NCBI RefSeq assembly: GCF_900113305.1
Contig: NZ_FOOW01000004.1
Coordinates: 62,001 to 126,000, forward strand
Direction: 5' to 3'
DNA: 64,000 nucleotides
From: Prevotella sp. KH2C16
Lineage (GTDB): Bacteria > Bacteroidota > Bacteroidia > Bacteroidales > Bacteroidaceae
Shown: in pieces, positions 1-64,000 of the stretch
Position numbering within the stretch: the stretch's first letter is position 1
How the letters are laid out: each line of letters begins with the position of its first letter
The notes under the pieces: generated by a model
Told to the model about the DNA's origin: nothing
What the model saw: the letters and a program-made list of their open reading frames with translations, nothing else
Databases searched by the model: none
Made by a program: the position numbers and the translations under genes

Positions 1-1826
1 ACATGGATCTCATGGTGGGAGCCACGAAGGACAACATCATGATGGTGGAAGGCGAGATGAAAGAGGTTTCCGAGCAAGACTTGATTCAGGCCCTGAAGGT
101 AGCCCACGAGGCTATCAAGCCGATGTGCGAGCTCCAGGACGAGCTGGCCAGGGAACTGGGTACTGACAAGAAGCGTGAATATGACGACGAGGTGAACGAC
201 GAAGACCTGCGCCAGGAAGTAAAAGACCTCTACGACCAGGTGTACGCCATCAACCGACAGGCACTCGAAAAGCATGCCCGCCACGATGCTTTCGACAAGA
301 TTCTTGCAGACTTCCTCGAGAAATATGACGCCGCTCATGCCGACCTCTCGGAAGATGAACTTGGAGAAAAGCATGCAGAGGCTGCCCGTTATTACGACGA
401 TGTGATGCGCGATGCCATGCGCCGCTGCATCCTCGACGAGGGTATTCGCCTCGACGGTCGTGCCACAACCGACATCCGCCCGATATGGTGCGAGGTATCA
501 CCGCTGCCCATGCCTCACGGAAGTGCCATCTTCCAGCGCGGCGAAACCATGTCGCTCTCTACCTGCACACTCGGCACCAAGCTCGACGAAAAGCTGGTAG
601 ACGGCGTGCTGAACCGCGGCTATCAGCGCTTCCTCCTTCACTATAATTTCCCTCCTTTCTCAACAGGAGAGGCCAAGGCACAGCGTGGCGTTGGCCGTCG
701 CGAGATTGGACACGGACACTTGGCATGGCGCGGACTGAAGGATCAGATTCCTGCCGACTTCCCTTACACCATCCGCCTGGTGAGCCAGATACTGGAGTCT
801 AACGGCTCTTCGTCCATGGCTACCGTCTGCGCAGGCACTCTGGCACTGATGGATGCAGGCGTTCCAATGAAAAAACCAGTTGCCGGTATCGCCATGGGTC
901 TCATCAAGAATCCGGGCGAAGAGAAGTATGCCATCCTGAGCGACATCCTCGGCGACGAGGATCACCTGGGCGACATGGACTTCAAGACGACGGGTACAAA
1001 GGACGGGCTCACCGCCACTCAGATGGATATCAAGTGCGACGGCCTCTCTTTCGAGATTCTCGAGAAGGCCCTTATGCAGGCCAAGGCCGGTCGTGAGCAC
1101 ATCATGGGTGAGATGATGAAGACGCTTTCCGAACCCCGTGCAGAGCTGAAACCTCAGGTTCCCCGCATCGTTGCCATCGAGATTCCGAAGGAGTTTATCG
1201 GTGCGGTAATCGGCCCCGGCGGTAAGATTATCCAGCAGATGCAGGAAGATACGGGTGCTACCATCACCATCGACGAGATCGACGGCGTGGGCAAGGTGCA
1301 GGTTTCTGCTCCTAACAAGGAGAGCATCGAGGCCGCTCTTGGCAAGATCAAGGCCATCGTAGCCATGCCGGAAGTAGGCGAGGTGTACGACGGAACCGTC
1401 AAGAGCGTCATGCCTTACGGCTGCTTCGTGGAGATTCTGCCCGGAAAGGAAGGTCTTCTCCACATCAGCGAGATTGACTGGAAACGCCTCGAAACGGTAG
1501 AAGAAGCCGGCATCAAGGAAGGCGACAAGATCAAGGTCAAGCTCCTTGAAATCGACCCGAAGACAGGCAAGTATAAGCTTTCTCACCGTGTATTAATTGA
1601 GAAACCTGAAGGATATGTGGAGCGTGAACGCCGTCCACGCCGTGAGAACAATGGCGACCGTCGTAACGGCAACCACCGTCCGAACAATGGCGAGCATCGC
1701 AACAGTAACAGCAACGGTCATCAGCCTCGTCGCTTCAGCGGCAATGCCAACGAGAATTATCGCCCCGCAGAAGAGGAAAACGAAACTCGGGATTTCAGCG
1801 ATGTTCTCGATCGTGATAACGATTAA
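1..1826 (+). CDS. pnp: Polyribonucleotide nucleotidyltransferase (PNPase), 5' end outside window
   Basis: This is the phosphorolytic 3'-5' exoribonuclease that degrades mRNA in the cytoplasm. The reading frame is open at the left edge, so roughly the first 100-150 residues are missing compared with the usual 700-750. Counting from base 3, an all-helical linker is followed by the second RNase PH core (about residues 150-375). A KH domain with the GPGGK loop follows near residue 403, then an S1 domain (about 459-530) with the [13 protein letters not shown] stretch. The last 70 residues are an Arg/Asn-rich low-complexity tail, a possible extra RNA-binding region. The gene ends at a strong hairpin. 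Identification is secure; the start codon is not in the window. Confidence 0.96.
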
Positions 1827-1843
1827 TCACACATTATTATATC

Positions 1844-1881
1844 AAAAGTCCCCGCACTCGGTCTTGAGTGCGGGGACTTTT
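1844..1881. terminator. Bidirectional rho-independent terminator between pnp and GH29
   Basis: A perfect 16-base inverted repeat (1844-1859 and 1866-1881) has a GC-rich core and begins with AAAA and ends with TTTT. It can therefore terminate both pnp from the left and the convergent GH29 gene from the right. Confidence 0.9.
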
Positions 1882-1906
1882 ATTGTCTGAAGCCTAAATC
1901 TGGACC

Positions 1907-3274
1907 TCAAATCTTGAACTCCATCGCGAAAGTCTGGCTTTTCATGCCCTGAGGAAGCGTAACAATTACCTTGCCACCCGTCTTCTGGGTCTTCAGCGTC
2001 TTTCCCGTACTCAGGAGCCTGACGCTGCCCTTGGGCAGATTGCCCGCCCATGAAACCGTTGCGGGAACCTGCTCCCCATCCTTCACCGTATAGATGGCAT
2101 AGAGCTTTCGGCCGTCCTTGCTGGCCGTAAACCACACATTCCCGTCGTGATAATTCTTGGTAATGGTAGTGCCATAGATGGCCTTTCCGTTCGCGCGCAA
2201 CCATGCCCCGATCTGCTCAAGACGCTTTACAGCTTCCGGTTCTATCAATCCTTCGGGGGTCGGTCCGACGCCTAAGACTAAGTTTCCGCCCTTTGCCACA
2301 ATCTCAACAAGTATGTTAATCACCTTGTCGGCACTCTTCCAGGTCGGGCGGGGAACCCATCCCCAGTCGTTTGTCAGCGTGATACAGCTCTCCCATGGGA
2401 AGTCAAGCTGGGTCTCGGGAATCGTTCTCTCGGGGGTCTGATAGTTCTCATAAGGTCCGTGAATGGTGCGGTCTACCATGATAAGACCCGGCTGACGGGC
2501 ACGCGCCATCTTGGCAATCCGGTCCATGTCGAGGGTCTGCTTCCTGTAAGGATTCACCCATCCCCCGTCAAGCCAGAGGATGTCTACAGGACCATAGTTG
2601 GTCAACAGCTCCTCCATCTGATTATAGACGAACTTCCGAAAGCTGGCCCATCGCCACGGCCACTTATCTATATCGTAGTTCACATTGCGGCCGTTCTTGA
2701 CGGGATAGACATCCCACCAGAAATCCTGAGAATGCCAGTCGGGCTTGGAGAAGTACTCGCCTATCATGAAATCCTTGTCCCGGAAAGCCTGAAGCACATA
2801 CTTCAGCACATCCCGCCTGGGGTTGTCCTTGAAGGCATGATGGGCTATGGAATAGTCCGTATACTTGGAATCGAACATGCAGAAGCCGTCGTGATGCTTG
2901 GTCGTAAAGATCATGTACTTCATGCCTGCCTTCTGGAAGACACTTGCCCACTGGCCGGGATCAAACTTCGTGGGATTAAACTTGTCGGCAAGCCCCCAGT
3001 ACCAGTCCTTGTATTGCTGATAGGTCATGGTCGTGTCGCGGGTTATCCAGTCCTCGTCGCATATCGACCACGACTCTACGATGCCGGGAACGGAGTAGAC
3101 GCCCCAGTGCATGAGCACGCCGAATTTCAGGTCCTGCCACTTCTTAAGTTTGCTTACGACTTGAGGGTCGGCAGGCCACTCATAGGTTTTGGAACGCTCG
3201 TGAATCTCCCCCTGCGCGCTGACATTCAGCACAAAGGCAACGAAGGCCAGGAAAACGATAACTATTCTTCTCAT
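1907..3274 (-). CDS. Secreted alpha-L-fucosidase, glycoside hydrolase family 29
   Basis: The 455-residue protein has an N-terminal signal peptide ending near the VSAQ site and a GH29 (alpha/beta)8 catalytic domain. Family landmarks are FGVLMHWGVYS near the start, FTTKHHDGFCMFDSKYTDY (the conserved HH pair) and VDILWLDGGW, whose Asp (about residue 236) is the expected nucleophile. A short beta-rich domain closes the protein. It should remove terminal L-fucose from host or plant glycans in the periplasm. It is divergent from the DUF1573-GH29-GH3 operon, so the shared upstream spacer probably holds both promoters. No carbohydrate-binding module is evident. The exact linkage specificity cannot be read from sequence. 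Confidence 0.92.
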   Translation of the reverse strand: MRRIVIVFLAFVAFVLNVSAQGEIHERSKTYEWPADPQVVSKLKKWQDLKFGVLMHWGVYSVPGIVESWSICDEDWITRDTTMTYQQYKDWYWGLADKFNPTKFDPGQWASVFQKAGMKYMIFTTKHHDGFCMFDSKYTDYSIAHHAFKDNPRRDVLKYVLQAFRDKDFMIGEYFSKPDWHSQDFWWDVYPVKNGRNVNYDIDKWPWRWASFRKFVYNQMEELLTNYGPVDILWLDGGWVNPYRKQTLDMDRIAKMARARQPGLIMVDRTIHGPYENYQTPERTIPETQLDFPWESCITLTNDWGWVPRPTWKSADKVINILVEIVAKGGNLVLGVGPTPEGLIEPEAVKRLEQIGAWLRANGKAIYGTTITKNYHDGNVWFTASKDGRKLYAIYTVKDGEQVPATVSWAGNLPKGSVRLLSTGKTLKTQKTGGKVIVTLPQGMKSQTFAMEFKI

Positions 3275-3316
3275 AAAACATCAAGTTAGATTCTCGGGTA
3301 AAGTTACAAAAATTAT

Positions 3317-3347
3317 TTTGAGATATAGCATTATTTTTTTATTTTTG
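3317..3347 (+). promoter_or_regulatory. Bacteroidota-type promoter for the DUF1573-GH29-GH3 operon
   Basis: TTTG at 3317-3320 is followed after 19 bases by TATTTTTG at 3340-3347, matching the TTTG / TAnnTTTG consensus of the primary sigma factor in this phylum. The next ATG lies at 3369. Confidence 0.75.
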
Positions 3348-3368
3348 CAGAAAAATCAAGTGCAGACA

Positions 3369-4124
3369 ATGAATAAGATACTCTCAATACTCCTTTTGCT
3401 TACATTCTCGTTGGGACTTCCTGCCCAGAACGAGCCCACCTATCTGAAGACCTTTGAATACGACAAGCGCATCCACGACTTCGGAACCATACTGGAAAAG
3501 GACGGCAAGGTGAGCCATACTTTCACTTTCACGAACAAGGGAAGCAAGCCCGTCGTCATCAACGAGGTGAACTCTTGGTGCGGATGCACCGGCAGCGAGT
3601 TCAGCAGGAAGCCGATTGCCCCCGGCAAGACCGGCACGGTAACCGTTACCTACAATCCGCTGAACCGCCCCGGAAAGTTCTCCAAGGAGGTGGCCGTGCT
3701 GCTGAACGACGGCAGGAACTACACCCGCATCTGGGTAAAGGGGAATGTGATAGGCTACCTGCATCCCGTTACCGAGGACTATCCTTACGCCTTCGGACGA
3801 GGACTGTACATGGGATTTAAGGTGTTGCCGTTCGGCTCTTTGAAGCCCGGGGAGTCATATACCTTTGAGCAGAGAATCGCCAATGACACCGACAAACCCA
3901 TGACCGTGGAGTTTGAGAAGGTGCCCGACAACCGCGTGCTCAAGATGCCCGGCAGGATAGAACTCAAGCCCAGGGAGCGCACTACATTCAAAGTTTCCTA
4001 CAAGGCGGTAAGGCAATATCCCTACGACCGCCACATCCTCGTCAGGATTAAGGTAAACGGTGCATCGGTAAAGCCCATGCGCGTAACTTGGTTTGGCACG
4101 AAACCACGGCAAGTAGAACTTTAG
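3369..4124 (+). CDS. DUF1573 domain-containing secreted protein
   Basis: The chosen start at 3369 gives a clean signal peptide (MNKILSILLLLTFSLGLPAQ). The longer in-frame ATG at 3318 would begin inside the promoter and add a non-signal extension. The mature protein begins with a DUF1573 Ig-like domain: the HDFG motif, the TFTFTNKGSKPVVI strand and the CGCTG turn are typical. A second beta-sandwich-like half follows (about residues 135-251). DUF1573 proteins are common exported Bacteroidota proteins of unknown biochemical role. It sits 12 bases upstream of a GH29 fucosidase, so it is probably co-transcribed with glycan-degrading enzymes and may act in adhesion or scaffolding; that role is inference. 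Confidence 0.85.
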   Translation: MNKILSILLLLTFSLGLPAQNEPTYLKTFEYDKRIHDFGTILEKDGKVSHTFTFTNKGSKPVVINEVNSWCGCTGSEFSRKPIAPGKTGTVTVTYNPLNRPGKFSKEVAVLLNDGRNYTRIWVKGNVIGYLHPVTEDYPYAFGRGLYMGFKVLPFGSLKPGESYTFEQRIANDTDKPMTVEFEKVPDNRVLKMPGRIELKPRERTTFKVSYKAVRQYPYDRHILVRIKVNGASVKPMRVTWFGTKPRQVEL

Positions 4125-4136
4125 AACATCGACGAT

Positions 4137-5957
4137 ATGAAAACTAAAAACCTATTATTAAGCATGCTGTTCCTGCTCCCCGCAGGCATGACGGCACAGA
4201 ATGAAGCCCCCGCCCCGGTAGCCCCCCTGCCTAACGAGAACCAAGTGGAGTGGCAAAAACTCGAGACCTATGCCTTTATCCATTTCGGCCCGAACACCTT
4301 CGGCGACCGAGAGTGGGGCTATGGCGACGCCCCGCTGGAAAGTTTCAATCCCCGGAAACTCGACTGCGAGCAATGGGCTAAGACACTGAAGGCCGCCGGC
4401 ATGAAGGGCATCATCCTCACCTGCAAGCATCACGACGGGTTCTGCCTGTGGCCTACGAAGTACACCGACTACAGCATCCGCAATACTCCCTACAAGAACG
4501 GGAAGGGCGATGTGGTAGGAGAACTCTCGGCAGCATGCAAGAAATACGGGCTGAAATTCGGCGTCTACCTCTCCCCGTGGGATCGCCACCAAGCCTTTTA
4601 CGGCACACCTCTTTATATAGAGTACTTCTACTCCCAGCTTCGGGAGCTGCTCACGCAATATGGCGACATCTTCGAAATCTGGTTCGACGGTGCCAACGGC
4701 GGCGACGGCTACTATGGCGGAGCTCGCGAGACGCGCACCATTGACCGCCGTACTTATTACAATTTCCCGCGCGCTTTCAAGCTTGTCAATGAGCTTCAGC
4801 CCAAGGCCATCATCTTCTCCGATGGCGGCCCGGGCTGCAGATGGGTAGGCAACGAGAGCGGATATGCCTTTGCCACCAACTGGTCGTTCCTCCGCATCAA
4901 CGATGTCTACCCCGGATACCCCGACTATTGGGAGCTGATGTCGGGACACGAAGACGGCGACACCTGGGTTCCTGCTGAGTGCAACACCTCCATCCGGCCG
5001 GGATGGTTCTATCATGAGAGCGAGGACAGCAAGGTGAAAAGCGTCGACCAGCTCGTAGACTTGTATTATCGCAGCGTAGGGCACAACGGCACCTTCCTCC
5101 TGAACATGCCCGTAGACAAGGACGGCCTGATACATCCCGTAGACTCCGCCCGCGTCATCGCCTTCCACAAACAGATTTCCTCGGAGCTCAAGACCAACCT
5201 ACTGACGAAAGGAGTGAGCATCAAGGCTTCGAATGTGCGCGGCAAGTCGTTTAGCGAGAAAATGCTTACCGACGGGCAGTTTGATACCTACTGGAGCGTG
5301 AACGACGACCAGAAGGAGCCCTCGCTGCTGCTGTCTTTCAGCCGGCCGACGAAACTTAACCGCATGATGCTCCAGGAATACATCCCCCTTGGGCAGCGTG
5401 TGCAGCAGTTCCTCGTCGAGTATCGGCAGGGCAAGGAATGGCTGCCGTTGAAGATGAACGAGGAGACCACGACCATCGGCTATAAGCGCCTGCTGCGCTT
5501 CAAGACCATCCAGACCTCGCAGATTCGCATCACCTTCCAGAAGAGCCGCGGCCCCATCTGCATCAATGAGCTGGGAGCCTACTATGCTCCGAATGCCAAG
5601 GACCAGTTCATAGAGAGAGTGGAGGATGTGAAGAGCCTTCCTTTCACGGTATCAACAGCCAATCCCGATGAACTATACTTCGACTTGGGAAAGGTGCAAG
5701 GACTAAAGTCATTCTACTATCTGCCCGACCAGAACCCACGGCACAAGGGCCTCGTAACCCACTACGAAATCTATGTGGGCAAGGAAAAGGGCAGCATGAA
5801 GAAGGTGGCGGAGGGCGAATTCTCCAACATCCGCAACCATCCCGTCATGCAGGAAGTGCACTTCCCCCCCACCCAGGGTCGCTACCTGAAGTTCAAGGCC
5901 ACACGCATGGTCAACGAGGGAGAGCTTATCGACTTTGACAATTGCGCCATACAATAA
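4137..5957 (+). CDS. Secreted alpha-L-fucosidase (GH29) with C-terminal discoidin-like domains
   Basis: The 606-residue protein has a signal peptide (cleavage near MTAQ) and a GH29 catalytic domain to about residue 345. Landmarks are the FIHFGPNTFGDREWG segment, TCKHHDGFCLWPTKYTDYS, and IFEIWFDGANG, with Asp184 as the likely nucleophile. After this come two beta-sandwich segments resembling F5/8 type C (CBM32-like) modules, about 355-480 and 490-606. This architecture is that of GH29 enzymes often specific for branched fucosyl linkages, but that is inference. It is flanked closely by the DUF1573 gene (12 bases) and the GH3 gene (21 bases), implying one operon. It differs clearly from the 455-residue GH29 upstream, so the two fucosidases are not a recent duplication. 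Confidence 0.92.
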   Translation: MKTKNLLLSMLFLLPAGMTAQNEAPAPVAPLPNENQVEWQKLETYAFIHFGPNTFGDREWGYGDAPLESFNPRKLDCEQWAKTLKAAGMKGIILTCKHHDGFCLWPTKYTDYSIRNTPYKNGKGDVVGELSAACKKYGLKFGVYLSPWDRHQAFYGTPLYIEYFYSQLRELLTQYGDIFEIWFDGANGGDGYYGGARETRTIDRRTYYNFPRAFKLVNELQPKAIIFSDGGPGCRWVGNESGYAFATNWSFLRINDVYPGYPDYWELMSGHEDGDTWVPAECNTSIRPGWFYHESEDSKVKSVDQLVDLYYRSVGHNGTFLLNMPVDKDGLIHPVDSARVIAFHKQISSELKTNLLTKGVSIKASNVRGKSFSEKMLTDGQFDTYWSVNDDQKEPSLLLSFSRPTKLNRMMLQEYIPLGQRVQQFLVEYRQGKEWLPLKMNEETTTIGYKRLLRFKTIQTSQIRITFQKSRGPICINELGAYYAPNAKDQFIERVEDVKSLPFTVSTANPDELYFDLGKVQGLKSFYYLPDQNPRHKGLVTHYEIYVGKEKGSMKKVAEGEFSNIRNHPVMQEVHFPPTQGRYLKFKATRMVNEGELIDFDNCAIQ

Positions 5958-5978
5958 ACTGAAACACTGCTAATTGAT

Positions 5979-8309
5979 ATGAAGAAAATACTCCCACTCG
6001 TCCTGCTAAGCCTCTTTGCGCTCAGCACGACGGCAAAGAAGAAACTGCCTTACCAGAATGCGAAGCTGCCTGTTGAGCAGCGCGTGAGCGACCTCCTGCA
6101 CCGCATGTCGCTCGAGGAGAAGGTGGGCCAGCTGCGCTGCACCCTCGCCTGGAACTACTATAAGACGCTGGGCAGGCAGGTCGTCGTTTCCGAATCCTTC
6201 CGCAAAGACCTCGCTGAGGGCAACATCGGCATGCTCTGGGCCACCTTTCGTGCCGACCCCTGGACGCAGAAGAGCCTTTCCAACGGGCTCACGCCGGAGA
6301 TGGCTGCCAAGACGGCAAACATTCTCCAAGACTATGTAATGGACCACACGCGCTGGGGCATACCGCTCTTCCTGGCTGAGGAGGCTCCCCACGGCCACAT
6401 GGCCATCGGCACCACCGTCTTTCCCACGGGACTGGGACTGGCCGCCACCTTCTCTCCCGAGACGGCTGAGGCCATGGGTAGGGTAGTCTCCAAGGAAGTG
6501 CGGCTCCAAGGGGCACACATCAGCTACGGTCCCGTGCTCGACCTTTCGCGCGACCCGCGGTGGTCGCGTGTGGAGGAGAGCATGGGTGAAGACCCCGTGC
6601 TCACCGGTACCATGGGGGCGGCCTTGGTACGGGGACTGGGCGGAGGCGACCTCTCCAAGCCCTATTCCACCCTTGCCACACTGAAACACTTCATAGCCTA
6701 CGGCACCACGGAGGGCGGCCAGAACGGCAACCAGAGCATCATCGGGCAGCGCGACTTGCTGCAAAACTTCCTGCCGCCGTTCAAGAAAGCCATCGACGCG
6801 GGGGCTCTCTCGGTGATGACCTCTTATAACTCGCTCGACGGAATTCCGTCTACGGCCAGCCGCGAACTCTATACCGACCTCCTCCGCAGGCAGTGGGGCT
6901 TCCGCGGATTCGTGGTTTCCGACCTCTACAGCATCGACGGAATCTGGGAAACCCACCATGTGGCGCCCACCCTGCAGCAAGCCGGGGTGATGTCGCTCAC
7001 GGCTGGTGTTGACGAGGATCTGGGTGGCCGCGCCTATGCCGAGCTGCCGGATGCCGTGCGGAAAGGCCTCGTGAGCGAGGCACTTGTCGACACCGCCTGT
7101 GCCCGCGTGCTGCGAATGAAGTTCGAGATGGGGCTTTTCGAGCATCCCTATGTGGATGAGAAGGCTGCCCGGCAGGTGCGCTGCGAGGAGCACAAGGCCG
7201 TGGCCTTAGACGCGGCACGCAAGCTCATCACCCTGCTGAAAAACGAGAACCACACCCTCCCGCTGAACAAGACGGCCAAGGTGGCCGTGGTGGGGCCTAA
7301 CGCCGACAATATATACAACATGCTGGGCGACTATACGGCACCGCAGGAAGACGGCAATGTGAAGACCATCCTCATGGGAATCAAGGCAAAACTGCCGCAG
7401 GGCAATGTGGAATATGTAAAGGGATGTGCCGTGCGCGACACCCTTAGCGACAACATCGAGGCGGCTGTGCAGGCCGCCCGACGGGCCGATGTAGTGGTCG
7501 TGGCGGTGGGCGGCTCGAGTGCCCGCGACTTTAAGACCAGCTACAAGGCCACGGGAGCGGCGGAGGCAGACACCAGGAGCCTCTCCGACATGGACTGCGG
7601 CGAGGGCTACGACCGCGCCACGCTCTCCTTGCTGGGCCATCAGCAGAAGCTGCTCGAGGCTCTCCGCAGCACCGGCAAGCCTCTGGTGGTGGTCTATATA
7701 GAGGGACGCCCCCTCGACAAGGCATGGGCCGCCGAGCACGCCGACGCCCTGCTCACGGCCTATTATCCCGGACAGGAGGGCGGAACGGCCATTGCCGATG
7801 TGCTCTTCGGCGACTACAACCCTGCCGGCCGACTGCCCGTCTCGGTGTCGAGAACTGTGGGCCAGCTGCCCGTCTACTACAACAAGCGGGCTCCGAAGGC
7901 GCACAACTATGTGGAGATGACTGCCCAGCCCCTCTACTCTTTCGGCTACGGACTGAGCTATACCACCTTCAGTTACGGCAACCTGCAGGTTCGCAAGCAG
8001 GGCGAGAAGGACTTCTGCGTGTCGTTCGACATCACCAACACCGGCTCCCGCGACGGCGACGAGGTGGCACAGCTCTACCTCCACGACGAGGTGGCATCAG
8101 TGGTCCAGCCCATGAAACAGCTCAAGCACTTTGCGCGCGTATATATAAAGAAAGGTGAGACGCAGCATCTGGAGTTCGACATCACGCCCGAAGACCTCGA
8201 AATCATCGGCAAGGACTATCGGCCGGTGGTAGAGCCGGGCGACTTCGAGGTGCTCGTGGGCAGCTCGTCGGACAACATCCTGCTCCACGGAAAGCTGTCT
8301 GTGGAATAG
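5979..8309 (+). CDS. Secreted glycoside hydrolase family 3 (beta-glucosidase/beta-xylosidase type)
   Basis: The 776-residue protein has a signal peptide, an N-terminal GH3 TIM-barrel domain and a GH3 C-terminal alpha/beta domain. The barrel carries the LKHF and SRDPRWSRVEES motifs, and GFVVSDLYSID contains the predicted nucleophile near Asp315. The C-terminal domain includes PGQEGGTAIADVLFGDYNPAGRLP. A terminal fibronectin III-like domain carries the YSFGYGLSYTTF motif. The position after the nucleophile is Leu rather than the common Trp, which may affect substrate specificity. It is last in the operon after DUF1573 and GH29 and would cleave terminal beta-linked sugars exposed after defucosylation. 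The substrate is not determinable here. Confidence 0.93.
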   Translation: MKKILPLVLLSLFALSTTAKKKLPYQNAKLPVEQRVSDLLHRMSLEEKVGQLRCTLAWNYYKTLGRQVVVSESFRKDLAEGNIGMLWATFRADPWTQKSLSNGLTPEMAAKTANILQDYVMDHTRWGIPLFLAEEAPHGHMAIGTTVFPTGLGLAATFSPETAEAMGRVVSKEVRLQGAHISYGPVLDLSRDPRWSRVEESMGEDPVLTGTMGAALVRGLGGGDLSKPYSTLATLKHFIAYGTTEGGQNGNQSIIGQRDLLQNFLPPFKKAIDAGALSVMTSYNSLDGIPSTASRELYTDLLRRQWGFRGFVVSDLYSIDGIWETHHVAPTLQQAGVMSLTAGVDEDLGGRAYAELPDAVRKGLVSEALVDTACARVLRMKFEMGLFEHPYVDEKAARQVRCEEHKAVALDAARKLITLLKNENHTLPLNKTAKVAVVGPNADNIYNMLGDYTAPQEDGNVKTILMGIKAKLPQGNVEYVKGCAVRDTLSDNIEAAVQAARRADVVVVAVGGSSARDFKTSYKATGAAEADTRSLSDMDCGEGYDRATLSLLGHQQKLLEALRSTGKPLVVVYIEGRPLDKAWAAEHADALLTAYYPGQEGGTAIADVLFGDYNPAGRLPVSVSRTVGQLPVYYNKRAPKAHNYVEMTAQPLYSFGYGLSYTTFSYGNLQVRKQGEKDFCVSFDITNTGSRDGDEVAQLYLHDEVASVVQPMKQLKHFARVYIKKGETQHLEFDITPEDLEIIGKDYRPVVEPGDFEVLVGSSSDNILLHGKLSVE

Positions 8310-8493
8310 TTTTTTTCGGTTAATCGAAACGCAAACAACGGCTATAAGGAAACCAAAATAAGTGAATTTACGGGGTAAATTAACTGATTTTACTTCGTAA
8401 ATTCACTTATTTTATCTGACGAAATCGCCGATTTTGTGGGACGATTTCGCCGATTTTGTCAGCAGGGAAGCCGCTTTTAGGAATGGAAAAACA
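8310..8493. other. Intergenic spacer with palindrome and short duplicated motif
   Basis: There is no gene here. An 18-base perfect inverted repeat (8355-8372 and 8396-8413) has a 23-base centre. It is followed by two 20-base near-identical copies at 8418-8437 and 8440-8459, which differ only by AAA versus TTT. It could end the GH3 operon or be a small dispersed element. Confidence 0.7.
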
Positions 8494-8523
8494 AAACGGG
8501 AACCACACGAGTGATTCCCGTTT
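8494..8523 (-). terminator. Terminator downstream of tRNA-Asn
   Basis: On the minus strand a 9-base stem (8515-8523 with 8494-8502) follows the tRNA 3' end by one base and leads into a TTTTGTTTTT run. Confidence 0.8.
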
Positions 8524-8524
8524 G

Positions 8525-8598
8525 CGCTCCAGGATGGGCTTGAACCAACGACCCCCTGATTAACAGTCAGGTGCTCTAACCAACTGAGCTACTGAAGC
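8525..8598 (-). tRNA. tRNA-Asn (anticodon GTT)
   Basis: The minus-strand sequence folds as a cloverleaf. The acceptor stem is GCTTCAG with CTGGAGC, with a G discriminator base. The D arm contains AGCTCAGTTGGTTAGAGC, and the T arm contains the GGTTCAAGC loop. The anticodon stem CCTGA/TCAGG encloses CTGTTAA, giving anticodon GTT. CCA is not encoded. It has its own promoter upstream and a terminator directly after it. Confidence 0.95.
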
Positions 8599-8617
8599 TT
8601 TTTGCCAATTGCGGTTG

Positions 8618-8649
8618 CAAAGGTAAGGCGTTTTTCTGAATCCACCAAA
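8618..8649 (-). promoter_or_regulatory. Promoter of tRNA-Asn
   Basis: Read on the minus strand, TTTG (8649-8646) is followed after exactly 20 bases by TACCTTTG (8625-8618), a full match to the Bacteroidota consensus. It lies about 20 bases upstream of the tRNA. Confidence 0.8.
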
Positions 8650-8730
8650 CTTTTTAGAGTTTTTTTTCGGTTTATCGCTAAAATACAATAAATTTTGAGG
8701 GCTTTTAGCGGGAATGTGGTCTTATATTAT

Positions 8731-8738
8731 TACTTTTG
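8731..8738 (+). promoter_or_regulatory. -7 box of the ctpA-like gene, unusually close to the start codon
   Basis: TACTTTTG matches TAnnTTTG. Only eight bases separate it from the ATG at 8747, so the transcript would have almost no leader. A good TTTG at the -33 position is not evident. Confidence 0.55.
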
Positions 8739-8746
8739 TACCTGAT

Positions 8747-10411
8747 ATGAAGAAACTGCTATTCTGTCTGCTCCTGCTGGGCGCAATGCCCGTGGAGGCA
8801 CAAGAGAACAAGGATCACAACCTCGATGTGGCGAAAAACCTGGATGTGATGAATGTCATCTATAAGTATCTCGACATGATGTATGTGGATACGCTGGATG
8901 CCAACGAGGTGGTGGGCAACGGCATCAAGTCGATGCTCAAGAGCCTCGATCCCTACACCGTCTATTATTCCGAGAGCGATGTCAACGAGCTCCGCACGAT
9001 GATTACGGGCAAATATGTGGGGGTGGGCATGCTCATCCGCTGGAACTTCCAGTTGCAGAATGCCGTGGTCGACGAGCCTTATGAGAATACTCCCTCGGCC
9101 GAGGCCGGCCTGAAGAAGGGCGATGTAATCCTAAGCATCGACGGCGAGTCGATGAAGGGCAAGGACACCAAATATGTGAGCGAGCATCTGCGCGGGGATG
9201 CAGGTAGCACCTTCGAGCTCGTGGTGCGCCGTCCTTCCACGGGCAGGCAGATGAAGTTCAGGATTACCCGTCGCTCCATCTACCAGACTCCTGCCGTGCC
9301 TTACTATGGCGTGCAGGAGGGCAACATCGGATATATCAACCTGAGCGGCTTCGTGGAGAACAGTGCCAAGGCCGTGCGCCGTGCGTATGTGGAAATGCGC
9401 CAGAAAGGCATCAAGGGACTCATTGTCGACCTGCGCAACAACGGCGGCGGTTCCGAGCAGGAAGCGGTGGACATCGTAAACATGTTCGTGCCCAAGGGCA
9501 AGCTCGTGGTTTCCAACCGTGGCAAGCTGAAGCGTGCCAACCACGACTATATCACCAGCATGGAGCCCATCGACACCGTGATGCCCCTCGTGGTGCTCGT
9601 GAACGGCAACACGGCGTCGGCCAGCGAGATCATGAGCGGGGCTTTGCAGGACTTCGACCGCGGAGTGATTCTCGGAACCCGCACCTATGGCAAGGGCATT
9701 GCGCAGATGACGCTCGACCTGCCCTATAACGGACAGTTGAAACTCACCACCAACAAATGGTATACTCCCAGCGGGCGATGCATCCAGGCCGTTACCTACA
9801 AGCATGCCCGCGGCGGTTCAACGGTGCAGAAAGCAGACTCCACGGCGAAGGTTTTCCTTACCGAGCACGGCCGTGAGGTCAAGGATGTGGGCGGCATCGT
9901 GCCGGACATAGAGGTGAAGGCCGACTCGCTGCCGAACATCGCCTATTATCTGGCTGCGGCCGTAGACTCAAATGAAGTGCTGCACAACTATGAGGTAGAC
10001 TATATCGCCAGGCATCCCGCGATAGCACCGGCGGGCGAGTTCAGTCTCTCCGATGCCGACTACGAGGAGTTCAAGCAGCGAGTGATGGCCAGCAATTTCA
10101 AGTATGACCGTGAGAGTGAGAAATATCTCAAGAACCTGAAAGAACTGGCTAAGTTTGAAGGATATTACGATGAGGCCAAGCCTGAATTCGAGGCTCTGGA
10201 GAACAAGCTGAAGCACAATGTGGCCAAGGACCTTGACTACAACAAGCGCATCATCAAGCATATGATAGAGAACGACATCGTGGCGGCTTATTATTATCAG
10301 AAGGGGAGTATAGAGAATTCGCTGCGCGACGACAAGCAGGTGGCTGAGGCCTTGAAACTGCTCCATGACGAGGCAAAATACAGGGAAATCCTGCAATCGA
10401 AGAAAAAATAA
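8747..10411 (+). CDS. S41 family C-terminal processing peptidase with PDZ domain
   Basis: The start at 8747 gives a 554-residue protein with a signal peptide (MKKLLFCLLLLGAMPVEAQ). An upstream in-frame ATG at 8714 lies before the -7 box and is rejected. An N-terminal helical segment with SLDPYTVYYS precedes a PDZ domain (about residues 90-180, including GLKKGDVILSIDGE). The S41 tail-specific protease core then carries the catalytic Ser region NGNTASASEI and the Lys region GTRTYGKG. The C-terminal 150 residues are helical. Such proteases trim or degrade periplasmic proteins by their C-termini. It stands alone, between tRNA-Asn and the rimP operon. Function in this organism is inferred from family. 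Confidence 0.9.
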   Translation: MKKLLFCLLLLGAMPVEAQENKDHNLDVAKNLDVMNVIYKYLDMMYVDTLDANEVVGNGIKSMLKSLDPYTVYYSESDVNELRTMITGKYVGVGMLIRWNFQLQNAVVDEPYENTPSAEAGLKKGDVILSIDGESMKGKDTKYVSEHLRGDAGSTFELVVRRPSTGRQMKFRITRRSIYQTPAVPYYGVQEGNIGYINLSGFVENSAKAVRRAYVEMRQKGIKGLIVDLRNNGGGSEQEAVDIVNMFVPKGKLVVSNRGKLKRANHDYITSMEPIDTVMPLVVLVNGNTASASEIMSGALQDFDRGVILGTRTYGKGIAQMTLDLPYNGQLKLTTNKWYTPSGRCIQAVTYKHARGGSTVQKADSTAKVFLTEHGREVKDVGGIVPDIEVKADSLPNIAYYLAAAVDSNEVLHNYEVDYIARHPAIAPAGEFSLSDADYEEFKQRVMASNFKYDRESEKYLKNLKELAKFEGYYDEAKPEFEALENKLKHNVAKDLDYNKRIIKHMIENDIVAAYYYQKGSIENSLRDDKQVAEALKLLHDEAKYREILQSKKK

Positions 10412-10443
10412 GGAATGATAAGTGATGAAAGTTGCGCTTTTTC

Positions 10444-10474
10444 TTGGATTATTCGGAAATTATGCGTACTTTTG
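10444..10474 (+). promoter_or_regulatory. Promoter of the rimP-nusA-infB operon
   Basis: TTG at 10444-10446 is followed after 20 bases by TACTTTTG at 10467-10474, a full -7 match. The leader runs about 55 bases to the rimP ATG at 10536 and contains a strong hairpin. Confidence 0.7.
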
Positions 10475-10487
10475 CATCGTTCAGTGG

Positions 10488-10521
10488 AATGAGGGGCTCC
10501 CAGAGAGCTCCTCATTTTATT
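10488..10521 (+). promoter_or_regulatory. Leader hairpin, candidate attenuator of rimP-nusA-infB
   Basis: A 12-base stem (10488-10499 with 10505-10516, one G-T pair) encloses a 5-base loop and is followed by a T-rich stretch, a terminator-like layout. It lies between the promoter and the rimP start, so it could reduce read-through into an operon that encodes the transcription factor NusA. Regulation is inference. Confidence 0.55.
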
Positions 10522-10535
10522 TTAAATGAAATTGT

Positions 10536-11003
10536 ATGATAGACAAGAAGGTCGTAGAAAAGTTAGTAGACGAGTGGTTGGCCGACAAAGACTATTTCCT
10601 TGTGGGCGTTGAAATCAGCACCGACGACAAGATCGTCGTAGAGATTGACCATGCCGACGGCGTGTGGATTGAGGACTGTGTGGAGCTAAGCAAGTATATC
10701 GAAGACCGCCTGAGCCGCGATGACGAGGACTATGAGCTTGAGGTCGGATCGGCCGGTCTGGGACAGCCTTTCAAGGTTCCGCAGCAGTATGTCAACTTCA
10801 TAGGTAAGGAAGTGGAAGTCCTGGATGCCGACGGGAAGAAAGTGAGAGGTCTTCTGAAGAGCGTGGACGGCAACGACTTCGTTGTAACGGCAAAAGAAAA
10901 GGTAAAGATGGAAGGCAAGAAGCGTGCCGTGTTGCAAGATGTAGACCACCTCTACCAGATGGACAAAGTGAAATATACTAAATACTTAATAAGTTTCAAA
11001 TAA
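10536..11003 (+). CDS. rimP: Ribosome maturation factor RimP
   Basis: The 155-residue cytoplasmic protein matches RimP in size. Its N-terminal alpha/beta domain includes WIEDCVELSKYIEDRL and the YELEVGSAGLGQPF segment (the family usually has EVSSPGLDRPL at this point). An SH3-like C-terminal domain starts near residue 85. RimP helps mature the 30S ribosomal subunit. The order rimP-nusA-infB is widely conserved in bacteria, and nusA starts 3 bases after the rimP stop codon, so they share a transcript. The divergence at the central motif is normal for Bacteroidota. Confidence 0.93.
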   Translation: MIDKKVVEKLVDEWLADKDYFLVGVEISTDDKIVVEIDHADGVWIEDCVELSKYIEDRLSRDDEDYELEVGSAGLGQPFKVPQQYVNFIGKEVEVLDADGKKVRGLLKSVDGNDFVVTAKEKVKMEGKKRAVLQDVDHLYQMDKVKYTKYLISFK

Positions 11004-11006
11004 GCT

Positions 11007-12272
11007 ATGGCAGCAAGAAAAAATGCAGAAGAACAGGTGAGCATGATTGACACCTTCAAGGAATTCAAGGAAACCAAGAATATCGACCGTACTACTTTGG
11101 TAAGTGTACTGGAGGAGAGTTTCCGCAATGTGCTCGCTAAGATTTATGGCAGCGACGAAAACTTCGATGTGATCGTGAACCCTGACAAGGGCGACTTCGA
11201 GATTTACCGCAACCGAGTGGTTGTGGCCGACGGAGAAGTGGCCGACGAAAACAAGGAGATCAGCCTCTCGGAAGCCCAGAAGATAGAGCCTGACTATGAG
11301 GTAGGAGAGGATGTTTCGGAGCGCGTGAACTTCTCGAAGTTCGGCCGGCGTGCCATCCTGACGCTGCGCCAGACCCTGGCCTCCAAGATTCTGGAGCTGG
11401 AGCACGATTCGCTTTATAACAAATATAAGGACCGCGTCGGACAGATTGTCGCCGGTGAGGTTTATCAGATATGGAAACGCGAGGTGCTCCTCGTAGACGA
11501 CGAGAACAACGAACTGATTCTCCCGAAGGCAGAACAGATTCCTTCAGACCAGTATCGCAAGGGCGAGACCATTCGCGCCGTCATCGATCGCGTGGAGAAT
11601 GAGAACAACAATCCTAAGATCATCTTGAGCCGTACGAGTCCTGTCTTTCTGGAGCGTCTGCTGGAGCAGGAGGTTCCGGAGATAGCCGATGGGCTTATTG
11701 CCGTTAAGAAGATTGCCCGCATGCCGGGTGAGCGTGCCAAGGTGGCCGTGGAAAGCTACGACGAGCGTATCGATCCGGTGGGAGCCTGCGTCGGAGTAAA
11801 GGGAAGCCGTGTCCACGGCATCGTCCATGAGCTCTGTAACGAGAACATCGATGTCATCAACTGGACGGCCAACATCAAGCTCTTTATCCAGCGTGCTCTG
11901 AGTCCGGCTCATGTGAGCAGCATCAACATCAACGAGGAGGAACGCAAGGCCGAGGTCTATCTGCAGCCGGAGGAAGTAAGCTTGGCCATCGGCCGTGGCG
12001 GCCTGAATATCAAGCTTGCCTCTATGCTGACAGAGTATACCATCGATGTATTCCGCGATGTGCCGGAAGGTGAAGAGGAGGAAGACATCTATCTGGACGA
12101 GTTCTCCGACGAGGTGGACCAGTGGGTTATCGACGCGGTAAAGGCCATCGGTCTGGATACGGCAAAGCAGGTATTGAATGCTCCCCGTGAGATGCTGATA
12201 GAGAAGGCTGACCTTGAGGAGGAGACGGTAGACCATCTGCTGAATGTGCTTCGTGCAGAATTCGAGCAATAA
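11007..12272 (+). CDS. nusA: Transcription termination/antitermination protein NusA
   Basis: The 421-residue protein has the NusA N-terminal RNA-polymerase-binding domain (residues 1-125), including the FSKFGRRAILTLRQ segment. An S1 domain follows (about 130-200), then two KH domains (about 230-345) with the GACVGVKGSRV and LAIGRGGLNIKLA glycine loops. The C-terminus is short and acidic and lacks the repeat domains of the E. coli protein, as is usual outside Proteobacteria. It modulates pausing, termination and antitermination. It lies between rimP and infB in the conserved operon. Confidence 0.96.
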   Translation: MAARKNAEEQVSMIDTFKEFKETKNIDRTTLVSVLEESFRNVLAKIYGSDENFDVIVNPDKGDFEIYRNRVVVADGEVADENKEISLSEAQKIEPDYEVGEDVSERVNFSKFGRRAILTLRQTLASKILELEHDSLYNKYKDRVGQIVAGEVYQIWKREVLLVDDENNELILPKAEQIPSDQYRKGETIRAVIDRVENENNNPKIILSRTSPVFLERLLEQEVPEIADGLIAVKKIARMPGERAKVAVESYDERIDPVGACVGVKGSRVHGIVHELCNENIDVINWTANIKLFIQRALSPAHVSSININEEERKAEVYLQPEEVSLAIGRGGLNIKLASMLTEYTIDVFRDVPEGEEEEDIYLDEFSDEVDQWVIDAVKAIGLDTAKQVLNAPREMLIEKADLEEETVDHLLNVLRAEFEQ

Positions 12273-12319
12273 CAAAGTGTACCCCTCAATCCAACAAACA
12301 ACCAGTAAAAAAGTAGTAA

Positions 12320-15109
12320 ATGAGTATTAGATTAAATAAAGCAATCAAAGAACTGAACATAGGACTTCAAACGGCAGTTGAATTCCTTGAAAAGAAGAAT
12401 CTCTCGGGCGACGAGACCCTCACGGCGAACACCAAACTCACCGAGGAACAATATCATGCCCTGACGGAGAACTTCAAGCAAGACGCCCAAGTGCGCACAG
12501 AGGCTGAGAAGCTCTTCCAAAAGAAGCAGCAAAAGGAGAAGAAACCTGCGGCGCAGCCGGTGGACCACAGTGGCGAGAGTCTGCTGAGATCGAAGCAGCA
12601 GTATAAACCTCTGGGCAAGATAGACCTTGATGGTATGACAAAAAAGGAAAAGGAGATTGCTGCTCCTCCCAAAGAGGAGGCTCCGAAGGAAAAGGCTGCT
12701 GCCGTTCAGCCTGAACCTGAAGCAAAGGTGGAGAAGGCGGAAGTCCAGAAGCCGGTGGAGGTGGAGGCGCCTGCCCCACAGCCTGAGAGAGAAGATTCAG
12801 CAAAGCCCGATGATAAACCGGAGGAGACCCCTGCTCCGGTAATCGAGGAGAAGGCTCCTGAGGCTTCTGCCCAAGAAAGCGGAAAGCCCGAGGTATATCA
12901 GCTGAAGAGTGAGAAGAAGATGCTTAACGCCCCCAATCTGAATGTATTGGGCAAGATAGATCTTGACTCCATAAACCAGAGTACTCGTCCGAAGAAGAAA
13001 ACCAAGGAGGAGAAACGCAAGGAGCGTGAGGAAAAGGTTCAGCAACAGCATCCGGGCGGCGAGAAGAAAAAGCGCCAGCGCATCAGCAAGGAGCGCGTGA
13101 ACATCGATGCCGCAGCCAATGAGGTAAGCAACCGTAAGAACAATAAAGGCAAGAATAACAATAAGGACAAGAACCGCAAGCGCAACCAAAAGCCGCTTGA
13201 GGTGGACGACGAGGCCGTAGCACGCCAGGTGAAGGAGACCCTTGCCCGCCTTACGAACAAACAGAGCCAGAGCAAGAAGGGTGCCAAATACCGCAAGGAG
13301 AAGCGTGAGGCCGCTCAGGAGAAACTGGACGCCGAGGCACGCGCAGAGCGCAGGGAGAGCAAGACGCTGAAGCTTACGGAGTTTGTAACCGTAAGCGAGC
13401 TTGCTACCATGATGGATGTTTCCGTAACACAGGTCATCTCTACTCTGATGGGGGTCGGCATCATGGTGTCTATCAACCAGCGATTGGACGCAGAGACTAT
13501 AAACCTCGTTGCCGAAGAGTTCGGCTTCAAGACGGAGTATGTAAGTGCAGAAGTCCAAGAGGCTATCAGCGTGGAGCTGGACGACGAAGGAGACTTGGTT
13601 TCCCGAGCTCCTATCGTAACGGTGATGGGCCATGTAGACCATGGTAAGACCTCCTTGCTCGACCATATCCGTAACACGAATGTGATAGCCGGTGAGGCCG
13701 GTGGCATCACACAGCACATAGGTGCCTACAGCGTTACCTTGAAAAACGGGCGTAAGGTTACCTTCTTGGATACTCCGGGTCATGAAGCCTTTACGGCCAT
13801 GCGTGCCCGTGGAGCACAGGTTACGGATATCGCCATTATCATCATTGCTGCCGACGACTCTGTGATGCCGACGACAAAGGAGGCCATTGCACATGCTCAG
13901 GCAGCTGGTGTTCCGATGGTGTTCGCTATTAACAAGATTGACAAGCCGGGTGCAAATCCGGATAAGATTCGTGAAGATCTGGCCAATATGAACCTGCTGG
14001 TAGAAGAGTGGGGAGGAAAGTATCAGTGTCAGGAAATCAGCGCGAAAAAAGGCATCGGTGTAGAGGATCTGATGGAGAAGGTTCTCCTTGAGGCTGATAT
14101 GCTCGACTTGAAGGCGAACCCTAACCGCAAGGCAACAGGTACGATCATAGAATCCTCACTCGATAAGGGGCGCGGCTATGTTTCCACGGTGTTGGTGAGC
14201 AACGGCACGCTGAAAGTTGGCGATGTTGTTATTGCCGGTACTTCATGGGGCCGCGTGAAGGCTATGTTCAACGAGCGAAACCAGCGTATCGAGGGAGCAA
14301 GGCCTGCCGAGCCGGCAATCATCCTGGGGCTGAACGGAGCTCCTACTGCCGGTGACGCATTCCATGTGCTGGAAACGGAGCAGGAGGCCCGCGAGGTGGC
14401 CAACAAGCGTGAACAGTTACAGCGCGAGCAGTCGTTGCGTACGACCAAGACGCTGGGCTTGGATGATATCTCGCATCGCATCGCATTGGGCGAGTTCCAT
14501 GAGCTGAACATTATTGTCAAGGGTGATACCGACGGTAGTATCGAGGCCTTGTCGGATTCGTTCATCAAGCTTTCCACGGAGAAGGTTCAGGTGAATGTGA
14601 TCAGCAAGGCTGTGGGTGCTATTTCCGAGAATGATGTCATGTTGGCAAGTGCCTCAAGTGCCATCATCGTTGGATTCCAGGTGCGTCCTTCTGTCGATGC
14701 CCGTAAGGCGGCTGAGCATGAAGGCGTTGAAATCAACACCTATTCTATCATTTATGACGCCATTGATGATATCAAGGCGACCATGGAGGGTATGCTTGAC
14801 AAGGTGAAGAAGGAAATCACGACGGGTGAGGTACAGGTCAAGCAGGTATTCAAGATCTCGAAGGTGGGAACCGTTGCCGGCGGTCTGGTTACCGAGGGTA
14901 AGGTTCATGCCAAGGATAAGGCTCGCGTCGTGCGTGATGGTATTGTGGTTCATACCGCTAATATCAGTGCCTTGAAGCGTTACAAGGATGATGTGAAGGA
15001 GGTCGTTACCGGCATGGAGTGCGGTCTGAGCCTTGTCAACTTCAACGATATCCAGGAAGGCGATATCATTGAGACCTTCACGGAGATAGAGGTGGAGCAG
15101 AAACTTTAA
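12320..15109 (+). CDS. infB: Translation initiation factor IF-2
   Basis: The 929-residue GTPase delivers initiator tRNA to the 30S subunit. The N-terminus has an IF2_N-type segment ([20 protein letters not shown]) and a long Lys/Glu/Pro/Ala-rich linker to about residue 330. A second IF2_N-like segment follows near 350. The G domain starts near 430 with [17 protein letters not shown] and NKIDKPGAN. Beta-barrel and C-terminal initiator-tRNA-binding domains complete it. The linker is typical of Bacteroidota IF-2. It follows nusA by 47 bases and ends the operon; a hairpin follows at 15161-15191. Confidence 0.97.
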
Positions 15110-15160
15110 TGACATTGGCGGGTGCTGTTTAATGTGGCCCGGTATTTGCTATGTCATAAG

Positions 15161-15191
15161 TAGGGTCAGTTGGAGCAACCGACTGTCCCTA
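15161..15191 (+). other. Hairpin between infB and sufB
   Basis: A 13-base imperfect stem (15161-15173 with 15179-15191, one mismatch and one G-T pair) encloses a 5-base loop. No T tract follows, so it may be a weak infB terminator or a structured sufB leader. No clear TAnnTTTG box was found in this 109-base gap. Confidence 0.5.
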
Positions 15192-15218
15192 TCTTATCTA
15201 AAACAGGTGATATAAATT

Positions 15219-16658
15219 ATGCCAGAGAAAAATGAGTTTGTCAAGCAGGTGGCGGAACAGAAATATAAATTCGGGTTCACTACCGATGTGCAAACTGAGA
15301 TTATAGATAAGGGCTTGAATGAAGATGTCGTCCATCTGATTTCCCAGAAGAAGGGAGAACCGGAATGGATGCTTGACTTTCGCCTGAAGGCTTTCAACTA
15401 TTGGAAGACCCTGCGGCAGCCGACATGGGGGCATGTGCATTTGCCGGAGATAGACTATCAGGCTATCTCCTATTATGCGGATCCTTTGGCCAAAAAGCCG
15501 AAGAACAAGGAAATCGACCCTGAGCTTGAGAAGACTTTCGATAAGCTCGGCATTCCTCTCGAAGAACGGTTGGCGCTCAGCGGGACGGCTGTCGACGCCA
15601 TTATGGATTCCGTCTCTGTAAAGACCACTTTCAAGGAGAAACTTGCAGAGAAAGGTATCATCTTCTGTTCGATAGGAGATGCCATTAAGAATCATCCGGA
15701 CTTGGTAAGGCAGTATCTGGGGAGCGTGGTTCCCTATCGTGATAATTTCTTTGCTGCCCTCAATAGTGCCGTGTTTAGCGATGGCTCTTTTGTCTATATC
15801 CCCAAGGGCGTGCGGTGCCCGATGGAGCTTTCAAGCTATTTCCGCATCAACGCCCGCAACACGGGACAGTTTGAACGCACGCTCATTATTGCCGACGATG
15901 ATGCCTATGTTTCCTATCTTGAGGGCTGTACGGCACCCATGCGGGATGAGAACCAATTGCATGCTGCCATCGTGGAGATTATCGTGAACGACAATGCAGA
16001 GGTGAAATACTCCACCGTTCAGAACTGGTATCCCGGTGATGAGAACGGGAAAGGCGGCGTACTGAACCTTGTAACGAAGCGAGGTGATTTGCGCGGCGTG
16101 AACTCCAAGCTCTCGTGGACGCAGGTGGAGACAGGCTCTGCCATTACCTGGAAATATCCTTCCTGCCTGTTGCGGGGAGACAATAGCCAGGCGGAGTTCT
16201 ATTCCGTGGCGGTAACCAACCATTGCCAGGAAGCCGATACGGGTACCAAGATGATTCACATGGGAAAGAATACCAAGTCGACCATCATCTCGAAGGGTAT
16301 CAGTGCCGGTCGCAGCCAGAACTCTTATCGGGGCTTGGTGCGTGCGACGGCAAATGCGGATAACGCCCGCAACTACAGTTCCTGCGACTCTTTGCTGCTG
16401 GGCTCCGACTGTGGTGCGCACACCTTCCCTTATATGGACATCCATAATGATACGGCAATCGTGGAGCATGAGGCTACCACCTCTAAGATTTCCGAGGATC
16501 AGCTTTTCTATTGCAATCAGCGGGGAGTCCCTACCGAAGAGGCCGTGGGGCTCATCGTGAATGGCTATGCCAAGGAGGTGTTGAATAAGCTTCCGATGGA
16601 GTTTGCCGTCGAGGCCCAGAAACTTTTGAGTGTTTCGTTGGAAGGCACGGTAGGGTAA
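15219..16658 (+). CDS. sufB: Fe-S cluster assembly protein SufB
   Basis: The 479-residue protein is full length for SufB, the scaffold subunit of the SufBC2D complex. Family landmarks include [12 protein letters not shown] near residue 50, [34 protein letters not shown], and the C-terminal segment [18 protein letters not shown]. It builds [Fe-S] clusters in the cytoplasm together with SufC, SufD and SufS encoded next to it. The gap to sufC is 41 bases. No Rrf2-type regulator gene is present beside the operon, so its control is not evident. Confidence 0.97.
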
Positions 16659-16699
16659 AAAGGGAAATCAACATGTAAAATTCATAATGAATTGATAAG

Positions 16700-17464
16700 A
16701 TGATAGAAGTAAAGAATCTTCATGCAGAGATTGCGGGCAAAGAAATATTAAAAGGCATAGACCTAAAGGTGAACGACGGAGAGATCCATGCCATCATGGG
16801 ACCTAACGGTTCGGGAAAGTCAACTCTCTCGGCAGTACTTACGGGAAATCCCCTCTATACGGTTACCGAAGGCAGTGCCTCGTTTAATGGCAAGGACCTT
16901 CTTGCCCTGAAGCCGGAAGAGAGGGCTTGTGAAGGCCTGTTCCTCTCGTTCCAGTATCCTGTGGAAATCCCCGGGGTGAGCATGGTGAATTTCATGAAAG
17001 CTGCCGTCAACTCCAAACGCAAGTATCAGGGACTGGAACCGTTGAACGCCAGCGAGTTCATGAAGCTGATGCGGGAGAAGCGTCAGATTGTGGAACTTGA
17101 CTCCAAGCTCTCCCATCGCAGCGTGAACGAGGGCTTCTCCGGTGGAGAGAAGAAGCGTAATGAAATTTTCCAGATGGCCATGCTCGACCCGCAGCTCTCT
17201 ATCTTGGACGAGACCGACTCCGGCCTTGATGTGGATGCGATGCGCATTGTTGCCGACGGTGTGAACAAGCTGTTTACCCCCCAGAAGTCAATCATCGTGA
17301 TTACTCACTATGATCGATTGCTCGACATGATTAAGCCGCATGTGGTGCATGTGCTCTACAACGGGCGCATCGTGAAGACCGGCGGCCCCGAGCTTGCCAA
17401 GGAGATTGAGGCCAAGGGATACGACTGGATCAAGGAAGGGGCTGACGCTAAATATGGCAAGTAA
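16700..17464 (+). CDS. sufC: Fe-S cluster assembly ATPase SufC
   Basis: The 254-residue ABC-type ATPase contains Walker A GPNGSGKSTL (about residue 35). Its signature motif reads FSGGEKKRNEI, characteristic of SufC. Walker B is SILDETDSGLDVDA, followed by the switch His in VITHYDRLL. It powers cluster assembly by SufB-SufD. The stop overlaps the sufD start by one base (TAATG), indicating translational coupling. Confidence 0.98.
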   Translation: MIEVKNLHAEIAGKEILKGIDLKVNDGEIHAIMGPNGSGKSTLSAVLTGNPLYTVTEGSASFNGKDLLALKPEERACEGLFLSFQYPVEIPGVSMVNFMKAAVNSKRKYQGLEPLNASEFMKLMREKRQIVELDSKLSHRSVNEGFSGGEKKRNEIFQMAMLDPQLSILDETDSGLDVDAMRIVADGVNKLFTPQKSIIVITHYDRLLDMIKPHVVHVLYNGRIVKTGGPELAKEIEAKGYDWIKEGADAKYGK

Positions 17465-18807
17465 TGAATAGCGAGAAGCAATATATCGATTTGTATAATG
17501 CTGCCGGCAGGATGATCAGGGAGCATTCTGTGCCAGTAATGAATGCCGTGAGAGACGAGGCGTTTGCCGATTTCCAGCGGCAAGGCTTCCCGACGCAGAA
17601 GGTTGAGCGTTACAAATACACGGATATACAGAAGCTCTTTGAGCCGGATTACGGCTTGAACCTGAACCGCCTTGAGATTCCCATTAACCCTTATGAGGTC
17701 TTTCGCTGCGGGGTTCCCAACCTGAGCACATCCCTGTATTTCGTCGTCAACGACTCTTTTTACACCAAGGCCTTGCCCAAGGTCTCCCTTCCGGAGGGTG
17801 TCATCGTCGACAGCCTGAGTGCCGTAGCCTCAAAAAAGCCCGATTTCATCGCGAAATATTATGCCTGTCTCGCCAAAACGGGTGAGGATGCATTGACGGC
17901 CCTGAACACCATGCTGGCTCAGGATGGGCTCGTGGTCTATGTGCCGCGGAATGTGAAGGTGGAGCGCACGATTCAGATTGTGAACATTCTTCGCTCGGAT
18001 GTCGACTTGATGGCAAACCGCCGTGTGCTCATCGTCATGGAAGAGGGTGCGGAGGCAAAGCTGTTGTTTTGCGACGACAGTGCCGATGACCGCAACTTCC
18101 TTTCCACACAGGTGATAGAAGTCTATGTGGGAGATAATGCCACGCTCGATCTCTATTGCCTTGAGGAGACCCATGCCAAGAATCATCGTGTGAGCAATGT
18201 CTATGTGGAGCAGCAGGCCAACAGCCGTTTCAACCACAATGTCATCACGCTGCACAACGGCGTAACGCGCAACAAGCTCGACCTCATGCTGAAAGGCGAG
18301 GGAGCCGAGTGCTGGGCAAACGGCTGCGTGATAGCCGACAAGACGCAGCATGTGGACAACAACACGCTGATTGATCATCAAGTGGGCCATTGCGAGAGCC
18401 ATGAACTCTACAAATATGTGCTCGACGACAGGGCTACTGGAGCCTTTGCCGGCCGGATTCTGGTTCGCAAGGATGCCCAGAAGACCACTTCCAACGAGGT
18501 CAACCAGAATCTTTGTGCCACCAAGACGGCGCACATGTACACCCAGCCCATGCTTGAAATCTATGCCGACGATGTGAAGTGCTCCCACGGTTCCACAGTA
18601 GGGCAGCTGAACGATGCCGCCCTCTTCTACATGCGGCAGCGGGGCATCGACCGTCAGGAAGCCAAGCTGCTGCTGGAGTTCGCCTTTGTCAACGAGGTAA
18701 TAGACAACATCCGTCTCGCTCCTTTGCGCGACCGCTTGCACCATCTCGTGGAAATGCGGTTCCGCGGCGAGCTGAAAGGATGCGGGGGCTGCAAGTCGTG
18801 TAAGTAG
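17464..18807 (+). CDS. sufD: Fe-S cluster assembly protein SufD
   Basis: The 447-residue protein is the SufB paralogue of the SufBC2D scaffold. The N-terminal helical part contains GFPTQKVERYKYTDI, a hallmark of SufD, and the beta-helix core ends with MRQRGIDRQEAKLLLEFAFVNEV. The last residues, GCGGCKSCK, form a short Cys cluster seen in some Bacteroidota SufD proteins; its role is unknown. It is coupled to sufC upstream and followed after 24 bases by sufS. Confidence 0.96.
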   Translation: MNSEKQYIDLYNAAGRMIREHSVPVMNAVRDEAFADFQRQGFPTQKVERYKYTDIQKLFEPDYGLNLNRLEIPINPYEVFRCGVPNLSTSLYFVVNDSFYTKALPKVSLPEGVIVDSLSAVASKKPDFIAKYYACLAKTGEDALTALNTMLAQDGLVVYVPRNVKVERTIQIVNILRSDVDLMANRRVLIVMEEGAEAKLLFCDDSADDRNFLSTQVIEVYVGDNATLDLYCLEETHAKNHRVSNVYVEQQANSRFNHNVITLHNGVTRNKLDLMLKGEGAECWANGCVIADKTQHVDNNTLIDHQVGHCESHELYKYVLDDRATGAFAGRILVRKDAQKTTSNEVNQNLCATKTAHMYTQPMLEIYADDVKCSHGSTVGQLNDAALFYMRQRGIDRQEAKLLLEFAFVNEVIDNIRLAPLRDRLHHLVEMRFRGELKGCGGCKSCK

Positions 18808-18831
18808 AATCCTATAGAAGCAAGTCCGGTC

Positions 18832-20046
18832 ATGTATGATATAGAAACCATCCGTAAGGATTTTCCGATATTGAGCCGACAGGTCTACGGAAAGCCCTTG
18901 GTCTATCTTGACAATGCCGCCACCACGCAGAAACCGTTGTGCGTGCTGGATGCGATGCGTGAGGAATATCTGAATGTAAACGCCAATGTGCACCGGGGTG
19001 TGCACTGGATGTCGCAGCAGGCCACCGAGCTGCACGAGACTGCCCGTGAGAAGGTGCGTGCGTTCATCAATGCCCGTTATGCCTCGGAGGTGGTCTTCAC
19101 CCGTGGCACCACCGAGGGGCTGAACCTCGTGGCATCGTCTTTCAGCGACGCGTTCATGACAGAGGGCGACGAGGTGATAGTCTCCGTGATGGAACATCAT
19201 TCGAATATCGTGCCTTGGCAGCTGCAGGCTCAGAAGAAGGGCATCGTCCTCAAGGTCATTCCTATGACCGATAGGGGAGAACTGCGGATGGACGCGTATG
19301 AGGGCCTCTTCAGTGAGAAGACCCGCCTCGTGAGCGTTACGCAGGTGAGCAATGTGCTCGGAACGGTCAATCCCGTTGACGAAATCATACGCATCGCCCA
19401 TGCGCACGGCGTGCCCGTGATGATAGACGGGGCGCAGAGCGCGCCTCACATGCGGATTGATGTGCAGCGGATGGACTGCGACTTCTTTACCTTCAGCGGC
19501 CATAAGATGTATGGGCCTACGGGAGTGGGCGTGCTTTACGGCAAGGAGGAATGGCTCGACCGCCTGCCTCCCTATCAGGGCGGCGGCGAGATGATAGAGC
19601 ATGTGAGCTTTGCGAAGACCACCTTCGAGCGTCCGCCGCTCAAGTTTGAGGCCGGTACGCCTGACTATATTGCCACCCACGGACTGGCCAAGGCCATCGA
19701 CTATATGGAAGCCCTGGGCATGGAGAACATCCAGCAGCATGAGCAGGAACTCACCCGCTATGCCGCCGAACGCCTCAAGACCATTGGTGGAATGCGCATT
19801 TTCGGCGAGGCGGAGCACAAGGATGCCGTTATCAGTTTTCAGGTCGGGGACATTCATCACATGGATATGGGAACCCTGCTCGACCGCCTCGGCATCGCCG
19901 TGCGCACGGGCCATCATTGTGCCCAGCCGCTCATGGATCGCCTTGGCATCCTCGGCACCGTGCGTGCGAGCTTCGCCCTTTATAACACAAAGGAGGAAGT
20001 CGACGCGCTGGCAGCCGGCATCGAGCGGGTTGCAAAAATGTTCTAA
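18832..20046 (+). CDS. sufS: Cysteine desulfurase SufS
   Basis: The 404-residue PLP-dependent class V aminotransferase-fold enzyme supplies sulfur from cysteine for cluster assembly. Landmarks are YLDNAATTQKP, the PLP Schiff-base lysine in FSGHKMYGPTGVGVLYGK, and the catalytic cysteine in RTGHHCAQP. This arrangement is of the group II SufS type. It closes the sufBCDS operon. No sufE or sufU partner gene is adjacent; the sulfur acceptor may be elsewhere in the genome. Confidence 0.97.
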   Translation: MYDIETIRKDFPILSRQVYGKPLVYLDNAATTQKPLCVLDAMREEYLNVNANVHRGVHWMSQQATELHETAREKVRAFINARYASEVVFTRGTTEGLNLVASSFSDAFMTEGDEVIVSVMEHHSNIVPWQLQAQKKGIVLKVIPMTDRGELRMDAYEGLFSEKTRLVSVTQVSNVLGTVNPVDEIIRIAHAHGVPVMIDGAQSAPHMRIDVQRMDCDFFTFSGHKMYGPTGVGVLYGKEEWLDRLPPYQGGGEMIEHVSFAKTTFERPPLKFEAGTPDYIATHGLAKAIDYMEALGMENIQQHEQELTRYAAERLKTIGGMRIFGEAEHKDAVISFQVGDIHHMDMGTLLDRLGIAVRTGHHCAQPLMDRLGILGTVRASFALYNTKEEVDALAAGIERVAKMF

Positions 20047-20103
20047 CGGCTTAACTTCTTAGCGAAGCGATAACTTCTTTGACTCCTTAACTACATTAAG
20101 AAA

Positions 20104-20709
20104 ATGCTGAAGAGCCATTATTACGATAATCTGATAGAGGCCGGATGCGACGAGGCTGGCCGTGGATGTCTGGCGGGTAGTGTCTATGCCGCTGCCGTGA
20201 TACTCCCGGAAGGCTATGACAATCCGACCCTGAACGACTCTAAGCAACTTTCCCGGAAGAAGCGTTACGAACTTCGCGAGCAGATTCAGTGTGATGCCAC
20301 GGCGTGGGCTGTGGGAATCGTAACGGCGGAAGAAATAGATCAACTCAATATCTTGAAGGCCTCGCTGCTTGCCATGCACAGGGCTCTCGACCAGCTGGAA
20401 GTCCGCCCGGAGGCCGTCATCGTAGACGGAAACCGGTTTGTTCCCTATCATGACCTGCCCTATGCCACGATTGTAAAAGGCGACGGCAAGTATCAGGCCA
20501 TAGCGGCGGCAAGCATTCTGGCCAAGACTTATCGCGACGATTACATGATTGGACTGGACAGGGAATACCCGATGTATGACTGGAAGTCGAACAAAGGCTA
20601 TCCCACAAAGAAGCATCGGGAGGCTATCCGCAGGTTCGGTATCAGTCCTTACCATCGCAAAAGCTACAATCTGCTGGGCGGCGAGTTGACTCTCGACTTC
20701 CAGGATTAA
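20104..20709 (+). CDS. rnhB: Ribonuclease HII
   Basis: The 201-residue enzyme cleaves the RNA strand of RNA-DNA hybrids and single ribonucleotides in DNA. It shows the family motif [19 protein letters not shown] with the first Asp and Glu ligands. AVIVDGN and the [14 protein letters not shown] segment supply the remaining metal and substrate residues. It starts 57 bases after sufS and may be read through from the suf operon. A long hairpin follows its stop codon. Confidence 0.96.
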
Positions 20710-20733
20710 TCCTGATTATACCTTATTATATAT

Positions 20734-20776
20734 AGCAGGGAGACAGCCGAAAGATAATTCCGGCTGTCTCCCTGCT
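20734..20776 (+). terminator. Hairpin downstream of rnhB
   Basis: A perfect 16-base inverted repeat (20734-20749 and 20761-20776) with an 11-base loop follows rnhB by 24 bases. It lacks a T tract, so the efficiency of termination is uncertain. Confidence 0.65.
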
Positions 20777-20850
20777 TGGGAAATCCACTATATGGAAAAC
20801 CTGCAGAAACAGGGCATTCCGAGGGTGGTCGTTACCCTGAAAGTAAAAGG

Positions 20851-20920
20851 CCGTTAAAAGCCCGCCTTCTAACGGCTAAAAGGAAAGCTTTTAGCGGCTA
20901 AAAGGAGAGTAAAAGGCCGC
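20851..20920. repeat. Array A of the 22-base-period intergenic repeat family
   Basis: Units beginning CCGTTAAAAG or CGGCTAAAAG start at 20851, 20873 and 20895, exactly 22 bases apart. They contain complementary CTTTTA/TAAAAG halves and run into AAAAGGCCGC. The same unit occurs in three other spacers of the window. Confidence 0.8.
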
Positions 20921-21185
20921 TTCCGGCAAAACGGCCTGCCGTGCCTTCATGAAACGGCAGTTTTCCGTCCTCGTGAAGCCGCTTGTTAATTTTGTATTAT
21001 TTTTAATATTCTGCCAAGGCTTGAATGCCTTTATAATATTCAGGGAGTTCTTTCTATTTTATAATATAACGGGCTTAAAAGTGGCAAAAACAAATAAAAA
21101 CACGCTGCAAAAAATGGAAATATAATTTGTGAAGCATGTGTTTTAGTTAAAGTATGTTTAAAAACAAACAAAAAAGAAAGAAATA
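20921..21185. other. AT-rich spacer upstream of the SusC/SusD operon
   Basis: No coding region is supported. The stretch becomes strongly AT-rich towards the susC promoter and holds no recognised operator or riboswitch. Confidence 0.6.
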
Positions 21186-21217
21186 TTTGTAATCAAAAGC
21201 TAACTTTTGTAAATTTG
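21186..21217 (+). promoter_or_regulatory. Promoter of the SusC/SusD operon
   Basis: TTTG at 21186-21189 is followed after 20 bases by TAAATTTG at 21210-21217. This leaves a long AT-rich leader of about 125 bases before the susC ATG at 21348. No sigma/anti-sigma or hybrid two-component regulator gene is adjacent. Confidence 0.65.
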
Positions 21218-21347
21218 CATTTATGGGTATTTAGGATGAAATCGGGAAAATGAGAGAGAAAGCCGTTTATATCTGATTCCTCATACTTTTAATGTTCCTT
21301 ATGAGAATAGATGTATTTTGTATTTTATATAATTAAAAAGAGAATTT

Positions 21348-24300
21348 ATGGAAAAAAGACTAACGATGCTTTTGGCCTGCCTGTTTCTTGGCATAGGAAT
21401 GGCTCTGGCTCAAACTAAAGTTACAGGAACCGTAGTTTCTCAGGAAGACGGCGAACCCGTAATCGGGGCTTCTGTCATGGTAAAGGGCACGAAGACAGGT
21501 GTCATTACCGACACCGAAGGCCGTTTCTCCTTGTCGGTATCCTCTGCCAATCCCACCATCGTGGTGAGCTACATTGGCATGAAGCCGCAGGAATTACGGG
21601 GACGCCAGGACATGAGAATTGTCCTTGAGCCTGACGACAAGACCCTTCAGGAGGTCGTGGTAACCGGTATGCAGAAGATTGACAAGCGCCTCTTCACCGG
21701 AGCCTCGACGAAGGTGAACGCCGCGGAGGCCAAGATCGACGGTATGGCCGACATCAGCCGCTCGCTGGAAGGCCGTGCCGCCGGCGTGAGCGTGCAGAAT
21801 GTAACGGGAACCTTTGGTACTGCGCCGAAAATCCGCGTGCGTGGTGCCACCTCCATCTATGGCTCGTCGAAGCCTCTTTGGGTAGTCGACGGTGTCATCA
21901 TGGAGGATGTGGAGAATGTCAGTGCCGACCAGTTGTCGTCGGGTGATGCCAACACCTTGATTTCTTCGGCCATTGCCGGACTGAACGCCGACGACATCGA
22001 GAGCTTCCAGATACTGAAGGATGGTTCTGCCACTTCTATCTACGGTGCCCGCGCCATGGCGGGCGTGATTGTCGTAACGACGAAGAAAGGTAAGGCCGGA
22101 CAGGCTCACATCAGCTATACAGGGGAGTACACCATGCGGCTGGTGCCGTCGTATGCCGAGTTCAACATCATGAACTCGCAGGATCAGATGGCCGTTTACC
22201 AGGAGCTTTTCCAGAAGGGATATCTGCCCTATGCCGGTACGGCCAACGCTTCCGACTCGGGTATCTATGGCAAGATGTATCAGATGCTGAGCCAGTATGA
22301 CGATACCACGGGGCAGTTTGCGCTCGCAAACACGCCGGAGGCGATTGCCGACTATCTGCGTGCAGCCGAGTATCGTAATACCGACTGGTTCAGCGAGCTC
22401 TTCTCCACCAACATCATGCACAACCATTCCGTGAGCATCTCCTCGGGTACGGAGAAGTCGCAGACCTATGCGTCGATAAGCGCCATGTTCGACCCGGGCT
22501 GGACCAAGCAGAGCAAGGTGCAGCGTTATACGGCAAATGTGAACACTTCCTACGATATCTCCAAGAAGCTGAACTTCAACATGATAGCCAACGCCTCCTA
22601 CCGTAAGCAGCGTGCCCCGGGAACCCTGAGCTCGTCGATCGACGCCGTGACGGGTGAGGTGAAGCGCGACTTTGACATCAACCCATATTCCTATGCGTTG
22701 AACACCTCGCGTGCGCTGGAGGCTAACACCTATTACACGCGCAACTACGCGCCCTTCAACATCCTGCACGAGTTGGAGAACAACTATCTTGACTTAAGCG
22801 TCATCAACTTCCGTGCACAGGGCCGCCTGACCTATAAGCCCATCACGCAGGTGGAGCTGGCCGTACTGGGAGCCGTGAAATACGACGCCACTTCTAACGA
22901 GCACAACATCCTGGACGACTCTAACCAGGCACAGGCATACCGCGCGATGGGCACTTCCACCATCCGCAGCAAGAACCCGTTTCTCTATACCGACCCTGAA
23001 GACCTGACTGCGCTGCCTGTAACCGTATTGCCTTACGGCGGTATCTACGAGCGCACCGACAACCGCATGTTCGGCTGGGACTTCCGGGCCACGGCATCCT
23101 ACAACGATGTCTTCAACGAAGACCACATCGTGAACTTCTATGGCGGTCTGGAGACCAACAGCTACGACCGCCACAAGAGCTGGTCCCGCGGCTGGGGCAT
23201 GCAGTACAAAATGGGCGAGGTGGCCAACTACGCCTATCAGGTCTTCAAGCAGAGCAAGGAGCAGGGCACGGATTATTTCACCCTCTCCAACACCCATGTG
23301 CGCAGCGCGGCTTTCTTCGCCAACGCCACTTACTCGTGGAAAGGGCGTTACACCGTGAACGGCACTTACCGCTATGAGGGCACCAACGGGCTGGGCATGG
23401 CTCGTAGTGCACGCTGGCTGCCCACCTGGAACATTTCCGGAGCGTGGAATGTGCACGAGGAACCCTGGTTCTCCAAGCTGCAGCCGGCTCTGAGCCACCT
23501 CACTTTCAAGGTCTCCTATTCGCTCACGGCCGACCGTCCTTCGGTAACCAACGCAGAGGCTGTTTTCAAGAGCAGGACTCCCTGGAGATACTTCACGCGC
23601 GACAGCGAGACAGGGTCGTATATCGACGATGTGGCGAACCCCAGCCTTACCTATGAGAAGAAGAAAGAGTGGAACTTCGGGCTCGAGGCCGGTTTCCTGG
23701 ACAACCGCATCAACTTTGCGGTGGATGTCTACCGCCGTAATAACTATGACCTCATTGGTGTGGCAACAACGGGCGGCATCGACGGTTTCATCCAGAAGTA
23801 TGGTAACATTGCTTCCATGAAGTCGAATGGACTGGAGCTGAGCCTGAGCACGACCAACATCAAGACGAAGGACTTCAGCTGGACCACCAGCTTGATCTAT
23901 TCCCACACCCATAACGAGGTTACCGACCTGGAGACATCCACCCGCATCATCGACCTGGTGAGCGGCACGGGCTTTGCCCGCGAGGGCTATCCGGTAAGGT
24001 CGCTCTTCTCCATCCCGTTCGCGGGGCTGAACAGCCATGGCCTCCCCACCTTCTATACCTCGGACGGCGGAACCACCATATCGGGCATCTCCTTCCAGGA
24101 GAGCAACCAGAAGGAGCTCGACTTCCTGAAATATGAAGGCCCCACCGATCCTACCGAAACCGGCTCGTTCGGCAACATCTTCCGCTACAAGGGTCTTACG
24201 CTGAATGTGTTCATCACCTATTCGTTCGGCAATGTAGTTCGTTTGGATCCCGTTTTCAAGGACTCCTACAACGACCTGACCTCTACTCCCAAGGAGTTTA

Positions 24301-24665
24301 AGAACCGCTGGATGGTGGCAGGAGATGAAAACAAGACCGACATACCGGCCATCGCCACGCAGAGGCAGAACTGGAACGACACCGACTTGGATATAGCTTA
24401 CAACTCTTATAACTACTCTTCGGCCCGTGTTGCCAAAGGCGACTTTATCCGAATGAAGGAAATATCGCTTGGCTATGACTTCCCGGAATCGCTCTACCAG
24501 CCCGTGGGGCTGAGCAATCTGTCGCTGAAGCTGCAGGCCACGAACCTCTTCCTGATCTATGCCGACAAGAAGCTGAACGGCCAGGATCCGGAATTCTTCA
24601 ATACCGGTGGCGTGGCCGTCCCGGTGCCGAAACAGTTTACGCTTACATTAAGATTGGGAATCTAA
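21348..24665 (+). CDS. SusC/RagA family TonB-dependent outer-membrane transporter
   Basis: The 1105-residue protein has a signal peptide ending near MALAQ. A carboxypeptidase-regulatory-like beta domain follows (about 24-100, with VTGTVVSQEDGEPVIGASV). The TonB box region is LQEVVVTGMQ and the plug domain runs about 110-240. The remainder is the 22-strand barrel, ending in an aromatic-poor terminal strand TLTLRLGI. There is no N-terminal STN domain, so direct anti-sigma signalling is unlikely. It pairs with the SusD gene 14 bases downstream. Because the next gene encodes a metallohydrolase rather than a glycosidase, the cargo could be a peptide or glycopeptide as for RagAB; that is inference. 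Confidence 0.95.
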   Translation: MEKRLTMLLACLFLGIGMALAQTKVTGTVVSQEDGEPVIGASVMVKGTKTGVITDTEGRFSLSVSSANPTIVVSYIGMKPQELRGRQDMRIVLEPDDKTLQEVVVTGMQKIDKRLFTGASTKVNAAEAKIDGMADISRSLEGRAAGVSVQNVTGTFGTAPKIRVRGATSIYGSSKPLWVVDGVIMEDVENVSADQLSSGDANTLISSAIAGLNADDIESFQILKDGSATSIYGARAMAGVIVVTTKKGKAGQAHISYTGEYTMRLVPSYAEFNIMNSQDQMAVYQELFQKGYLPYAGTANASDSGIYGKMYQMLSQYDDTTGQFALANTPEAIADYLRAAEYRNTDWFSELFSTNIMHNHSVSISSGTEKSQTYASISAMFDPGWTKQSKVQRYTANVNTSYDISKKLNFNMIANASYRKQRAPGTLSSSIDAVTGEVKRDFDINPYSYALNTSRALEANTYYTRNYAPFNILHELENNYLDLSVINFRAQGRLTYKPITQVELAVLGAVKYDATSNEHNILDDSNQAQAYRAMGTSTIRSKNPFLYTDPEDLTALPVTVLPYGGIYERTDNRMFGWDFRATASYNDVFNEDHIVNFYGGLETNSYDRHKSWSRGWGMQYKMGEVANYAYQVFKQSKEQGTDYFTLSNTHVRSAAFFANATYSWKGRYTVNGTYRYEGTNGLGMARSARWLPTWNISGAWNVHEEPWFSKLQPALSHLTFKVSYSLTADRPSVTNAEAVFKSRTPWRYFTRDSETGSYIDDVANPSLTYEKKKEWNFGLEAGFLDNRINFAVDVYRRNNYDLIGVATTGGIDGFIQKYGNIASMKSNGLELSLSTTNIKTKDFSWTTSLIYSHTHNEVTDLETSTRIIDLVSGTGFAREGYPVRSLFSIPFAGLNSHGLPTFYTSDGGTTISGISFQESNQKELDFLKYEGPTDPTETGSFGNIFRYKGLTLNVFITYSFGNVVRLDPVFKDSYNDLTSTPKEFKNRWMVAGDENKTDIPAIATQRQNWNDTDLDIAYNSYNYSSARVAKGDFIRMKEISLGYDFPESLYQPVGLSNLSLKLQATNLFLIYADKKLNGQDPEFFNTGGVAVPVPKQFTLTLRLGI

Positions 24666-24679
24666 AAACAGATATTGAT

Positions 24680-26272
24680 ATGAAAAGAAGTAAATTGATA
24701 TATTCCGTTATCACCTTGGGCTTCGGCCTCATGGCGTTCACTTCCTGCGACGACTTCCTGGATGTGATGCCGGACAACCGCACCGTCATCGATACGGAGG
24801 ATAAGGTCAAGAGCCTGCTGGTTTCCGCTTATCCCAATTACGACTACAACCTGTTCACGGAGTTGCTTTCCGACAATGTGGATGAGTATCAGAATACTTA
24901 TACCGAGCGTTTCATCGACGAGCTCTATCAGTGGAAAGACCCTAAGGAGTCTAACAACGAGTCGCCGGAGAGCTACTGGGAGGCGGCCTACCGAGCCGTC
25001 ACCACAGCCAACAACGCTCTTGAAGGTATAGAGAAAGTAGGTGGAGCTACGACCACAACGCTGAAGGAATGCAAGGGCGAGGCTCTGCTGGCGCGTGCCT
25101 ATGCCCACTTCATGCTGGTCAATATCTTCAGTCTGAACTATAATTCCGCCACCGCTGACAAGGACCTTGGAATTCCGCTGATGTATGATACGGAGGCGGA
25201 AATCGGAGTGGTGCCCGACCGCGGCACCGTGGCCGATGTTTATGCATCGATAGACAAGGATATCCAGGAGGCTCTTCCCCTGATCGGCGACAGCCATCTC
25301 TCAATTCCGAAATATCATTTCAACACGAAGGCTGCCTATGCCTTTGCCACCCGTTTCTATCTCTATTACGAGAAGTGGGACAAGGCCATCGAGTATGCCG
25401 ACAAGTGCCTGGGCTCTAATCCCAAGTCATTGCTCCGCGACTGGTCGAATGTGGCTACGCTGGCCTCTACTTTTGAAGTGAGGTCGCAGCATTATGTGTC
25501 GTCAGAGTTGAACTGTAACCTGCTGCTCGCCACAGGTTATTCCAATGCGGGAGTTGCCTTCGGGCCTTACTTTACATGGAAGAAATATACTCACGGACCT
25601 TATGTCTCCAATCAGGAGGTCGGCGGAGCGGAGCATCCGTGGGGCGGTTCCACGATGCTCTATGATGCTCCTCACTCCTATCCGGGCACAGGCTACAGCT
25701 TCGTCATCTTCTGGCGAGTGCCTTATATGTTCGAGTATACCGACGCAGTAGCCGGCATCGGTTACCGTCGTTCGATATTCCCGCTCTTTACGACAGACGA
25801 ATGCCTGCTCAACCGCGCCGAGGCCTACACCATGACTCAGCAATATGACAAGGCGGCCGCCGACCTCACGCTGTGGATGCAGAACATCACGCGGTCGAGC
25901 ACCACGCTGACTCCTGCCGGCATCACGAACTTCTATAACGGTATCGCCTATAGCTACGAGGATAAAGACAAGCCGCTGGCATCGACGGTGAAGAAGCACC
26001 TGCACCCCGCCTTCAGCATCGACAAGGAGGGCAGCACCCAGGAAGCAATGCTCCAGTGCGTGCTCGACTTCCGCCGTGTGGAGACCTTGCATTGGGGTCT
26101 GCGCTGGTTCGACATCAAGCGCTATGGCATCGAATATCCCCGCAGGGCCATAGATGTTTCCGGTTCTCCATACAAGAAAACGGATTTCCTCTCTAAGGAC
26201 GATCCCCGTCGCGCTGTCCAGTTGCCGTCGAAGGTGCTTGATGCAGGCGTTACGGCCAATCCGAGGAATTAA
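24680..26272 (+). CDS. SusD/RagB family outer-membrane lipoprotein
   Basis: The 530-residue protein starts with a lipoprotein signal (AFTSCDDFLDV, with Cys about residue 25). It shows the helical TPR-like SusD fold, including ESYWEAAYRAVTTANNALEGIE and LRWFDIKRYGIEYPRR near the C-terminus. SusD proteins form the surface lid over the SusC barrel and bind the cargo before import. It is co-transcribed with susC and three downstream lipoprotein genes. The bound ligand cannot be inferred from sequence. Confidence 0.95.
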   Translation: MKRSKLIYSVITLGFGLMAFTSCDDFLDVMPDNRTVIDTEDKVKSLLVSAYPNYDYNLFTELLSDNVDEYQNTYTERFIDELYQWKDPKESNNESPESYWEAAYRAVTTANNALEGIEKVGGATTTTLKECKGEALLARAYAHFMLVNIFSLNYNSATADKDLGIPLMYDTEAEIGVVPDRGTVADVYASIDKDIQEALPLIGDSHLSIPKYHFNTKAAYAFATRFYLYYEKWDKAIEYADKCLGSNPKSLLRDWSNVATLASTFEVRSQHYVSSELNCNLLLATGYSNAGVAFGPYFTWKKYTHGPYVSNQEVGGAEHPWGGSTMLYDAPHSYPGTGYSFVIFWRVPYMFEYTDAVAGIGYRRSIFPLFTTDECLLNRAEAYTMTQQYDKAAADLTLWMQNITRSSTTLTPAGITNFYNGIAYSYEDKDKPLASTVKKHLHPAFSIDKEGSTQEAMLQCVLDFRRVETLHWGLRWFDIKRYGIEYPRRAIDVSGSPYKKTDFLSKDDPRRAVQLPSKVLDAGVTANPRN

Positions 26273-26302
26273 AGTCAAGATTAACTTTAAACGATTAGGA
26301 AT

Positions 26303-27205
26303 ATGAAGAAAATATTAATATATGCTTTCGCGATCCTGTCCGGTGCCGTACTGTTCACCTCCTGTTCGGAAGATGACTTGAGCCCGGAGAGCATCATCAC
26401 CGTCGACCAAGTGGACTATACCGAGTTCGACCAATGGCTGAAAGCAAACTTTATCAATACCTACAACATCGATCTCAAGTACCGATTTCAGGATATAGAG
26501 ACCGATCACGACTACTATCTGATTCCCGCCGACTACAATCAGTCCATCAAGTTGGCGCACATCATCAAGTATGCCGTGCTGGAAGCCTTTGACGAGGCTG
26601 CCGGAATCAACTTCACCCGGGGCAACTTCCCCAAGCAAATCTACTTGGTGGGAAACTGGGAATACCGCAACAACGGCACCTTCGTGCTGGGTACGGCCGA
26701 GGGAGGAAAGAAGGTTTTCCTTGCCGGCGTGAATCTTCTGGACGAGAATCTCTCGAGCATCGCGAGCCTGAATGAGTATTATCTGAAGACCGTCTACCAT
26801 GAGTTCACCCACATTCTGAACCAGACCAAGGACTATGCGGCCGACTATCAGTTGATTACGGCCACGGATTATGTGGCCGGTGAATGGAGCGAGGCTCCTT
26901 ATAACGCGAGTAGCTATTATCTGGAGCATGGATTCATCTCTGCCTATGCCCAGCATTCCCACGGCGAGGACTTTGCCGAAATGTTCTCCCTCTATGTAAC
27001 CAATACCCCCGAACAGTGGGACGCATGGATGGAAACAGCTGGAACGGACGGTGCAAACCACATTGCCTCAAAGCTCTCCTCTGTACGGGATTACATGGAG
27101 AAGTCGTGGGGAATCGATATGGATGAGTTGCGTGATATCGTCCTTCGTCGTGAGGCTGATATTGTCGCAGGCAAGATAGACCTGTCAGATTTGACCGTAA
27201 AATAA
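26303..27205 (+). CDS. Substrate import-associated zinc metallohydrolase lipoprotein
   Basis: The 300-residue lipoprotein (signal ending LFTSC) carries an HExxH zinc motif, YHEFTHILNQ, with His166, Glu167 and His170. A downstream GEDFAEMFSLYV segment probably supplies the third ligand. It matches the family of putative zinc-binding metallopeptidases (Peptidase_Mx1 type) that is repeatedly found next to SusC/SusD pairs. It probably sits on the outer membrane and cuts the imported substrate, plausibly a protein or peptide. Substrate and peptidase activity are inferred, not shown. Spacings of 30 and 16 bases place it in the same operon as its neighbours. Confidence 0.88.
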   Translation: MKKILIYAFAILSGAVLFTSCSEDDLSPESIITVDQVDYTEFDQWLKANFINTYNIDLKYRFQDIETDHDYYLIPADYNQSIKLAHIIKYAVLEAFDEAAGINFTRGNFPKQIYLVGNWEYRNNGTFVLGTAEGGKKVFLAGVNLLDENLSSIASLNEYYLKTVYHEFTHILNQTKDYAADYQLITATDYVAGEWSEAPYNASSYYLEHGFISAYAQHSHGEDFAEMFSLYVTNTPEQWDAWMETAGTDGANHIASKLSSVRDYMEKSWGIDMDELRDIVLRREADIVAGKIDLSDLTVK

Positions 27206-27221
27206 CATAAGGATTACGATT

Positions 27222-28541
27222 ATGAAGAAGAATAAGTATTTTATATATTTGCTGCTCCTGCTCCCCGCGCTGATGCTGGGGTCTTGCACTCCGGAGCAGG
27301 ACGACTATTTCGACGAGCCGTCTTCCACGCGTCTGGCCAATCTGATGTCTTCCACACGCAAGGCTCTGATGGGCTCCGAGCAGGGATGGGTGTTTGAGGT
27401 GTTCCCCGGGCTGGACGGTCAGGAGTTCGGGGGGTGTGTCTATACGGCGAAGTTCGACAGCCTCACCGTTTCCGTCAGGAGCGAGCTTGCCGGCGACCCT
27501 ACCTACGAGGAGACCTCTTATTATAAGATGACCAACGAGGCCGGTGCCGCTGTTATCTTCGATACGGGCAACCAACTCATCCATTATCTCTCCGAGGGAA
27601 CTTCCTCTAACTATAAGGCACTCGGTGGCGACATCGAGTTCGTGATAGACAGTGTGGGCGCGGATATCATCAAGGTTCATGGTGCCCGCTCCGGCAATAC
27701 CTGCTACTTCCGCCGCCTCACTATGCCGGCAGAAGACTATATCGCGGCCGTGGGTGCCATCCAGGCCGACTTCATCTATGGCAACTACTATGGAACCATA
27801 GGCGGAAAGGCCGTTGCCGCAGAGTTTAACCTGAACTCCAATCAGATTTACATTAATCCAGACACGACCCAGACCGTGGAGGAAGTATCCACTTCTTTCA
27901 TCTATACCAATACGGGCATCCGTTTCTACGAGCCTATCACCATTAACGGCATCACGGTTTCAGAACTTGCGTTTGACTATGATGCGGGCACGCTCACGGG
28001 TACCGACGGCTCGGGTAACACCTTTGTGCTTACCGGAATACTGCCGGAAGGCTATCGCATGTTTGCCGACTATGAGGGAACCTATCGCTTGCTCTACAAC
28101 AAAGGCAGCAGGAGCATGACTGTAACGCTGACTCCCGATGAGACTGGCAGTCGTTATTACATGACCAATTTCTTCCCGAATTCTCCCACGACGCCTATAA
28201 CGCTCACCTATAGCAAGGCCACCGGCGCGCTCTACATGAATTCTCAGCAGGTTGCCACGGAAGGCGGCAATCAGGTATGGCTTTGCGGATGGGCTCTTGC
28301 TGCAGGCGGTAATCTTACCTGGGATGAGTCTGCAGGTATGATGACAAAGTGGAATGGCGATGAGGCTAATCCTGTCTATACCTGGGTGGACAATGCGCAG
28401 TCATCTTACATTATCGACTCGTTCATCGTCTGGACGCTGAATTCAGCAGGTTCAAGTGCAGGTCAGTATGCGGGCACTCTGTATCGGATTCGCACCGGAA
28501 GCTCGCAGATGCCTTATGTTACAACAATGACAAAACAATAA
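27222..28541 (+). CDS. DUF4302 domain-containing lipoprotein
   Basis: The 439-residue protein has a lipoprotein signal (LMLGSCTPEQ). Its N-terminal region fits DUF4302: a segment containing SEQGWVFEVFPG, strands with GGCVYTAKFD, FDTGNQLIHYLSEG, and LGGDIEFVID. The remaining 250 residues are beta-rich. DUF4302 lipoproteins accompany SusC/SusD-metallohydrolase loci in Bacteroidota and are presumed surface-exposed accessory binding proteins, but their biochemical role is unknown. It lies 16 bases after the metallohydrolase gene and 12 bases before the BACON gene. Confidence 0.8.
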   Translation: MKKNKYFIYLLLLLPALMLGSCTPEQDDYFDEPSSTRLANLMSSTRKALMGSEQGWVFEVFPGLDGQEFGGCVYTAKFDSLTVSVRSELAGDPTYEETSYYKMTNEAGAAVIFDTGNQLIHYLSEGTSSNYKALGGDIEFVIDSVGADIIKVHGARSGNTCYFRRLTMPAEDYIAAVGAIQADFIYGNYYGTIGGKAVAAEFNLNSNQIYINPDTTQTVEEVSTSFIYTNTGIRFYEPITINGITVSELAFDYDAGTLTGTDGSGNTFVLTGILPEGYRMFADYEGTYRLLYNKGSRSMTVTLTPDETGSRYYMTNFFPNSPTTPITLTYSKATGALYMNSQQVATEGGNQVWLCGWALAAGGNLTWDESAGMMTKWNGDEANPVYTWVDNAQSSYIIDSFIVWTLNSAGSSAGQYAGTLYRIRTGSSQMPYVTTMTKQ

Positions 28542-28553
28542 AGGAGACTGATT

Positions 28554-29645
28554 ATGAAAAAGATATTTGGATTATTAGGCTTTGTGCTGGGCTTGTTGGT
28601 CTTTGCCGCCTGCGGCAGCGATGACATCGACAATCCCTATGCAAAGGTCTCAAGCATCAGCGTCGACAGTGCCTCTGTCTTGTTTCAGGCGGCTCCGGGC
28701 ACGGGAGTGGTTACGGTTACCGCCCCGAATGGCATCACGAAGGTGGTCTCAGAGCAGCCTTGGTGCACGACGACCGTCAATGGTAATGTGGTTACCGTGC
28801 AGGTAGAGGGCAACTCTGACATGCTGGGCCGCTCGTCGTTATTGACCATTTATTCCGGCGAAGACTATGCTCAGGTTACCGTTCAGCAGATGGGATTCAT
28901 CTTTGCGTTAGACGCATCTTCCATTGTCTCGGGCGACGATGCCGCCACGCTGAGCTATGGGATGAACGCTAATGCCGATGTAGCCGTCAGCACGAGTGCC
29001 GACTGGATTACGGCCAGTCTCGGAAATGGCACGCTGGAAGTAAAGCTCACGGCGAATACCACGGGTCATATCCGCAAGGGATATGTCTATTATGAGGCCG
29101 GAGCGCTGAAGGATTCCGTATCCGTAACCCAGTACGACTTCGACAAGGACATTGCAGGCAACTACCGGCTACTCTACAGGGAGACGGAAAATGCCACCGA
29201 GTTGTATTATCTGAATGCCGTGGTCAGCAGGGATTCTATCTCGCTGCCGGATCTCGGCCTGAGGCTTCCTGCCTCCTTTGACGAGAGCGGCATTTCAATT
29301 AATTTCCAGTGCGGGCAGTATTGCGGGCAGTATGGTTCTTACTATGTCTATACAGCCTTTAGTTTGGGGGGCGGTTATTGGACGGCTTACTATACCACCA
29401 CTACGGCCTGGGGTGTCTTCGACTATGATAACGAGGCAGGCTACCAGTATTGTGCCATCGACCAGTCCACCAGTAGCCGTGGCTTTACGGGCTTCACCCT
29501 CAGGGCTTGCAGCGAGCAGAACTTCAGTGCGGATACCGAGCTGGGTGCACTTATAGACCTCTACAGTCCCCTTCTTCAGAAGGTTGACGGGGCTGGTGGA
29601 GCCAAGGAAGCCCTGAAGGCTCCTGCGCTCAAGCGCGGCAAGTAG
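28554..29645 (+). CDS. BACON-domain lipoprotein
   Basis: The 363-residue lipoprotein (signal ending FAACGSDDID) contains two Ig-like BACON domains, about residues 30-112 and 115-195. They have the typical SADWITASLGNGTLEV and TTTVNGNVVTVQVEGN strands. A C-terminal beta-rich domain of about 150 residues follows. BACON modules usually act as spacers or ligand-binding modules on surface proteins. As last gene of the SusC/SusD operon it is likely a surface accessory binder. The C-terminal domain is not recognised. A strong terminator follows. Confidence 0.82.
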   Translation: MKKIFGLLGFVLGLLVFAACGSDDIDNPYAKVSSISVDSASVLFQAAPGTGVVTVTAPNGITKVVSEQPWCTTTVNGNVVTVQVEGNSDMLGRSSLLTIYSGEDYAQVTVQQMGFIFALDASSIVSGDDAATLSYGMNANADVAVSTSADWITASLGNGTLEVKLTANTTGHIRKGYVYYEAGALKDSVSVTQYDFDKDIAGNYRLLYRETENATELYYLNAVVSRDSISLPDLGLRLPASFDESGISINFQCGQYCGQYGSYYVYTAFSLGGGYWTAYYTTTTAWGVFDYDNEAGYQYCAIDQSTSSRGFTGFTLRACSEQNFSADTELGALIDLYSPLLQKVDGAGGAKEALKAPALKRGK

Positions 29646-29669
29646 CCTGTTGGCTCTACAGAGGATATT

Positions 29670-29715
29670 CCGGGGGAACCCTATACTTCGTGTATATGGG
29701 TTTCCCCGGTTTTGC
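29670..29715 (+). terminator. Terminator of the SusC/SusD operon
   Basis: A long hairpin (29670-29686 with about 29692-29709, one bulge) with a TTCGT loop is followed by a T-rich stretch beginning TTTTGCTTTC. Confidence 0.8.
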
Positions 29716-29837
29716 TTTCTTTGCTGCCAACTACCGTTGGCTATGCTGCCGAGGGTACCCTGAAGGAAGTGCATCCTGCCTGTCGGGAAGTTGCGCACAT
29801 AGGATATGAGTTTTTTGTGAGTTGCCAGGACATTTTC

Positions 29838-29868
29838 TTGCGATTGTCAGAAATATCCTGTAACTTTG
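29838..29868 (+). promoter_or_regulatory. Promoter of the GH28 pair, very close to the start codon
   Basis: TTG at 29838-29840 is followed after 20 bases by TAACTTTG at 29861-29868. The ATG at 29877 lies just eight bases beyond, so the message would be leaderless or nearly so. Confidence 0.7.
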
Positions 29869-29876
29869 TGGCTATC

Positions 29877-31655
29877 ATGAAGAAGACCATCACAACATTA
29901 TTGCTGGTGCTGCTCTCTTTGGGAGTGAACGCAGCCCGCGAACTTACCTCCGCACAGCTCAAGCTGGTGGGGAACGGAAAGATTCTGAATACCGCTGCCC
30001 TTCAGGCGGCTATCGACAAGTTGTCTCGCAAAGGCGGCGGCAGGCTCACCCTGCTCAAGGGCACCTATCTCACGGGTGCCATCCAGCTCAAGTCGGGCGT
30101 GGAACTGCATCTGGAGAGCGGAGCCACTTTGTTGGGAAGCACCGACCCGAAAGACTATTACCAGTTGCAGGTGGGCGGTGAGGGTGATGTCGTGCGCAAG
30201 GACAATTCCAAGTACGGGCTGATCCTTGCCCAAGGTGCACGGGACATCAAGCTCACCGGCTATGGCACCATCAACGGACAGGGACGGGAGCTGGCGCTCA
30301 CCATCGACTCCCTCTGCAAGGCGGGCATCCTGAAGGACGAGAACTATAGCACCCGTCTGCGTCGCCCAAGCGAGATTATGCGTCCGAAACTCTTTTTCTT
30401 CAGCGAGTGCGACGGGGTGGAAATCAGCCAGCTCACGCTGCGTGAGAGTGCTTGCTGGGGCTTGAGTTTCGACCAGTGCCGCCGTATGAAATTGGATAAC
30501 CTCACCGTCTTGAATCGTGCCTACTGGAACAACGACGGCATCGATCTGACGGATTGTGCCGATGTCGAAGTGGCTAACTGCTATATCAATGCTGCCGACG
30601 ACGGCATCTGCCTGAAGAGTTATCACCTGCACGGAGTGAGCGAGAATATCCATATTCACGACTGCCACATCGAGAGCTCGGCGTCGGCCGTGAAGTTCGG
30701 CACCGCCTCGTGGGGTGCTTTCCGCGACATCAGCATCCGCAATATCGATGTGCTGAACACCTTCCGCTCGTGCATTGCCATCGAGAGTGTCGACGGGGCG
30801 AAGATCGAGAACATCCTCGTCGACGGCATGAAGGCTCGCAACACGGGCAACGCCATCTTCGTGAAGCTCGGCAACCGGGCAGGCGACGGCACGGGATACA
30901 TCCGGAATGTGCAGCTAAGAAACTTCGATGTGGAGCTTGCGGAGGGGCGCCCCGATGAGGGCTACGACATCCGCGGACCCGAAGTGAGCTATTTCCACAA
31001 CCCCTTCCCCTCCAGCATTACCGGCTATCCGGGCCATGATGTCCGGGATGTGGTTCTCGACAGCATCCGTATCGTAGCCCCGGGCAACGCCAGCAAGGGC
31101 ATGGCCTATGTGCGGGTAGACGAGGTTCCGGAGAACGAGAAGAATTACCCCGAGTTCACCATGTTCGGAGAGTTGCCCGCATGGGGCTTTTTCTTCCGTC
31201 ATGTCAACGGTCTCACGATGCGCCGCGTAGAGCTGACATACAGGAAGAAAGACTTCCGGAGCCCCATCGTGAAGGACGATGTGAAGAACTGCGGGGAAGA
31301 GGATGTCGCCGTAAAGTGGCAGTATGCGAACTTATTTGTCGACTATCCGGAACATCAGCCGTCGTTCCCGGGTGGAAGTAGTGCCCTCCTGAAATATATT
31401 GCCGACCATGTGCGGCATTCCGGCGGCAAAGGTGCGGGGCAGGACAAGGTCGTAGTAAGCTTCGTCGTGGAGCGCGACGGCTGTCTGTCAGACTTCCAGA
31501 TAACGCGTTCCTTGGACCCTGTACTCGATGCCGAGGCTCTGCGCGTGGTGAAGGGCATGCCCCGCTGGACTCCGGGAAAGCAATATATGAACGGCTACGG
31601 CCTTGTGCCTGTGCGGACAAGATATAATGTGCCAATAACTTTTAAAGCAAAATAA
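29877..31655 (+). CDS. GH28 family glycoside hydrolase fused to a TonB C-terminal domain
   Basis: The start at 29877 gives a signal peptide (MKKTITTLLLVLLSLGVNA); the longer frame from 29712 begins inside the terminator. Residues 25-480 form a GH28 right-handed beta-helix with YWNNDGIDL (Asn218-Asp220) and AADDGICLKS (Asp241-Asp242). The usual GHG and RIK motifs are not found; at the GHG position it reads SSASAVKFGTAS. From about residue 490 to 592 the protein is a TonB_C-type domain: QPSFPGGSSALLKYIADHVR, KVVVSFVVERDG, LDAEALRVVKGMPRWTPGKQ. That fusion is unusual, since the domain normally ends TonB or BlaR1-type proteins. It is paralogous to the next gene over residues 1-470. Pectin/rhamnogalacturonan-type activity is inferred. 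Confidence 0.88.
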   Translation: MKKTITTLLLVLLSLGVNAARELTSAQLKLVGNGKILNTAALQAAIDKLSRKGGGRLTLLKGTYLTGAIQLKSGVELHLESGATLLGSTDPKDYYQLQVGGEGDVVRKDNSKYGLILAQGARDIKLTGYGTINGQGRELALTIDSLCKAGILKDENYSTRLRRPSEIMRPKLFFFSECDGVEISQLTLRESACWGLSFDQCRRMKLDNLTVLNRAYWNNDGIDLTDCADVEVANCYINAADDGICLKSYHLHGVSENIHIHDCHIESSASAVKFGTASWGAFRDISIRNIDVLNTFRSCIAIESVDGAKIENILVDGMKARNTGNAIFVKLGNRAGDGTGYIRNVQLRNFDVELAEGRPDEGYDIRGPEVSYFHNPFPSSITGYPGHDVRDVVLDSIRIVAPGNASKGMAYVRVDEVPENEKNYPEFTMFGELPAWGFFFRHVNGLTMRRVELTYRKKDFRSPIVKDDVKNCGEEDVAVKWQYANLFVDYPEHQPSFPGGSSALLKYIADHVRHSGGKGAGQDKVVVSFVVERDGCLSDFQITRSLDPVLDAEALRVVKGMPRWTPGKQYMNGYGLVPVRTRYNVPITFKAK

Positions 31656-31660
31656 AACCC

Positions 31661-33151
31661 ATGAAAAAAACACTTTTAGTCTTTTGCCTTGTGCTCCTCT
31701 CGTTGAGTGCAGGTGCCCGGAAAACCATTACCTCTGCCGAAGCCGGCCTCGTAGGGGATGGCAGAACTCTGAACACGACTGCCCTTCAAACTGTCATCGA
31801 TCGTCTCTCGCGTGAAGGTGGAGGCGTGCTGCAGCTTCAGCAGGGCACCTATCTCACGGGCTCCATCCTTCTCCGCTCGGATGTGGAGCTGCGTCTTGAC
31901 AAGGGAGCCGTGCTCCTGGGCAGTCCTAACCCTGATGACTATACCGATCTCCGTGAGCAGGTGGAGGGCAAGCCGTTGCCGAAGAGTGTCTACAGCCTCG
32001 CCCTCGTGGTTGCTTACAAGGGCAGGAACATCAAGATTACGGGCCGCGGCACCATCAACGGGCAGGGGCGTAAGGTAGCACTTGCCATCGACAGCCTCCA
32101 CCTGAAGGGCATCAGGAAAGACCCTAACTACTTCACCCGGCTGAATCGTCCGCGTGAAATCGTGCGCCCCAACCTGCTCAACTTCATGGAATGTGAGCAG
32201 GTGGAGCTCCGGGGAAACCATTATGAGGGTAGTGCCTGCTGGGGACTGGTGTTCGTGAAGTGCCGCCAGCTGCACATAGAGGGCCTCGACATTCGCGACC
32301 GCGACTACTGGAACAACGACGGTATCGACATTGCCGACTGCCACCAAGTGGTGGTGCGCGACTGTCATGTGGACGCTGCCGACGACGGCATCTGTCTGAA
32401 GTCAGACGATGCGACAGCAACCAACAAGGACATCCTCGTGGAAAACTGCCGCGTGGAGTCGTCGGCTTCAGCCATCAAGTTCGGTACGGCAAGTGCCGGA
32501 GGCTTTCAGGACATCATCATCCGCAACATCAAGGTGAAGAACACCTTCCGCTCTGCCATCGCCATAGAGAGCGTGGACGGCAGCATCTGCAAGAATATCC
32601 TGGTGGAGAACATAGATGCCCGCCACACGGGCAACGCCATCTTCCTGCGCATTGGCAAGCGATGGGGCAAGCGGCAGGCCATTCTGGAGAATGTAATCCT
32701 GCGTAATATCACCTGCGAGGTGCCCTTCGAACGCCCCGACAAGGGCTACGACATGCGCGGTCCCATAGATAACACCATGCTCAACCCCATTCCCTCCAGC
32801 ATCACGGGCATACCTGGGATGAAGGTGAAGAATGTGGTGCTTGAGAACATCACCATCACCTGCCCCGGCCAGGCCTCCAAGGGCGTGCGCTATATCCCGT
32901 TGTGGAACATCGGTTCCATTCCCGAGAAGATCAACAGCTATCCCGAGTACGACATGTTCGGCGAGCTTCCGGCCTATGGATTCTATCTTCGCCATGTGGA
33001 CGGCATCGTTTTCCGGAATGTGCGTTTCAAGCTGGACGGCGAGGAGTTCCGCCCTGCCTTCGTACTCGACGACGCGAGGAATGTAACCTTCGAGCGCATC
33101 ACTTATCCGAAGGGGCACGATAAGAACCAGATTTACTGGAAGAAAGACTGA
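31661..33151 (+). CDS. GH28 family glycoside hydrolase (polygalacturonase/rhamnogalacturonidase-like)
   Basis: The 496-residue protein has a signal peptide (cleavage near SAGAR) and a GH28 beta-helix throughout. YWNNDGIDIADC and AADDGICLKSDD lie at the same residue numbers as in the upstream gene (Asn218-Asp220, Asp241-Asp242). Together with close similarity along the helix, this indicates a tandem duplication. It lacks the TonB_C extension and ends soon after the last helix coil. The GHG motif is replaced by SSASAIKFGTAS, so it belongs to a divergent GH28 group. It starts 5 bases after its paralogue and is followed by a terminator. Confidence 0.9.
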   Translation: MKKTLLVFCLVLLSLSAGARKTITSAEAGLVGDGRTLNTTALQTVIDRLSREGGGVLQLQQGTYLTGSILLRSDVELRLDKGAVLLGSPNPDDYTDLREQVEGKPLPKSVYSLALVVAYKGRNIKITGRGTINGQGRKVALAIDSLHLKGIRKDPNYFTRLNRPREIVRPNLLNFMECEQVELRGNHYEGSACWGLVFVKCRQLHIEGLDIRDRDYWNNDGIDIADCHQVVVRDCHVDAADDGICLKSDDATATNKDILVENCRVESSASAIKFGTASAGGFQDIIIRNIKVKNTFRSAIAIESVDGSICKNILVENIDARHTGNAIFLRIGKRWGKRQAILENVILRNITCEVPFERPDKGYDMRGPIDNTMLNPIPSSITGIPGMKVKNVVLENITITCPGQASKGVRYIPLWNIGSIPEKINSYPEYDMFGELPAYGFYLRHVDGIVFRNVRFKLDGEEFRPAFVLDDARNVTFERITYPKGHDKNQIYWKKD

Positions 33152-33226
33152 CGACATCTGCCGCCGATTTTCGCGGGACGGGCGAATTCCGAATCCGGCG
33201 GCGCGACCCAGTCCCGCTGTCCTTTG

Positions 33227-33263
33227 CTTCCCCCATGGAGCCTGTCAGGCGCCATGGGGGAAG
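33227..33263 (+). terminator. Terminator of the GH28 operon
   Basis: A 12-base perfect stem (33227-33238 and 33252-33263) encloses a smaller GCCT/AGGC stem and is followed by a T-rich stretch. Confidence 0.8.
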
Positions 33264-33452
33264 TCGTTATTTTGTTGAGCGGCCCTCTGTAAGGGCGTGT
33301 CCGGCAGGTTTCCGTTGAAATCCGTGGCCTTTGTTGCGCTGTCTCGTGCTCTCGGGAGCTGTTTTTTTAGAAATAAAATTGACAAATATCTTGCATCTTT
33401 CGATTTTATTTTATAAAATTGCGAGTTGTAACCTATTAAAAACAAGGGGCTT

Positions 33453-33662
33453 ATGAAAAAAGTATTTTTGAGTTTTCTGTGCTTTCTCTCGATGTTTTCC
33501 TATGCCCAGAACGACAATTCCTTCCTTGTGCCTGGGAATTATAACAAGAAGGGAAAACTGCTTCCTGCGTGGCTGAAGAACAAGGTCAGCGCGGCACAAT
33601 ACGACCCGCTGGGCTATCATCACAAGGAATTTGTGGACAAGATGTTTGTTCTCTCCCTCTAA
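33453..33662 (+). CDS. Small secreted hypothetical protein (69 residues)
   Basis: A convincing signal peptide (MKKVFLSFLCFLSMFSYAQ) is followed by only about 50 residues that match no family I recognise. They begin NDNSFLVPGNYNKKGKLLPA. Coding is supported by the signal peptide and an AT-rich upstream region, but the frame may be the remnant of a longer gene, because it stops abruptly before repeat-rich non-coding sequence. No neighbour shares its orientation within operon distance. Confidence 0.45.
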   Translation: MKKVFLSFLCFLSMFSYAQNDNSFLVPGNYNKKGKLLPAWLKNKVSAAQYDPLGYHHKEFVDKMFVLSL

Positions 33663-34130
33663 GAAGGTGCTCCTCGGATCCGGCGGCGAGACTGACTTGA
33701 GGGTCAACGGTGCCTGTCGTTGGATCTGTTTCTGTAAAAATATTTTCTGATTAGCGGCTTTTGCATATTCAATAGTTATCTGAATAATATTCAGAAATTG
33801 ACCTCTGGGTTTGCAAAAGGTCGCCTTTTACATGCCTTTTAGCGGCCTTTTGCAGGGTCGGAAGCCGTTAGAAGGAAAGTAAAAAGCCGCTAAAAGTCTG
33901 CAAAAACTGTATATTTCTCTTTTAAATCAGCAATTCTAATTCTTAACGAAAGTTAAATACGGCTTTTAAACGAGCTGTAAGCCCATAAAACCCTCCCTGC
34001 CTGTAATTTCCACTTCGAGCACCCCCCGCCGCTTCTCGGGGGAAATGGATAATTATGCAGAAACCAGTTCTGTGGTTGTAATATATTTTGGCAATTCAAT
34101 CTCTCCCCGTCCTCCCGTGGCGGAAAGAGC
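33663..34130. other. Repeat-rich non-coding spacer
   Basis: This spacer holds repeat array B and an 18-base motif (34042-34059) that recurs with one change at 46823-46840. No supported gene is seen. Confidence 0.6.
33822..33908. repeat. Array B of the 22-base-period intergenic repeat family
   Basis: Units start at 33843, 33865 and 33887, exactly 22 bases apart, with CCGTTAGAAGG and CCGCTAAAAG cores. A further degenerate unit begins near 33822. Confidence 0.75.
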
Positions 34131-34290
34131 CTATTCCGCCCCCTTTCGGCGGTTGCAGTCGCGGCAGAGCATCTGGCAGTTTTCCTTCACGGTGCACCCT
34201 CCCTCGGCTACACTTCGGTGTCGATGCGGAGGTGCTATATTTCCTTGTCGAGCTCCGCCTTAGCGGGAATCTTATCGTGAAAGCGGCCAT
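34131..34290 (-). pseudogene. Remnant of an HNH-type endonuclease C-terminus
   Basis: On the minus strand the final 19 codons before TAG at 34131 read VKENCQMLCRDCNRRKGAE. They are preceded by RHRSVAEGGCT in frame. This is the typical end of HNH nucleases (GG, then NCQxLCxxCNxxKG). Further upstream the frame is broken by stops, and a neighbouring frame carries AELDKEI, so the rest is decayed. No intact gene remains. Confidence 0.55.
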
Positions 34291-34326
34291 AGGGCGTCGA
34301 ATTTAACCGCTTTTATCTTTTCTTAT

Positions 34327-34357
34327 TTTGTAAATCAGCGGGAAAGTAGTAACTTTG
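34327..34357 (+). promoter_or_regulatory. Promoter of gpmI
   Basis: TTTG at 34327-34330 is followed after 19 bases by TAACTTTG at 34350-34357, a full consensus match. The ATG is at 34397. Confidence 0.8.
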
Positions 34358-34396
34358 CAGACAAAAATATAACGAATAAAAAACAAATATAGACTT

Positions 34397-35917
34397 ATGG
34401 CAAAGAAAGCTTTATTGATGATTCTCGACGGATGGGGAATCGGCAAGCATGGCGAGGGCGATGTGATCTACAATACGCCGACGCCTTACCTGGATTATTT
34501 GAACGCCGTGTCGGCTCACTCCCAGTTAATGGCCTGTGGCGAAGATGTGGGGTTGCCCGACGGTCAGATGGGCAACTCGGAGGTCGGCCACCTGAACATC
34601 GGTGCCGGACGCGTGGTCTATCAGGACCTCGTGAAGATCAACCGTGCCTGCAAGGACGGCTCCATCCTCCAGAACCCCGAGATACAGAACGCCTACGGCT
34701 ATGCCCGGAAGACGGGCAAGAAGCTCCACCTGATGGGGCTGACCTCCAACGGCGGCGTGCACTCCTCGCTCGACCACCTCTTCAAACTCATAGAAATCTC
34801 CAGGCAGTATGGCCTCAAGGATACCTATGTGCACTGCTTCATGGACGGCCGCGACACCGATCCGAAGAGCGGCGTGGGCTTCATCAAGGAGGTGCAGGAC
34901 TGCTGCGACAAGAACGACGCGCACATTGCGAGCATCGTGGGACGCTTCTATGTCATGGATCGCGACAAGCGCTGGAACCGCGTGAAGGAAGCCTACGACC
35001 TGCTTGTGGAGGGCAAGGGCAAGCAGGCTGCCGACATGGTGAAGGCCATGGAGGAGAGCTATGCTGACGAGGTTACCGATGAATTCATCCTGCCCATCAA
35101 CAACTCCACCGTCGACGGGACCATTCAGGAGGGCGATGTCGTAATCTTCTTTAACTTCCGCAACGACCGCGCCAAGGAGCTGACGATGGTGCTCACCCAG
35201 CAGGATATGCCCGAAGAGGGGATGCACACCGTCAAGGATTTGCAGTATTACTGCATGACGCCTTACGACGCAAGCTTCACGGGCGTCCATATACTTTTCC
35301 CAAAGGAGAATGTAACGAATACGCTGGGCGAGTATCTGTCCAAGTTAGGCAAGAAACAACTCCACACCGCCGAGACCGAGAAGTATGCGCATGTAACCTT
35401 CTTCTTCAACGGTGGCAGGGAAGAACCTTACGAGGGTGAGGACCGCATACTGGTTCCATCGCCCAAGGTGGCCACCTACGACCTCAAACCGGAGATGAGT
35501 GCGTATGAGGTGAAGGACAAACTGGTGGACGCCATCAACACTCAGAAGTATGACTTTATCGTCGTAAACTTTGCCAACGGCGACATGGTGGGTCATACGG
35601 GCGTGTATCATGCCATCGCAAAGGCGGTATGGGCGGTAGATCACTGCGTGCACGATGTCATCGAGGCGGCAAAGGCCAACGACTACGAGGCCATTATCAT
35701 TGCCGATCACGGCAACGCCGACAACGCCATCAACCCGGATGGAACGCCCAACACGGCGCACTCCCTCAACCCCGTTCCTTTCATCTATGTAACCGAAAAC
35801 AACTCGGCAAGGGTGAAGGCGGGTCGTCTGGCCGATGTGGCTCCCTCCATCCTGCACATCATGGGACTGGAGCAGCCAGAGGCGATGACGGGTGAGAACC
35901 TGATAGAAGACAAGTAA
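34397..35917 (+). CDS. gpmI: 2,3-bisphosphoglycerate-independent phosphoglycerate mutase
   Basis: The 506-residue cytoplasmic enzyme interconverts 3- and 2-phosphoglycerate in glycolysis. It belongs to the alkaline phosphatase superfamily. Landmarks are the metal-binding ILDGWG at the N-terminus, the phosphoserine in [37 protein letters not shown], and [10 protein letters not shown]. The length fits the family. It has its own promoter; ung follows after about 50 bases. Confidence 0.97.
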
Positions 35918-35968
35918 ACGCGAACAGACAGAGAGCCTATCCGGCCGGGGAGGACGGGGTATTTTCCG

Positions 35969-36634
35969 ATGGATGTAAAAATAGAAGAAAGCTGGCGGCA
36001 GCAGATTGGTGAGGAATTCGACAAGCAATACTTTGTCGACCTCACCCGTTTCGTGCGCGAAGAATATCTGCATTATCAGTGTTTCCCTCCAGGAAAGCTC
36101 ATTTTCAATGCCTTCAACCTCTGTCCTTTCGAGCAAGTGAAGGTGGTAATTATCGGCCAGGATCCCTATCATGAGATGGGGCAGGCCATGGGATTGAGCT
36201 TCTCCGTGCCGCAGGGAGTGATGATGCCGCCGTCGCTGGTCAATATTTTCAAGGAGATAGAAGGCGACCTCGGCACGCCGATGCCCGCTGACGGCGACCT
36301 AACCCGCTGGGCGCGGCAGGGCGTGCTGCTGCTCAATGCAACGCTTACGGTGCGTGCCCATCTGGCGGGAAGCCATCAGCGCAGGGGCTGGGAAGAGTTC
36401 ACGGATGCCGCCATCAGGGCATTGAGTGCCCGGCGCGACCATCTGGTATTCATCCTCTGGGGCGGATACGCGCGTTCAAAGCGCACGCTCATCGACACGA
36501 ATCGACATCTCGTGCTTGAGTCGGTGCATCCCTCACCGCTGTCGGCAAATCGTGGCGGATGGTTTGGAAACCATCATTTCTCCCGTTGCAATGCCTATCT
36601 TGAACAGAACGGCATCGTTCCCATCCAATGGTAA
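35969..36634 (+). CDS. ung: Uracil-DNA glycosylase
   Basis: The 221-residue family 1 enzyme removes uracil from DNA. It contains the catalytic water-activating motif GQDPYH (about residue 63), LLLNATLTV, and the HPSPLSANRGGWFGNHHFSRCN segment that holds the leucine-intercalation loop. The start at 35969 gives the usual length. Its last 7 bases overlap the DUF3109 gene, so the two are translationally coupled. Confidence 0.97.
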   Translation: MDVKIEESWRQQIGEEFDKQYFVDLTRFVREEYLHYQCFPPGKLIFNAFNLCPFEQVKVVIIGQDPYHEMGQAMGLSFSVPQGVMMPPSLVNIFKEIEGDLGTPMPADGDLTRWARQGVLLLNATLTVRAHLAGSHQRRGWEEFTDAAIRALSARRDHLVFILWGGYARSKRTLIDTNRHLVLESVHPSPLSANRGGWFGNHHFSRCNAYLEQNGIVPIQW

Positions 36635-37230
36635 AACAACAGCTTCATATCCTTCAGGTGGGCAATGTACTCGTCTCACCCGATATCTTCACGGAGTATT
36701 TCTGCTGCGACCTCGATGCGTGCAAGGGCATCTGCTGCGTGGAAGGCGACGCCGGGGCACCGGTGGAGCTGGATGAAATCGCGGAGATAGAGAACTGTCT
36801 GGACATGGTCTGGGGCGACTTGTCGGCCTCGGCGCAGTCGGTAATCGATCGGCAGGGCGTAGCCTATGCTGACAGGGACGGCGAACTGGTAACCAGTATT
36901 GTAAACGGGAAGGACTGTGCGTTTACCTGCTATGCGGGGGAAACCTGCCTGTGTGCCCTGGAAAGGGCGTGCCGCGAGGGGCGGAGTAGGTTTGTGAAGC
37001 CGGTCTCCTGTTCGCTCTATCCCATTCGGGAGAAGAAATTTCCGGGTGGAATATCAGGCATCAACTATCACAAATGGCAGATATGTGAGTCTGCGAGGGC
37101 AAAGGGCAGGGAGTTTAACCTGCCTTTATACAAGTTTCTGAAAGAGCCGTTGATTCGCCGGTTTGGTGCCGAGTGGTACAAGGAACTCCTTGAACTGGCC
37201 GATGAACTGCGGGTTCAGGGACTGATTTAA
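36628..37230 (+). CDS. DUF3109 family cysteine-rich protein
   Basis: The 200-residue cytoplasmic protein matches DUF3109. Cysteine groups are conserved: FCCDLDACKGICCVEGDAG near residue 27, DCAFTCYAGETCLCALE near 95, and KPVSCSLYPIRE near 125. Such spacing suggests a metal or Fe-S site, as in the related YkgJ-type zinc/iron-chelating proteins, but no function is established. It overlaps ung by 7 bases and is convergent with the AraC gene, with an 11-base gap and no room for a separate terminator. Confidence 0.88.
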   Translation: MVKQQLHILQVGNVLVSPDIFTEYFCCDLDACKGICCVEGDAGAPVELDEIAEIENCLDMVWGDLSASAQSVIDRQGVAYADRDGELVTSIVNGKDCAFTCYAGETCLCALERACREGRSRFVKPVSCSLYPIREKKFPGGISGINYHKWQICESARAKGREFNLPLYKFLKEPLIRRFGAEWYKELLELADELRVQGLI

Positions 37231-37241
37231 TCTCCTTTTCT

Positions 37242-38120
37242 TTAGCTTCTTCTATATTCCGAAGGCGACAATCCTGTATGCTCCCGGAAGTATTTGCCGA
37301 AGAAACTTTGGTTGGGAAAGTTCATTTCCTGGGAAATCTCCTTGATGCTCTTCGTGCTGCTCTTCAATTGGACACGGATTTCGCGCACCACATAGCTGTC
37401 GATCCAGTCGTTGGGGGTGCGCTTGCTGATTTGCTTCACGCTCTCGGAAAGGTATTTGGAGGTGATGCAGAGCTGTTGCCCGTACCAGCTCACGCGCCTC
37501 TCATGCCTGAAGTTCTCCTCCAGCAAGTGCATGAACTGGATGAAAATGGTCTCGCTGCGGGTCTGCTTCCTGTCGCCGAGCTGCTGGATGCGATAGATGC
37601 TGTTGCCGATGTCGTAGAGCATGGTGGTGAGCAGCGAGCATACCACATCCTTGCGGAAGTGGTGGGAGTTGTCGCGCATCTTGCGGCGAATGAGGTTATA
37701 ATATTCTTTGAAAACTTCTTCTTCATCGCTCAGGAGGCGGAAGACCGGATGGGAGCGGGAGAACAGAAACACGGACGATATCTCGTGAATGTCCTTCACC
37801 ATCTCGGAAAAGAAGTTGAAACTGATCATCAGTCCGATGCCGTTGAAGTCGTGGCTGCGCTGGAAATTACCGGTTACCTGACCGTGGCTGATGATGAGCA
37901 CATCGCCGGCAGACACCTCGTGTATCTCCGTGTCGACGGTGTAACGGGCGTTTCCCTGCAGGCATAGGCCGACAAGAATGCAGTCGAGAATGCGGGATTC
38001 CGTAGGGAACGGCAACTTGGCAAACTGATCGAAAAGGATGATGTCGTCATCGATATATTCGCCTTGAAATGCTTTCTTGGCCTTTGCAATCGTAATCGGT
38101 TCGAATTGGGAATTGCTCAT
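37242..38120 (-). CDS. AraC family transcriptional regulator
   Basis: The 292-residue protein has a cupin-like N-terminal sensing domain (VSAGDVLIISHGQ near residue 70). The C-terminal AraC DNA-binding domain (about 195-292) carries two helix-turn-helix motifs, including SKYLSESVKQISKRTPNDWI and the final FPNQSFFGKYFREHTGLSPSEYRR. The effector is unknown. It lies downstream of the GH95 and GH78-like genes on the same strand, about 105 bases away with its own promoter, and may regulate nearby sugar genes; that link is inference. Confidence 0.92.
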   Translation of the reverse strand: MSNSQFEPITIAKAKKAFQGEYIDDDIILFDQFAKLPFPTESRILDCILVGLCLQGNARYTVDTEIHEVSAGDVLIISHGQVTGNFQRSHDFNGIGLMISFNFFSEMVKDIHEISSVFLFSRSHPVFRLLSDEEEVFKEYYNLIRRKMRDNSHHFRKDVVCSLLTTMLYDIGNSIYRIQQLGDRKQTRSETIFIQFMHLLEENFRHERRVSWYGQQLCITSKYLSESVKQISKRTPNDWIDSYVVREIRVQLKSSTKSIKEISQEMNFPNQSFFGKYFREHTGLSPSEYRRS

Positions 38121-38137
38121 AACACGACTTTTAGTTG

Positions 38138-38145
38138 CAAAGATA
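38138..38145 (-). promoter_or_regulatory. -7 box of the AraC regulator gene
   Basis: On the minus strand TATCTTTG matches the TAnnTTTG consensus, about 17 bases before the ATG at 38120. The -33 region is only T-rich. Confidence 0.6.
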
Positions 38146-38225
38146 CATTATTTTGATGGAAAAACCGAACAAGATGAGTGAATTCTATTCTTAAAATGGA
38201 GAATCAATAGTCTTGAAATGAAGAG

Positions 38226-39146
38226 TCAATAGCCGGTCGTACTCTCGTCCTCCGTTATAACCTCCACAACCTCCAGCCTCTGGATTTGCTCCCGCCTAAA
38301 CCATTTGTCGCCGTAGACAAGTATCCTTCTGCCGAAGAAGCGGGCAAACTTGGGGAAGGCCTGCTCGTCGGTCTTGCCATTGCAGATATACTCGAAATCG
38401 CCGAAATGGATGACTTCTCCTTTCTTGCAGTCTCTCAAGGTAGCTCTCAAAAAACCGTAGAAGGGCTCTCCGAACTCATAATAGACGGTGTCGCCGGCAA
38501 GGTCGAAATACTTGTAAGGCCGGATTTTGACAACTCTTTCCTGGCCAGTAAGGATGTCTTGAAGGCGTTTGCTCCCCCTTGCAGGCTCCCAGACTTCCTT
38601 TGCGGTTTGCCAAAGGGCTGTGTTCACAGGGGTGGCATTCCATGGGGTGATGTCTACATTCGCGTCTTGAACCTCGTCGGCATTGGGTGCCAGCACCCTG
38701 TTGGCGGGTCTGCACAGCCAGCTGCCGTCGCTCAGATGGGCAAAGTTGCGCCCTCGGCGGTCTTTCCCGCTGTACACCACGGCCACCTGATGATGATCTA
38801 TGTGTGGATAGGACGGGGCATACCAGAGGGCAATGGTGTTGGAATCGCTCCTCAGAAGGTGAGATATGTCGAAGGTCCGGGTTGTCGGGACATCAGAAGG
38901 AGCATGTCGGTTGAGGGTAATCTGGGCGTTTGAGACATTGCACTCGTTGACATATACATCAACGCAACCTGTTGTCGTTACCGTCAACCAGGCCGTCAAG
39001 GGACGCTCCTTGCTGATATAGGTCTTCCGGAACCATATCTGCGAGGTGGAGTCCGGCTGCGGATAGCTTATCCAACGGGCACTGAACTCTTGGGCCTGAA
39101 CGCCCAATGACCATCCGGTCAACCATATGAGGAAGGAAAGTCTCAT
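38226..39146 (-). CDS. Secreted protein resembling the N-terminal binding domains of GH78 rhamnosidases
   Basis: The 306-residue protein begins with a signal peptide (near GVQAQ). Its next part resembles the N-terminal region of alpha-L-rhamnosidases: ARWISYP, WFRKTYIS, VDVYVNECNV, RTFDISHLLRSDSNTIALWYAP. A second beta-rich part includes VYYEFGEPFYGFLRA. No GH78 (alpha/alpha)6 catalytic domain follows; the frame ends normally. It may therefore be a stand-alone sugar-binding protein or an abbreviated enzyme. It starts 9 bases after GH95 on the same strand and is almost certainly co-transcribed with it. Confidence 0.65.
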   Translation of the reverse strand: MRLSFLIWLTGWSLGVQAQEFSARWISYPQPDSTSQIWFRKTYISKERPLTAWLTVTTTGCVDVYVNECNVSNAQITLNRHAPSDVPTTRTFDISHLLRSDSNTIALWYAPSYPHIDHHQVAVVYSGKDRRGRNFAHLSDGSWLCRPANRVLAPNADEVQDANVDITPWNATPVNTALWQTAKEVWEPARGSKRLQDILTGQERVVKIRPYKYFDLAGDTVYYEFGEPFYGFLRATLRDCKKGEVIHFGDFEYICNGKTDEQAFPKFARFFGRRILVYGDKWFRREQIQRLEVVEVITEDESTTGY

Positions 39147-39155
39147 GCTCCCTGT

Positions 39156-41513
39156 CTATTTCAGAATCACGCCCTGGCCTCTTTTCAGATTGATTTTCTT
39201 TTCCTTCCCGTTATATTTTACGGTGGTGGAACCGCCGTTCGTGCTATGGAGGGTTGCCTTAGTAACCTTTCCGTTGCTCCATTCCATGTCTACGGTGAAG
39301 CCTCCGCGGGCGCAGATTCCCTTTACGCAGCCCTCGCTCCATTGCTCAGGAAGGGCGGGGAGAAGCTCGATCTCATGGAGCGAACTTTGCAGGAGCATTT
39401 CGCAGACACCTGCCGTGCCTCCGAAGTTGCCGTCTATCTGGAAAGGGGGATGGGCATCAAAGAGGTTGGGATAGGTACCTCCGCCGTTGCCGTAGTTGGT
39501 CTCGTTCTTGTCTGCCGGTACATAGTTGAGCAGTTCCTGGTAGATGTGGTAGGCTTGCTTGGCATCATGCAGCCGTGCCCAGAGGTTGATTCTCCAGCCC
39601 GTGCTCCAGCCCGTGGTGCGGTCGCCCTTCTGTATCAAGGTCTTTCGAGAGGCTTCGGCCAGTTCGGGAGTGCCGCTGACCGTAATCTGATGGGCGGGAT
39701 ACAGGCCGATCAAATGAGACTGGTGGCGGTGGCGAATGTCGGGATCTTCCCAGTCATAATACCACTCGTTGAGATCGCCCTCGCGGCCTATTGTATAGGG
39801 ATGCAGCCGTTTCACCTTGTCGGAAAGCTCATGGGTAAGGCCGTCGCTGATGCCGAGGATGGTTGCGGATTGCAGCGTATTGTTCAACAGCTCGCGGATA
39901 ATAGCGAGGTCGGCGGTACCCCCATAGCAGGTTCCGCCCCGATAGCCATTCACCCTATAGGTGTTCTCGGGACTCGTGCTGGGTGCCGTAATCAGTTCTC
40001 CCGGCTGTTTCGGATTCTCGATAAGCCAGTCGGAAACGAACTCGGAGGCACCCCGCATAAGGGGATATGCCGTGTTTCGGAGGAAGTCTTTGTCCATCGT
40101 GTAGGCGTAATGTTCCCATAGGGACTGCGTAAGCCATGCGAATCCGAGGTTCCAGTTAGCCCACATAGGGCTGCCGACCTTGTCTCCCACGGGGTTCGTC
40201 ATGGCCCAGATGTCGGAGTTATGGCTTGAGCACCAGCCTCGGGTGATGCCGTAATAGTTGCTGGCGGTGTACCTGCCGTTCTCCGCAAGGTTCTCCATGA
40301 GTGTGAAGAGGGGCATCGTGAGCTCGGGGAGGTTGCACACTTCGGCGGGCCAGTAGTTCTCTTCGAGGTTGATATTCACGGTGTAATTACTTCTCCAGGG
40401 GGCTTTCTTATGCGGGTTCCACAGCCCCTGCAGGTTGGCGGGAACACCTTTCGTGCGTGAACAGCTGATGAGCAGGTAGCGGCCGAACTGTGTATAGAGC
40501 GTCTCGAGGTAGTGGTTATCTCCGCCGTTCTGGGTGTAGTTTTTCAGTTGGACATTCGTGGGGAGCTTGTTCTCATTACTGTCTGCCTTGCCCAATCGGA
40601 GTTGAAAACGATTGAAGAGGTTCTGGTAATCGGTGATATGACGCGTCCGTAGTTGTCCGTAAGGCTGTGCCTCGACGGCTTTCAGGTTGTCTTCCGCATT
40701 TGTGATGTAGGCTGCCCCCTCCTTTACGGGATGCTTGTCGAAGCCGTTAAAGCTGGTCTCATTGACGAAATAGAGCGTCGCCTCGTCCACATTCCTTAAT
40801 GCAAGGGTGGAGTCGGTATAGGTAATCTGACCTCCCTTGTTCATTGCCTTCAGGATGGAGCAGAAGTGGATGGTTTCCTGCTCGTCGCCGACGGCGTGTC
40901 CAGTCATGGTGAGCCGGTTGCGTGAAGCCTTCACTCTATGGTTGATCTTGGCGCTTAGGGTGATGGTGAGGTTGACCTGCCCGGGCTTGTCGGCCTTGAT
41001 TCTGACGGCGAAAACCTTGTCTGGATTCGACACGAAGTACTCCCTTGTGTAGGTAATCCCATTGCGTGTGTAACGATCCTTGCAGAGGGCGCTGTCGATG
41101 TTCAGTTCCCTGTAGTAACCGGTCGGCGTGCCCGTGGAGTTGTCGAGGATGCGAAGGGTTGCCAAAGGCATATAGTATGCCGAGTTGGGGCCTTGCAGAT
41201 GACGCTGCAGGGAGTCGGCGAGCCGGTAGTCTTCATTGAACAGCGCCTTGCGGATTTCCGGCAGCCAACGGTGTGCACCCTCATCAAGATTCTTGTCAAC
41301 AGGCTTTCCCGACCACAGCGTGATGTCGTTCAGGTAGATTAGATTGTCGTCGGGAGCTCCATAGACCAGTGCTCCGAGCTTGCCGTTTCCCAAGGGCAGT
41401 GATTCCTCGAAGAAATCTGCGGGCTGGTCATACCATAGTTTGAGTTGGGGTTGCTGCGCAAAACCCGTCAGTACGCTACTGAGCAGGATTAGAGTAAGAA
41501 GGTTGCTTTTCAT
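39156..41513 (-). CDS. Secreted alpha-1,2-L-fucosidase-type enzyme, glycoside hydrolase family 95
   Basis: The 785-residue protein has a signal peptide (near TGFAQ) and the GH95 domain order. The N-terminal super-beta-sandwich starts LKLWYDQPADFFEESLPLGNG. An (alpha/alpha)6 catalytic barrel follows, with the Asn pair in NINLEENYWPAEVCNL and the conserved DGNFGGTAGVCEMLL segment near the end. A small C-terminal beta domain closes it. GH95 enzymes remove alpha-1,2-fucose by inversion, though some act on galactose. With two GH29 enzymes elsewhere in the window it indicates a fucosylated-glycan diet. It has a consensus promoter and heads a two-gene operon. Confidence 0.93.
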   Translation of the reverse strand: MKSNLLTLILLSSVLTGFAQQPQLKLWYDQPADFFEESLPLGNGKLGALVYGAPDDNLIYLNDITLWSGKPVDKNLDEGAHRWLPEIRKALFNEDYRLADSLQRHLQGPNSAYYMPLATLRILDNSTGTPTGYYRELNIDSALCKDRYTRNGITYTREYFVSNPDKVFAVRIKADKPGQVNLTITLSAKINHRVKASRNRLTMTGHAVGDEQETIHFCSILKAMNKGGQITYTDSTLALRNVDEATLYFVNETSFNGFDKHPVKEGAAYITNAEDNLKAVEAQPYGQLRTRHITDYQNLFNRFQLRLGKADSNENKLPTNVQLKNYTQNGGDNHYLETLYTQFGRYLLISCSRTKGVPANLQGLWNPHKKAPWRSNYTVNINLEENYWPAEVCNLPELTMPLFTLMENLAENGRYTASNYYGITRGWCSSHNSDIWAMTNPVGDKVGSPMWANWNLGFAWLTQSLWEHYAYTMDKDFLRNTAYPLMRGASEFVSDWLIENPKQPGELITAPSTSPENTYRVNGYRGGTCYGGTADLAIIRELLNNTLQSATILGISDGLTHELSDKVKRLHPYTIGREGDLNEWYYDWEDPDIRHRHQSHLIGLYPAHQITVSGTPELAEASRKTLIQKGDRTTGWSTGWRINLWARLHDAKQAYHIYQELLNYVPADKNETNYGNGGGTYPNLFDAHPPFQIDGNFGGTAGVCEMLLQSSLHEIELLPALPEQWSEGCVKGICARGGFTVDMEWSNGKVTKATLHSTNGGSTTVKYNGKEKKINLKRGQGVILK

Positions 41514-41535
41514 TTTTAATAATAGTCTTTGTTTG

Positions 41536-41566
41536 CAAAGATACGATAAAACTTCCGTCTTTCAAA
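41536..41566 (-). promoter_or_regulatory. Promoter of the GH95 operon
   Basis: On the minus strand TTTG (41566-41563) is followed after 19 bases by TATCTTTG (41543-41536), a full consensus match, 22 bases before the ATG at 41513. Confidence 0.85.
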
Positions 41567-41638
41567 ATAATTAAAATAAAAAAGACCATGAGTGTTTCAT
41601 AGCCTTTTGGCAAAGTACTTATAAATGAGTGTTGTTTT

Positions 41639-42037
41639 TTAGCCGGCAATATGTTCCCACCCTTCGGGCCCCAAGGAATTGAGGAGTACCATGATAATCA
41701 TGGATAGTATCAATACTACCCCCTCTTTGTTCCTAAAGTATGTGGCAGCCAAGGCTACCGCGACGCTCGAAAGCAATGGCGTGAAAAGCATGAACCTCAT
41801 CGGGCGGAAGTCTATAAACATTAAGCTAACTGCGGGCAACAGTCTTCCTAAGATTATGCAGCATGCAATAGGGATGGTGTGTCTGCCGTCATCGTATGCG
41901 TTTAGTAACAGATAAGCTAACACGAAGTAGCAGACCGTGCCCGTCCAGCTTGCGGTCTTCTTGTCATTGAGCGACCAGTAGGTAAGAAAGCACAGTAACA
42001 AGGACGCTAAGAAGCAGATTAAATACTTTATCTTCAT
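41639..42037 (-). CDS. Small integral membrane protein, hypothetical
   Basis: The 132-residue protein consists of about four hydrophobic segments (roughly 4-22, 31-47, 55-75 and 83-125) and has no recognised domain. Its middle, IILGRLLPAVSLMFIDFRPM, resembles WILAGRLILELPMRIFDFMD in the upstream neighbour, and both end in a leucine-rich helix before a Pro-Glu/Pro-Pro tail. The two are probably distant tandem paralogues. It starts 25 bases after that neighbour's stop and is likely in the same transcript. Function unknown. Confidence 0.7.
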   Translation of the reverse strand: MKIKYLICFLASLLLCFLTYWSLNDKKTASWTGTVCYFVLAYLLLNAYDDGRHTIPIACCIILGRLLPAVSLMFIDFRPMRFMLFTPLLSSVAVALAATYFRNKEGVVLILSMIIMVLLNSLGPEGWEHIAG

Positions 42038-42062
42038 AGTGCTTTTTTCAATATTGTTTATC

Positions 42063-42488
42063 TTAACTGTAGCTTACATGTAATACAGACTCTACAAACT
42101 TCAGCCAGACAGGGGGAATCAAAGTGTTGAGAACTACAGCTATTATTGTTATGACTATTAATACATACGCGGTACGGAACTTGTAATAGATTCCTGCTGC
42201 GATGATTGCCAGTATCTCAACTACTGTGATATAGAATGAGGGCAGGCAGTCCATGAAATCGAAAATCCTCATAGGGAGTTCCAGTATTAGGCGTCCTGCC
42301 AGAATCCACAATATGATGTTCGTAATCTTTTGCGAGCTCCCATATTTCTCTAATATAGCCAGACTGACACAAAAGAATGTGAAGCTTTTTCCCCATTCAT
42401 GACCTGTATCTGGAATAGCCAGTATCCAGAACGAAGTCAGTTGGACGGCTAAGGCGATGAAGAAAATCTTCCAAAGGGTCTTATTCAT
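42063..42488 (-). CDS. Small integral membrane protein, hypothetical
   Basis: The 141-residue protein has about four predicted membrane segments (roughly 8-24, 35-48, 56-72 and 84-125). No domain is recognised. It is the first of two tandem related membrane proteins, and lies downstream of the fulvocin C-related gene on the same strand. Codon use is more AT-rich than that of the flanking sugar genes, suggesting acquisition by transfer. Function unknown; a role linked to the secreted neighbour is speculative. Confidence 0.7.
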   Translation of the reverse strand: MNKTLWKIFFIALAVQLTSFWILAIPDTGHEWGKSFTFFCVSLAILEKYGSSQKITNIILWILAGRLILELPMRIFDFMDCLPSFYITVVEILAIIAAGIYYKFRTAYVLIVITIIAVVLNTLIPPVWLKFVESVLHVSYS

Positions 42489-42575
42489 GTTCTTTTCGTA
42501 TAGTGTTATTTACATACTAATACATAATCCGTTGCATTCTTCTCTCAAGACCTATCCGCAGCCACTCGTCGTTTC

Positions 42576-42744
42576 TTAGCATTTTATCCAAATCTTTTCA
42601 CATACTAAAGGAAAGCAATGTGTAAGGGTGGAACTTTCATGACACGAACATTCAATTTCTCCCTCTGTCCCGGTAATGGTTGTTGTATCAGATGGTATGG
42701 CATTTTCCCCTTCATTAATCTCTCGCGGGTCTTCTTTAATCCCG
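42576..42744 (-). other. Out-of-frame Cys-rich continuation of the fulvocin C-related gene
   Basis: In the +1 frame relative to the stop at 42736, an open frame continues from about 42744 to a TAA at 42576. It includes EINEGENAIPSDTTTITG and then ECSCHESSTLTHCF, with two further Cys before the end. Fulvocin C-related proteins normally end in such a Cys-rich region, so this is probably the displaced C-terminus after a single-base indel. Confidence 0.5.
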
Positions 42745-43293
42745 AGATTCTTCTATGGGTGCTTTGCTTATGGGCTTCAATATTGAGCCTGTTTTCGCAA
42801 TATCCAATGTTCCTTTGGTGTCAACCACTCTGTCAGGTGTCTGGAAGAGAGCGATAGCCACTTGTTTATTCCAGTTCAGTTTCTCCTCTGCTTCTATGGT
42901 CCACTTGGTAAAGAACAGATCCATTTCGTTGAGCTCTTCATCTGTGGATTTCCTGTCACTCCAGAGAAATGGATGTGCTTCAGTCCATTTAATGGCTTCG
43001 TTTATGTGCTCAAGTTCGGCTTTTGTCCATGGAAGCGTCTTGAGCTCTTTGAATTTTCCTTTCCATAATTCGTGTCTCTGCTCAGGAGTGAAGGCTCTGT
43101 AGGCTGGTGTTTTGTAGTCTTCTCTTAGTTTAAGCCATTGGCTTCGATCCATTTTCCTAATGGTTGGAAGATTGTCAACTATGCCTCTGTTAATAGCAGA
43201 ATCACAACAATACACCTTTTCCTCGATGTCTTGGCATGCAAGGTTTGTTGAGAAGCAGAACAATGTTATGGCAAAGGACAATAATCTTTTCAT
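42736..43293 (-). CDS. Bacteriocin fulvocin C-related secreted protein, probably truncated by a frameshift
   Basis: The 185-residue product has a signal peptide (MKRLLSFAITLFCFSTNLAC). Its segment YRAFTPEQRHELWKGKFKELK, followed by a helical region, is typical of proteins annotated as fulvocin C-related. That family normally ends in a cysteine-rich tail. Here the frame stops at 42736, while the +1 frame carries five cysteines in the next 55 codons, so the gene is probably interrupted by one indel. The biological role of the family in Bacteroidota is unclear; the name rests on similarity to a Myxococcus peptide antibiotic. Two small membrane proteins lie downstream on the same strand. Confidence 0.6.
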   Translation of the reverse strand: MKRLLSFAITLFCFSTNLACQDIEEKVYCCDSAINRGIVDNLPTIRKMDRSQWLKLREDYKTPAYRAFTPEQRHELWKGKFKELKTLPWTKAELEHINEAIKWTEAHPFLWSDRKSTDEELNEMDLFFTKWTIEAEEKLNWNKQVAIALFQTPDRVVDTKGTLDIAKTGSILKPISKAPIEESRD

Positions 43294-43555
43294 GATGGTA
43301 GTTATTTCGTTAGACGATTGAAATGAGTTTTAGTATTTCTGTTTATCACAAGCTTTCAGATAACAGCCTGTTTCATTCTCTTTGAAGTTATTCTGCCGTA
43401 AAGTTAGAAGGCTAGATTGAGAAATCCAAATGAATGCCAATTTTTTTCTTGGGGCGTCGCACCATGTAATAGAAAGGTAACAGGCTGGGGAATAAAGGAT
43501 TATAGAAGAATTTGTTGCGGTGCAGAGGGGCACAAGTGCGACGCACCATGAGGAA

Positions 43556-44606
43556 TTATTTCCTTAGGTTTCGCTTGATGCGCAGGCGATAGTTGCGGAT
43601 GGTGCTGGGCTGGACGAAGAGGATGCGCTGTATTTCGCTATCGCTGAACTCAAGCTGGCGAAGGATGATGAATGTGGTGTGGCGCAAGGAGAGGGAAGAG
43701 TAGGATGAGATGAGCCGGTTGTAGTCGTCGGGATGGGAGAAGGCATAATAGTCCACGAAGCTCTGCTCGTCTTCCACCGAGATGTTCTTCATTTGTCCGC
43801 CGGCCATGACGCTTTCGTAGATGTGCTTTCCCTGCCCCAGTTCGTCATACTTGCCCTGAAGGGTGTGTGCGGCCTGTTTCCGCAACAGCTCTTTCTCTTG
43901 TTCGCTATGCCGTATGCTTTCGTTGAGCTGCGAGATAGTGGCAGTTTGCTGCTCCAACTCGCTTTTCTTGGCATTGTAGAGCTGCCTGCGCCTGTCGTAG
44001 ATGCAGAGTGCGGCAATGCAGACAGTGAGGAGCGCAATGATCCATGGCAGGTGGGGAATTGGCGGTTGGGGACTTGCGGTATCGATGCCTGTTGCGTGGT
44101 ACAGTCGGAAGGGATTCTCTGTACGCAGCAGGTTGCCGATGACAACCTTTCGCAAGCTGTCGGTTCTGGCAGAAAGGGTCTGCGCCTGATTGCCTTCGAG
44201 CCCGCTCTCTATTTCGGACAAAGTCTGGATTTGCAGCAGGATTTGCCGTGCGCTGTCGGCTTTCAGGATGTCCCGACGGGTCTGCAGGGTGTCTGCCAGG
44301 TGTGTCCGGAGCCCTGTAGGCTTGATGATAATAGGCCTTTATATCCTTTGCGTAGGATAGCTGCAGCAGTCTTAGGGCTTCGTTGTCTTGACGGTCTTGG
44401 AGGGCTTTTGCCGCCTTGTAAAAGTAAGCTGTCGATATGCAGTGTGGCTTGTGCGTAACCAGCAGATTGGCCTGGTGCAACGCAGTCTCGGGTATCCGGG
44501 CATAGTGCTCTATGGCGGAGTCGGTCTGCTGGTCAATCAGCCATTCGCTTTTTGTCAGCGCTCTGCTGTACGGGCTTCGCGAGAAGCAGGAAGCAAAGAG
44601 GCACAT
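43556..44606 (-). pseudogene. Frameshifted membrane-anchored HTH regulator (helical sensor, TM, coiled coil, LuxR-like HTH)
   Basis: The N-terminal part starts at the ATG at 44606 with a lipoprotein-like signal (MCLFASC). It continues with helical repeats to about 44330 (TAYFYKAAKALQDRQDNEALRLLQ). From there the frame becomes Pro/Arg-rich nonsense, while the +1 frame carries on as RTHLADTLQTRRDILKADSA. After it come a TM segment (PWIIALLTVCIAALCIYD), a coiled coil and a C-terminal HTH (FSDSEIQRILFVQPSTIRNYRLRIKRNL). This is a common Bacteroidota regulator layout. One indel near 44,300-44,335 breaks it; sequencing error is possible. It lies directly after gyrB on the same strand. Confidence 0.7.
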
Positions 44607-44617
44607 GGATAGCAGGG

Positions 44618-44662
44618 ATGCGACAAAGGCATATCCTTTGAGCGGATATGCCTTTGTCGCAT
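44618..44662 (-). terminator. Perfect 19-base palindrome downstream of gyrB
   Basis: Arms 44618-44636 and 44644-44662 are exactly complementary around a 7-base loop, 9 bases after the gyrB stop codon. There is no T tract on the minus strand after it, so it may act as a terminator with Rho or as an mRNA 3'-end stabiliser. Confidence 0.65.
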
Positions 44663-44670
44663 GGTGCTTC

Positions 44671-46644
44671 CTATGCGTCGATATTGGCATAAGTGGCGTT
44701 GTCTTCGATGAACTTCCGTCGCGGTTCCACATCGTCGCCCATGAGCATGGAGAATATCTCGTCGGCCTCGGCGGCGTTTTCGATGGTTACCTGCTTCAGC
44801 AACCGGGTCTTCGGATCCATGGTGGTTTCCCAGAGTTGCTCGGGATTCATCTCTCCCAGACCTTTGTAGCGCTGGGTGTGCAGTCCCTTGTCGTCGCTGT
44901 TGCCTTCCACATATTTGTCGATGAAGGCCTGCCGCTGCTGCTCCGTGTAGCAGTATTCGCTTGCCTTCTTGTATGTGCACTTGTAGAGGGGAGGCGTGGC
45001 AATGTAGAGATGGCCTTCCTCGATTACCTTCGGCATGAACCGGTAGAAGAGCGTCATGATGAGGGTGTCGATGTGCGAGCCGTCGACATCGGCATCGGTC
45101 ATGATGATGATTTTGTCGTAACGCAGCTTGTCGATGTTGGCCTCGCGGTCGTCCTCGCCTTCCACTCCGAACCGCACCCCGATGCTCTGGATGATGTTCA
45201 TGACCGACTCGGCCTCGAACACCCGGTGCCATTGCACTTTCTCCACATTCAGGATCTTACCGCGCAGGGGAAGGATGGCCTGTGTGTATCGGTCGCGGCC
45301 CTGCTTGGCCGAGCCGCCTGCGGAATCACCCTCGACGAGGAAAATCTCGCAGTCCTTGGGGTCTTTGTTCGAACAGTCGGCCAGCTTGCCGGGCAGACCG
45401 CCGCCGCTCATGACGCTCTTGCGCTGCACGCTCTCTCGCGCCTTGCGCGCCGCGATGCGGGCAGTTGCGGCGAGAACGACCTTCTCGCAGATTTGCTTGG
45501 CCTCCTGTGGATGCTCCTCAAGATAATAGGTGAGTGCCTCGCCCACGGCCTGCTGTACGGCTCCGGCCACCTCGCTGTTGCCGAGCTTGGTCTTGGTCTG
45601 CCCCTCAAACTGCGGCTCCGCCACCTTGATGGATATTACTGCGGTGAGTCCCTCGCGGAAGTCTTCGCCCGCAATCTCTATCTTTGCCTTCTCGATTTGC
45701 TTCGAAATGGCGGGGTCGTTGTCGGCATAAGCCTTCAGGACGCGCGTGAGAGCGGTGCGGAAGCCCGTCAGATGGGTACCTCCCTCTATGGTGTTGATGT
45801 TGTTCACATAAGAGTGGATATTCTCGCTGTAGTCCGTGTTGTACATGATGGCTACCTCGATGGGGATGCCTTGCTTCTCGGTCTTCAGGTAGATGACATC
45901 GTCGAAGAGATGGGTGCGGTGCCGGTCGACATAGCGCACGAACTCCTTCAGCCCGTCCTTGGCATGGAATACCTCCTGGCGCGTCTTCCCTGTCTCCGGG
46001 TCGGGACGGAGGTCGGTCAGGGTAATCTTGATTCCTGCGTTCAGGAATGCCAGCTCGCGCATGCGGCGTGCGACGATGTCCCACTGGAATGTGGTAACCG
46101 TGAAGATGCCGTTGTCGGGCCAGAACTGCTGGCGCGTGCCGCGCTTCTCGGTCTCGCCGATAATCTTGACGGGATAGAGGGGCTTTCCCTTCTCGTATTC
46201 CTGCTGATAGATCTTGCCGTCGCGATAGACCTGCGAGGTCATGTGGGACGACAAAGCGTTCACGCAACTGACGCCTACGCCGTGCAAGCCACCGCTGACT
46301 TTGTAGGAACCCTTGTCAAACTTACCTCCCGCATGGAGGACGGTCATGACGACCTCAAGGGCTGATTTATGTAGTTTCTTGTGTTCGTCTACGGGAATTC
46401 CGCGACCGTTGTCTTCCACGATCACGCTTCCGTCTTCGCAGAGGGTAACCTCAATGTCGGAACAGTAACCGGCCATTGCCTCGTCGATGGAGTTGTCCAC
46501 GGTCTCGTTGATCAGATGGTGGAGACCCTTCTCACTGATGTCGCCGATGTACATGGCAGGGCGCTTGCGCACTGCCTCCAGTCCTTCGAGGACTTGGATG
46601 TTACTGGCCGAATAATTGTTTTCGATGTTCTGATTTTCTGCCAT
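44671..46644 (-). CDS. gyrB: DNA gyrase subunit B
   Basis: The 657-residue ATPase subunit of gyrase contains a GHKL ATPase domain (ETVDNSIDEAMAGY, EDNGRGIPVD, GGLHGVGVSCVNALS) and a transducer domain. The TOPRIM domain starts at EGDSAGGSAKQGRDR and includes TDADVDGSHI. The C-terminal ends near EPRRKFIEDNATYANIDA, a GyrB rather than ParE-like ending. The short form without the enterobacterial insert is normal for this phylum. It has its own promoter 27 bases upstream. The rpsT gene lies 650 bases upstream on the same strand. Confidence 0.97.
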   Translation of the reverse strand: MAENQNIENNYSASNIQVLEGLEAVRKRPAMYIGDISEKGLHHLINETVDNSIDEAMAGYCSDIEVTLCEDGSVIVEDNGRGIPVDEHKKLHKSALEVVMTVLHAGGKFDKGSYKVSGGLHGVGVSCVNALSSHMTSQVYRDGKIYQQEYEKGKPLYPVKIIGETEKRGTRQQFWPDNGIFTVTTFQWDIVARRMRELAFLNAGIKITLTDLRPDPETGKTRQEVFHAKDGLKEFVRYVDRHRTHLFDDVIYLKTEKQGIPIEVAIMYNTDYSENIHSYVNNINTIEGGTHLTGFRTALTRVLKAYADNDPAISKQIEKAKIEIAGEDFREGLTAVISIKVAEPQFEGQTKTKLGNSEVAGAVQQAVGEALTYYLEEHPQEAKQICEKVVLAATARIAARKARESVQRKSVMSGGGLPGKLADCSNKDPKDCEIFLVEGDSAGGSAKQGRDRYTQAILPLRGKILNVEKVQWHRVFEAESVMNIIQSIGVRFGVEGEDDREANIDKLRYDKIIIMTDADVDGSHIDTLIMTLFYRFMPKVIEEGHLYIATPPLYKCTYKKASEYCYTEQQRQAFIDKYVEGNSDDKGLHTQRYKGLGEMNPEQLWETTMDPKTRLLKQVTIENAAEADEIFSMLMGDDVEPRRKFIEDNATYANIDA

Positions 46645-46669
46645 TTTGTTGTTACTGATTAATAGTATG

Positions 46670-46701
46670 CAAAGATACTAAAAATTCTCCAATTGTCGAA
46701 A
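46670..46701 (-). promoter_or_regulatory. Promoter of gyrB
   Basis: On the minus strand TTTC (46701-46698) is followed after 20 bases by TATCTTTG (46677-46670), with the ATG at 46644. The -33 element has one mismatch. Confidence 0.7.
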
Positions 46702-46988
46702 TTTTTTAAGGGATAAAATGCTCGCCCGGCGGTTTCGTTTTGTAAGTTTTTCTGTCGTTGCGGGGAGGGCTTCGTTTTTCTCCCGAAATTTAGGAGAATG
46801 TTTTCTTGTGGAAACAGCGGCGGAAATGAATAATTATGCATGTCGCGTATGGGGCTCTGAGGCGGGGCTGGGGCGGAATAGTGCCGCCGTTGTGAAACGG
46901 AGGGCTTGTAGGGGCGTTTAAAACGATTTTTTGTTTTTTATGATAAATAGGACTCCTGCTTTTTGTCCGGTCGATGACTTGCTCCGGA
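46702..46988. other. Non-coding spacer upstream of gyrB
   Basis: This holds the 18-base motif at 46823-46840 also found (17 of 18) at 34042-34059, and otherwise no supported gene. Confidence 0.55.
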
Positions 46989-47075
46989 GTAAAAGACGGC
47001 CTTTTACTCGGCAAAAGGCCGTTAGAAGGAGGGTAGAAAGCCGTTAAAAGGAGTGTAAAAGGCCGCTTTCTGCAA
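46989..47075. repeat. Array C of the 22-base-period intergenic repeat family
   Basis: Cores fall at 46997, 47019, 47041 and 47063, all 22 bases apart, reading CGGCCTTTTA, CCGTTAGAAGG, CCGTTAAAAGG and CCGCTTTCTG. It sits between rpsT and gyrB. Confidence 0.8.
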
Positions 47076-47241
47076 ATCGGGAAGCCATTTTCTGAATAAA
47101 TATGCAGTAGCAGGTGAATATGCAATTTCCAGGACGGGATTTCGGGCCGTCCGTTTTCGGAACAAATCGCGGGTGTCTCATCCAGTAGGGACGGAAGCCT
47201 TGTCTTCTTGGTTTTGCAGTCATCCCGCGTCAATACGACTA

Positions 47242-47271
47242 AAGGCCGCATCCCTTTCGGGGTGCGACCTT
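47242..47271 (-). terminator. Hairpin downstream of rpsT
   Basis: A 13-base stem (47242-47254 with 47259-47271, one mismatch and one G-T pair) around a TTTC loop lies 25 bases after the rpsT stop. The T tract is weak. Confidence 0.6.
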
Positions 47272-47296
47272 AGAATGGTTTCTTACAGGCGGGAGA

Positions 47297-47551
47297 TTAA
47301 CCCAGCTTGCTGATATGAAGGCACAGACTTGACTTCAAGTTTGCGGCCTTGTTCTTGTGAATGATATTTGTCTTTGCGAGCTTATCCAACATCTTCTGAA
47401 CTGCCGGATACATCTTTACGGCCTCTTCCTTGTCGGTCGTGGCGCGCAGTTTGCGGACAGCATTACGCATGGTCTTAGCGTAATATTTGTTGTGCAGGGT
47501 TCTTGTCTTTGTCTGACGAATTCTTTTCAGAGTTGATTTGTGATTTGCCAT
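47297..47551 (-). CDS. rpsT: 30S ribosomal protein S20
   Basis: The 84-residue, strongly basic, all-helical protein starts [21 protein letters not shown] and ends with [18 protein letters not shown], both typical of S20. It binds 16S rRNA early in 30S assembly. It lies 28 bases downstream of tRNA-Glu on the same strand and is probably expressed from the tRNA promoter. A hairpin follows. Confidence 0.96.
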
Positions 47552-47578
47552 CTTCTAAATTCTTCTTTTTATTTTGTT

Positions 47579-47653
47579 TGGTAGTCCCTAGCAGAGTCGA
47601 ACTGCTCTTTAGAGAATGAAAATCTCTCGTCCTAACCGATAGACGAAGGGACC
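47579..47653 (-). tRNA. tRNA-Glu (anticodon TTC)
   Basis: On the minus strand the acceptor stem GGTCCCT pairs with AGGGACT (one G-T pair) and is followed by A and an encoded CCA. The anticodon stem AGAGA/TCTCT encloses TTTTCAT, giving anticodon TTC. The T arm has the GTTCGACTC loop region. It precedes rpsT. Confidence 0.95.
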
Positions 47654-47673
47654 GCGGTCTACTTTTGCGGGTG

Positions 47674-47705
47674 CAAAGTTAGATATTTTTATCCGATTGG
47701 CCAAA
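47674..47705 (-). promoter_or_regulatory. Promoter of tRNA-Glu and rpsT
   Basis: On the minus strand TTTG (47705-47702) is followed after 20 bases by TAACTTTG (47681-47674), a full match, about 20 bases before the tRNA. Confidence 0.85.
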
Positions 47706-47744
47706 TTTTATAGGGAATATTTTCCGTTAATGGCTGTTTTTTAG

Positions 47745-47752
47745 TATTTTTG
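47745..47752 (+). promoter_or_regulatory. -7 box of recO, five bases from its start codon
   Basis: TATTTTTG matches TAnnTTTG and ends only five bases before the ATG at 47758, implying a leaderless transcript. The -33 element is weak. Confidence 0.55.
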
Positions 47753-47757
47753 CAGGG

Positions 47758-48483
47758 ATGCTGATAAAGTCGAGAGGCATAGTGCTGCATAGTCTGAAGT
47801 TTGGCGATTCTCAGTTGATAGTCGACCTTCTGACGGCCCAGGCGGGTCGCGTCTCCTTCATTTGCAGGCTTCCCTCAAGTAGGAAATCGAAGATAAAGAA
47901 GCAGTTTTTCCAGCCGTTGAGTATTCTGAATATCGAGTTCGACTATCGGCAGAACCTTAGGCTGCAGAAGTTTAAGGATGTTGCGGTTGCCGAGCCGTTC
48001 ACTTCGATACCCTTCGACCCCTACAAACTGTCGATTTCGCTCTTCCTGGCGGAGTTTCTCACTTATGCCACCCGCGACGAGCAGCGGGACATCTTGTTGT
48101 ATAATTACATAGAGAACAGCATGCTCTGGCTGGATGGTACGCGGCAGGCATTCAGCAATTTCCATCTTGTCTTCATGATGAGGCTCAGCCGCTTTATCGG
48201 TTTCTATCCAAATCTGGAAGACTATAAGGAGGGCGATTTCTTCGATTTGCGAAGCGGCATATTCTGCAGGAAGCCTCCTCTTCATCCAGACTCTGTCCCT
48301 CCTGCCGAGGCTTCTAAGATAGTCCTTCTCATGCGGATGAACTATGAGTCGATGCATCTCTTCAGAATGAGCCGGGAGGAGCGTAATCGCTGTGCGGAAT
48401 GGATACTGGCCTATTACAGGCTCCATATACCTAACTTCCCGATGCCGAGGTCGTTTGCGGTGCTCCAGGAGCTGTTTGCATAG
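47758..48483 (+). CDS. recO: DNA repair protein RecO
   Basis: The 241-residue protein has the RecO N-terminal OB fold (SRGIVLHSLKFGDSQLIVDLLT) and the C-terminal helical domain (SISLFLAEFLTYATRDEQ). It acts in RecFOR-mediated loading of RecA on gapped DNA. The four-cysteine zinc site seen in some RecO proteins is absent, as is usual in this phylum. It is divergent from tRNA-Glu-rpsT and convergent with the yqeY-like gene. Confidence 0.94.
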   Translation: MLIKSRGIVLHSLKFGDSQLIVDLLTAQAGRVSFICRLPSSRKSKIKKQFFQPLSILNIEFDYRQNLRLQKFKDVAVAEPFTSIPFDPYKLSISLFLAEFLTYATRDEQRDILLYNYIENSMLWLDGTRQAFSNFHLVFMMRLSRFIGFYPNLEDYKEGDFFDLRSGIFCRKPPLHPDSVPPAEASKIVLLMRMNYESMHLFRMSREERNRCAEWILAYYRLHIPNFPMPRSFAVLQELFA

Positions 48484-48504
48484 CCTTGCGTCAGCATCGG
48501 GGCA

Positions 48505-48532
48505 CGAAAAAAGGACAGCCCGGTGGCTGTCC
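48505..48532 (-). terminator. Terminator of the ftsZ-yqeY end of the cluster
   Basis: On the minus strand an 8-base GC-rich stem (48532-48525 with 48520-48513) and a 4-base loop are followed by a run of six T. The stem may also slow recO transcription from the other side. Confidence 0.85.
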
Positions 48533-48557
48533 CTCAGTATAGGATAGTGGGTCCGTG

Positions 48558-49007
48558 TTACGCTAACAGTTCCTTCACGATTCTGGAGATGGTGCCGCCG
48601 TCGGCCTTGCCGGCCAGTTGCCTGGAGGCTACACCCATCACCTTGCCCATCTCTTTCATGCTCGTGGCACCTGTCTGGGCAATGATGTCTTTCACCGCCT
48701 TTTCGATTTCCTCTTCGGAAAGCGGCTGCGGAAGATAGCCTTCGATGACCTTCACCTGCGCCAGTTCCTCGTCGGCAAGATCCTGCCGGTTCGCCTGCGT
48801 ATAGGTGGCGGCGGTCTCCTTGCCCTGCTTGGCCAGCTTCTGCAGAATCTTCATGGCGGCCGCATCGCCTAAGGTGTCGTTGGCTCCCGGCGCCGTCTTG
48901 GCTTCCAGAAATACCTTCTTGATGTTGCGGAGGGTCATCAGGCGCACCTTGTCGCGTGCCTTCATGGCCTCCTTGATGTCTTCGCTTATTTTCTCGTATA
49001 AATCCAT
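48558..49007 (-). CDS. GatB/YqeY domain-containing protein
   Basis: The 149-residue protein matches the YqeY family: MDLYEKISEDIKEAMKARDK at the start, EGYLPQPLSEEEIEKAV in the middle, and ATSMKEMGKVMGVASRQLAGKADGG near the end. The domain is related to the tRNA-binding tail of GatB, but the free-standing protein has no settled role. It lies 13 bases after ftsZ on the same strand, a common placement in Bacteroidota, and a strong terminator follows. Confidence 0.94.
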   Translation of the reverse strand: MDLYEKISEDIKEAMKARDKVRLMTLRNIKKVFLEAKTAPGANDTLGDAAAMKILQKLAKQGKETAATYTQANRQDLADEELAQVKVIEGYLPQPLSEEEIEKAVKDIIAQTGATSMKEMGKVMGVASRQLAGKADGGTISRIVKELLA

Positions 49008-49020
49008 TCTCGTTTCTTTT

Positions 49021-50346
49021 TTATCCTTCAGAGAAATTGATGATGCCCTGTACGGGGTCTCTCTTTTCCTCTTCGGTGTTGTGGGTTATGTTTCCTGCTG
49101 CCTGTTCGCGGATGTTCTCGAGCATCTGACGCGTACGCTTGTAGGTCGGGGTGTTCTCAACGGCAAGGATAACATCCTCGTTGTCGAGGTCTTCCGGACG
49201 GAACAGGAAGATGTGCGGGCGCCGCTTGTATTGCTTGTTGTCAGAGTCTTTGCCGTAATAACGGTTCCGGCGGTCCTGGCGTTCGGCTGCTTTTTCCTCT
49301 TCCTGGGCAATGCGGTCGGCCTCTTCCTGCGTGCGCTTGTTGGAAAGATGGGAGTTCATGCCGTCTACATCCTCAATGCCGAATCCGGTGGCAAGGATGG
49401 TAACCTTGACCTGTTTGCCGAGGTCGGGGTCGATGGCAAGGCCCCATTTGATCTCGAAGTCGCTGCCAAACTTGGCCATGAAGTCATTCACATCGTTCAT
49501 CTCCTCCATCATCAGGCCGGTGTTGTCGCCTTTCTCGTTACAGAAGTTGATGCTCAACAGGATTTTCTTGGAGTTGAAGATGTCGTTGTCATTGAGCAAT
49601 GGGGAGTTGAGCGCGTCGTCAATAGCTTTCTTGACACGGCCTTCTCCTTCGCCGTATCCCGTGCTCATGATGGCCACGCCACCGTCTTTCAGCACGGTTT
49701 TGACATCGTTGAAGTCGAGGTTGATGAGGCCGTGGTTGGTGATAATCTCGGCTATGCTCTTGGCTGCTACACTCAAGGTGTCGTCTGCTCTGCCAAAGGC
49801 GTCGAGCACGGTAAGTTCCGGATAGATTTCGCGAAGCCGCTCGTTGTTGATAACGAGCAATGCGTCCACATGCTTGGACATCTCTTCGACGCCGTCAAGA
49901 GCCTGGTCGATCTTCTTCTCTCCCTCGAAACGGAAGGGAATCGTAACGATGCCTACGGTGAGAATACCCATATCCTTGCTGACCTTGGCAATGACGGGAG
50001 CAGCTCCTGTGCCGGTTCCACCGCCCATGCCGGCTGTGATGAATGCCATCTTAGTGCCGTCGCTGAGCATAATCTTGATGTCTTCGATGGTCTCCTCTGC
50101 AGCCTGGCGGGCCTTGGCAGGCTTGTTTCCTGCGCCGAGGCCTTCCCTTCCTAACTGGAGATGGACTGGTACGGGAGAATCGTTGAGTGCCTGTGCATCT
50201 GTATTGCACAGTACGAAACTCACATCGTGAATGCCTTCCTTGTACATGTGGTTGACTGCATTGCCACCACCGCCACCAACACCGATGACCTTAATATAAG
50301 TGCTTTCCTGTTCGGGCTCACCGAAATCTAATATCTGTGGTTTCAT
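49021..50346 (-). CDS. ftsZ: Cell division protein FtsZ
   Basis: The 441-residue tubulin homologue forms the cytokinetic ring. The GTPase domain shows GVGGGGGNAVNHM, the tubulin signature GGGTGTGAAPVIAK, and the T7-loop segment NLDFNDVKTVLKDGG. After about residue 320 comes an 80-residue charged linker, and the protein ends with an FtsA-binding-type tail, GIINFSEG. It is the last division gene in the cluster, 38 bases after ftsA. Confidence 0.98.
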   Translation of the reverse strand: MKPQILDFGEPEQESTYIKVIGVGGGGGNAVNHMYKEGIHDVSFVLCNTDAQALNDSPVPVHLQLGREGLGAGNKPAKARQAAEETIEDIKIMLSDGTKMAFITAGMGGGTGTGAAPVIAKVSKDMGILTVGIVTIPFRFEGEKKIDQALDGVEEMSKHVDALLVINNERLREIYPELTVLDAFGRADDTLSVAAKSIAEIITNHGLINLDFNDVKTVLKDGGVAIMSTGYGEGEGRVKKAIDDALNSPLLNDNDIFNSKKILLSINFCNEKGDNTGLMMEEMNDVNDFMAKFGSDFEIKWGLAIDPDLGKQVKVTILATGFGIEDVDGMNSHLSNKRTQEEADRIAQEEEKAAERQDRRNRYYGKDSDNKQYKRRPHIFLFRPEDLDNEDVILAVENTPTYKRTRQMLENIREQAAGNITHNTEEEKRDPVQGIINFSEG

Positions 50347-50384
50347 TTTTTTCTGATTTTAATGGATTACTGTTGGTCTTTGCA

Positions 50385-51836
50385 TTATTCTTCACCGGAG
50401 ATAATGGAGGAACCAAACTTCTTTAGGAACTTCAGAGTTTTGTTTAATACGCTGTTTTCCTTTTTCTCTGCGCTGATTCTCTCTTCTTCGGCTTCGGCCT
50501 TCTTGCGGGCTTCTTCCTCTTCTACCTCTCTCTTTCTGCGGGCTTCTTCCTCCGCCTTCAGCTTTTCTGCCTCGGTTTGGACGATGCCCCGGCCGGTAGT
50601 TTCGCTAATAGGGCGAGGGTCGCGGTGCAGGTCTCCTGTAGTAGGACCCAGCTTGGTGTCGGGGTTGACGAACAGGTCGTTGCTGATTTCATCACCTGCA
50701 CAGTTCATATCACCTTTCTCAAGCAAACCGAGAACGGTATTCATCTTCCCGTCATGAGCCATGATTTCCGGAATGTTGGAGTTGATGGTCTGGGTAACGA
50801 ACTTTGCAATTCTAATCTTCGCCATGTGGGTGTGGTTGCGGAAGGCACGCTCTATTTCGGGCATATTAGAGCCGCCACCGGTCAGAATAATGCCCCCAAT
50901 CAACTTGTCCACATACTCGTTGGGTACCTGGAACCATGCATTTTCTATGATTTCCTCGAGCCGGCCTTCAACGATTTCAATGAATTTGCGGCTTTCAACC
51001 TGGCGTTCCTGGTCAATCGGCAATATGAGGGTGTTGTCGATGTCCCCGTTGTCTGTGAATGCCTTTGCATGTTTGAGCTTCAGAATTTCCGCATCCTTCT
51101 CTTCCATCTGCAGCGAGGCGATGTCTTTCGTGATGTTGTCGCCGCCGATAGGAATCACGGCTAAATGGCGTAGGATATTCTTGTAGTAGACAGATACGGT
51201 CGTGGTATCGGCTCCGAGGTCTACCAGCACGCATCCAGCACGCTTCTCATTTTCGGTAAGCACGCTGTCGGCTAACGCCAAAGGAGCCAGATACATCTCG
51301 GCGATGGCTATTCCTGCCTCGTCGAAGCATTTGTTCAGATTCTTATAGAAAGCCTTGCGCCACAAGATATTCAGGAAGTTTCCTTCTAAGCGGTGGCATG
51401 GGATGCCTACTGGATCGAGCTGATACTGGTTGTCCACTTTGTATTCTTGTGTTGCGGCATCCAGTATCTCTTGCTCTGGATAGCTCATGTTGCGGTTGGC
51501 GTCCATGAGCTCGTTCACCATCTCCTGGGTAACGGTCGTCTCAACGGGAAGCTCCTTTACAATCACATTCTTGATGCTGCGGATGGATCTTCCTCCTACT
51601 CCTACATATACATGGGCAACCTTAGTCTTCAGGACTGTTTCAAGTTTCTTGACGATGTTTGTGATGCACAGCACAGTCTTGTCAATGTTGTAGACTACGC
51701 CTTTGCGTATGCAAGAGGTCGAGTCTTCTTGCGCAATTGCAAGAATACTCGTACTACCATCCAGGTTCTTCCTGCCTGCGACACCGGTGATCTTTGACGA
51801 TCCCAGTTCAATAGCTACAATAAATTCTTTTGCCAT
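50385..51836 (-). CDS. ftsA: Cell division protein FtsA
   Basis: The 483-residue actin-like protein tethers FtsZ to the membrane. It has the phosphate-1 segment AIELGSSKITGVAGR, the SHS2 (1C) domain with HVYVGVGGRSIRSI, phosphate-2 VLVDLGADTTTVSVY, and adenosine loop GIILTGGGSNMPEIERA. A charged Glu/Lys/Arg coil (about 410-465) leads to a C-terminal amphipathic helix (LKFLKKFGSSIISGEE) that should bind membrane. It is longer than E. coli FtsA because of the coil. Located between ftsQ (9 bases) and ftsZ. Confidence 0.97.
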   Translation of the reverse strand: MAKEFIVAIELGSSKITGVAGRKNLDGSTSILAIAQEDSTSCIRKGVVYNIDKTVLCITNIVKKLETVLKTKVAHVYVGVGGRSIRSIKNVIVKELPVETTVTQEMVNELMDANRNMSYPEQEILDAATQEYKVDNQYQLDPVGIPCHRLEGNFLNILWRKAFYKNLNKCFDEAGIAIAEMYLAPLALADSVLTENEKRAGCVLVDLGADTTTVSVYYKNILRHLAVIPIGGDNITKDIASLQMEEKDAEILKLKHAKAFTDNGDIDNTLILPIDQERQVESRKFIEIVEGRLEEIIENAWFQVPNEYVDKLIGGIILTGGGSNMPEIERAFRNHTHMAKIRIAKFVTQTINSNIPEIMAHDGKMNTVLGLLEKGDMNCAGDEISNDLFVNPDTKLGPTTGDLHRDPRPISETTGRGIVQTEAEKLKAEEEARRKREVEEEEARKKAEAEEERISAEKKENSVLNKTLKFLKKFGSSIISGEE

Positions 51837-51845
51837 ACAGTTATA

Positions 51846-52643
51846 TCAATTATGAGATTTGTTTTTCTTGCAGATGATTTGATTGTCGAACTCCAAGTTT
51901 ATATAGTTATACTTGTTCCATCCTGCCTGTGAAAGACCGTATTTATAAAAGGCCAATAGGCGTTCCATCTTTTTCTTTACAAAGTCTTCAATAAGTTTTT
52001 TGCGCCCGCTCTTATAGTTGCTTTCCGGCAATTGGCCGATGTAGATGACATGGTTGCCGACTCTCGGTACGAGTTCAACCCCCTTGTCGGGTAGGATATT
52101 AATCTGCACAATCTGATTTCTCCATAGGTCGTTGGCACAGAGTGCGGCATTCAGGTAAGAAATATAGTTTTGTGCATACCATCGACTGATGTTCCCCGTA
52201 GCGATAATGAGGTCGCTGGTATAGTGGGAATTCGGCATGATGTTGTTCTTGTCGTCGATGTAATAGTCATCACCGTTGTTTGCCTTGATTCTCACGGTCG
52301 GCATTCTCTGCGTGAGCGTGATGCATACATGTCCGTCCTGAGTCTTGTAACACTCTGCGGTCTTAACGAAAGGAGTCGCTTTGAGGGCATCCTCTATGTT
52401 GCGGGCACTTATTTCCTTCATCGGCTTCTCCAGAGGATAGAGCTTGTTCCGCTCAAGTCGGTTCTTGATTTCCTTTGTATTGATGAAGCCGTTTGTGGTC
52501 TCGTCCTGAATATTGATGCTGACTTTATTGCACTTGGAAACCGTTTCATCGGGCTTGTTAAACGCGGTGAATGCCAGTATGAGGTATCCTCCGATAACCA
52601 CATCCAGTGCAATAGTTAAAGTTTTTCGCCAGTCAATCTTCAT
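51846..52643 (-). CDS. ftsQ: Cell division protein FtsQ
   Basis: The 265-residue bitopic protein has one N-terminal membrane segment (TIALDVVIGGYLILAFTAF). A POTRA-type domain follows (about 45-110, with INTKEIKNRLERNKLYPLEKP), then the FtsQ beta domain. It links early and late division proteins in the periplasm. The start overlaps the end of murC by 4 bases. No ddl gene lies between murC and ftsQ, unlike E. coli. Confidence 0.9.
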   Translation of the reverse strand: MKIDWRKTLTIALDVVIGGYLILAFTAFNKPDETVSKCNKVSINIQDETTNGFINTKEIKNRLERNKLYPLEKPMKEISARNIEDALKATPFVKTAECYKTQDGHVCITLTQRMPTVRIKANNGDDYYIDDKNNIMPNSHYTSDLIIATGNISRWYAQNYISYLNAALCANDLWRNQIVQINILPDKGVELVPRVGNHVIYIGQLPESNYKSGRKKLIEDFVKKKMERLLAFYKYGLSQAGWNKYNYINLEFDNQIICKKNKSHN

Positions 52644-54016
52644 TTATTCTCAATAATCTTTGTGATTTGGGGAACATAGTTGTCCAGGTCGCCGGCACCC
52701 AATACCATGAGCACATCGAAGTCCCGAGTCTTGACAAGGTCTAATATGTCTTCCTTGTTGACCATGCTTTTCTCGACACCAGCTTTCAGGTTGTCATAGA
52801 TGAGTTTGCTGGTAACGCCGGGAATGGGCTCCTCGCGGGCAGGATAGATGTCGCAGAGGATGACTTCGTCCAGCTGACTCAGTGCTTCGGCAAACTCTTT
52901 GTAGAAGTCGCGAGTGCGTGTGTAGAGGTGCGGCTGGAATATAGCCGTTATCTTGCGGTCCTTATAGAGCTCACGAATGCTCTTTGCGCTCTGATAAATT
53001 TCCTTGGGGTGATGGGCGTAATCAGAGAGGAACACATGCTTGTCGTTCTTGATCTTGAAGTCGAAACGCCGGTCAACGCCCCCATAGGTGCGCATTCCGT
53101 ATCTGAGTTCCTCGGCATCGCAACCGTTTAGCTGCGCCATGGCCATGGCGGCAATGCCGTTCTCGATGTTGATAGGTACGGGCTGACCAAGCGTGATGCT
53201 GGGCACATTCTCGATAGGGGAGATAAAGTCGAAGGTGATTTCCCCGTTTTCAATCTTGATGTTTTCTGCATGGAAGTCGCCCTCGTCGCGGCTGTACTCG
53301 TAAATCTTCACACCCTCCTGGACATGGGTCTGCATTTCAAGGCTCTTATGAAGGATGAGTGCACCTCCGGGTTGAATCAGCTCGGTATAGTGGCGGAAGC
53401 TCTCTAAATAGGCCTCTTTGGTGCCATAGATGTCCAGGTGGTCGGGATCGGTGGATGTGATGACACTCATCCAGGGGCGCAACCAATGGAAGCTGCGGTC
53501 GAATTCGTCGGCTTCGATGACTACATAGTCGCTCTTGTCGCTGAGGATATAGTTCGTTCCGTAGTTTTTGGAGATGCCTCCCAGAAAGGCGTTACAGTCC
53601 ACATGGCTCTGGTGCATGATGTGTGCGCACATGGTGGAGGTGGTCGTCTTTCCGTGAGTCCCTGCTACGCAGAGCCCTTTGTGAGTGCGGGTGAGGGTTC
53701 CCAATACCTGTGCCCGCTTCTCAATCTCAAAGCCGTTTTCGCGGAAGTAGACCAGTTCCTTGTGCTCTGCAGGTACTGCGGGCGTATAGATAACCAAGCA
53801 GGATTTCGGATCCCTGCATGCATGGGGAATCTCATTGATGTTTTCCTCATAATGGATAAGCATCCCTTCCTTCTCCAAATGGCAGGTCAAGTCGGAGGGA
53901 GTCTTGTCGTATCCGGCTACCACGAGGCCTCTGTGCATGAAGTATCGTGCGATGGCACTCATTCCAATGCCGCCGGCACCCACGAAATATACAGCTTTAA
54001 TATCTTTAAGTTCCAT
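52640..54016 (-). CDS. murC: UDP-N-acetylmuramate--L-alanine ligase
   Basis: The 458-residue Mur ligase adds L-Ala to UDP-MurNAc. The N-terminal Rossmann domain has FVGAGGIGMSAIARYF, the ATP-binding loop reads GTHGKTTTSTM, and the central domain includes VIEADEFDRSF and TSTDPDHLDIYG. The C-terminal domain contains YAHHPKEI and a FQPHLYTRTRDF segment, typical of MurC. It starts 3 bases after murG and overlaps ftsQ by 4 bases. Confidence 0.97.
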   Translation of the reverse strand: MELKDIKAVYFVGAGGIGMSAIARYFMHRGLVVAGYDKTPSDLTCHLEKEGMLIHYEENINEIPHACRDPKSCLVIYTPAVPAEHKELVYFRENGFEIEKRAQVLGTLTRTHKGLCVAGTHGKTTTSTMCAHIMHQSHVDCNAFLGGISKNYGTNYILSDKSDYVVIEADEFDRSFHWLRPWMSVITSTDPDHLDIYGTKEAYLESFRHYTELIQPGGALILHKSLEMQTHVQEGVKIYEYSRDEGDFHAENIKIENGEITFDFISPIENVPSITLGQPVPINIENGIAAMAMAQLNGCDAEELRYGMRTYGGVDRRFDFKIKNDKHVFLSDYAHHPKEIYQSAKSIRELYKDRKITAIFQPHLYTRTRDFYKEFAEALSQLDEVILCDIYPAREEPIPGVTSKLIYDNLKAGVEKSMVNKEDILDLVKTRDFDVLMVLGAGDLDNYVPQITKIIENK

Positions 54017-54019
54017 TAT

Positions 54020-55135
54020 TCAACAAGCTAATTTAATCACTTCGTCAGCGATAATATCTGCCGAGTTCCTGAGGCCGAACTTGAGGATGTTCTCACTCAA
54101 AGAAGTCAGTTTCTCATCATTCCGTACGACTTCGACGGCCTGCTTGAGCAATACCTGCGGTGCGTCGGTATCCTTTACATAGATGGCGGCATTCTTGTCG
54201 ACCAAAGTCATGGCATTCTTGGTCTGATGGTCTTCGGCGACATTCGGGCTTGGAACCAGGATTACGGGCTTGCCAATCAGGCAGAACTCGCTGATGGAAC
54301 TTGCCCCTGCGCGGGAAATCACCAAGTCGGCAGCCTTATAGGCGGCTCCCATGTCGCTGATGAAGTCGGTCGCCTTGAGCATCTGGAGCCCTGTCTGGTC
54401 TTTCAACTGCTCGCTGATGACTGCGCTGTAGTATTTGCCGGTCTGCCAAATGAACTGCACCCCAGACTCTTTGACAAGGTCAAGATGCTGCAGAACGCTG
54501 TCGTTGATGGTTTTTGCGCCCAGGCTCCCTCCGACGAGGAGGATGGTCTTCTTGTCGGGTTCGAGGCCGAACTGTTTGCGAGCCTCCTCTTTTGTAAGTG
54601 CGGTTTCCAGCACATTCTGCCGGACGGGATTGCCCGTCATGATAATCTTGTCGGCTGGGAAGAATCGCTCCATGCCCTCATAGGCCACGCAGATTCTGTC
54701 GGCTTTCTTGGCAAGGAGCTTGTTGGTTACCCCGGCGTATGAGTTCTGCTCCTGAATCAGGCAGGGAATGCCCTTGCTTGCGCATACATTCAGGGTGGGT
54801 CCGCTGGCATATCCGCCGACACCGACGGCAGCCATAGGCTTGAAGTCGCTGATGATTCTCCTTGCCATGCGCTGACTTTTCCATATCTTGAAGAGAACGG
54901 AGATGTTTCTCAGCAGATGCTTTCGGTCGAATCCGCATATTGGAAGCCCCTTGATTTCATATCCTGCGGCAGGCACTCTCTGCATTTCCATCCTGCCGAG
55001 GGCGCCCACGAAAAGAATCTTTGCGTCAGGCCTTTTCGACTTGATGGCGTTTGCGATTGAGATGGCCGGGAAGATATGTCCTCCGGTTCCACCGCCGCTG
55101 ATGATGATTCTCAGTTCTTCGTCCATTTTGTCCAT
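54020..55135 (-). CDS. murG: UDP-GlcNAc:lipid-linked MurNAc-pentapeptide GlcNAc transferase MurG
   Basis: The 371-residue peripheral membrane glycosyltransferase converts lipid I to lipid II. The N-terminal glycine loop ISGGGTGGHIFPAISIA, the VGVGGYASGPT segment, TGNPVR and the UDP-GlcNAc-binding ISRAGASSISEF are all visible. It fits the GT28 family in length. It lies in the conserved position between ftsW and murC. Confidence 0.97.
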   Translation of the reverse strand: MDKMDEELRIIISGGGTGGHIFPAISIANAIKSKRPDAKILFVGALGRMEMQRVPAAGYEIKGLPICGFDRKHLLRNISVLFKIWKSQRMARRIISDFKPMAAVGVGGYASGPTLNVCASKGIPCLIQEQNSYAGVTNKLLAKKADRICVAYEGMERFFPADKIIMTGNPVRQNVLETALTKEEARKQFGLEPDKKTILLVGGSLGAKTINDSVLQHLDLVKESGVQFIWQTGKYYSAVISEQLKDQTGLQMLKATDFISDMGAAYKAADLVISRAGASSISEFCLIGKPVILVPSPNVAEDHQTKNAMTLVDKNAAIYVKDTDAPQVLLKQAVEVVRNDEKLTSLSENILKFGLRNSADIIADEVIKLAC

Positions 55136-55198
55136 TCTTTATTATCTATGCAAAAGTAATCAAAAATTTTCGTATTTGATAATATTTCGTATATTAAT

Positions 55199-56476
55199 TT
55201 ATGCATTGCTCGTGGCAAGTTTCATTTCATCGGCACCATCATTGGCGGTCTTCTTTTTCTTGGCAGACCTGCTGATACTCAGAATGACGCCGACATAGAT
55301 ACAGTTGATGATGGACGATGTGCCGCCTTTGCTGACTAAGGGCAGCGGCTGTCCGGTTACGGGAGCCAGCCCTACGGCCACCGCCATGTTGAACATAGCT
55401 TGCGAGACGAGCAACAAAGCCAGTCCCATTGCCAGGAAAGCGGGGAAGTTGTTTTCGCATCGGTTGGCTATTCTTCCCGTGCGGAAGAGCAGGGTGATGT
55501 AAAGGAAGGCCACGAATGCAGCTCCCATGATTCCCGTTTCTTCAATGATGATTGCATAGATGAAGTCGGAAAAGGCCTGTGAGAGGAAGTCTCTTTCCAC
55601 GGAGTTCCCCGGTCCCTTGCCGATTCCGTTCGAGGAGGCGATGGCAATATTGGCATGGGCAACCTGCGCATCCTTGTCCAGGTCAATGTCTTCAGGAGCC
55701 ACTTCCTTACTGTTCAAGAACTTGTTGATTCGCGATTTCCAAGTGTCGAAGCGGTGGAAAATCCTTGGTGGATTGTTTCCTTTTGTCTGCTCTGCCACAG
55801 CCGTCTCTGTCATTTGCAGGTTACTGTTCTTGGGTTGCTTGTCTTCCCCAAGCATCATGATGGCCGAAAAGAACAGGACAGCCATCAGCATGACGACCCC
55901 GAGGAGCTTCCCTATTTGCGAAGCGGGCACTCTTCCGATAATCATCATCATCAGGATGACGGCGCAGAGCAGCACCGCAGTCGAGAAATTCTCCAGCAGA
56001 ATGGGGAAAATAAGGAACGCCCCCACTATCAGGATATACTGAATGGCATGTTTGTCGGCACCGTTGGGAGTCTGCATGGCACTCAGAATCTGTGCCGTAG
56101 CCAGCACCATTGCTCCCTTGGCAATCTCGGAGGGCTGGAACTGGATACCCAGGATGCTGATCCATCGGTTGGCATCGTTGGTAGACGAACCGAAGAGGAG
56201 CACCCATATGAGCATCCCGAACGATACAATCAGTAGTACCGGTGTAACGATCTTGAAGTAGCGGCATTTAATGTTGAGCGTTACCACCATGCAGAAAATC
56301 CCCACTACGAGAATGCCGAGGTGCTTGAGCATGGGGGCAAGATAGCTTCCACTCTTATAGGTCAGCGACGACGAAGCTGAGAAAACCTCGACCACGCTGA
56401 TCAGGCAGAGGAAGAAGAATACCATCCATATCACCTTGTCGCCCTTGAATATGTTTCCTAAGGTCTTGTTAATCAT
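55199..56476 (-). CDS. ftsW: Peptidoglycan glycosyltransferase FtsW
   Basis: The 425-residue polytopic protein of the SEDS family polymerises lipid II at the septum with FtsI. About ten membrane segments are visible, with landmarks FQPSEIAKGAMVLATAQIL and the late QAMFNMAVAVGLAPVTGQPLPLVSKGGTS. An extracellular loop of about 80 residues (about 235-310) contains the conserved SSNGIGKGPGNSVER. The C-terminus is Lys-rich and cytoplasmic. It lies 3 bases after murD. Confidence 0.95.
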   Translation of the reverse strand: MINKTLGNIFKGDKVIWMVFFFLCLISVVEVFSASSSLTYKSGSYLAPMLKHLGILVVGIFCMVVTLNIKCRYFKIVTPVLLIVSFGMLIWVLLFGSSTNDANRWISILGIQFQPSEIAKGAMVLATAQILSAMQTPNGADKHAIQYILIVGAFLIFPILLENFSTAVLLCAVILMMMIIGRVPASQIGKLLGVVMLMAVLFFSAIMMLGEDKQPKNSNLQMTETAVAEQTKGNNPPRIFHRFDTWKSRINKFLNSKEVAPEDIDLDKDAQVAHANIAIASSNGIGKGPGNSVERDFLSQAFSDFIYAIIIEETGIMGAAFVAFLYITLLFRTGRIANRCENNFPAFLAMGLALLLVSQAMFNMAVAVGLAPVTGQPLPLVSKGGTSSIINCIYVGVILSISRSAKKKKTANDGADEMKLATSNA

Positions 56477-56479
56477 TCT

Positions 56480-57811
56480 TTACAGGTTTCTAACGAGGTT
56501 CTTGAACTGTTCTCCGCGGTCCTCCATGTTCTTGAAGAGGTCGAAGCTTGCGCAGCACGGGCTCAGCAAGACGGTGTCGCCGGGCCGGGCTATCTCGTAG
56601 CAGGCGGCTACGCATTCCTTCATCCCGTGTGTGTCCCTGACGGGCAGACCGAGGCTGTCGAAATTGTCGTGTAGCTTCTGGTTGTCGGCTCCGAGGTATA
56701 CCAGTCCCACGCATTTTTTCCTGACGAGGTCTTTGATGGCGGCATAGTCATTGCCTTTGTCCTTTCCGCCGATGATGAGGATGGTGGGAGTGGTCATGCT
56801 CTCAAGGGCATACCAGCAGGCATCCACATTGGTGGCTTTCGAGTCGTTGATGTATTGTACGCCGCCGACCTTGCACACCTTTTCAAGTCTATGCTCCACT
56901 CCGGGGAAGTCGCCGAGGCTCTTGCGGATGATGTCTTTCTTGATTCCGGCGATGTTCGACGCAATTCCGGCGGCCAGACTGTTGTATATGTTATGCTTTC
57001 CGGTGAGGCTCAGCTCCTCCTGCTCCATGTTGAAGGGGGTGGGCTTCTCTATTTTGTACTGTCCGTCTTCGATGTAGGCGATGGAACTCTTTTCCTTTAT
57101 CTCGGAAAAGGGGCACCTCACGGCCTTGATATCGAAGTTTTCGAGTTCGCGCTTGATAACCGGGTCATCGTTCCAATAGATGAAATGGTCCTCGGGGGTC
57201 TGGTTCTGGGTGATGCGCATCTTGGCATCCGCATAGTTCTCGAACTTGAAGTCGTAGCGGTCGAGGTGGTCGGGAGTGATATTCAGGAGAATGGCTATGT
57301 TGGCGCGGAAATCATACATGTTGTCGAGCTGGAAGCTGCTCAGCTCGATGATGTAGTATTCGTGCGGGTCTTCAGCCACCTGCAACGCCAGCGAGTTGCC
57401 GATGTTTCCGGCCAGTCCGGCATCATATCCCGCAGCCTTGAAGATGTGATAGATGAGCGAAGTGGTCGTGGTTTTTCCGTTGCTGCCCGTGATGCAGATC
57501 ATCTTGGAATGCGTGTAGCGCCCGGCAAACTCAATCTCGCTGATGATATGGACGCCTTTCTCCATCAGCTTCTGGATAATCGGGCTCTCCTTGGGGATGC
57601 CAGGGCTCTTGATGATTTCGTCGGCGTTCAGTATTTTCTCCTCCGTATGGTGTTCCTCCTCCCAGTCAATCTGACGGTCGTCGAGGAGCTTCTTGTATTT
57701 GTCCTTTATTTTCGACATGTCGGAAACGAACACATCGAACCCCTCTTTCTTTGCCAGTATAGCGGCTCCTGCACCACTCTCGCCGGCACCGAGAACAACG
57801 ATTCTTTTCAT
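56480..57811 (-). CDS. murD: UDP-N-acetylmuramoylalanine--D-glutamate ligase
   Basis: The 443-residue Mur ligase adds D-Glu. It shows VLGAGESGAGAAILAKKEGF at the N-terminus, the ATP loop TGSNGKTTTTSLIYH, SSFQLDNMYDFRANIAILLNITPDHLDRY in the centre, and INDSKATNVDACWYALES in the C-terminal domain. The order mraY-murD-ftsW is conserved, but a 128-base gap holding a repeat array separates it from mraY. Confidence 0.97.
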   Translation of the reverse strand: MKRIVVLGAGESGAGAAILAKKEGFDVFVSDMSKIKDKYKKLLDDRQIDWEEEHHTEEKILNADEIIKSPGIPKESPIIQKLMEKGVHIISEIEFAGRYTHSKMICITGSNGKTTTTSLIYHIFKAAGYDAGLAGNIGNSLALQVAEDPHEYYIIELSSFQLDNMYDFRANIAILLNITPDHLDRYDFKFENYADAKMRITQNQTPEDHFIYWNDDPVIKRELENFDIKAVRCPFSEIKEKSSIAYIEDGQYKIEKPTPFNMEQEELSLTGKHNIYNSLAAGIASNIAGIKKDIIRKSLGDFPGVEHRLEKVCKVGGVQYINDSKATNVDACWYALESMTTPTILIIGGKDKGNDYAAIKDLVRKKCVGLVYLGADNQKLHDNFDSLGLPVRDTHGMKECVAACYEIARPGDTVLLSPCCASFDLFKNMEDRGEQFKNLVRNL

Positions 57812-57841
57812 ATCTTTTGTCTTTATATATTCTTCTAATAT

Positions 57842-57937
57842 TCCGCCGCTTTGTAAAAGGCGGCTAAAAGCTCTCCTTTTAACGGCTAAAAGCCTGCCTT
57901 CTAACGGCTAAAAGCTCGCCTTTTAGCGGCCTTTTAC
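57842..57937. repeat. Array D of the 22-base-period repeat family, between mraY and murD
   Basis: Three direct units beginning CGGCTAAAAGC start at 57861, 57883 and 57905, exactly 22 bases apart, flanked by GTAAAAGG and CCTTTTAC. Each junction CTTTTA-acggc-TAAAAG can form a small hairpin. It lies inside the division/cell-wall cluster. Confidence 0.85.
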
Positions 57938-57939
57938 TT

Positions 57940-59208
57940 TTATCTTATCTTCAAGGTGATGATCGTGAGGGCTGCAAGGATGATAGTGATAATCCAAAAC
58001 CGTATCGTAATCTTCGCCTCATGCTTGGCAGAATGGGGTCTTCGGATGAGGTAGGAGCAGTCCGGGTCGAGCTGCGAGTCCTGTGTGCGGAAGTTGTCAT
58101 GGATAGGAGTGCGCTTGAAGATGCGTCTCTTGAGTCCCTTGCGCTTGCCCATCTTGTAGTACCACACCTGCACGATGACGCTTAGGCTCTCCACGAAGAA
58201 AATCCCGCAGAGTATCGGCAGGAGCAGTTCCTTGTGGATGATGACGGCCGTTACGCCGATGATTCCGCCGATGGTGAGCGACCCTGTGTCGCCCATGAAT
58301 ACCTGTGCCGGATAGGCGTTATACCACAGGAATCCGATGAGCGCGCCCACGAAGGCGCAGAGGAACACCACCAGCTCCTGAGAGCCAGGTATATACATTA
58401 TATTAAGGTAGCTGGCAAACTCGATGTGGGAACTCACATAGGCGAGTATGCCCAGTGCCACGCCGATGATGGCGGAGTTGCCGGCGCACATGCCGTCCAT
58501 GCCGTCGTTGAGGTTGGCTCCATTGCTCACGGCCGTTACGACGAGGATGGTCATGACGACGAAGAGTATCCATCCCGCCGCCGTCTTATACTTCCCGCAC
58601 CACGACATGAGGCGCGAGTAGTCCAGATTGTGGCCTTTCACGAAGGGAATCGTGGTCTTGAGCGACTTCCGGGCTTCCGTGCGGTGCTTGACGACGACCT
58701 CCTGACCTTGTTTCTCGATGACGAGGTTCTCGTTGGTCTTCACATCGGGCGAGGCCCAGAGCACGAGTCCCACGATGAGTCCGATGCCGATTTGTCCGAC
58801 GATTTTATATTTTCCCTTCAGCCCCTCCTTGTTGCGATGGAAGATTTTGATGAAGTCGTCCATGCCTCCGAGGAACCCTAACCACACCGTGGTGATGATC
58901 ATCAGGATGAGGTAGATGTTCCTCAGTCGGCCGAGCAGTAGCACGGGGATGAGGATGGCGACGATGATGATGACGCCGCCCATTGACGGAACCCCGACTT
59001 TGTTTACCCCGAAGGGGTCGATGGAGGCGTCGCGCTGGGTCTCAGTGATTTGCTTTCCTTTCAGGTATTTGATGAAATACTCTCCAAACCAGGTGGAGAT
59101 GACCAGTGAAAGTATCAGCGCGAGCAGCGCGCGGAACGAAATATAGCCCCACAGATGAGCGCCGCTGATGCCGAACTGCTCCAAGAATCGGAAAAGGTAA
59201 TATAACAT
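57940..59208 (-). CDS. mraY: Phospho-N-acetylmuramoyl-pentapeptide transferase
   Basis: The 422-residue integral membrane enzyme makes lipid I. Landmarks are TPSMGG-like VPSMGGVIIIVAI, GGMDDFIK, ANLNDGMDGMCAG and GDTGSLTIGG. It is about 60 residues longer than the E. coli enzyme because of a hydrophilic insert (about 150-200, containing KTNENLVIEKQGQEV), typical of Bacteroidota. It lies between murE (19 bases) and murD. murF, which sits before mraY in many bacteria, is absent here. Confidence 0.96.
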   Translation of the reverse strand: MLYYLFRFLEQFGISGAHLWGYISFRALLALILSLVISTWFGEYFIKYLKGKQITETQRDASIDPFGVNKVGVPSMGGVIIIVAILIPVLLLGRLRNIYLILMIITTVWLGFLGGMDDFIKIFHRNKEGLKGKYKIVGQIGIGLIVGLVLWASPDVKTNENLVIEKQGQEVVVKHRTEARKSLKTTIPFVKGHNLDYSRLMSWCGKYKTAAGWILFVVMTILVVTAVSNGANLNDGMDGMCAGNSAIIGVALGILAYVSSHIEFASYLNIMYIPGSQELVVFLCAFVGALIGFLWYNAYPAQVFMGDTGSLTIGGIIGVTAVIIHKELLLPILCGIFFVESLSVIVQVWYYKMGKRKGLKRRIFKRTPIHDNFRTQDSQLDPDCSYLIRRPHSAKHEAKITIRFWIITIILAALTIITLKIR

Positions 59209-59227
59209 GTTGCTTACAGTTTATCCG

Positions 59228-60679
59228 TTAGTTTCCAAATATTTCACGCAGCACCTCATGGTCGTCGAAGTGGTGCTTCACGCCGTTTATCTCCTGATAG
59301 TCCTCGTGCCCCTTGCCGGCAACGAGCACCACATCGCCCTTCCCGGCCATCATACATGCCGTGCGGATGGCCTCCCTGCGATCTACGATGCAGATTACTT
59401 TTTTCTTCTGTTGGGCGTTCAGGCCGGCTGCCATGTCGTCGATGATGGCCTGCGGCTCCTCGTCGCGTGGATTGTCGCTGGTAAGGATCACCTTGTCGCT
59501 CTGCCTGACGGCCTCCTGTGCCATCAGCGGGCGCTTGCCTTTGTCGCGGTGGCCGCCGGCCCCGCAGACGGTGATGACATGTCCCTTGCCGTTCAGTACC
59601 TCATGGATGGCACTAAGCACATTCTCCAAGGCATCGGGGGTATGGGCGTAGTCGACCACGGCCGTATATCCCTCGGGGGAGTGGAGAGGCTCCAGCCGCC
59701 CGTTCACGCTGTGCAGCGTGCTCATGGCAACAAGGATTTCCTGCGGCTCCTTGCCCAGCATGCGGGCGGCGCCGTATACCGCGAGCAGGTTGCTCACATT
59801 GAATTTGCCGATAAACTGCACGCCCACCTCATGGGCGTCGATGTCGAGGTACATGCCTTCGAAATGGCATTCGAGGATGCGCGCCTTGAAGTCTGCCATG
59901 CGGGTGGTGGAGTAGGTCTTCACCGTAGCCTTGGTATTCTGCACCATGACCATGCCGTTCTTGTCGTCGGCATTGGTGATGGCGAAAGCTGTCCTTGGCA
60001 GTCCGTCGAAGAAAGACTTCTTTGCGTCTCGGTAGTTTTCGAATGTTTTATGGTAGTCGAGGTGGTCGCGAGTGAGGTTGGTGAAGATGCCTCCCGCGAA
60101 TTTCAGCCCTCCGATACGCTTCTGGGCGATGGCGTGGGAGGAGCATTCCATGAAGGCATACTCGCACCCCGACTCCACCATGCGGGCCAGCAGCTGGTTG
60201 AGCTCAATAGGATCGGGGGTCGTGTGGGTAGTGGGCAGCGCCTCGTCTTCGATGTAGTTGCAGACTGTTGAGAGCAAGCCGCACCTGTGCCCCATCTTCC
60301 GGAACATATTATATAATAAGGTGGCGATGGTGGTCTTGCCGTTCGTGCCCGTTACCCCGACCAGCTTCAGCTTCTTGGAGGGGTCGCCGTAGAAGAGGGT
60401 TGCCACCCTGCCGGCGGCCTCCTCGGTAGAGGCTACCTGTACATAGGCAATCCCGTCGGTTCTCTCTGCAGGCATATCTTCGCACAGGACGGCCTTGGCA
60501 CCCAGTTCTATGGCCTTGGGAATAAAGCGGTGGCCGTCTACCTGCGTGCCTTTCATGGCAATGAAAAGATGCCCGTCTTCAATGCGGCGAGAGTCAATAT
60601 TTACCCCTTTGATGTCGACCTCGTCGCTTCCAACGAGTGCAATGGGCTTGATATTCTTGATTAAATCCTTTAAGATCAT
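59228..60679 (-). CDS. murE: UDP-N-acetylmuramoyl-tripeptide synthetase MurE (meso-DAP type)
   Basis: The 483-residue Mur ligase adds the third amino acid of the stem peptide. The ATP loop is [17 protein letters not shown], the carbamylated-lysine region follows [17 protein letters not shown], and SDNPRDEEP contains the DNPR motif that marks meso-diaminopimelate as substrate. It lies 16 bases after ftsI and 19 bases before mraY. Confidence 0.96.
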
Positions 60680-60695
60680 AATTGTATATTGTTAT

Positions 60696-62861
60696 TTATA
60701 TTTCCAAAATCAGTTTGCAGGCTTCTCCCTTCTTGATCTGATGACCGGCCGGGAGACTTTGCGAGACTACCTTGCCTCGTCCGGAGAGATGCACCCTGAC
60801 GCCCCGGCTCTCAAGGAGATAGACGGCATCGCGTGCCCCCATGCCCGTAACATCGGGTATATAGCTCTTGCCGTACAGCTTCTCCCTGCGAAGGCCGATG
60901 GCCTGCCCTTTCCGTATCTCTGCCTTCCCCCAGATGGGGTTGCCGGTTGCATAGGACCCTGTCCAGTCGGCCTTGACCTGGAATCCTAAGTGGTTGAGCA
61001 CATAGTCGGCGGCAAGGATGTTCCCGTCCTTGACATCCGGCGTGAAGACCGACAGGGAATCCCGGGCATCAGAGACATCGAGCTTGATGTCGCGGGCCAT
61101 GATTCCCTCTGCGATGTTATGAAAAACAACACCGCTCATGCCGCCTCCGGAGGCGGGGAGGCCGGACTTCTGGATGCAGACGATGCAACTGTAGCGGGGA
61201 TTGTCGGCCGGGAAATAGCCGGCGAAGCTAAGTAGATAGTTTACCCGTCCTGACTTGTAGCCGCCCGCACCTTGGGAAATCTGGGCGGTGCCGGTTTTCC
61301 CCGCCACCTGGAAGGAGGGCGAGCCAGCCTTCTTGCCGAGGCCTTGGCTGACCACATGGCGCAGGATTGTCTGCATGTATTTCAGCGTTTTCTCGCTGCA
61401 AATCTTCTCATGGCCGGGCACGACCTCGGGTGGAAAGTCCATGACGAGCTTCCCGTCCTTCTCCACCCGTTGGACGAAGCGGGGGCGCATCATCCTTCCT
61501 CCGTTGGCAATGGCATTGTAGAAGGTGAGTGTGGAGATAGGGGGAATCTGTGTCTCATACCCTATGCTCATCCAGGGAAGTGCCGTGTTGCTCCAGTTGA
61601 GCCATTGTCCGTTCTTGGCTTTCTTCGGCATTCGGATCTGTGCTCGAGAATAGCCGGGCAGCGGGAGATGAAAGTCTTCCTGGATGCCGGTGCGGTAGAC
61701 GCCCCTTATGAACTTTTCCGGGTCGTTGTGGTAGTATTGGTCGATGATGCGGCTGACGCCGATATTCGAGCTGACCTCCAGGGTGCGGGGCAGCGTGATG
61801 GTGCCGTAACCGCCGCGGCGCCAGTTGTGATCCTTCATCTGCCGCCCGTACATGGGCCATACGCCACCGGCTGTCTCTACGATTTTGGTCGTGTCGCAAT
61901 AGCCGTCTTCCAGCACCGTCATGATGGAAACGGGCTTGAAGACGGAGCCGGGCTCCAACAGGTCGCTCACAGCATGGTTCTTCAGCTCCCGGTATTCGCC
62001 GTCGGCACACTTGTCCATGTTCACGATGGCCTTGATGTCTCCTGTCTTCACTTCCATGACGATGGCTACTCCTACATTGCCATTGATAAGCTTGAGCTCG
62101 TCGACGACGGCCTTCTCGGCAATGTCCTGGATGCTCATGTCGAGCGTGGTAACGATGTCCGACCCGTCGATAGGGGGCGTGTCGGTGATGCTGAGCCACT
62201 TGTTCAAGACTTTCTGGCGGCGGATGATGCCGTCCTTGCCACGGAGAAGAGAGTCGTACTCCAGCTCCAGTCCTACGCGTCCCGTGTCTTTTTCGGCGAA
62301 GATGCCGCCTACGGTGCGGTTGGCGGAGGAGCCGAAGGGATTTACGCGGGCGTTGAACTCCTCGACATGGAAGCCTCCCTTGTAAGGAGCCAGCCGGAAA
62401 ACGGGGAGAGTCTTAACCTCGCTATAGGTGTTGTAGTCGACGCGCCTTCTCCATACGGGCCAGTTGCGGCCTTGCTCTTTGCGTCCCTCTTCCAAGTCCT
62501 TGCGGAACTCCGCCATTGTCTTTTCCGGGAAAATCCGGTGCAGGCCGAGGCAGATGGAGTCGAGACTGGCCTCCCAGAGGGAGTCGTTCTTGGCCTCGCG
62601 AAGTGCCTTGAAGTCCATGTAGAGCTTGTATTTGGGCAGCGACCCCGCCAGGAGTTCCCCGTCGCAGGAGTAGATGTTGCCGCGATTCGGCTTTGTAGGA
62701 ACGCTGTCTCGTTTCACCCGGTCGGCCACTTTCATCCAGTAGTCGCGCTTCACGGTCATCAAATAGCCTGTCTTTGCGAGCACGATTCCTGCAAACAGCG
62801 TTATCAGGATGGCGATGAGGCTGTAGCGGGGCATAATCTTTTTGTTGTCGAACTTGCTCAT
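60696..62861 (-). CDS. ftsI: Penicillin-binding protein FtsI-like (septal transpeptidase) with PASTA domain
   Basis: The 721-residue bitopic protein has an N-terminal membrane segment (ILITLFAGIVLAKTGYL), a PBP dimerisation domain, and the transpeptidase domain. Catalytic motifs are the nucleophile SVFK in LLEPGSVFKPVS, SSN in LEVSSNIGVSR, and KTG in VAGKTGTAQ. The C-terminal 55 residues form a PASTA domain (YIPDVTGMGARDAVYLLESRG). It crosslinks septal peptidoglycan with FtsW. Its start overlaps the ftsL-like gene by 4 bases. Confidence 0.95.
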   Translation of the reverse strand: MSKFDNKKIMPRYSLIAILITLFAGIVLAKTGYLMTVKRDYWMKVADRVKRDSVPTKPNRGNIYSCDGELLAGSLPKYKLYMDFKALREAKNDSLWEASLDSICLGLHRIFPEKTMAEFRKDLEEGRKEQGRNWPVWRRRVDYNTYSEVKTLPVFRLAPYKGGFHVEEFNARVNPFGSSANRTVGGIFAEKDTGRVGLELEYDSLLRGKDGIIRRQKVLNKWLSITDTPPIDGSDIVTTLDMSIQDIAEKAVVDELKLINGNVGVAIVMEVKTGDIKAIVNMDKCADGEYRELKNHAVSDLLEPGSVFKPVSIMTVLEDGYCDTTKIVETAGGVWPMYGRQMKDHNWRRGGYGTITLPRTLEVSSNIGVSRIIDQYYHNDPEKFIRGVYRTGIQEDFHLPLPGYSRAQIRMPKKAKNGQWLNWSNTALPWMSIGYETQIPPISTLTFYNAIANGGRMMRPRFVQRVEKDGKLVMDFPPEVVPGHEKICSEKTLKYMQTILRHVVSQGLGKKAGSPSFQVAGKTGTAQISQGAGGYKSGRVNYLLSFAGYFPADNPRYSCIVCIQKSGLPASGGGMSGVVFHNIAEGIMARDIKLDVSDARDSLSVFTPDVKDGNILAADYVLNHLGFQVKADWTGSYATGNPIWGKAEIRKGQAIGLRREKLYGKSYIPDVTGMGARDAVYLLESRGVRVHLSGRGKVVSQSLPAGHQIKKGEACKLILEI

Positions 62862-63349
62862 TGTTCCGGTACTTGGATTTTATAAGGCGGCTCACTTGCG
62901 ATGTGCAGCGTGCTGTCCTTGTTGTTTTTTAACATATCCATCACATTGCTTTGGCGGCTCATTTCCGTGAGTTGGCTGCCGCTTGAGAGGGCTTTGTACT
63001 TTGCGCTTTGAAGCTCCTGTTGCAAGTTGTCTATCTTGATAAGGTCCTGCTGGCAGCTATAGCGGTTGGAGGTGTAGATGATGAGGAAGAATCCGATGAG
63101 CAGGAAGAGCCATATCTGGTGGCGGATGGTGCTCGTGGTGAGTATGTCTCCGCCGAGGATTTTCCGCAGGGAGACGCGGCCCGAGATGATGGCGGCGTCG
63201 TCTTCGGTGGCCTGCTCTTCTATCACTTCCTGCAAGGTGGGTCCCTCGGGGTTAGTCTCCTTGGCCTCGGCCTTCTTTGCTTCCTTCACGATTTCGGGGT
63301 CGACGGTGAGCACGGCCTCGGTCTTTTTGTCTTTATCTTGTTCGTTCAT
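62858..63349 (-). CDS. FtsL-like cell division protein
   Basis: The 163-residue bitopic protein has an 85-residue cytoplasmic N-terminus, acidic and Lys-rich, then one membrane segment (IWLFLLIGFFLIIYTSN, about residue 83). A coiled-coil-like periplasmic part follows (IKIDNLQQELQSAKYKALS). The position between rsmH and ftsI, with 4-base overlaps on both sides, is that of FtsL. Sequence similarity alone is weak, as is usual for FtsL. The cytoplasmic extension is longer than in E. coli FtsL and typical of Bacteroidota. Confidence 0.82.
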   Translation of the reverse strand: MNEQDKDKKTEAVLTVDPEIVKEAKKAEAKETNPEGPTLQEVIEEQATEDDAAIISGRVSLRKILGGDILTTSTIRHQIWLFLLIGFFLIIYTSNRYSCQQDLIKIDNLQQELQSAKYKALSSGSQLTEMSRQSNVMDMLKNNKDSTLHIASEPPYKIQVPEQ

Positions 63350-64000
63350 TTCTTTTCGGCTATTCTGAGTTTGGCACTGCGACTTCGTGGATTGCGCTCC
63401 TGTTCGTCGCTGTCCGGGACTATCACTTTGTTGTTTACGAGGGAGAACGGAGTCTCAAATCTCCCGAAAAAGTCTTGTCTGACCTTGCCTTCGCCGTTTC
63501 CCGTCTTCATGATGTTCTTTACGATTCGGTCTTCGAGCGAGTGGTAGGTGATGACGGAGAGGCGTCCGCCCGGGCTGAGGAGCCCCGTCGCGGCAAGCAG
63601 CATTTCCTTCAGGGCCTCCATTTCGTGGTTTACCTCAATGCGGAGCGCCTGAAAGAGCTTGGCCATGTCCTTCTTTTCGCGTTCCCGATGGAAGAGGCTT
63701 TCCACGGCGTTCATGAAGTCTTGCGTGGTCTCTATCTTCTTTTGCTGGCGGGTCTTGACAAGTGAGGCGGCGATTTTCCTGGAGTTTCTGAGTTCTCCAT
63801 ACAGATAGAAGATGCCGGCCAGCGACTCTTCGTCATATTCGTTCACAATGTCGGCCGCCGTTTTTCCGGCTCTCTTGTTCATCCGCATGTCGAGGGGAGC
63901 GTCGAAACGGAAGCTGAATCCGCGGGTCTCGTCATCAAAATGGTGGGACGATACGCCGAGGTCGGCGAGCAGCCCGTCTATTTTTTCCACTTCATAATAC
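63346..64000 (-). CDS. rsmH: 16S rRNA (cytosine(1402)-N(4))-methyltransferase RsmH, 5' end outside window
   Basis: The C-terminal 218 or so residues of RsmH/MraW are present. Visible landmarks are DGLLADLGVSSHHFDDETRG, FSFRFDAPLDMRMN, ALRIEVNHEMEAL, and GGRLSVITYHSLEDRIVKN. The frame is open to the right edge (YYE precedes the GTG at 63990), so the SAM-binding N-terminus, about 85 residues, is missing. It methylates C1402 of 16S rRNA and conventionally opens the division cluster. It overlaps the ftsL-like gene by 4 bases. Confidence 0.96.
   Translation of the reverse strand, partial: YYEVEKIDGLLADLGVSSHHFDDETRGFSFRFDAPLDMRMNKRAGKTAADIVNEYDEESLAGIFYLYGELRNSRKIAASLVKTRQQKKIETTQDFMNAVESLFHREREKKDMAKLFQALRIEVNHEMEALKEMLLAATGLLSPGGRLSVITYHSLEDRIVKNIMKTGNGEGKVRQDFFGRFETPFSLVNNKVIVPDSDEQERNPRSRSAKLRIAEKK

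Follow-up and report, generated by a model that had tools for sequence, protein, structure and literature searches.

A GH28 glycosidase fused to a TonB C-terminal domain in two Prevotella species

The window, that is, the whole stretch of 64,000 nucleotides of Prevotella sp. KH2C16 that was analysed, carries an open reading frame for a protein of 592 residues in which a GH28 glycosidase is joined to a TonB C-terminal (TonB_C) domain. A SusC/SusD gene cluster lies upstream and a second GH28 gene downstream. The following features were delineated:

21348..29645, + strand: adjoining genes for SusC, SusD, a zinc metallohydrolase lipoprotein (TIGR04549), a DUF4302 protein and a BACON protein (Pfam/NCBIfam)
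29837..29868, + strand: Bacteroidetes-type promoter-like site, CTTG-N20-TAACTTTG, 8 bases before the ATG
29877..31655, + strand: GH28-TonB_C fusion gene, 592 aa (ORF translation, Pfam/NCBIfam matches, same full-length fusion in locus L053)
29877..29933, + strand: apparent signal peptide, residues 1-19 (VNA before and ARE after the cut), no lipobox Cys (by eye)
29934..31307, + strand: GH28 right-handed beta-helix, residues 20-477 (Pfam, alignment, full-length model)
31329..31652, + strand: TonB_C domain, residues 485-592, here called the tail (Pfam, profile comparison, tail model)
31416..31445, + strand: remodelled YP...QG segment, residues 514-523 (alignment with other TonB_C domains)
31584..31607, + strand: loop before the last strand, residues 570-577 (alignment; identical in both fused copies)
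31661..33151, + strand: tandem GH28 paralogue without TonB_C, 496 aa (Pfam/NCBIfam)

Both parts of the protein were recognised by Pfam above the curated cut-offs, in agreement with the original prediction of a GH28 enzyme fused to TonB_C in 29877-31655. Glyco_hydro_28 (PF00295) matched residues 92-265 (E 1.2e-15, 57.9 bits versus a cut-off of 22.9), which is part of the beta-helix only, and TonB_C (PF03544) matched residues 522-590 (E 2e-9, 38.2 bits versus 24.6). The NCBIfam model tonB_Cterm (TIGR01352) was barely reached by the fusion protein, with 27.1 bits at a cut-off of 27.1. The homology of the tail is longer than the Pfam match and spans approximately residues 485-592. When the tail was compared by hhalign with a profile built from seven other TonB_C domains, an E-value of 5.6e-33 was obtained, and a search of the tail profile against the sequences of solved structures found TonB weakly (best E 0.027). 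As read from the sequence, TonB_C follows directly upon the beta-helix; spacer, linker and membrane anchor are all absent.

The same fusion was found in a second species, Prevotella sp. oral taxon 376 F0043 (L053), where it lies on a 316 kb contig and extends over residues 1-592 with 520 of the 592 residues identical (88%). There it is followed by the same paralogue, and the genes upstream match those from SusD to BACON in order and length, with the SusD and metallohydrolase genes aligning well with their counterparts in the window. An assembly artefact joining two genes, which the original prediction had named among the findings that would refute it, was rejected, since another species has the same full-length fusion with flanks in matching order; we regard its probability as negligible. 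That is, the GH28-TonB_C fusion is genuine.

Within the genomes sampled, the fusion is known from two Prevotella species only. Of 560 confirmed relatives the 80 best were kept, and among these the tail was covered in one locus, L053. When 398 sampled genomes of the same genus were searched with query residues 430-592, a single genome (1/398), that of KH2C16 itself, joined both parts among the matches listed, which reached down to E 3.4e-26, and a set of 100 genomes overlapping the 398 gave the same result (1/100, again the own genome, among the matches listed). Likewise, 1 of 393 sampled genomes of the same order, KH2C16, had the fusion among the matches listed (E <=1e-60), while a GH28 relative at this threshold was present in 22 of the 393, own genome included; up to three candidates per genome were scored in the same-order scan, and all genome sets are samples of larger groups. 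The survey that had been proposed for the same fusion thus yielded L053 as a further carrier, but returned the own genome alone from the sampled genus and order sets. A glycosidase-TonB_C fusion was not found in a literature search limited to open-licence PMC papers and the term sets used, and as far as these searches reach, the glycosidase is a new companion of TonB_C.

The nearest orthologues among the kept loci share 70-72% identity and belong to Prevotella sp. P5-108 (L054) and to the MAG SUG78 (L055, whose contig is apparently that of G064). Both adjoin a tandem paralogue and both end without the tail. Since orthologues at this level of identity lack it, the tail was probably gained recently, and the simplest history suggested by the sequences would place its acquisition on the common branch of the two species that carry the fusion. 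The tandem paralogue of the window starts 5 bases past the stop codon of the fusion gene, and its Pfam matches are to GH28 and a related beta-helix only. The idea that one copy of the tandem pair had gained the domain is therefore borne out by the paralogue and the nearest orthologues alike. The accompanying statement that the paralogue stops at the start of the extension is close to exact, but has to be amended by about 16 residues of its own beyond the end of the alignment with the fusion.

With regard to the source of the tail, its DNA gave no match in PLSDB, which was searched for arrival by plasmid, and in 40 relatives (own genome included) it was found outside the own genome only as short pieces of at most 123 bases, in 7 of the 40. 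A tree was built from 73 TonB_C domains, in which the tails of both fused copies grouped together (100/100) on a long branch with no settled position among the others; a program warning concerned the small number of columns and the long branches. Scans of viral contigs gave few TonB-like rows (3; two, on the same contigs again; none). The loci L199, L200 and L201 are TonB-like genes on IMG/VR contigs classed as viral, and may be phage-borne or host contamination.

The full-length model of the fusion protein matched the GH28 structures 5olp, 2uve and 3jur, and the residues N218-N219-D220 and D241-D242 were invariant in 36 aligned proteins (35 besides the fusion protein). We take D220, D241 and D242 to be the catalytic Asp triad of GH28. 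The best NCBIfam model was NF049898 (RhamgalacuronBT4146, E 2.2e-65), which in its best matching segment extends to residue 473 and stops short of the tail. No substrate was assigned, because the score of 221.2 bits did not reach the equivalog cut-off of 500. The sequence points to a pectin-backbone GH28 enzyme that would be closest to the rhamnogalacturonidase group, its specificity being left unassigned. The BT4146-type rhamnogalacturonidases of the Bacteroides thetaiotaomicron RG-I locus are thus like the fusion in their best model, but unlike it in that the fusion scores below the equivalog cut-off and continues past the model match. BT4146 is named among three GH28 rhamnogalacturonidases that end RG-I breakdown in Bacteroides, in a passage of the review PMC8002723 on periplasmic steps.

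The GH28 pair lies 231 bases away from the SusC-to-BACON genes, which probably form a separate operon. In front of the fusion gene stands CTTG-N20-TAACTTTG, which we take to be of the Bacteroidetes promoter type; with C in place of T in its first box, this site was missed by a strict two-box search. Inspection by eye of L053, L054 and L055 revealed TTG, a distance of 20-21 bases and TAACTTTG or TATCTTTG, placed 7-8 bases before the ATG. By itself, TAnnTTTG is found at 18 places on the + strand of the window. At 29837-29880 of the window, and upstream of position 6001 in L053, L054 and L055, TAnCTTTG ends 7-8 bases before the start codon, and since it lies so near in four loci, the GH28 transcript may be nearly leaderless. 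A scan for sigma-70 type promoters and terminators gave no clear excess over shuffles (4 versus a mean of 4.2, and 8 versus 6.3, respectively).

In L054 and L055 the orthologous GH28 pair adjoins genes for a GH29 fucosidase and a GH3 enzyme, and no SusC-sized frame was found near it in the stretches covered, where smaller frames were tested in part. The SusC/SusD operon named as a neighbour in the original prediction does adjoin the fusion gene, but is probably a separate transcription unit in view of the promoter-like site. For a special link to the SusC at 21348, adjacency is the one support that the comparison gave, as the GH28 pair carries a promoter-like site of its own and has GH29/GH3 neighbours in two relatives. 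Within the upstream cluster, the DUF4302/DUF4987 gene at 27222-28541 looked far more divergent from its L053 counterpart (3357-4676) than the neighbouring genes did; this comparison was ungapped and probably out of register, and the dN/dS that it gave was disregarded.

Most of the beta-helix was confident in the full-length model, in which a helix at residues 2-15 overlaps the apparent signal peptide. The tail, for which the alignment was essentially two rows deep, had block-mean pLDDT values of 34-51 and was not confidently placed. Because of this low confidence, it was folded alone with an alignment of five rows, resulting in a mean pLDDT of 81.4 and a pTM of 0.73. The order of elements in this tail model is a short helix, then a helix, two strands, a helix and two strands. 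With Foldseek, TonB and TolA C-terminal domains headed the list (best E 1.0e-3, none below). VIA-align gave as best match the TonB fragment bound to FoxA (6i97_D, Z 9.3, rmsd 2.2, 86 residues aligned), and ranks 2-9 (Z 7.2-9.1) were TonB C-terminal domains as well. That is, the predicted fold of the tail is like that of the TonB C-terminal domain (TonB-CTD), as had been anticipated for this region, although the TonB homologues in the five-row alignment make the model dependent on the sequence match.

We then compared the tail sequence with 71 other TonB_C domains from the own genome and the same genus, with one row from another family. Among these, 22 columns were conserved to at least 90%, and both fused copies kept 19 of the 22, including V579, P586 and F589 of the last strand. 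The three changed columns are Y514, which is H in both copies, P515, which is S in the window copy only, and G523, which is D in both. At the YP position the window copy thus reads HS and L053 reads HP, versus YP in 67 of the 71 other domains; the four without it include a lipoprotein of the own genome (L006). The changed columns are neighbours among the 22, for which the chance is 20/1540 with three random picks (post hoc arithmetic), and the YP...QG segment around them has lost residues relative to other TonB_C domains. The stretch from P566 to Y583, in which the loop before the last strand lies, has 18 residues in both fused copies versus 13 in 68 of the 71 others (the remaining three are short or empty across it), and in the tail model the added residues prolong the last hairpin. 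TonB is like the fusion in the sequence and predicted fold of its C-terminal domain, but the fusion has no membrane helix or spacer, an altered YP segment and an enzyme in front.

Comparing the window with L053, we obtained dN 0.137, dS 0.845 and dN/dS 0.162 for the tail (116 codons), versus dN 0.055, dS 0.949 and dN/dS 0.058 for the GH28 part; dN/dS of the paralogue was 0.073. The tail is under purifying selection. Its constraint is weaker than that of the enzyme, since its dN is about 2.5 times the enzyme's and lies above the range of 0.033-0.081 found in 300 sampled, overlapping GH28 blocks of 116 codons.

Our favoured reading, which we put forward tentatively as somewhat short of probable, is a periplasmic GH28 enzyme that uses TonB_C as a non-energised docking appendage. 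The common ancestor of the two Prevotella species would have joined a TonB C-terminal domain to a periplasmic GH28 pectin-backbone enzyme. Like TonB, the tail would use its exposed last beta-strand to bind a partner, and once docked it would hold the enzyme at a site of the cell envelope, possibly where oligosaccharides enter; periplasmic location, docking role and partner are what we infer here. Presumably the tail cannot pull, having no membrane anchor, motor-binding helix or periplasm-spanning spacer, and energy transduction is implausible because anchor and spacer are missing, when compared with the force-transduction mode of TonB in passages of PMC12204202 and PMC11658791. Docking without pulling is plausible because passages of PMC13253070 describe how the TonB box is bound as an additional strand next to the third strand of the TonB-CTD, and how the FusB-CTD of Pectobacterium also binds its protein substrate directly. 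The FusB-CTD is like the fused tail in being a TonB_C domain, one that according to these passages also binds a non-receptor protein, but it is the C-terminal domain of an inner-membrane TonB homologue and has no enzyme. The docking reading is favoured by the domain matches, the TonB-like tail model, the full-length copy in L053, the purifying selection and the conserved columns kept in both copies; against it speak the weaker constraint on the tail than on the enzyme, a known occurrence in just two species and the unsure placement of the tail in the full-length model.

Docking could be specific for the TonB box of SusC-type receptors, which would place the enzyme at the import channel or let it compete with TonB and, as the original prediction supposed, might couple hydrolysis to import. 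The adjacent SusC has LQEVVVTG after its N-terminal extension, which to us looks like a TonB box; in addition, the last strand of the tail is conserved and the FoxA-bound fragment is the top match of the tail model, albeit within 1 Z of free TonB-CTDs. The YP motif of TonB is, however, described as contacting the TonB box, so that docking on a SusC plug, although possible, is weakened by the alteration of this motif in both fused copies, a motif most other domains keep. All three Riemerella anatipestifer TonBs are also described as doing without YP, and this speaks for SusC docking; the own promoter-like site, the GH29/GH3 neighbours in two relatives and the harm that competition with TonB should do to the cell's own uptake speak against it, and overall we consider it unlikely. 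A structural tail, which closes off the beta-helix at its open end or dimerises the enzyme in the way isolated TonB-family CTDs pair via their last strands, is possible, though on the unlikely side. It would suit a domain that begins right at the end of the helix and has a prolonged last hairpin in its model, and dimers are described for FusB-CTD and one E. coli TonB fragment; yet orthologues and paralogue do without the tail, and its low pLDDT in the full-length model means no confident packing on the helix. Narrow distribution, raised dN and clustered changes of conserved residues could also betray a recently captured domain of little use that is drifting toward loss. This we hold to be very unlikely, as the frame has stayed intact over a dS of 0.85 at a dN/dS of 0.16, most conserved columns persist and the two species have the added loop in identical form.

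Returning to the non-energised docking appendage, the captured and motorless TonB_C might park the glycosidase on outer-membrane transporters or their periplasmic extensions, where it would cut oligosaccharide as it emerges, the altered YP and the private loop having retuned the domain from pulling to holding; in this extended form we find the proposal quite unlikely. Should the tail indeed dock the enzyme, the fusion would exemplify the natural use of a TonB C-terminal domain as passive adaptor, and would provide a handle on those TonB_C domains of Bacteroidota that sit on non-TonB proteins. The tail-less tandem paralogue and the tail-less orthologues are ready-made controls.

TonB_C had been regarded as mainly a domain of TonB and BlaR1-type proteins, a view that finds less support in the own genome. 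It has nine TonB_C matches, and its carriers include, according to Pfam, a thioredoxin-like protein (L008) and a signal-peptide protein (L005), besides the lipoprotein (L006). Like the fusion, these three have TonB_C on an exported protein without TonB architecture (export signals by eye); unlike it, they have no glycosidase, and YP is kept in L005 and L008 but not in L006. Within the same genus, kinase-like proteins and further proteins with a signal peptide likewise have TonB_C at their C-terminus, as judged by eye from the first 90 residues at 20 TonB_C loci. Two of the same-genus genes, L168 (1017-2822, - strand) and L169 (719-2506), combine a kinase-like N-terminus with a C-terminal TonB_C (by eye). 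L006 (1321-1707, contig C26) encodes 128 residues that are lipoprotein-like by eye and consist almost only of TonB_C. The gene at L008 (1297-2199, - strand, contig C35) encodes a secreted thioredoxin-like protein that ends in TonB_C and is a second enzyme-like fusion.
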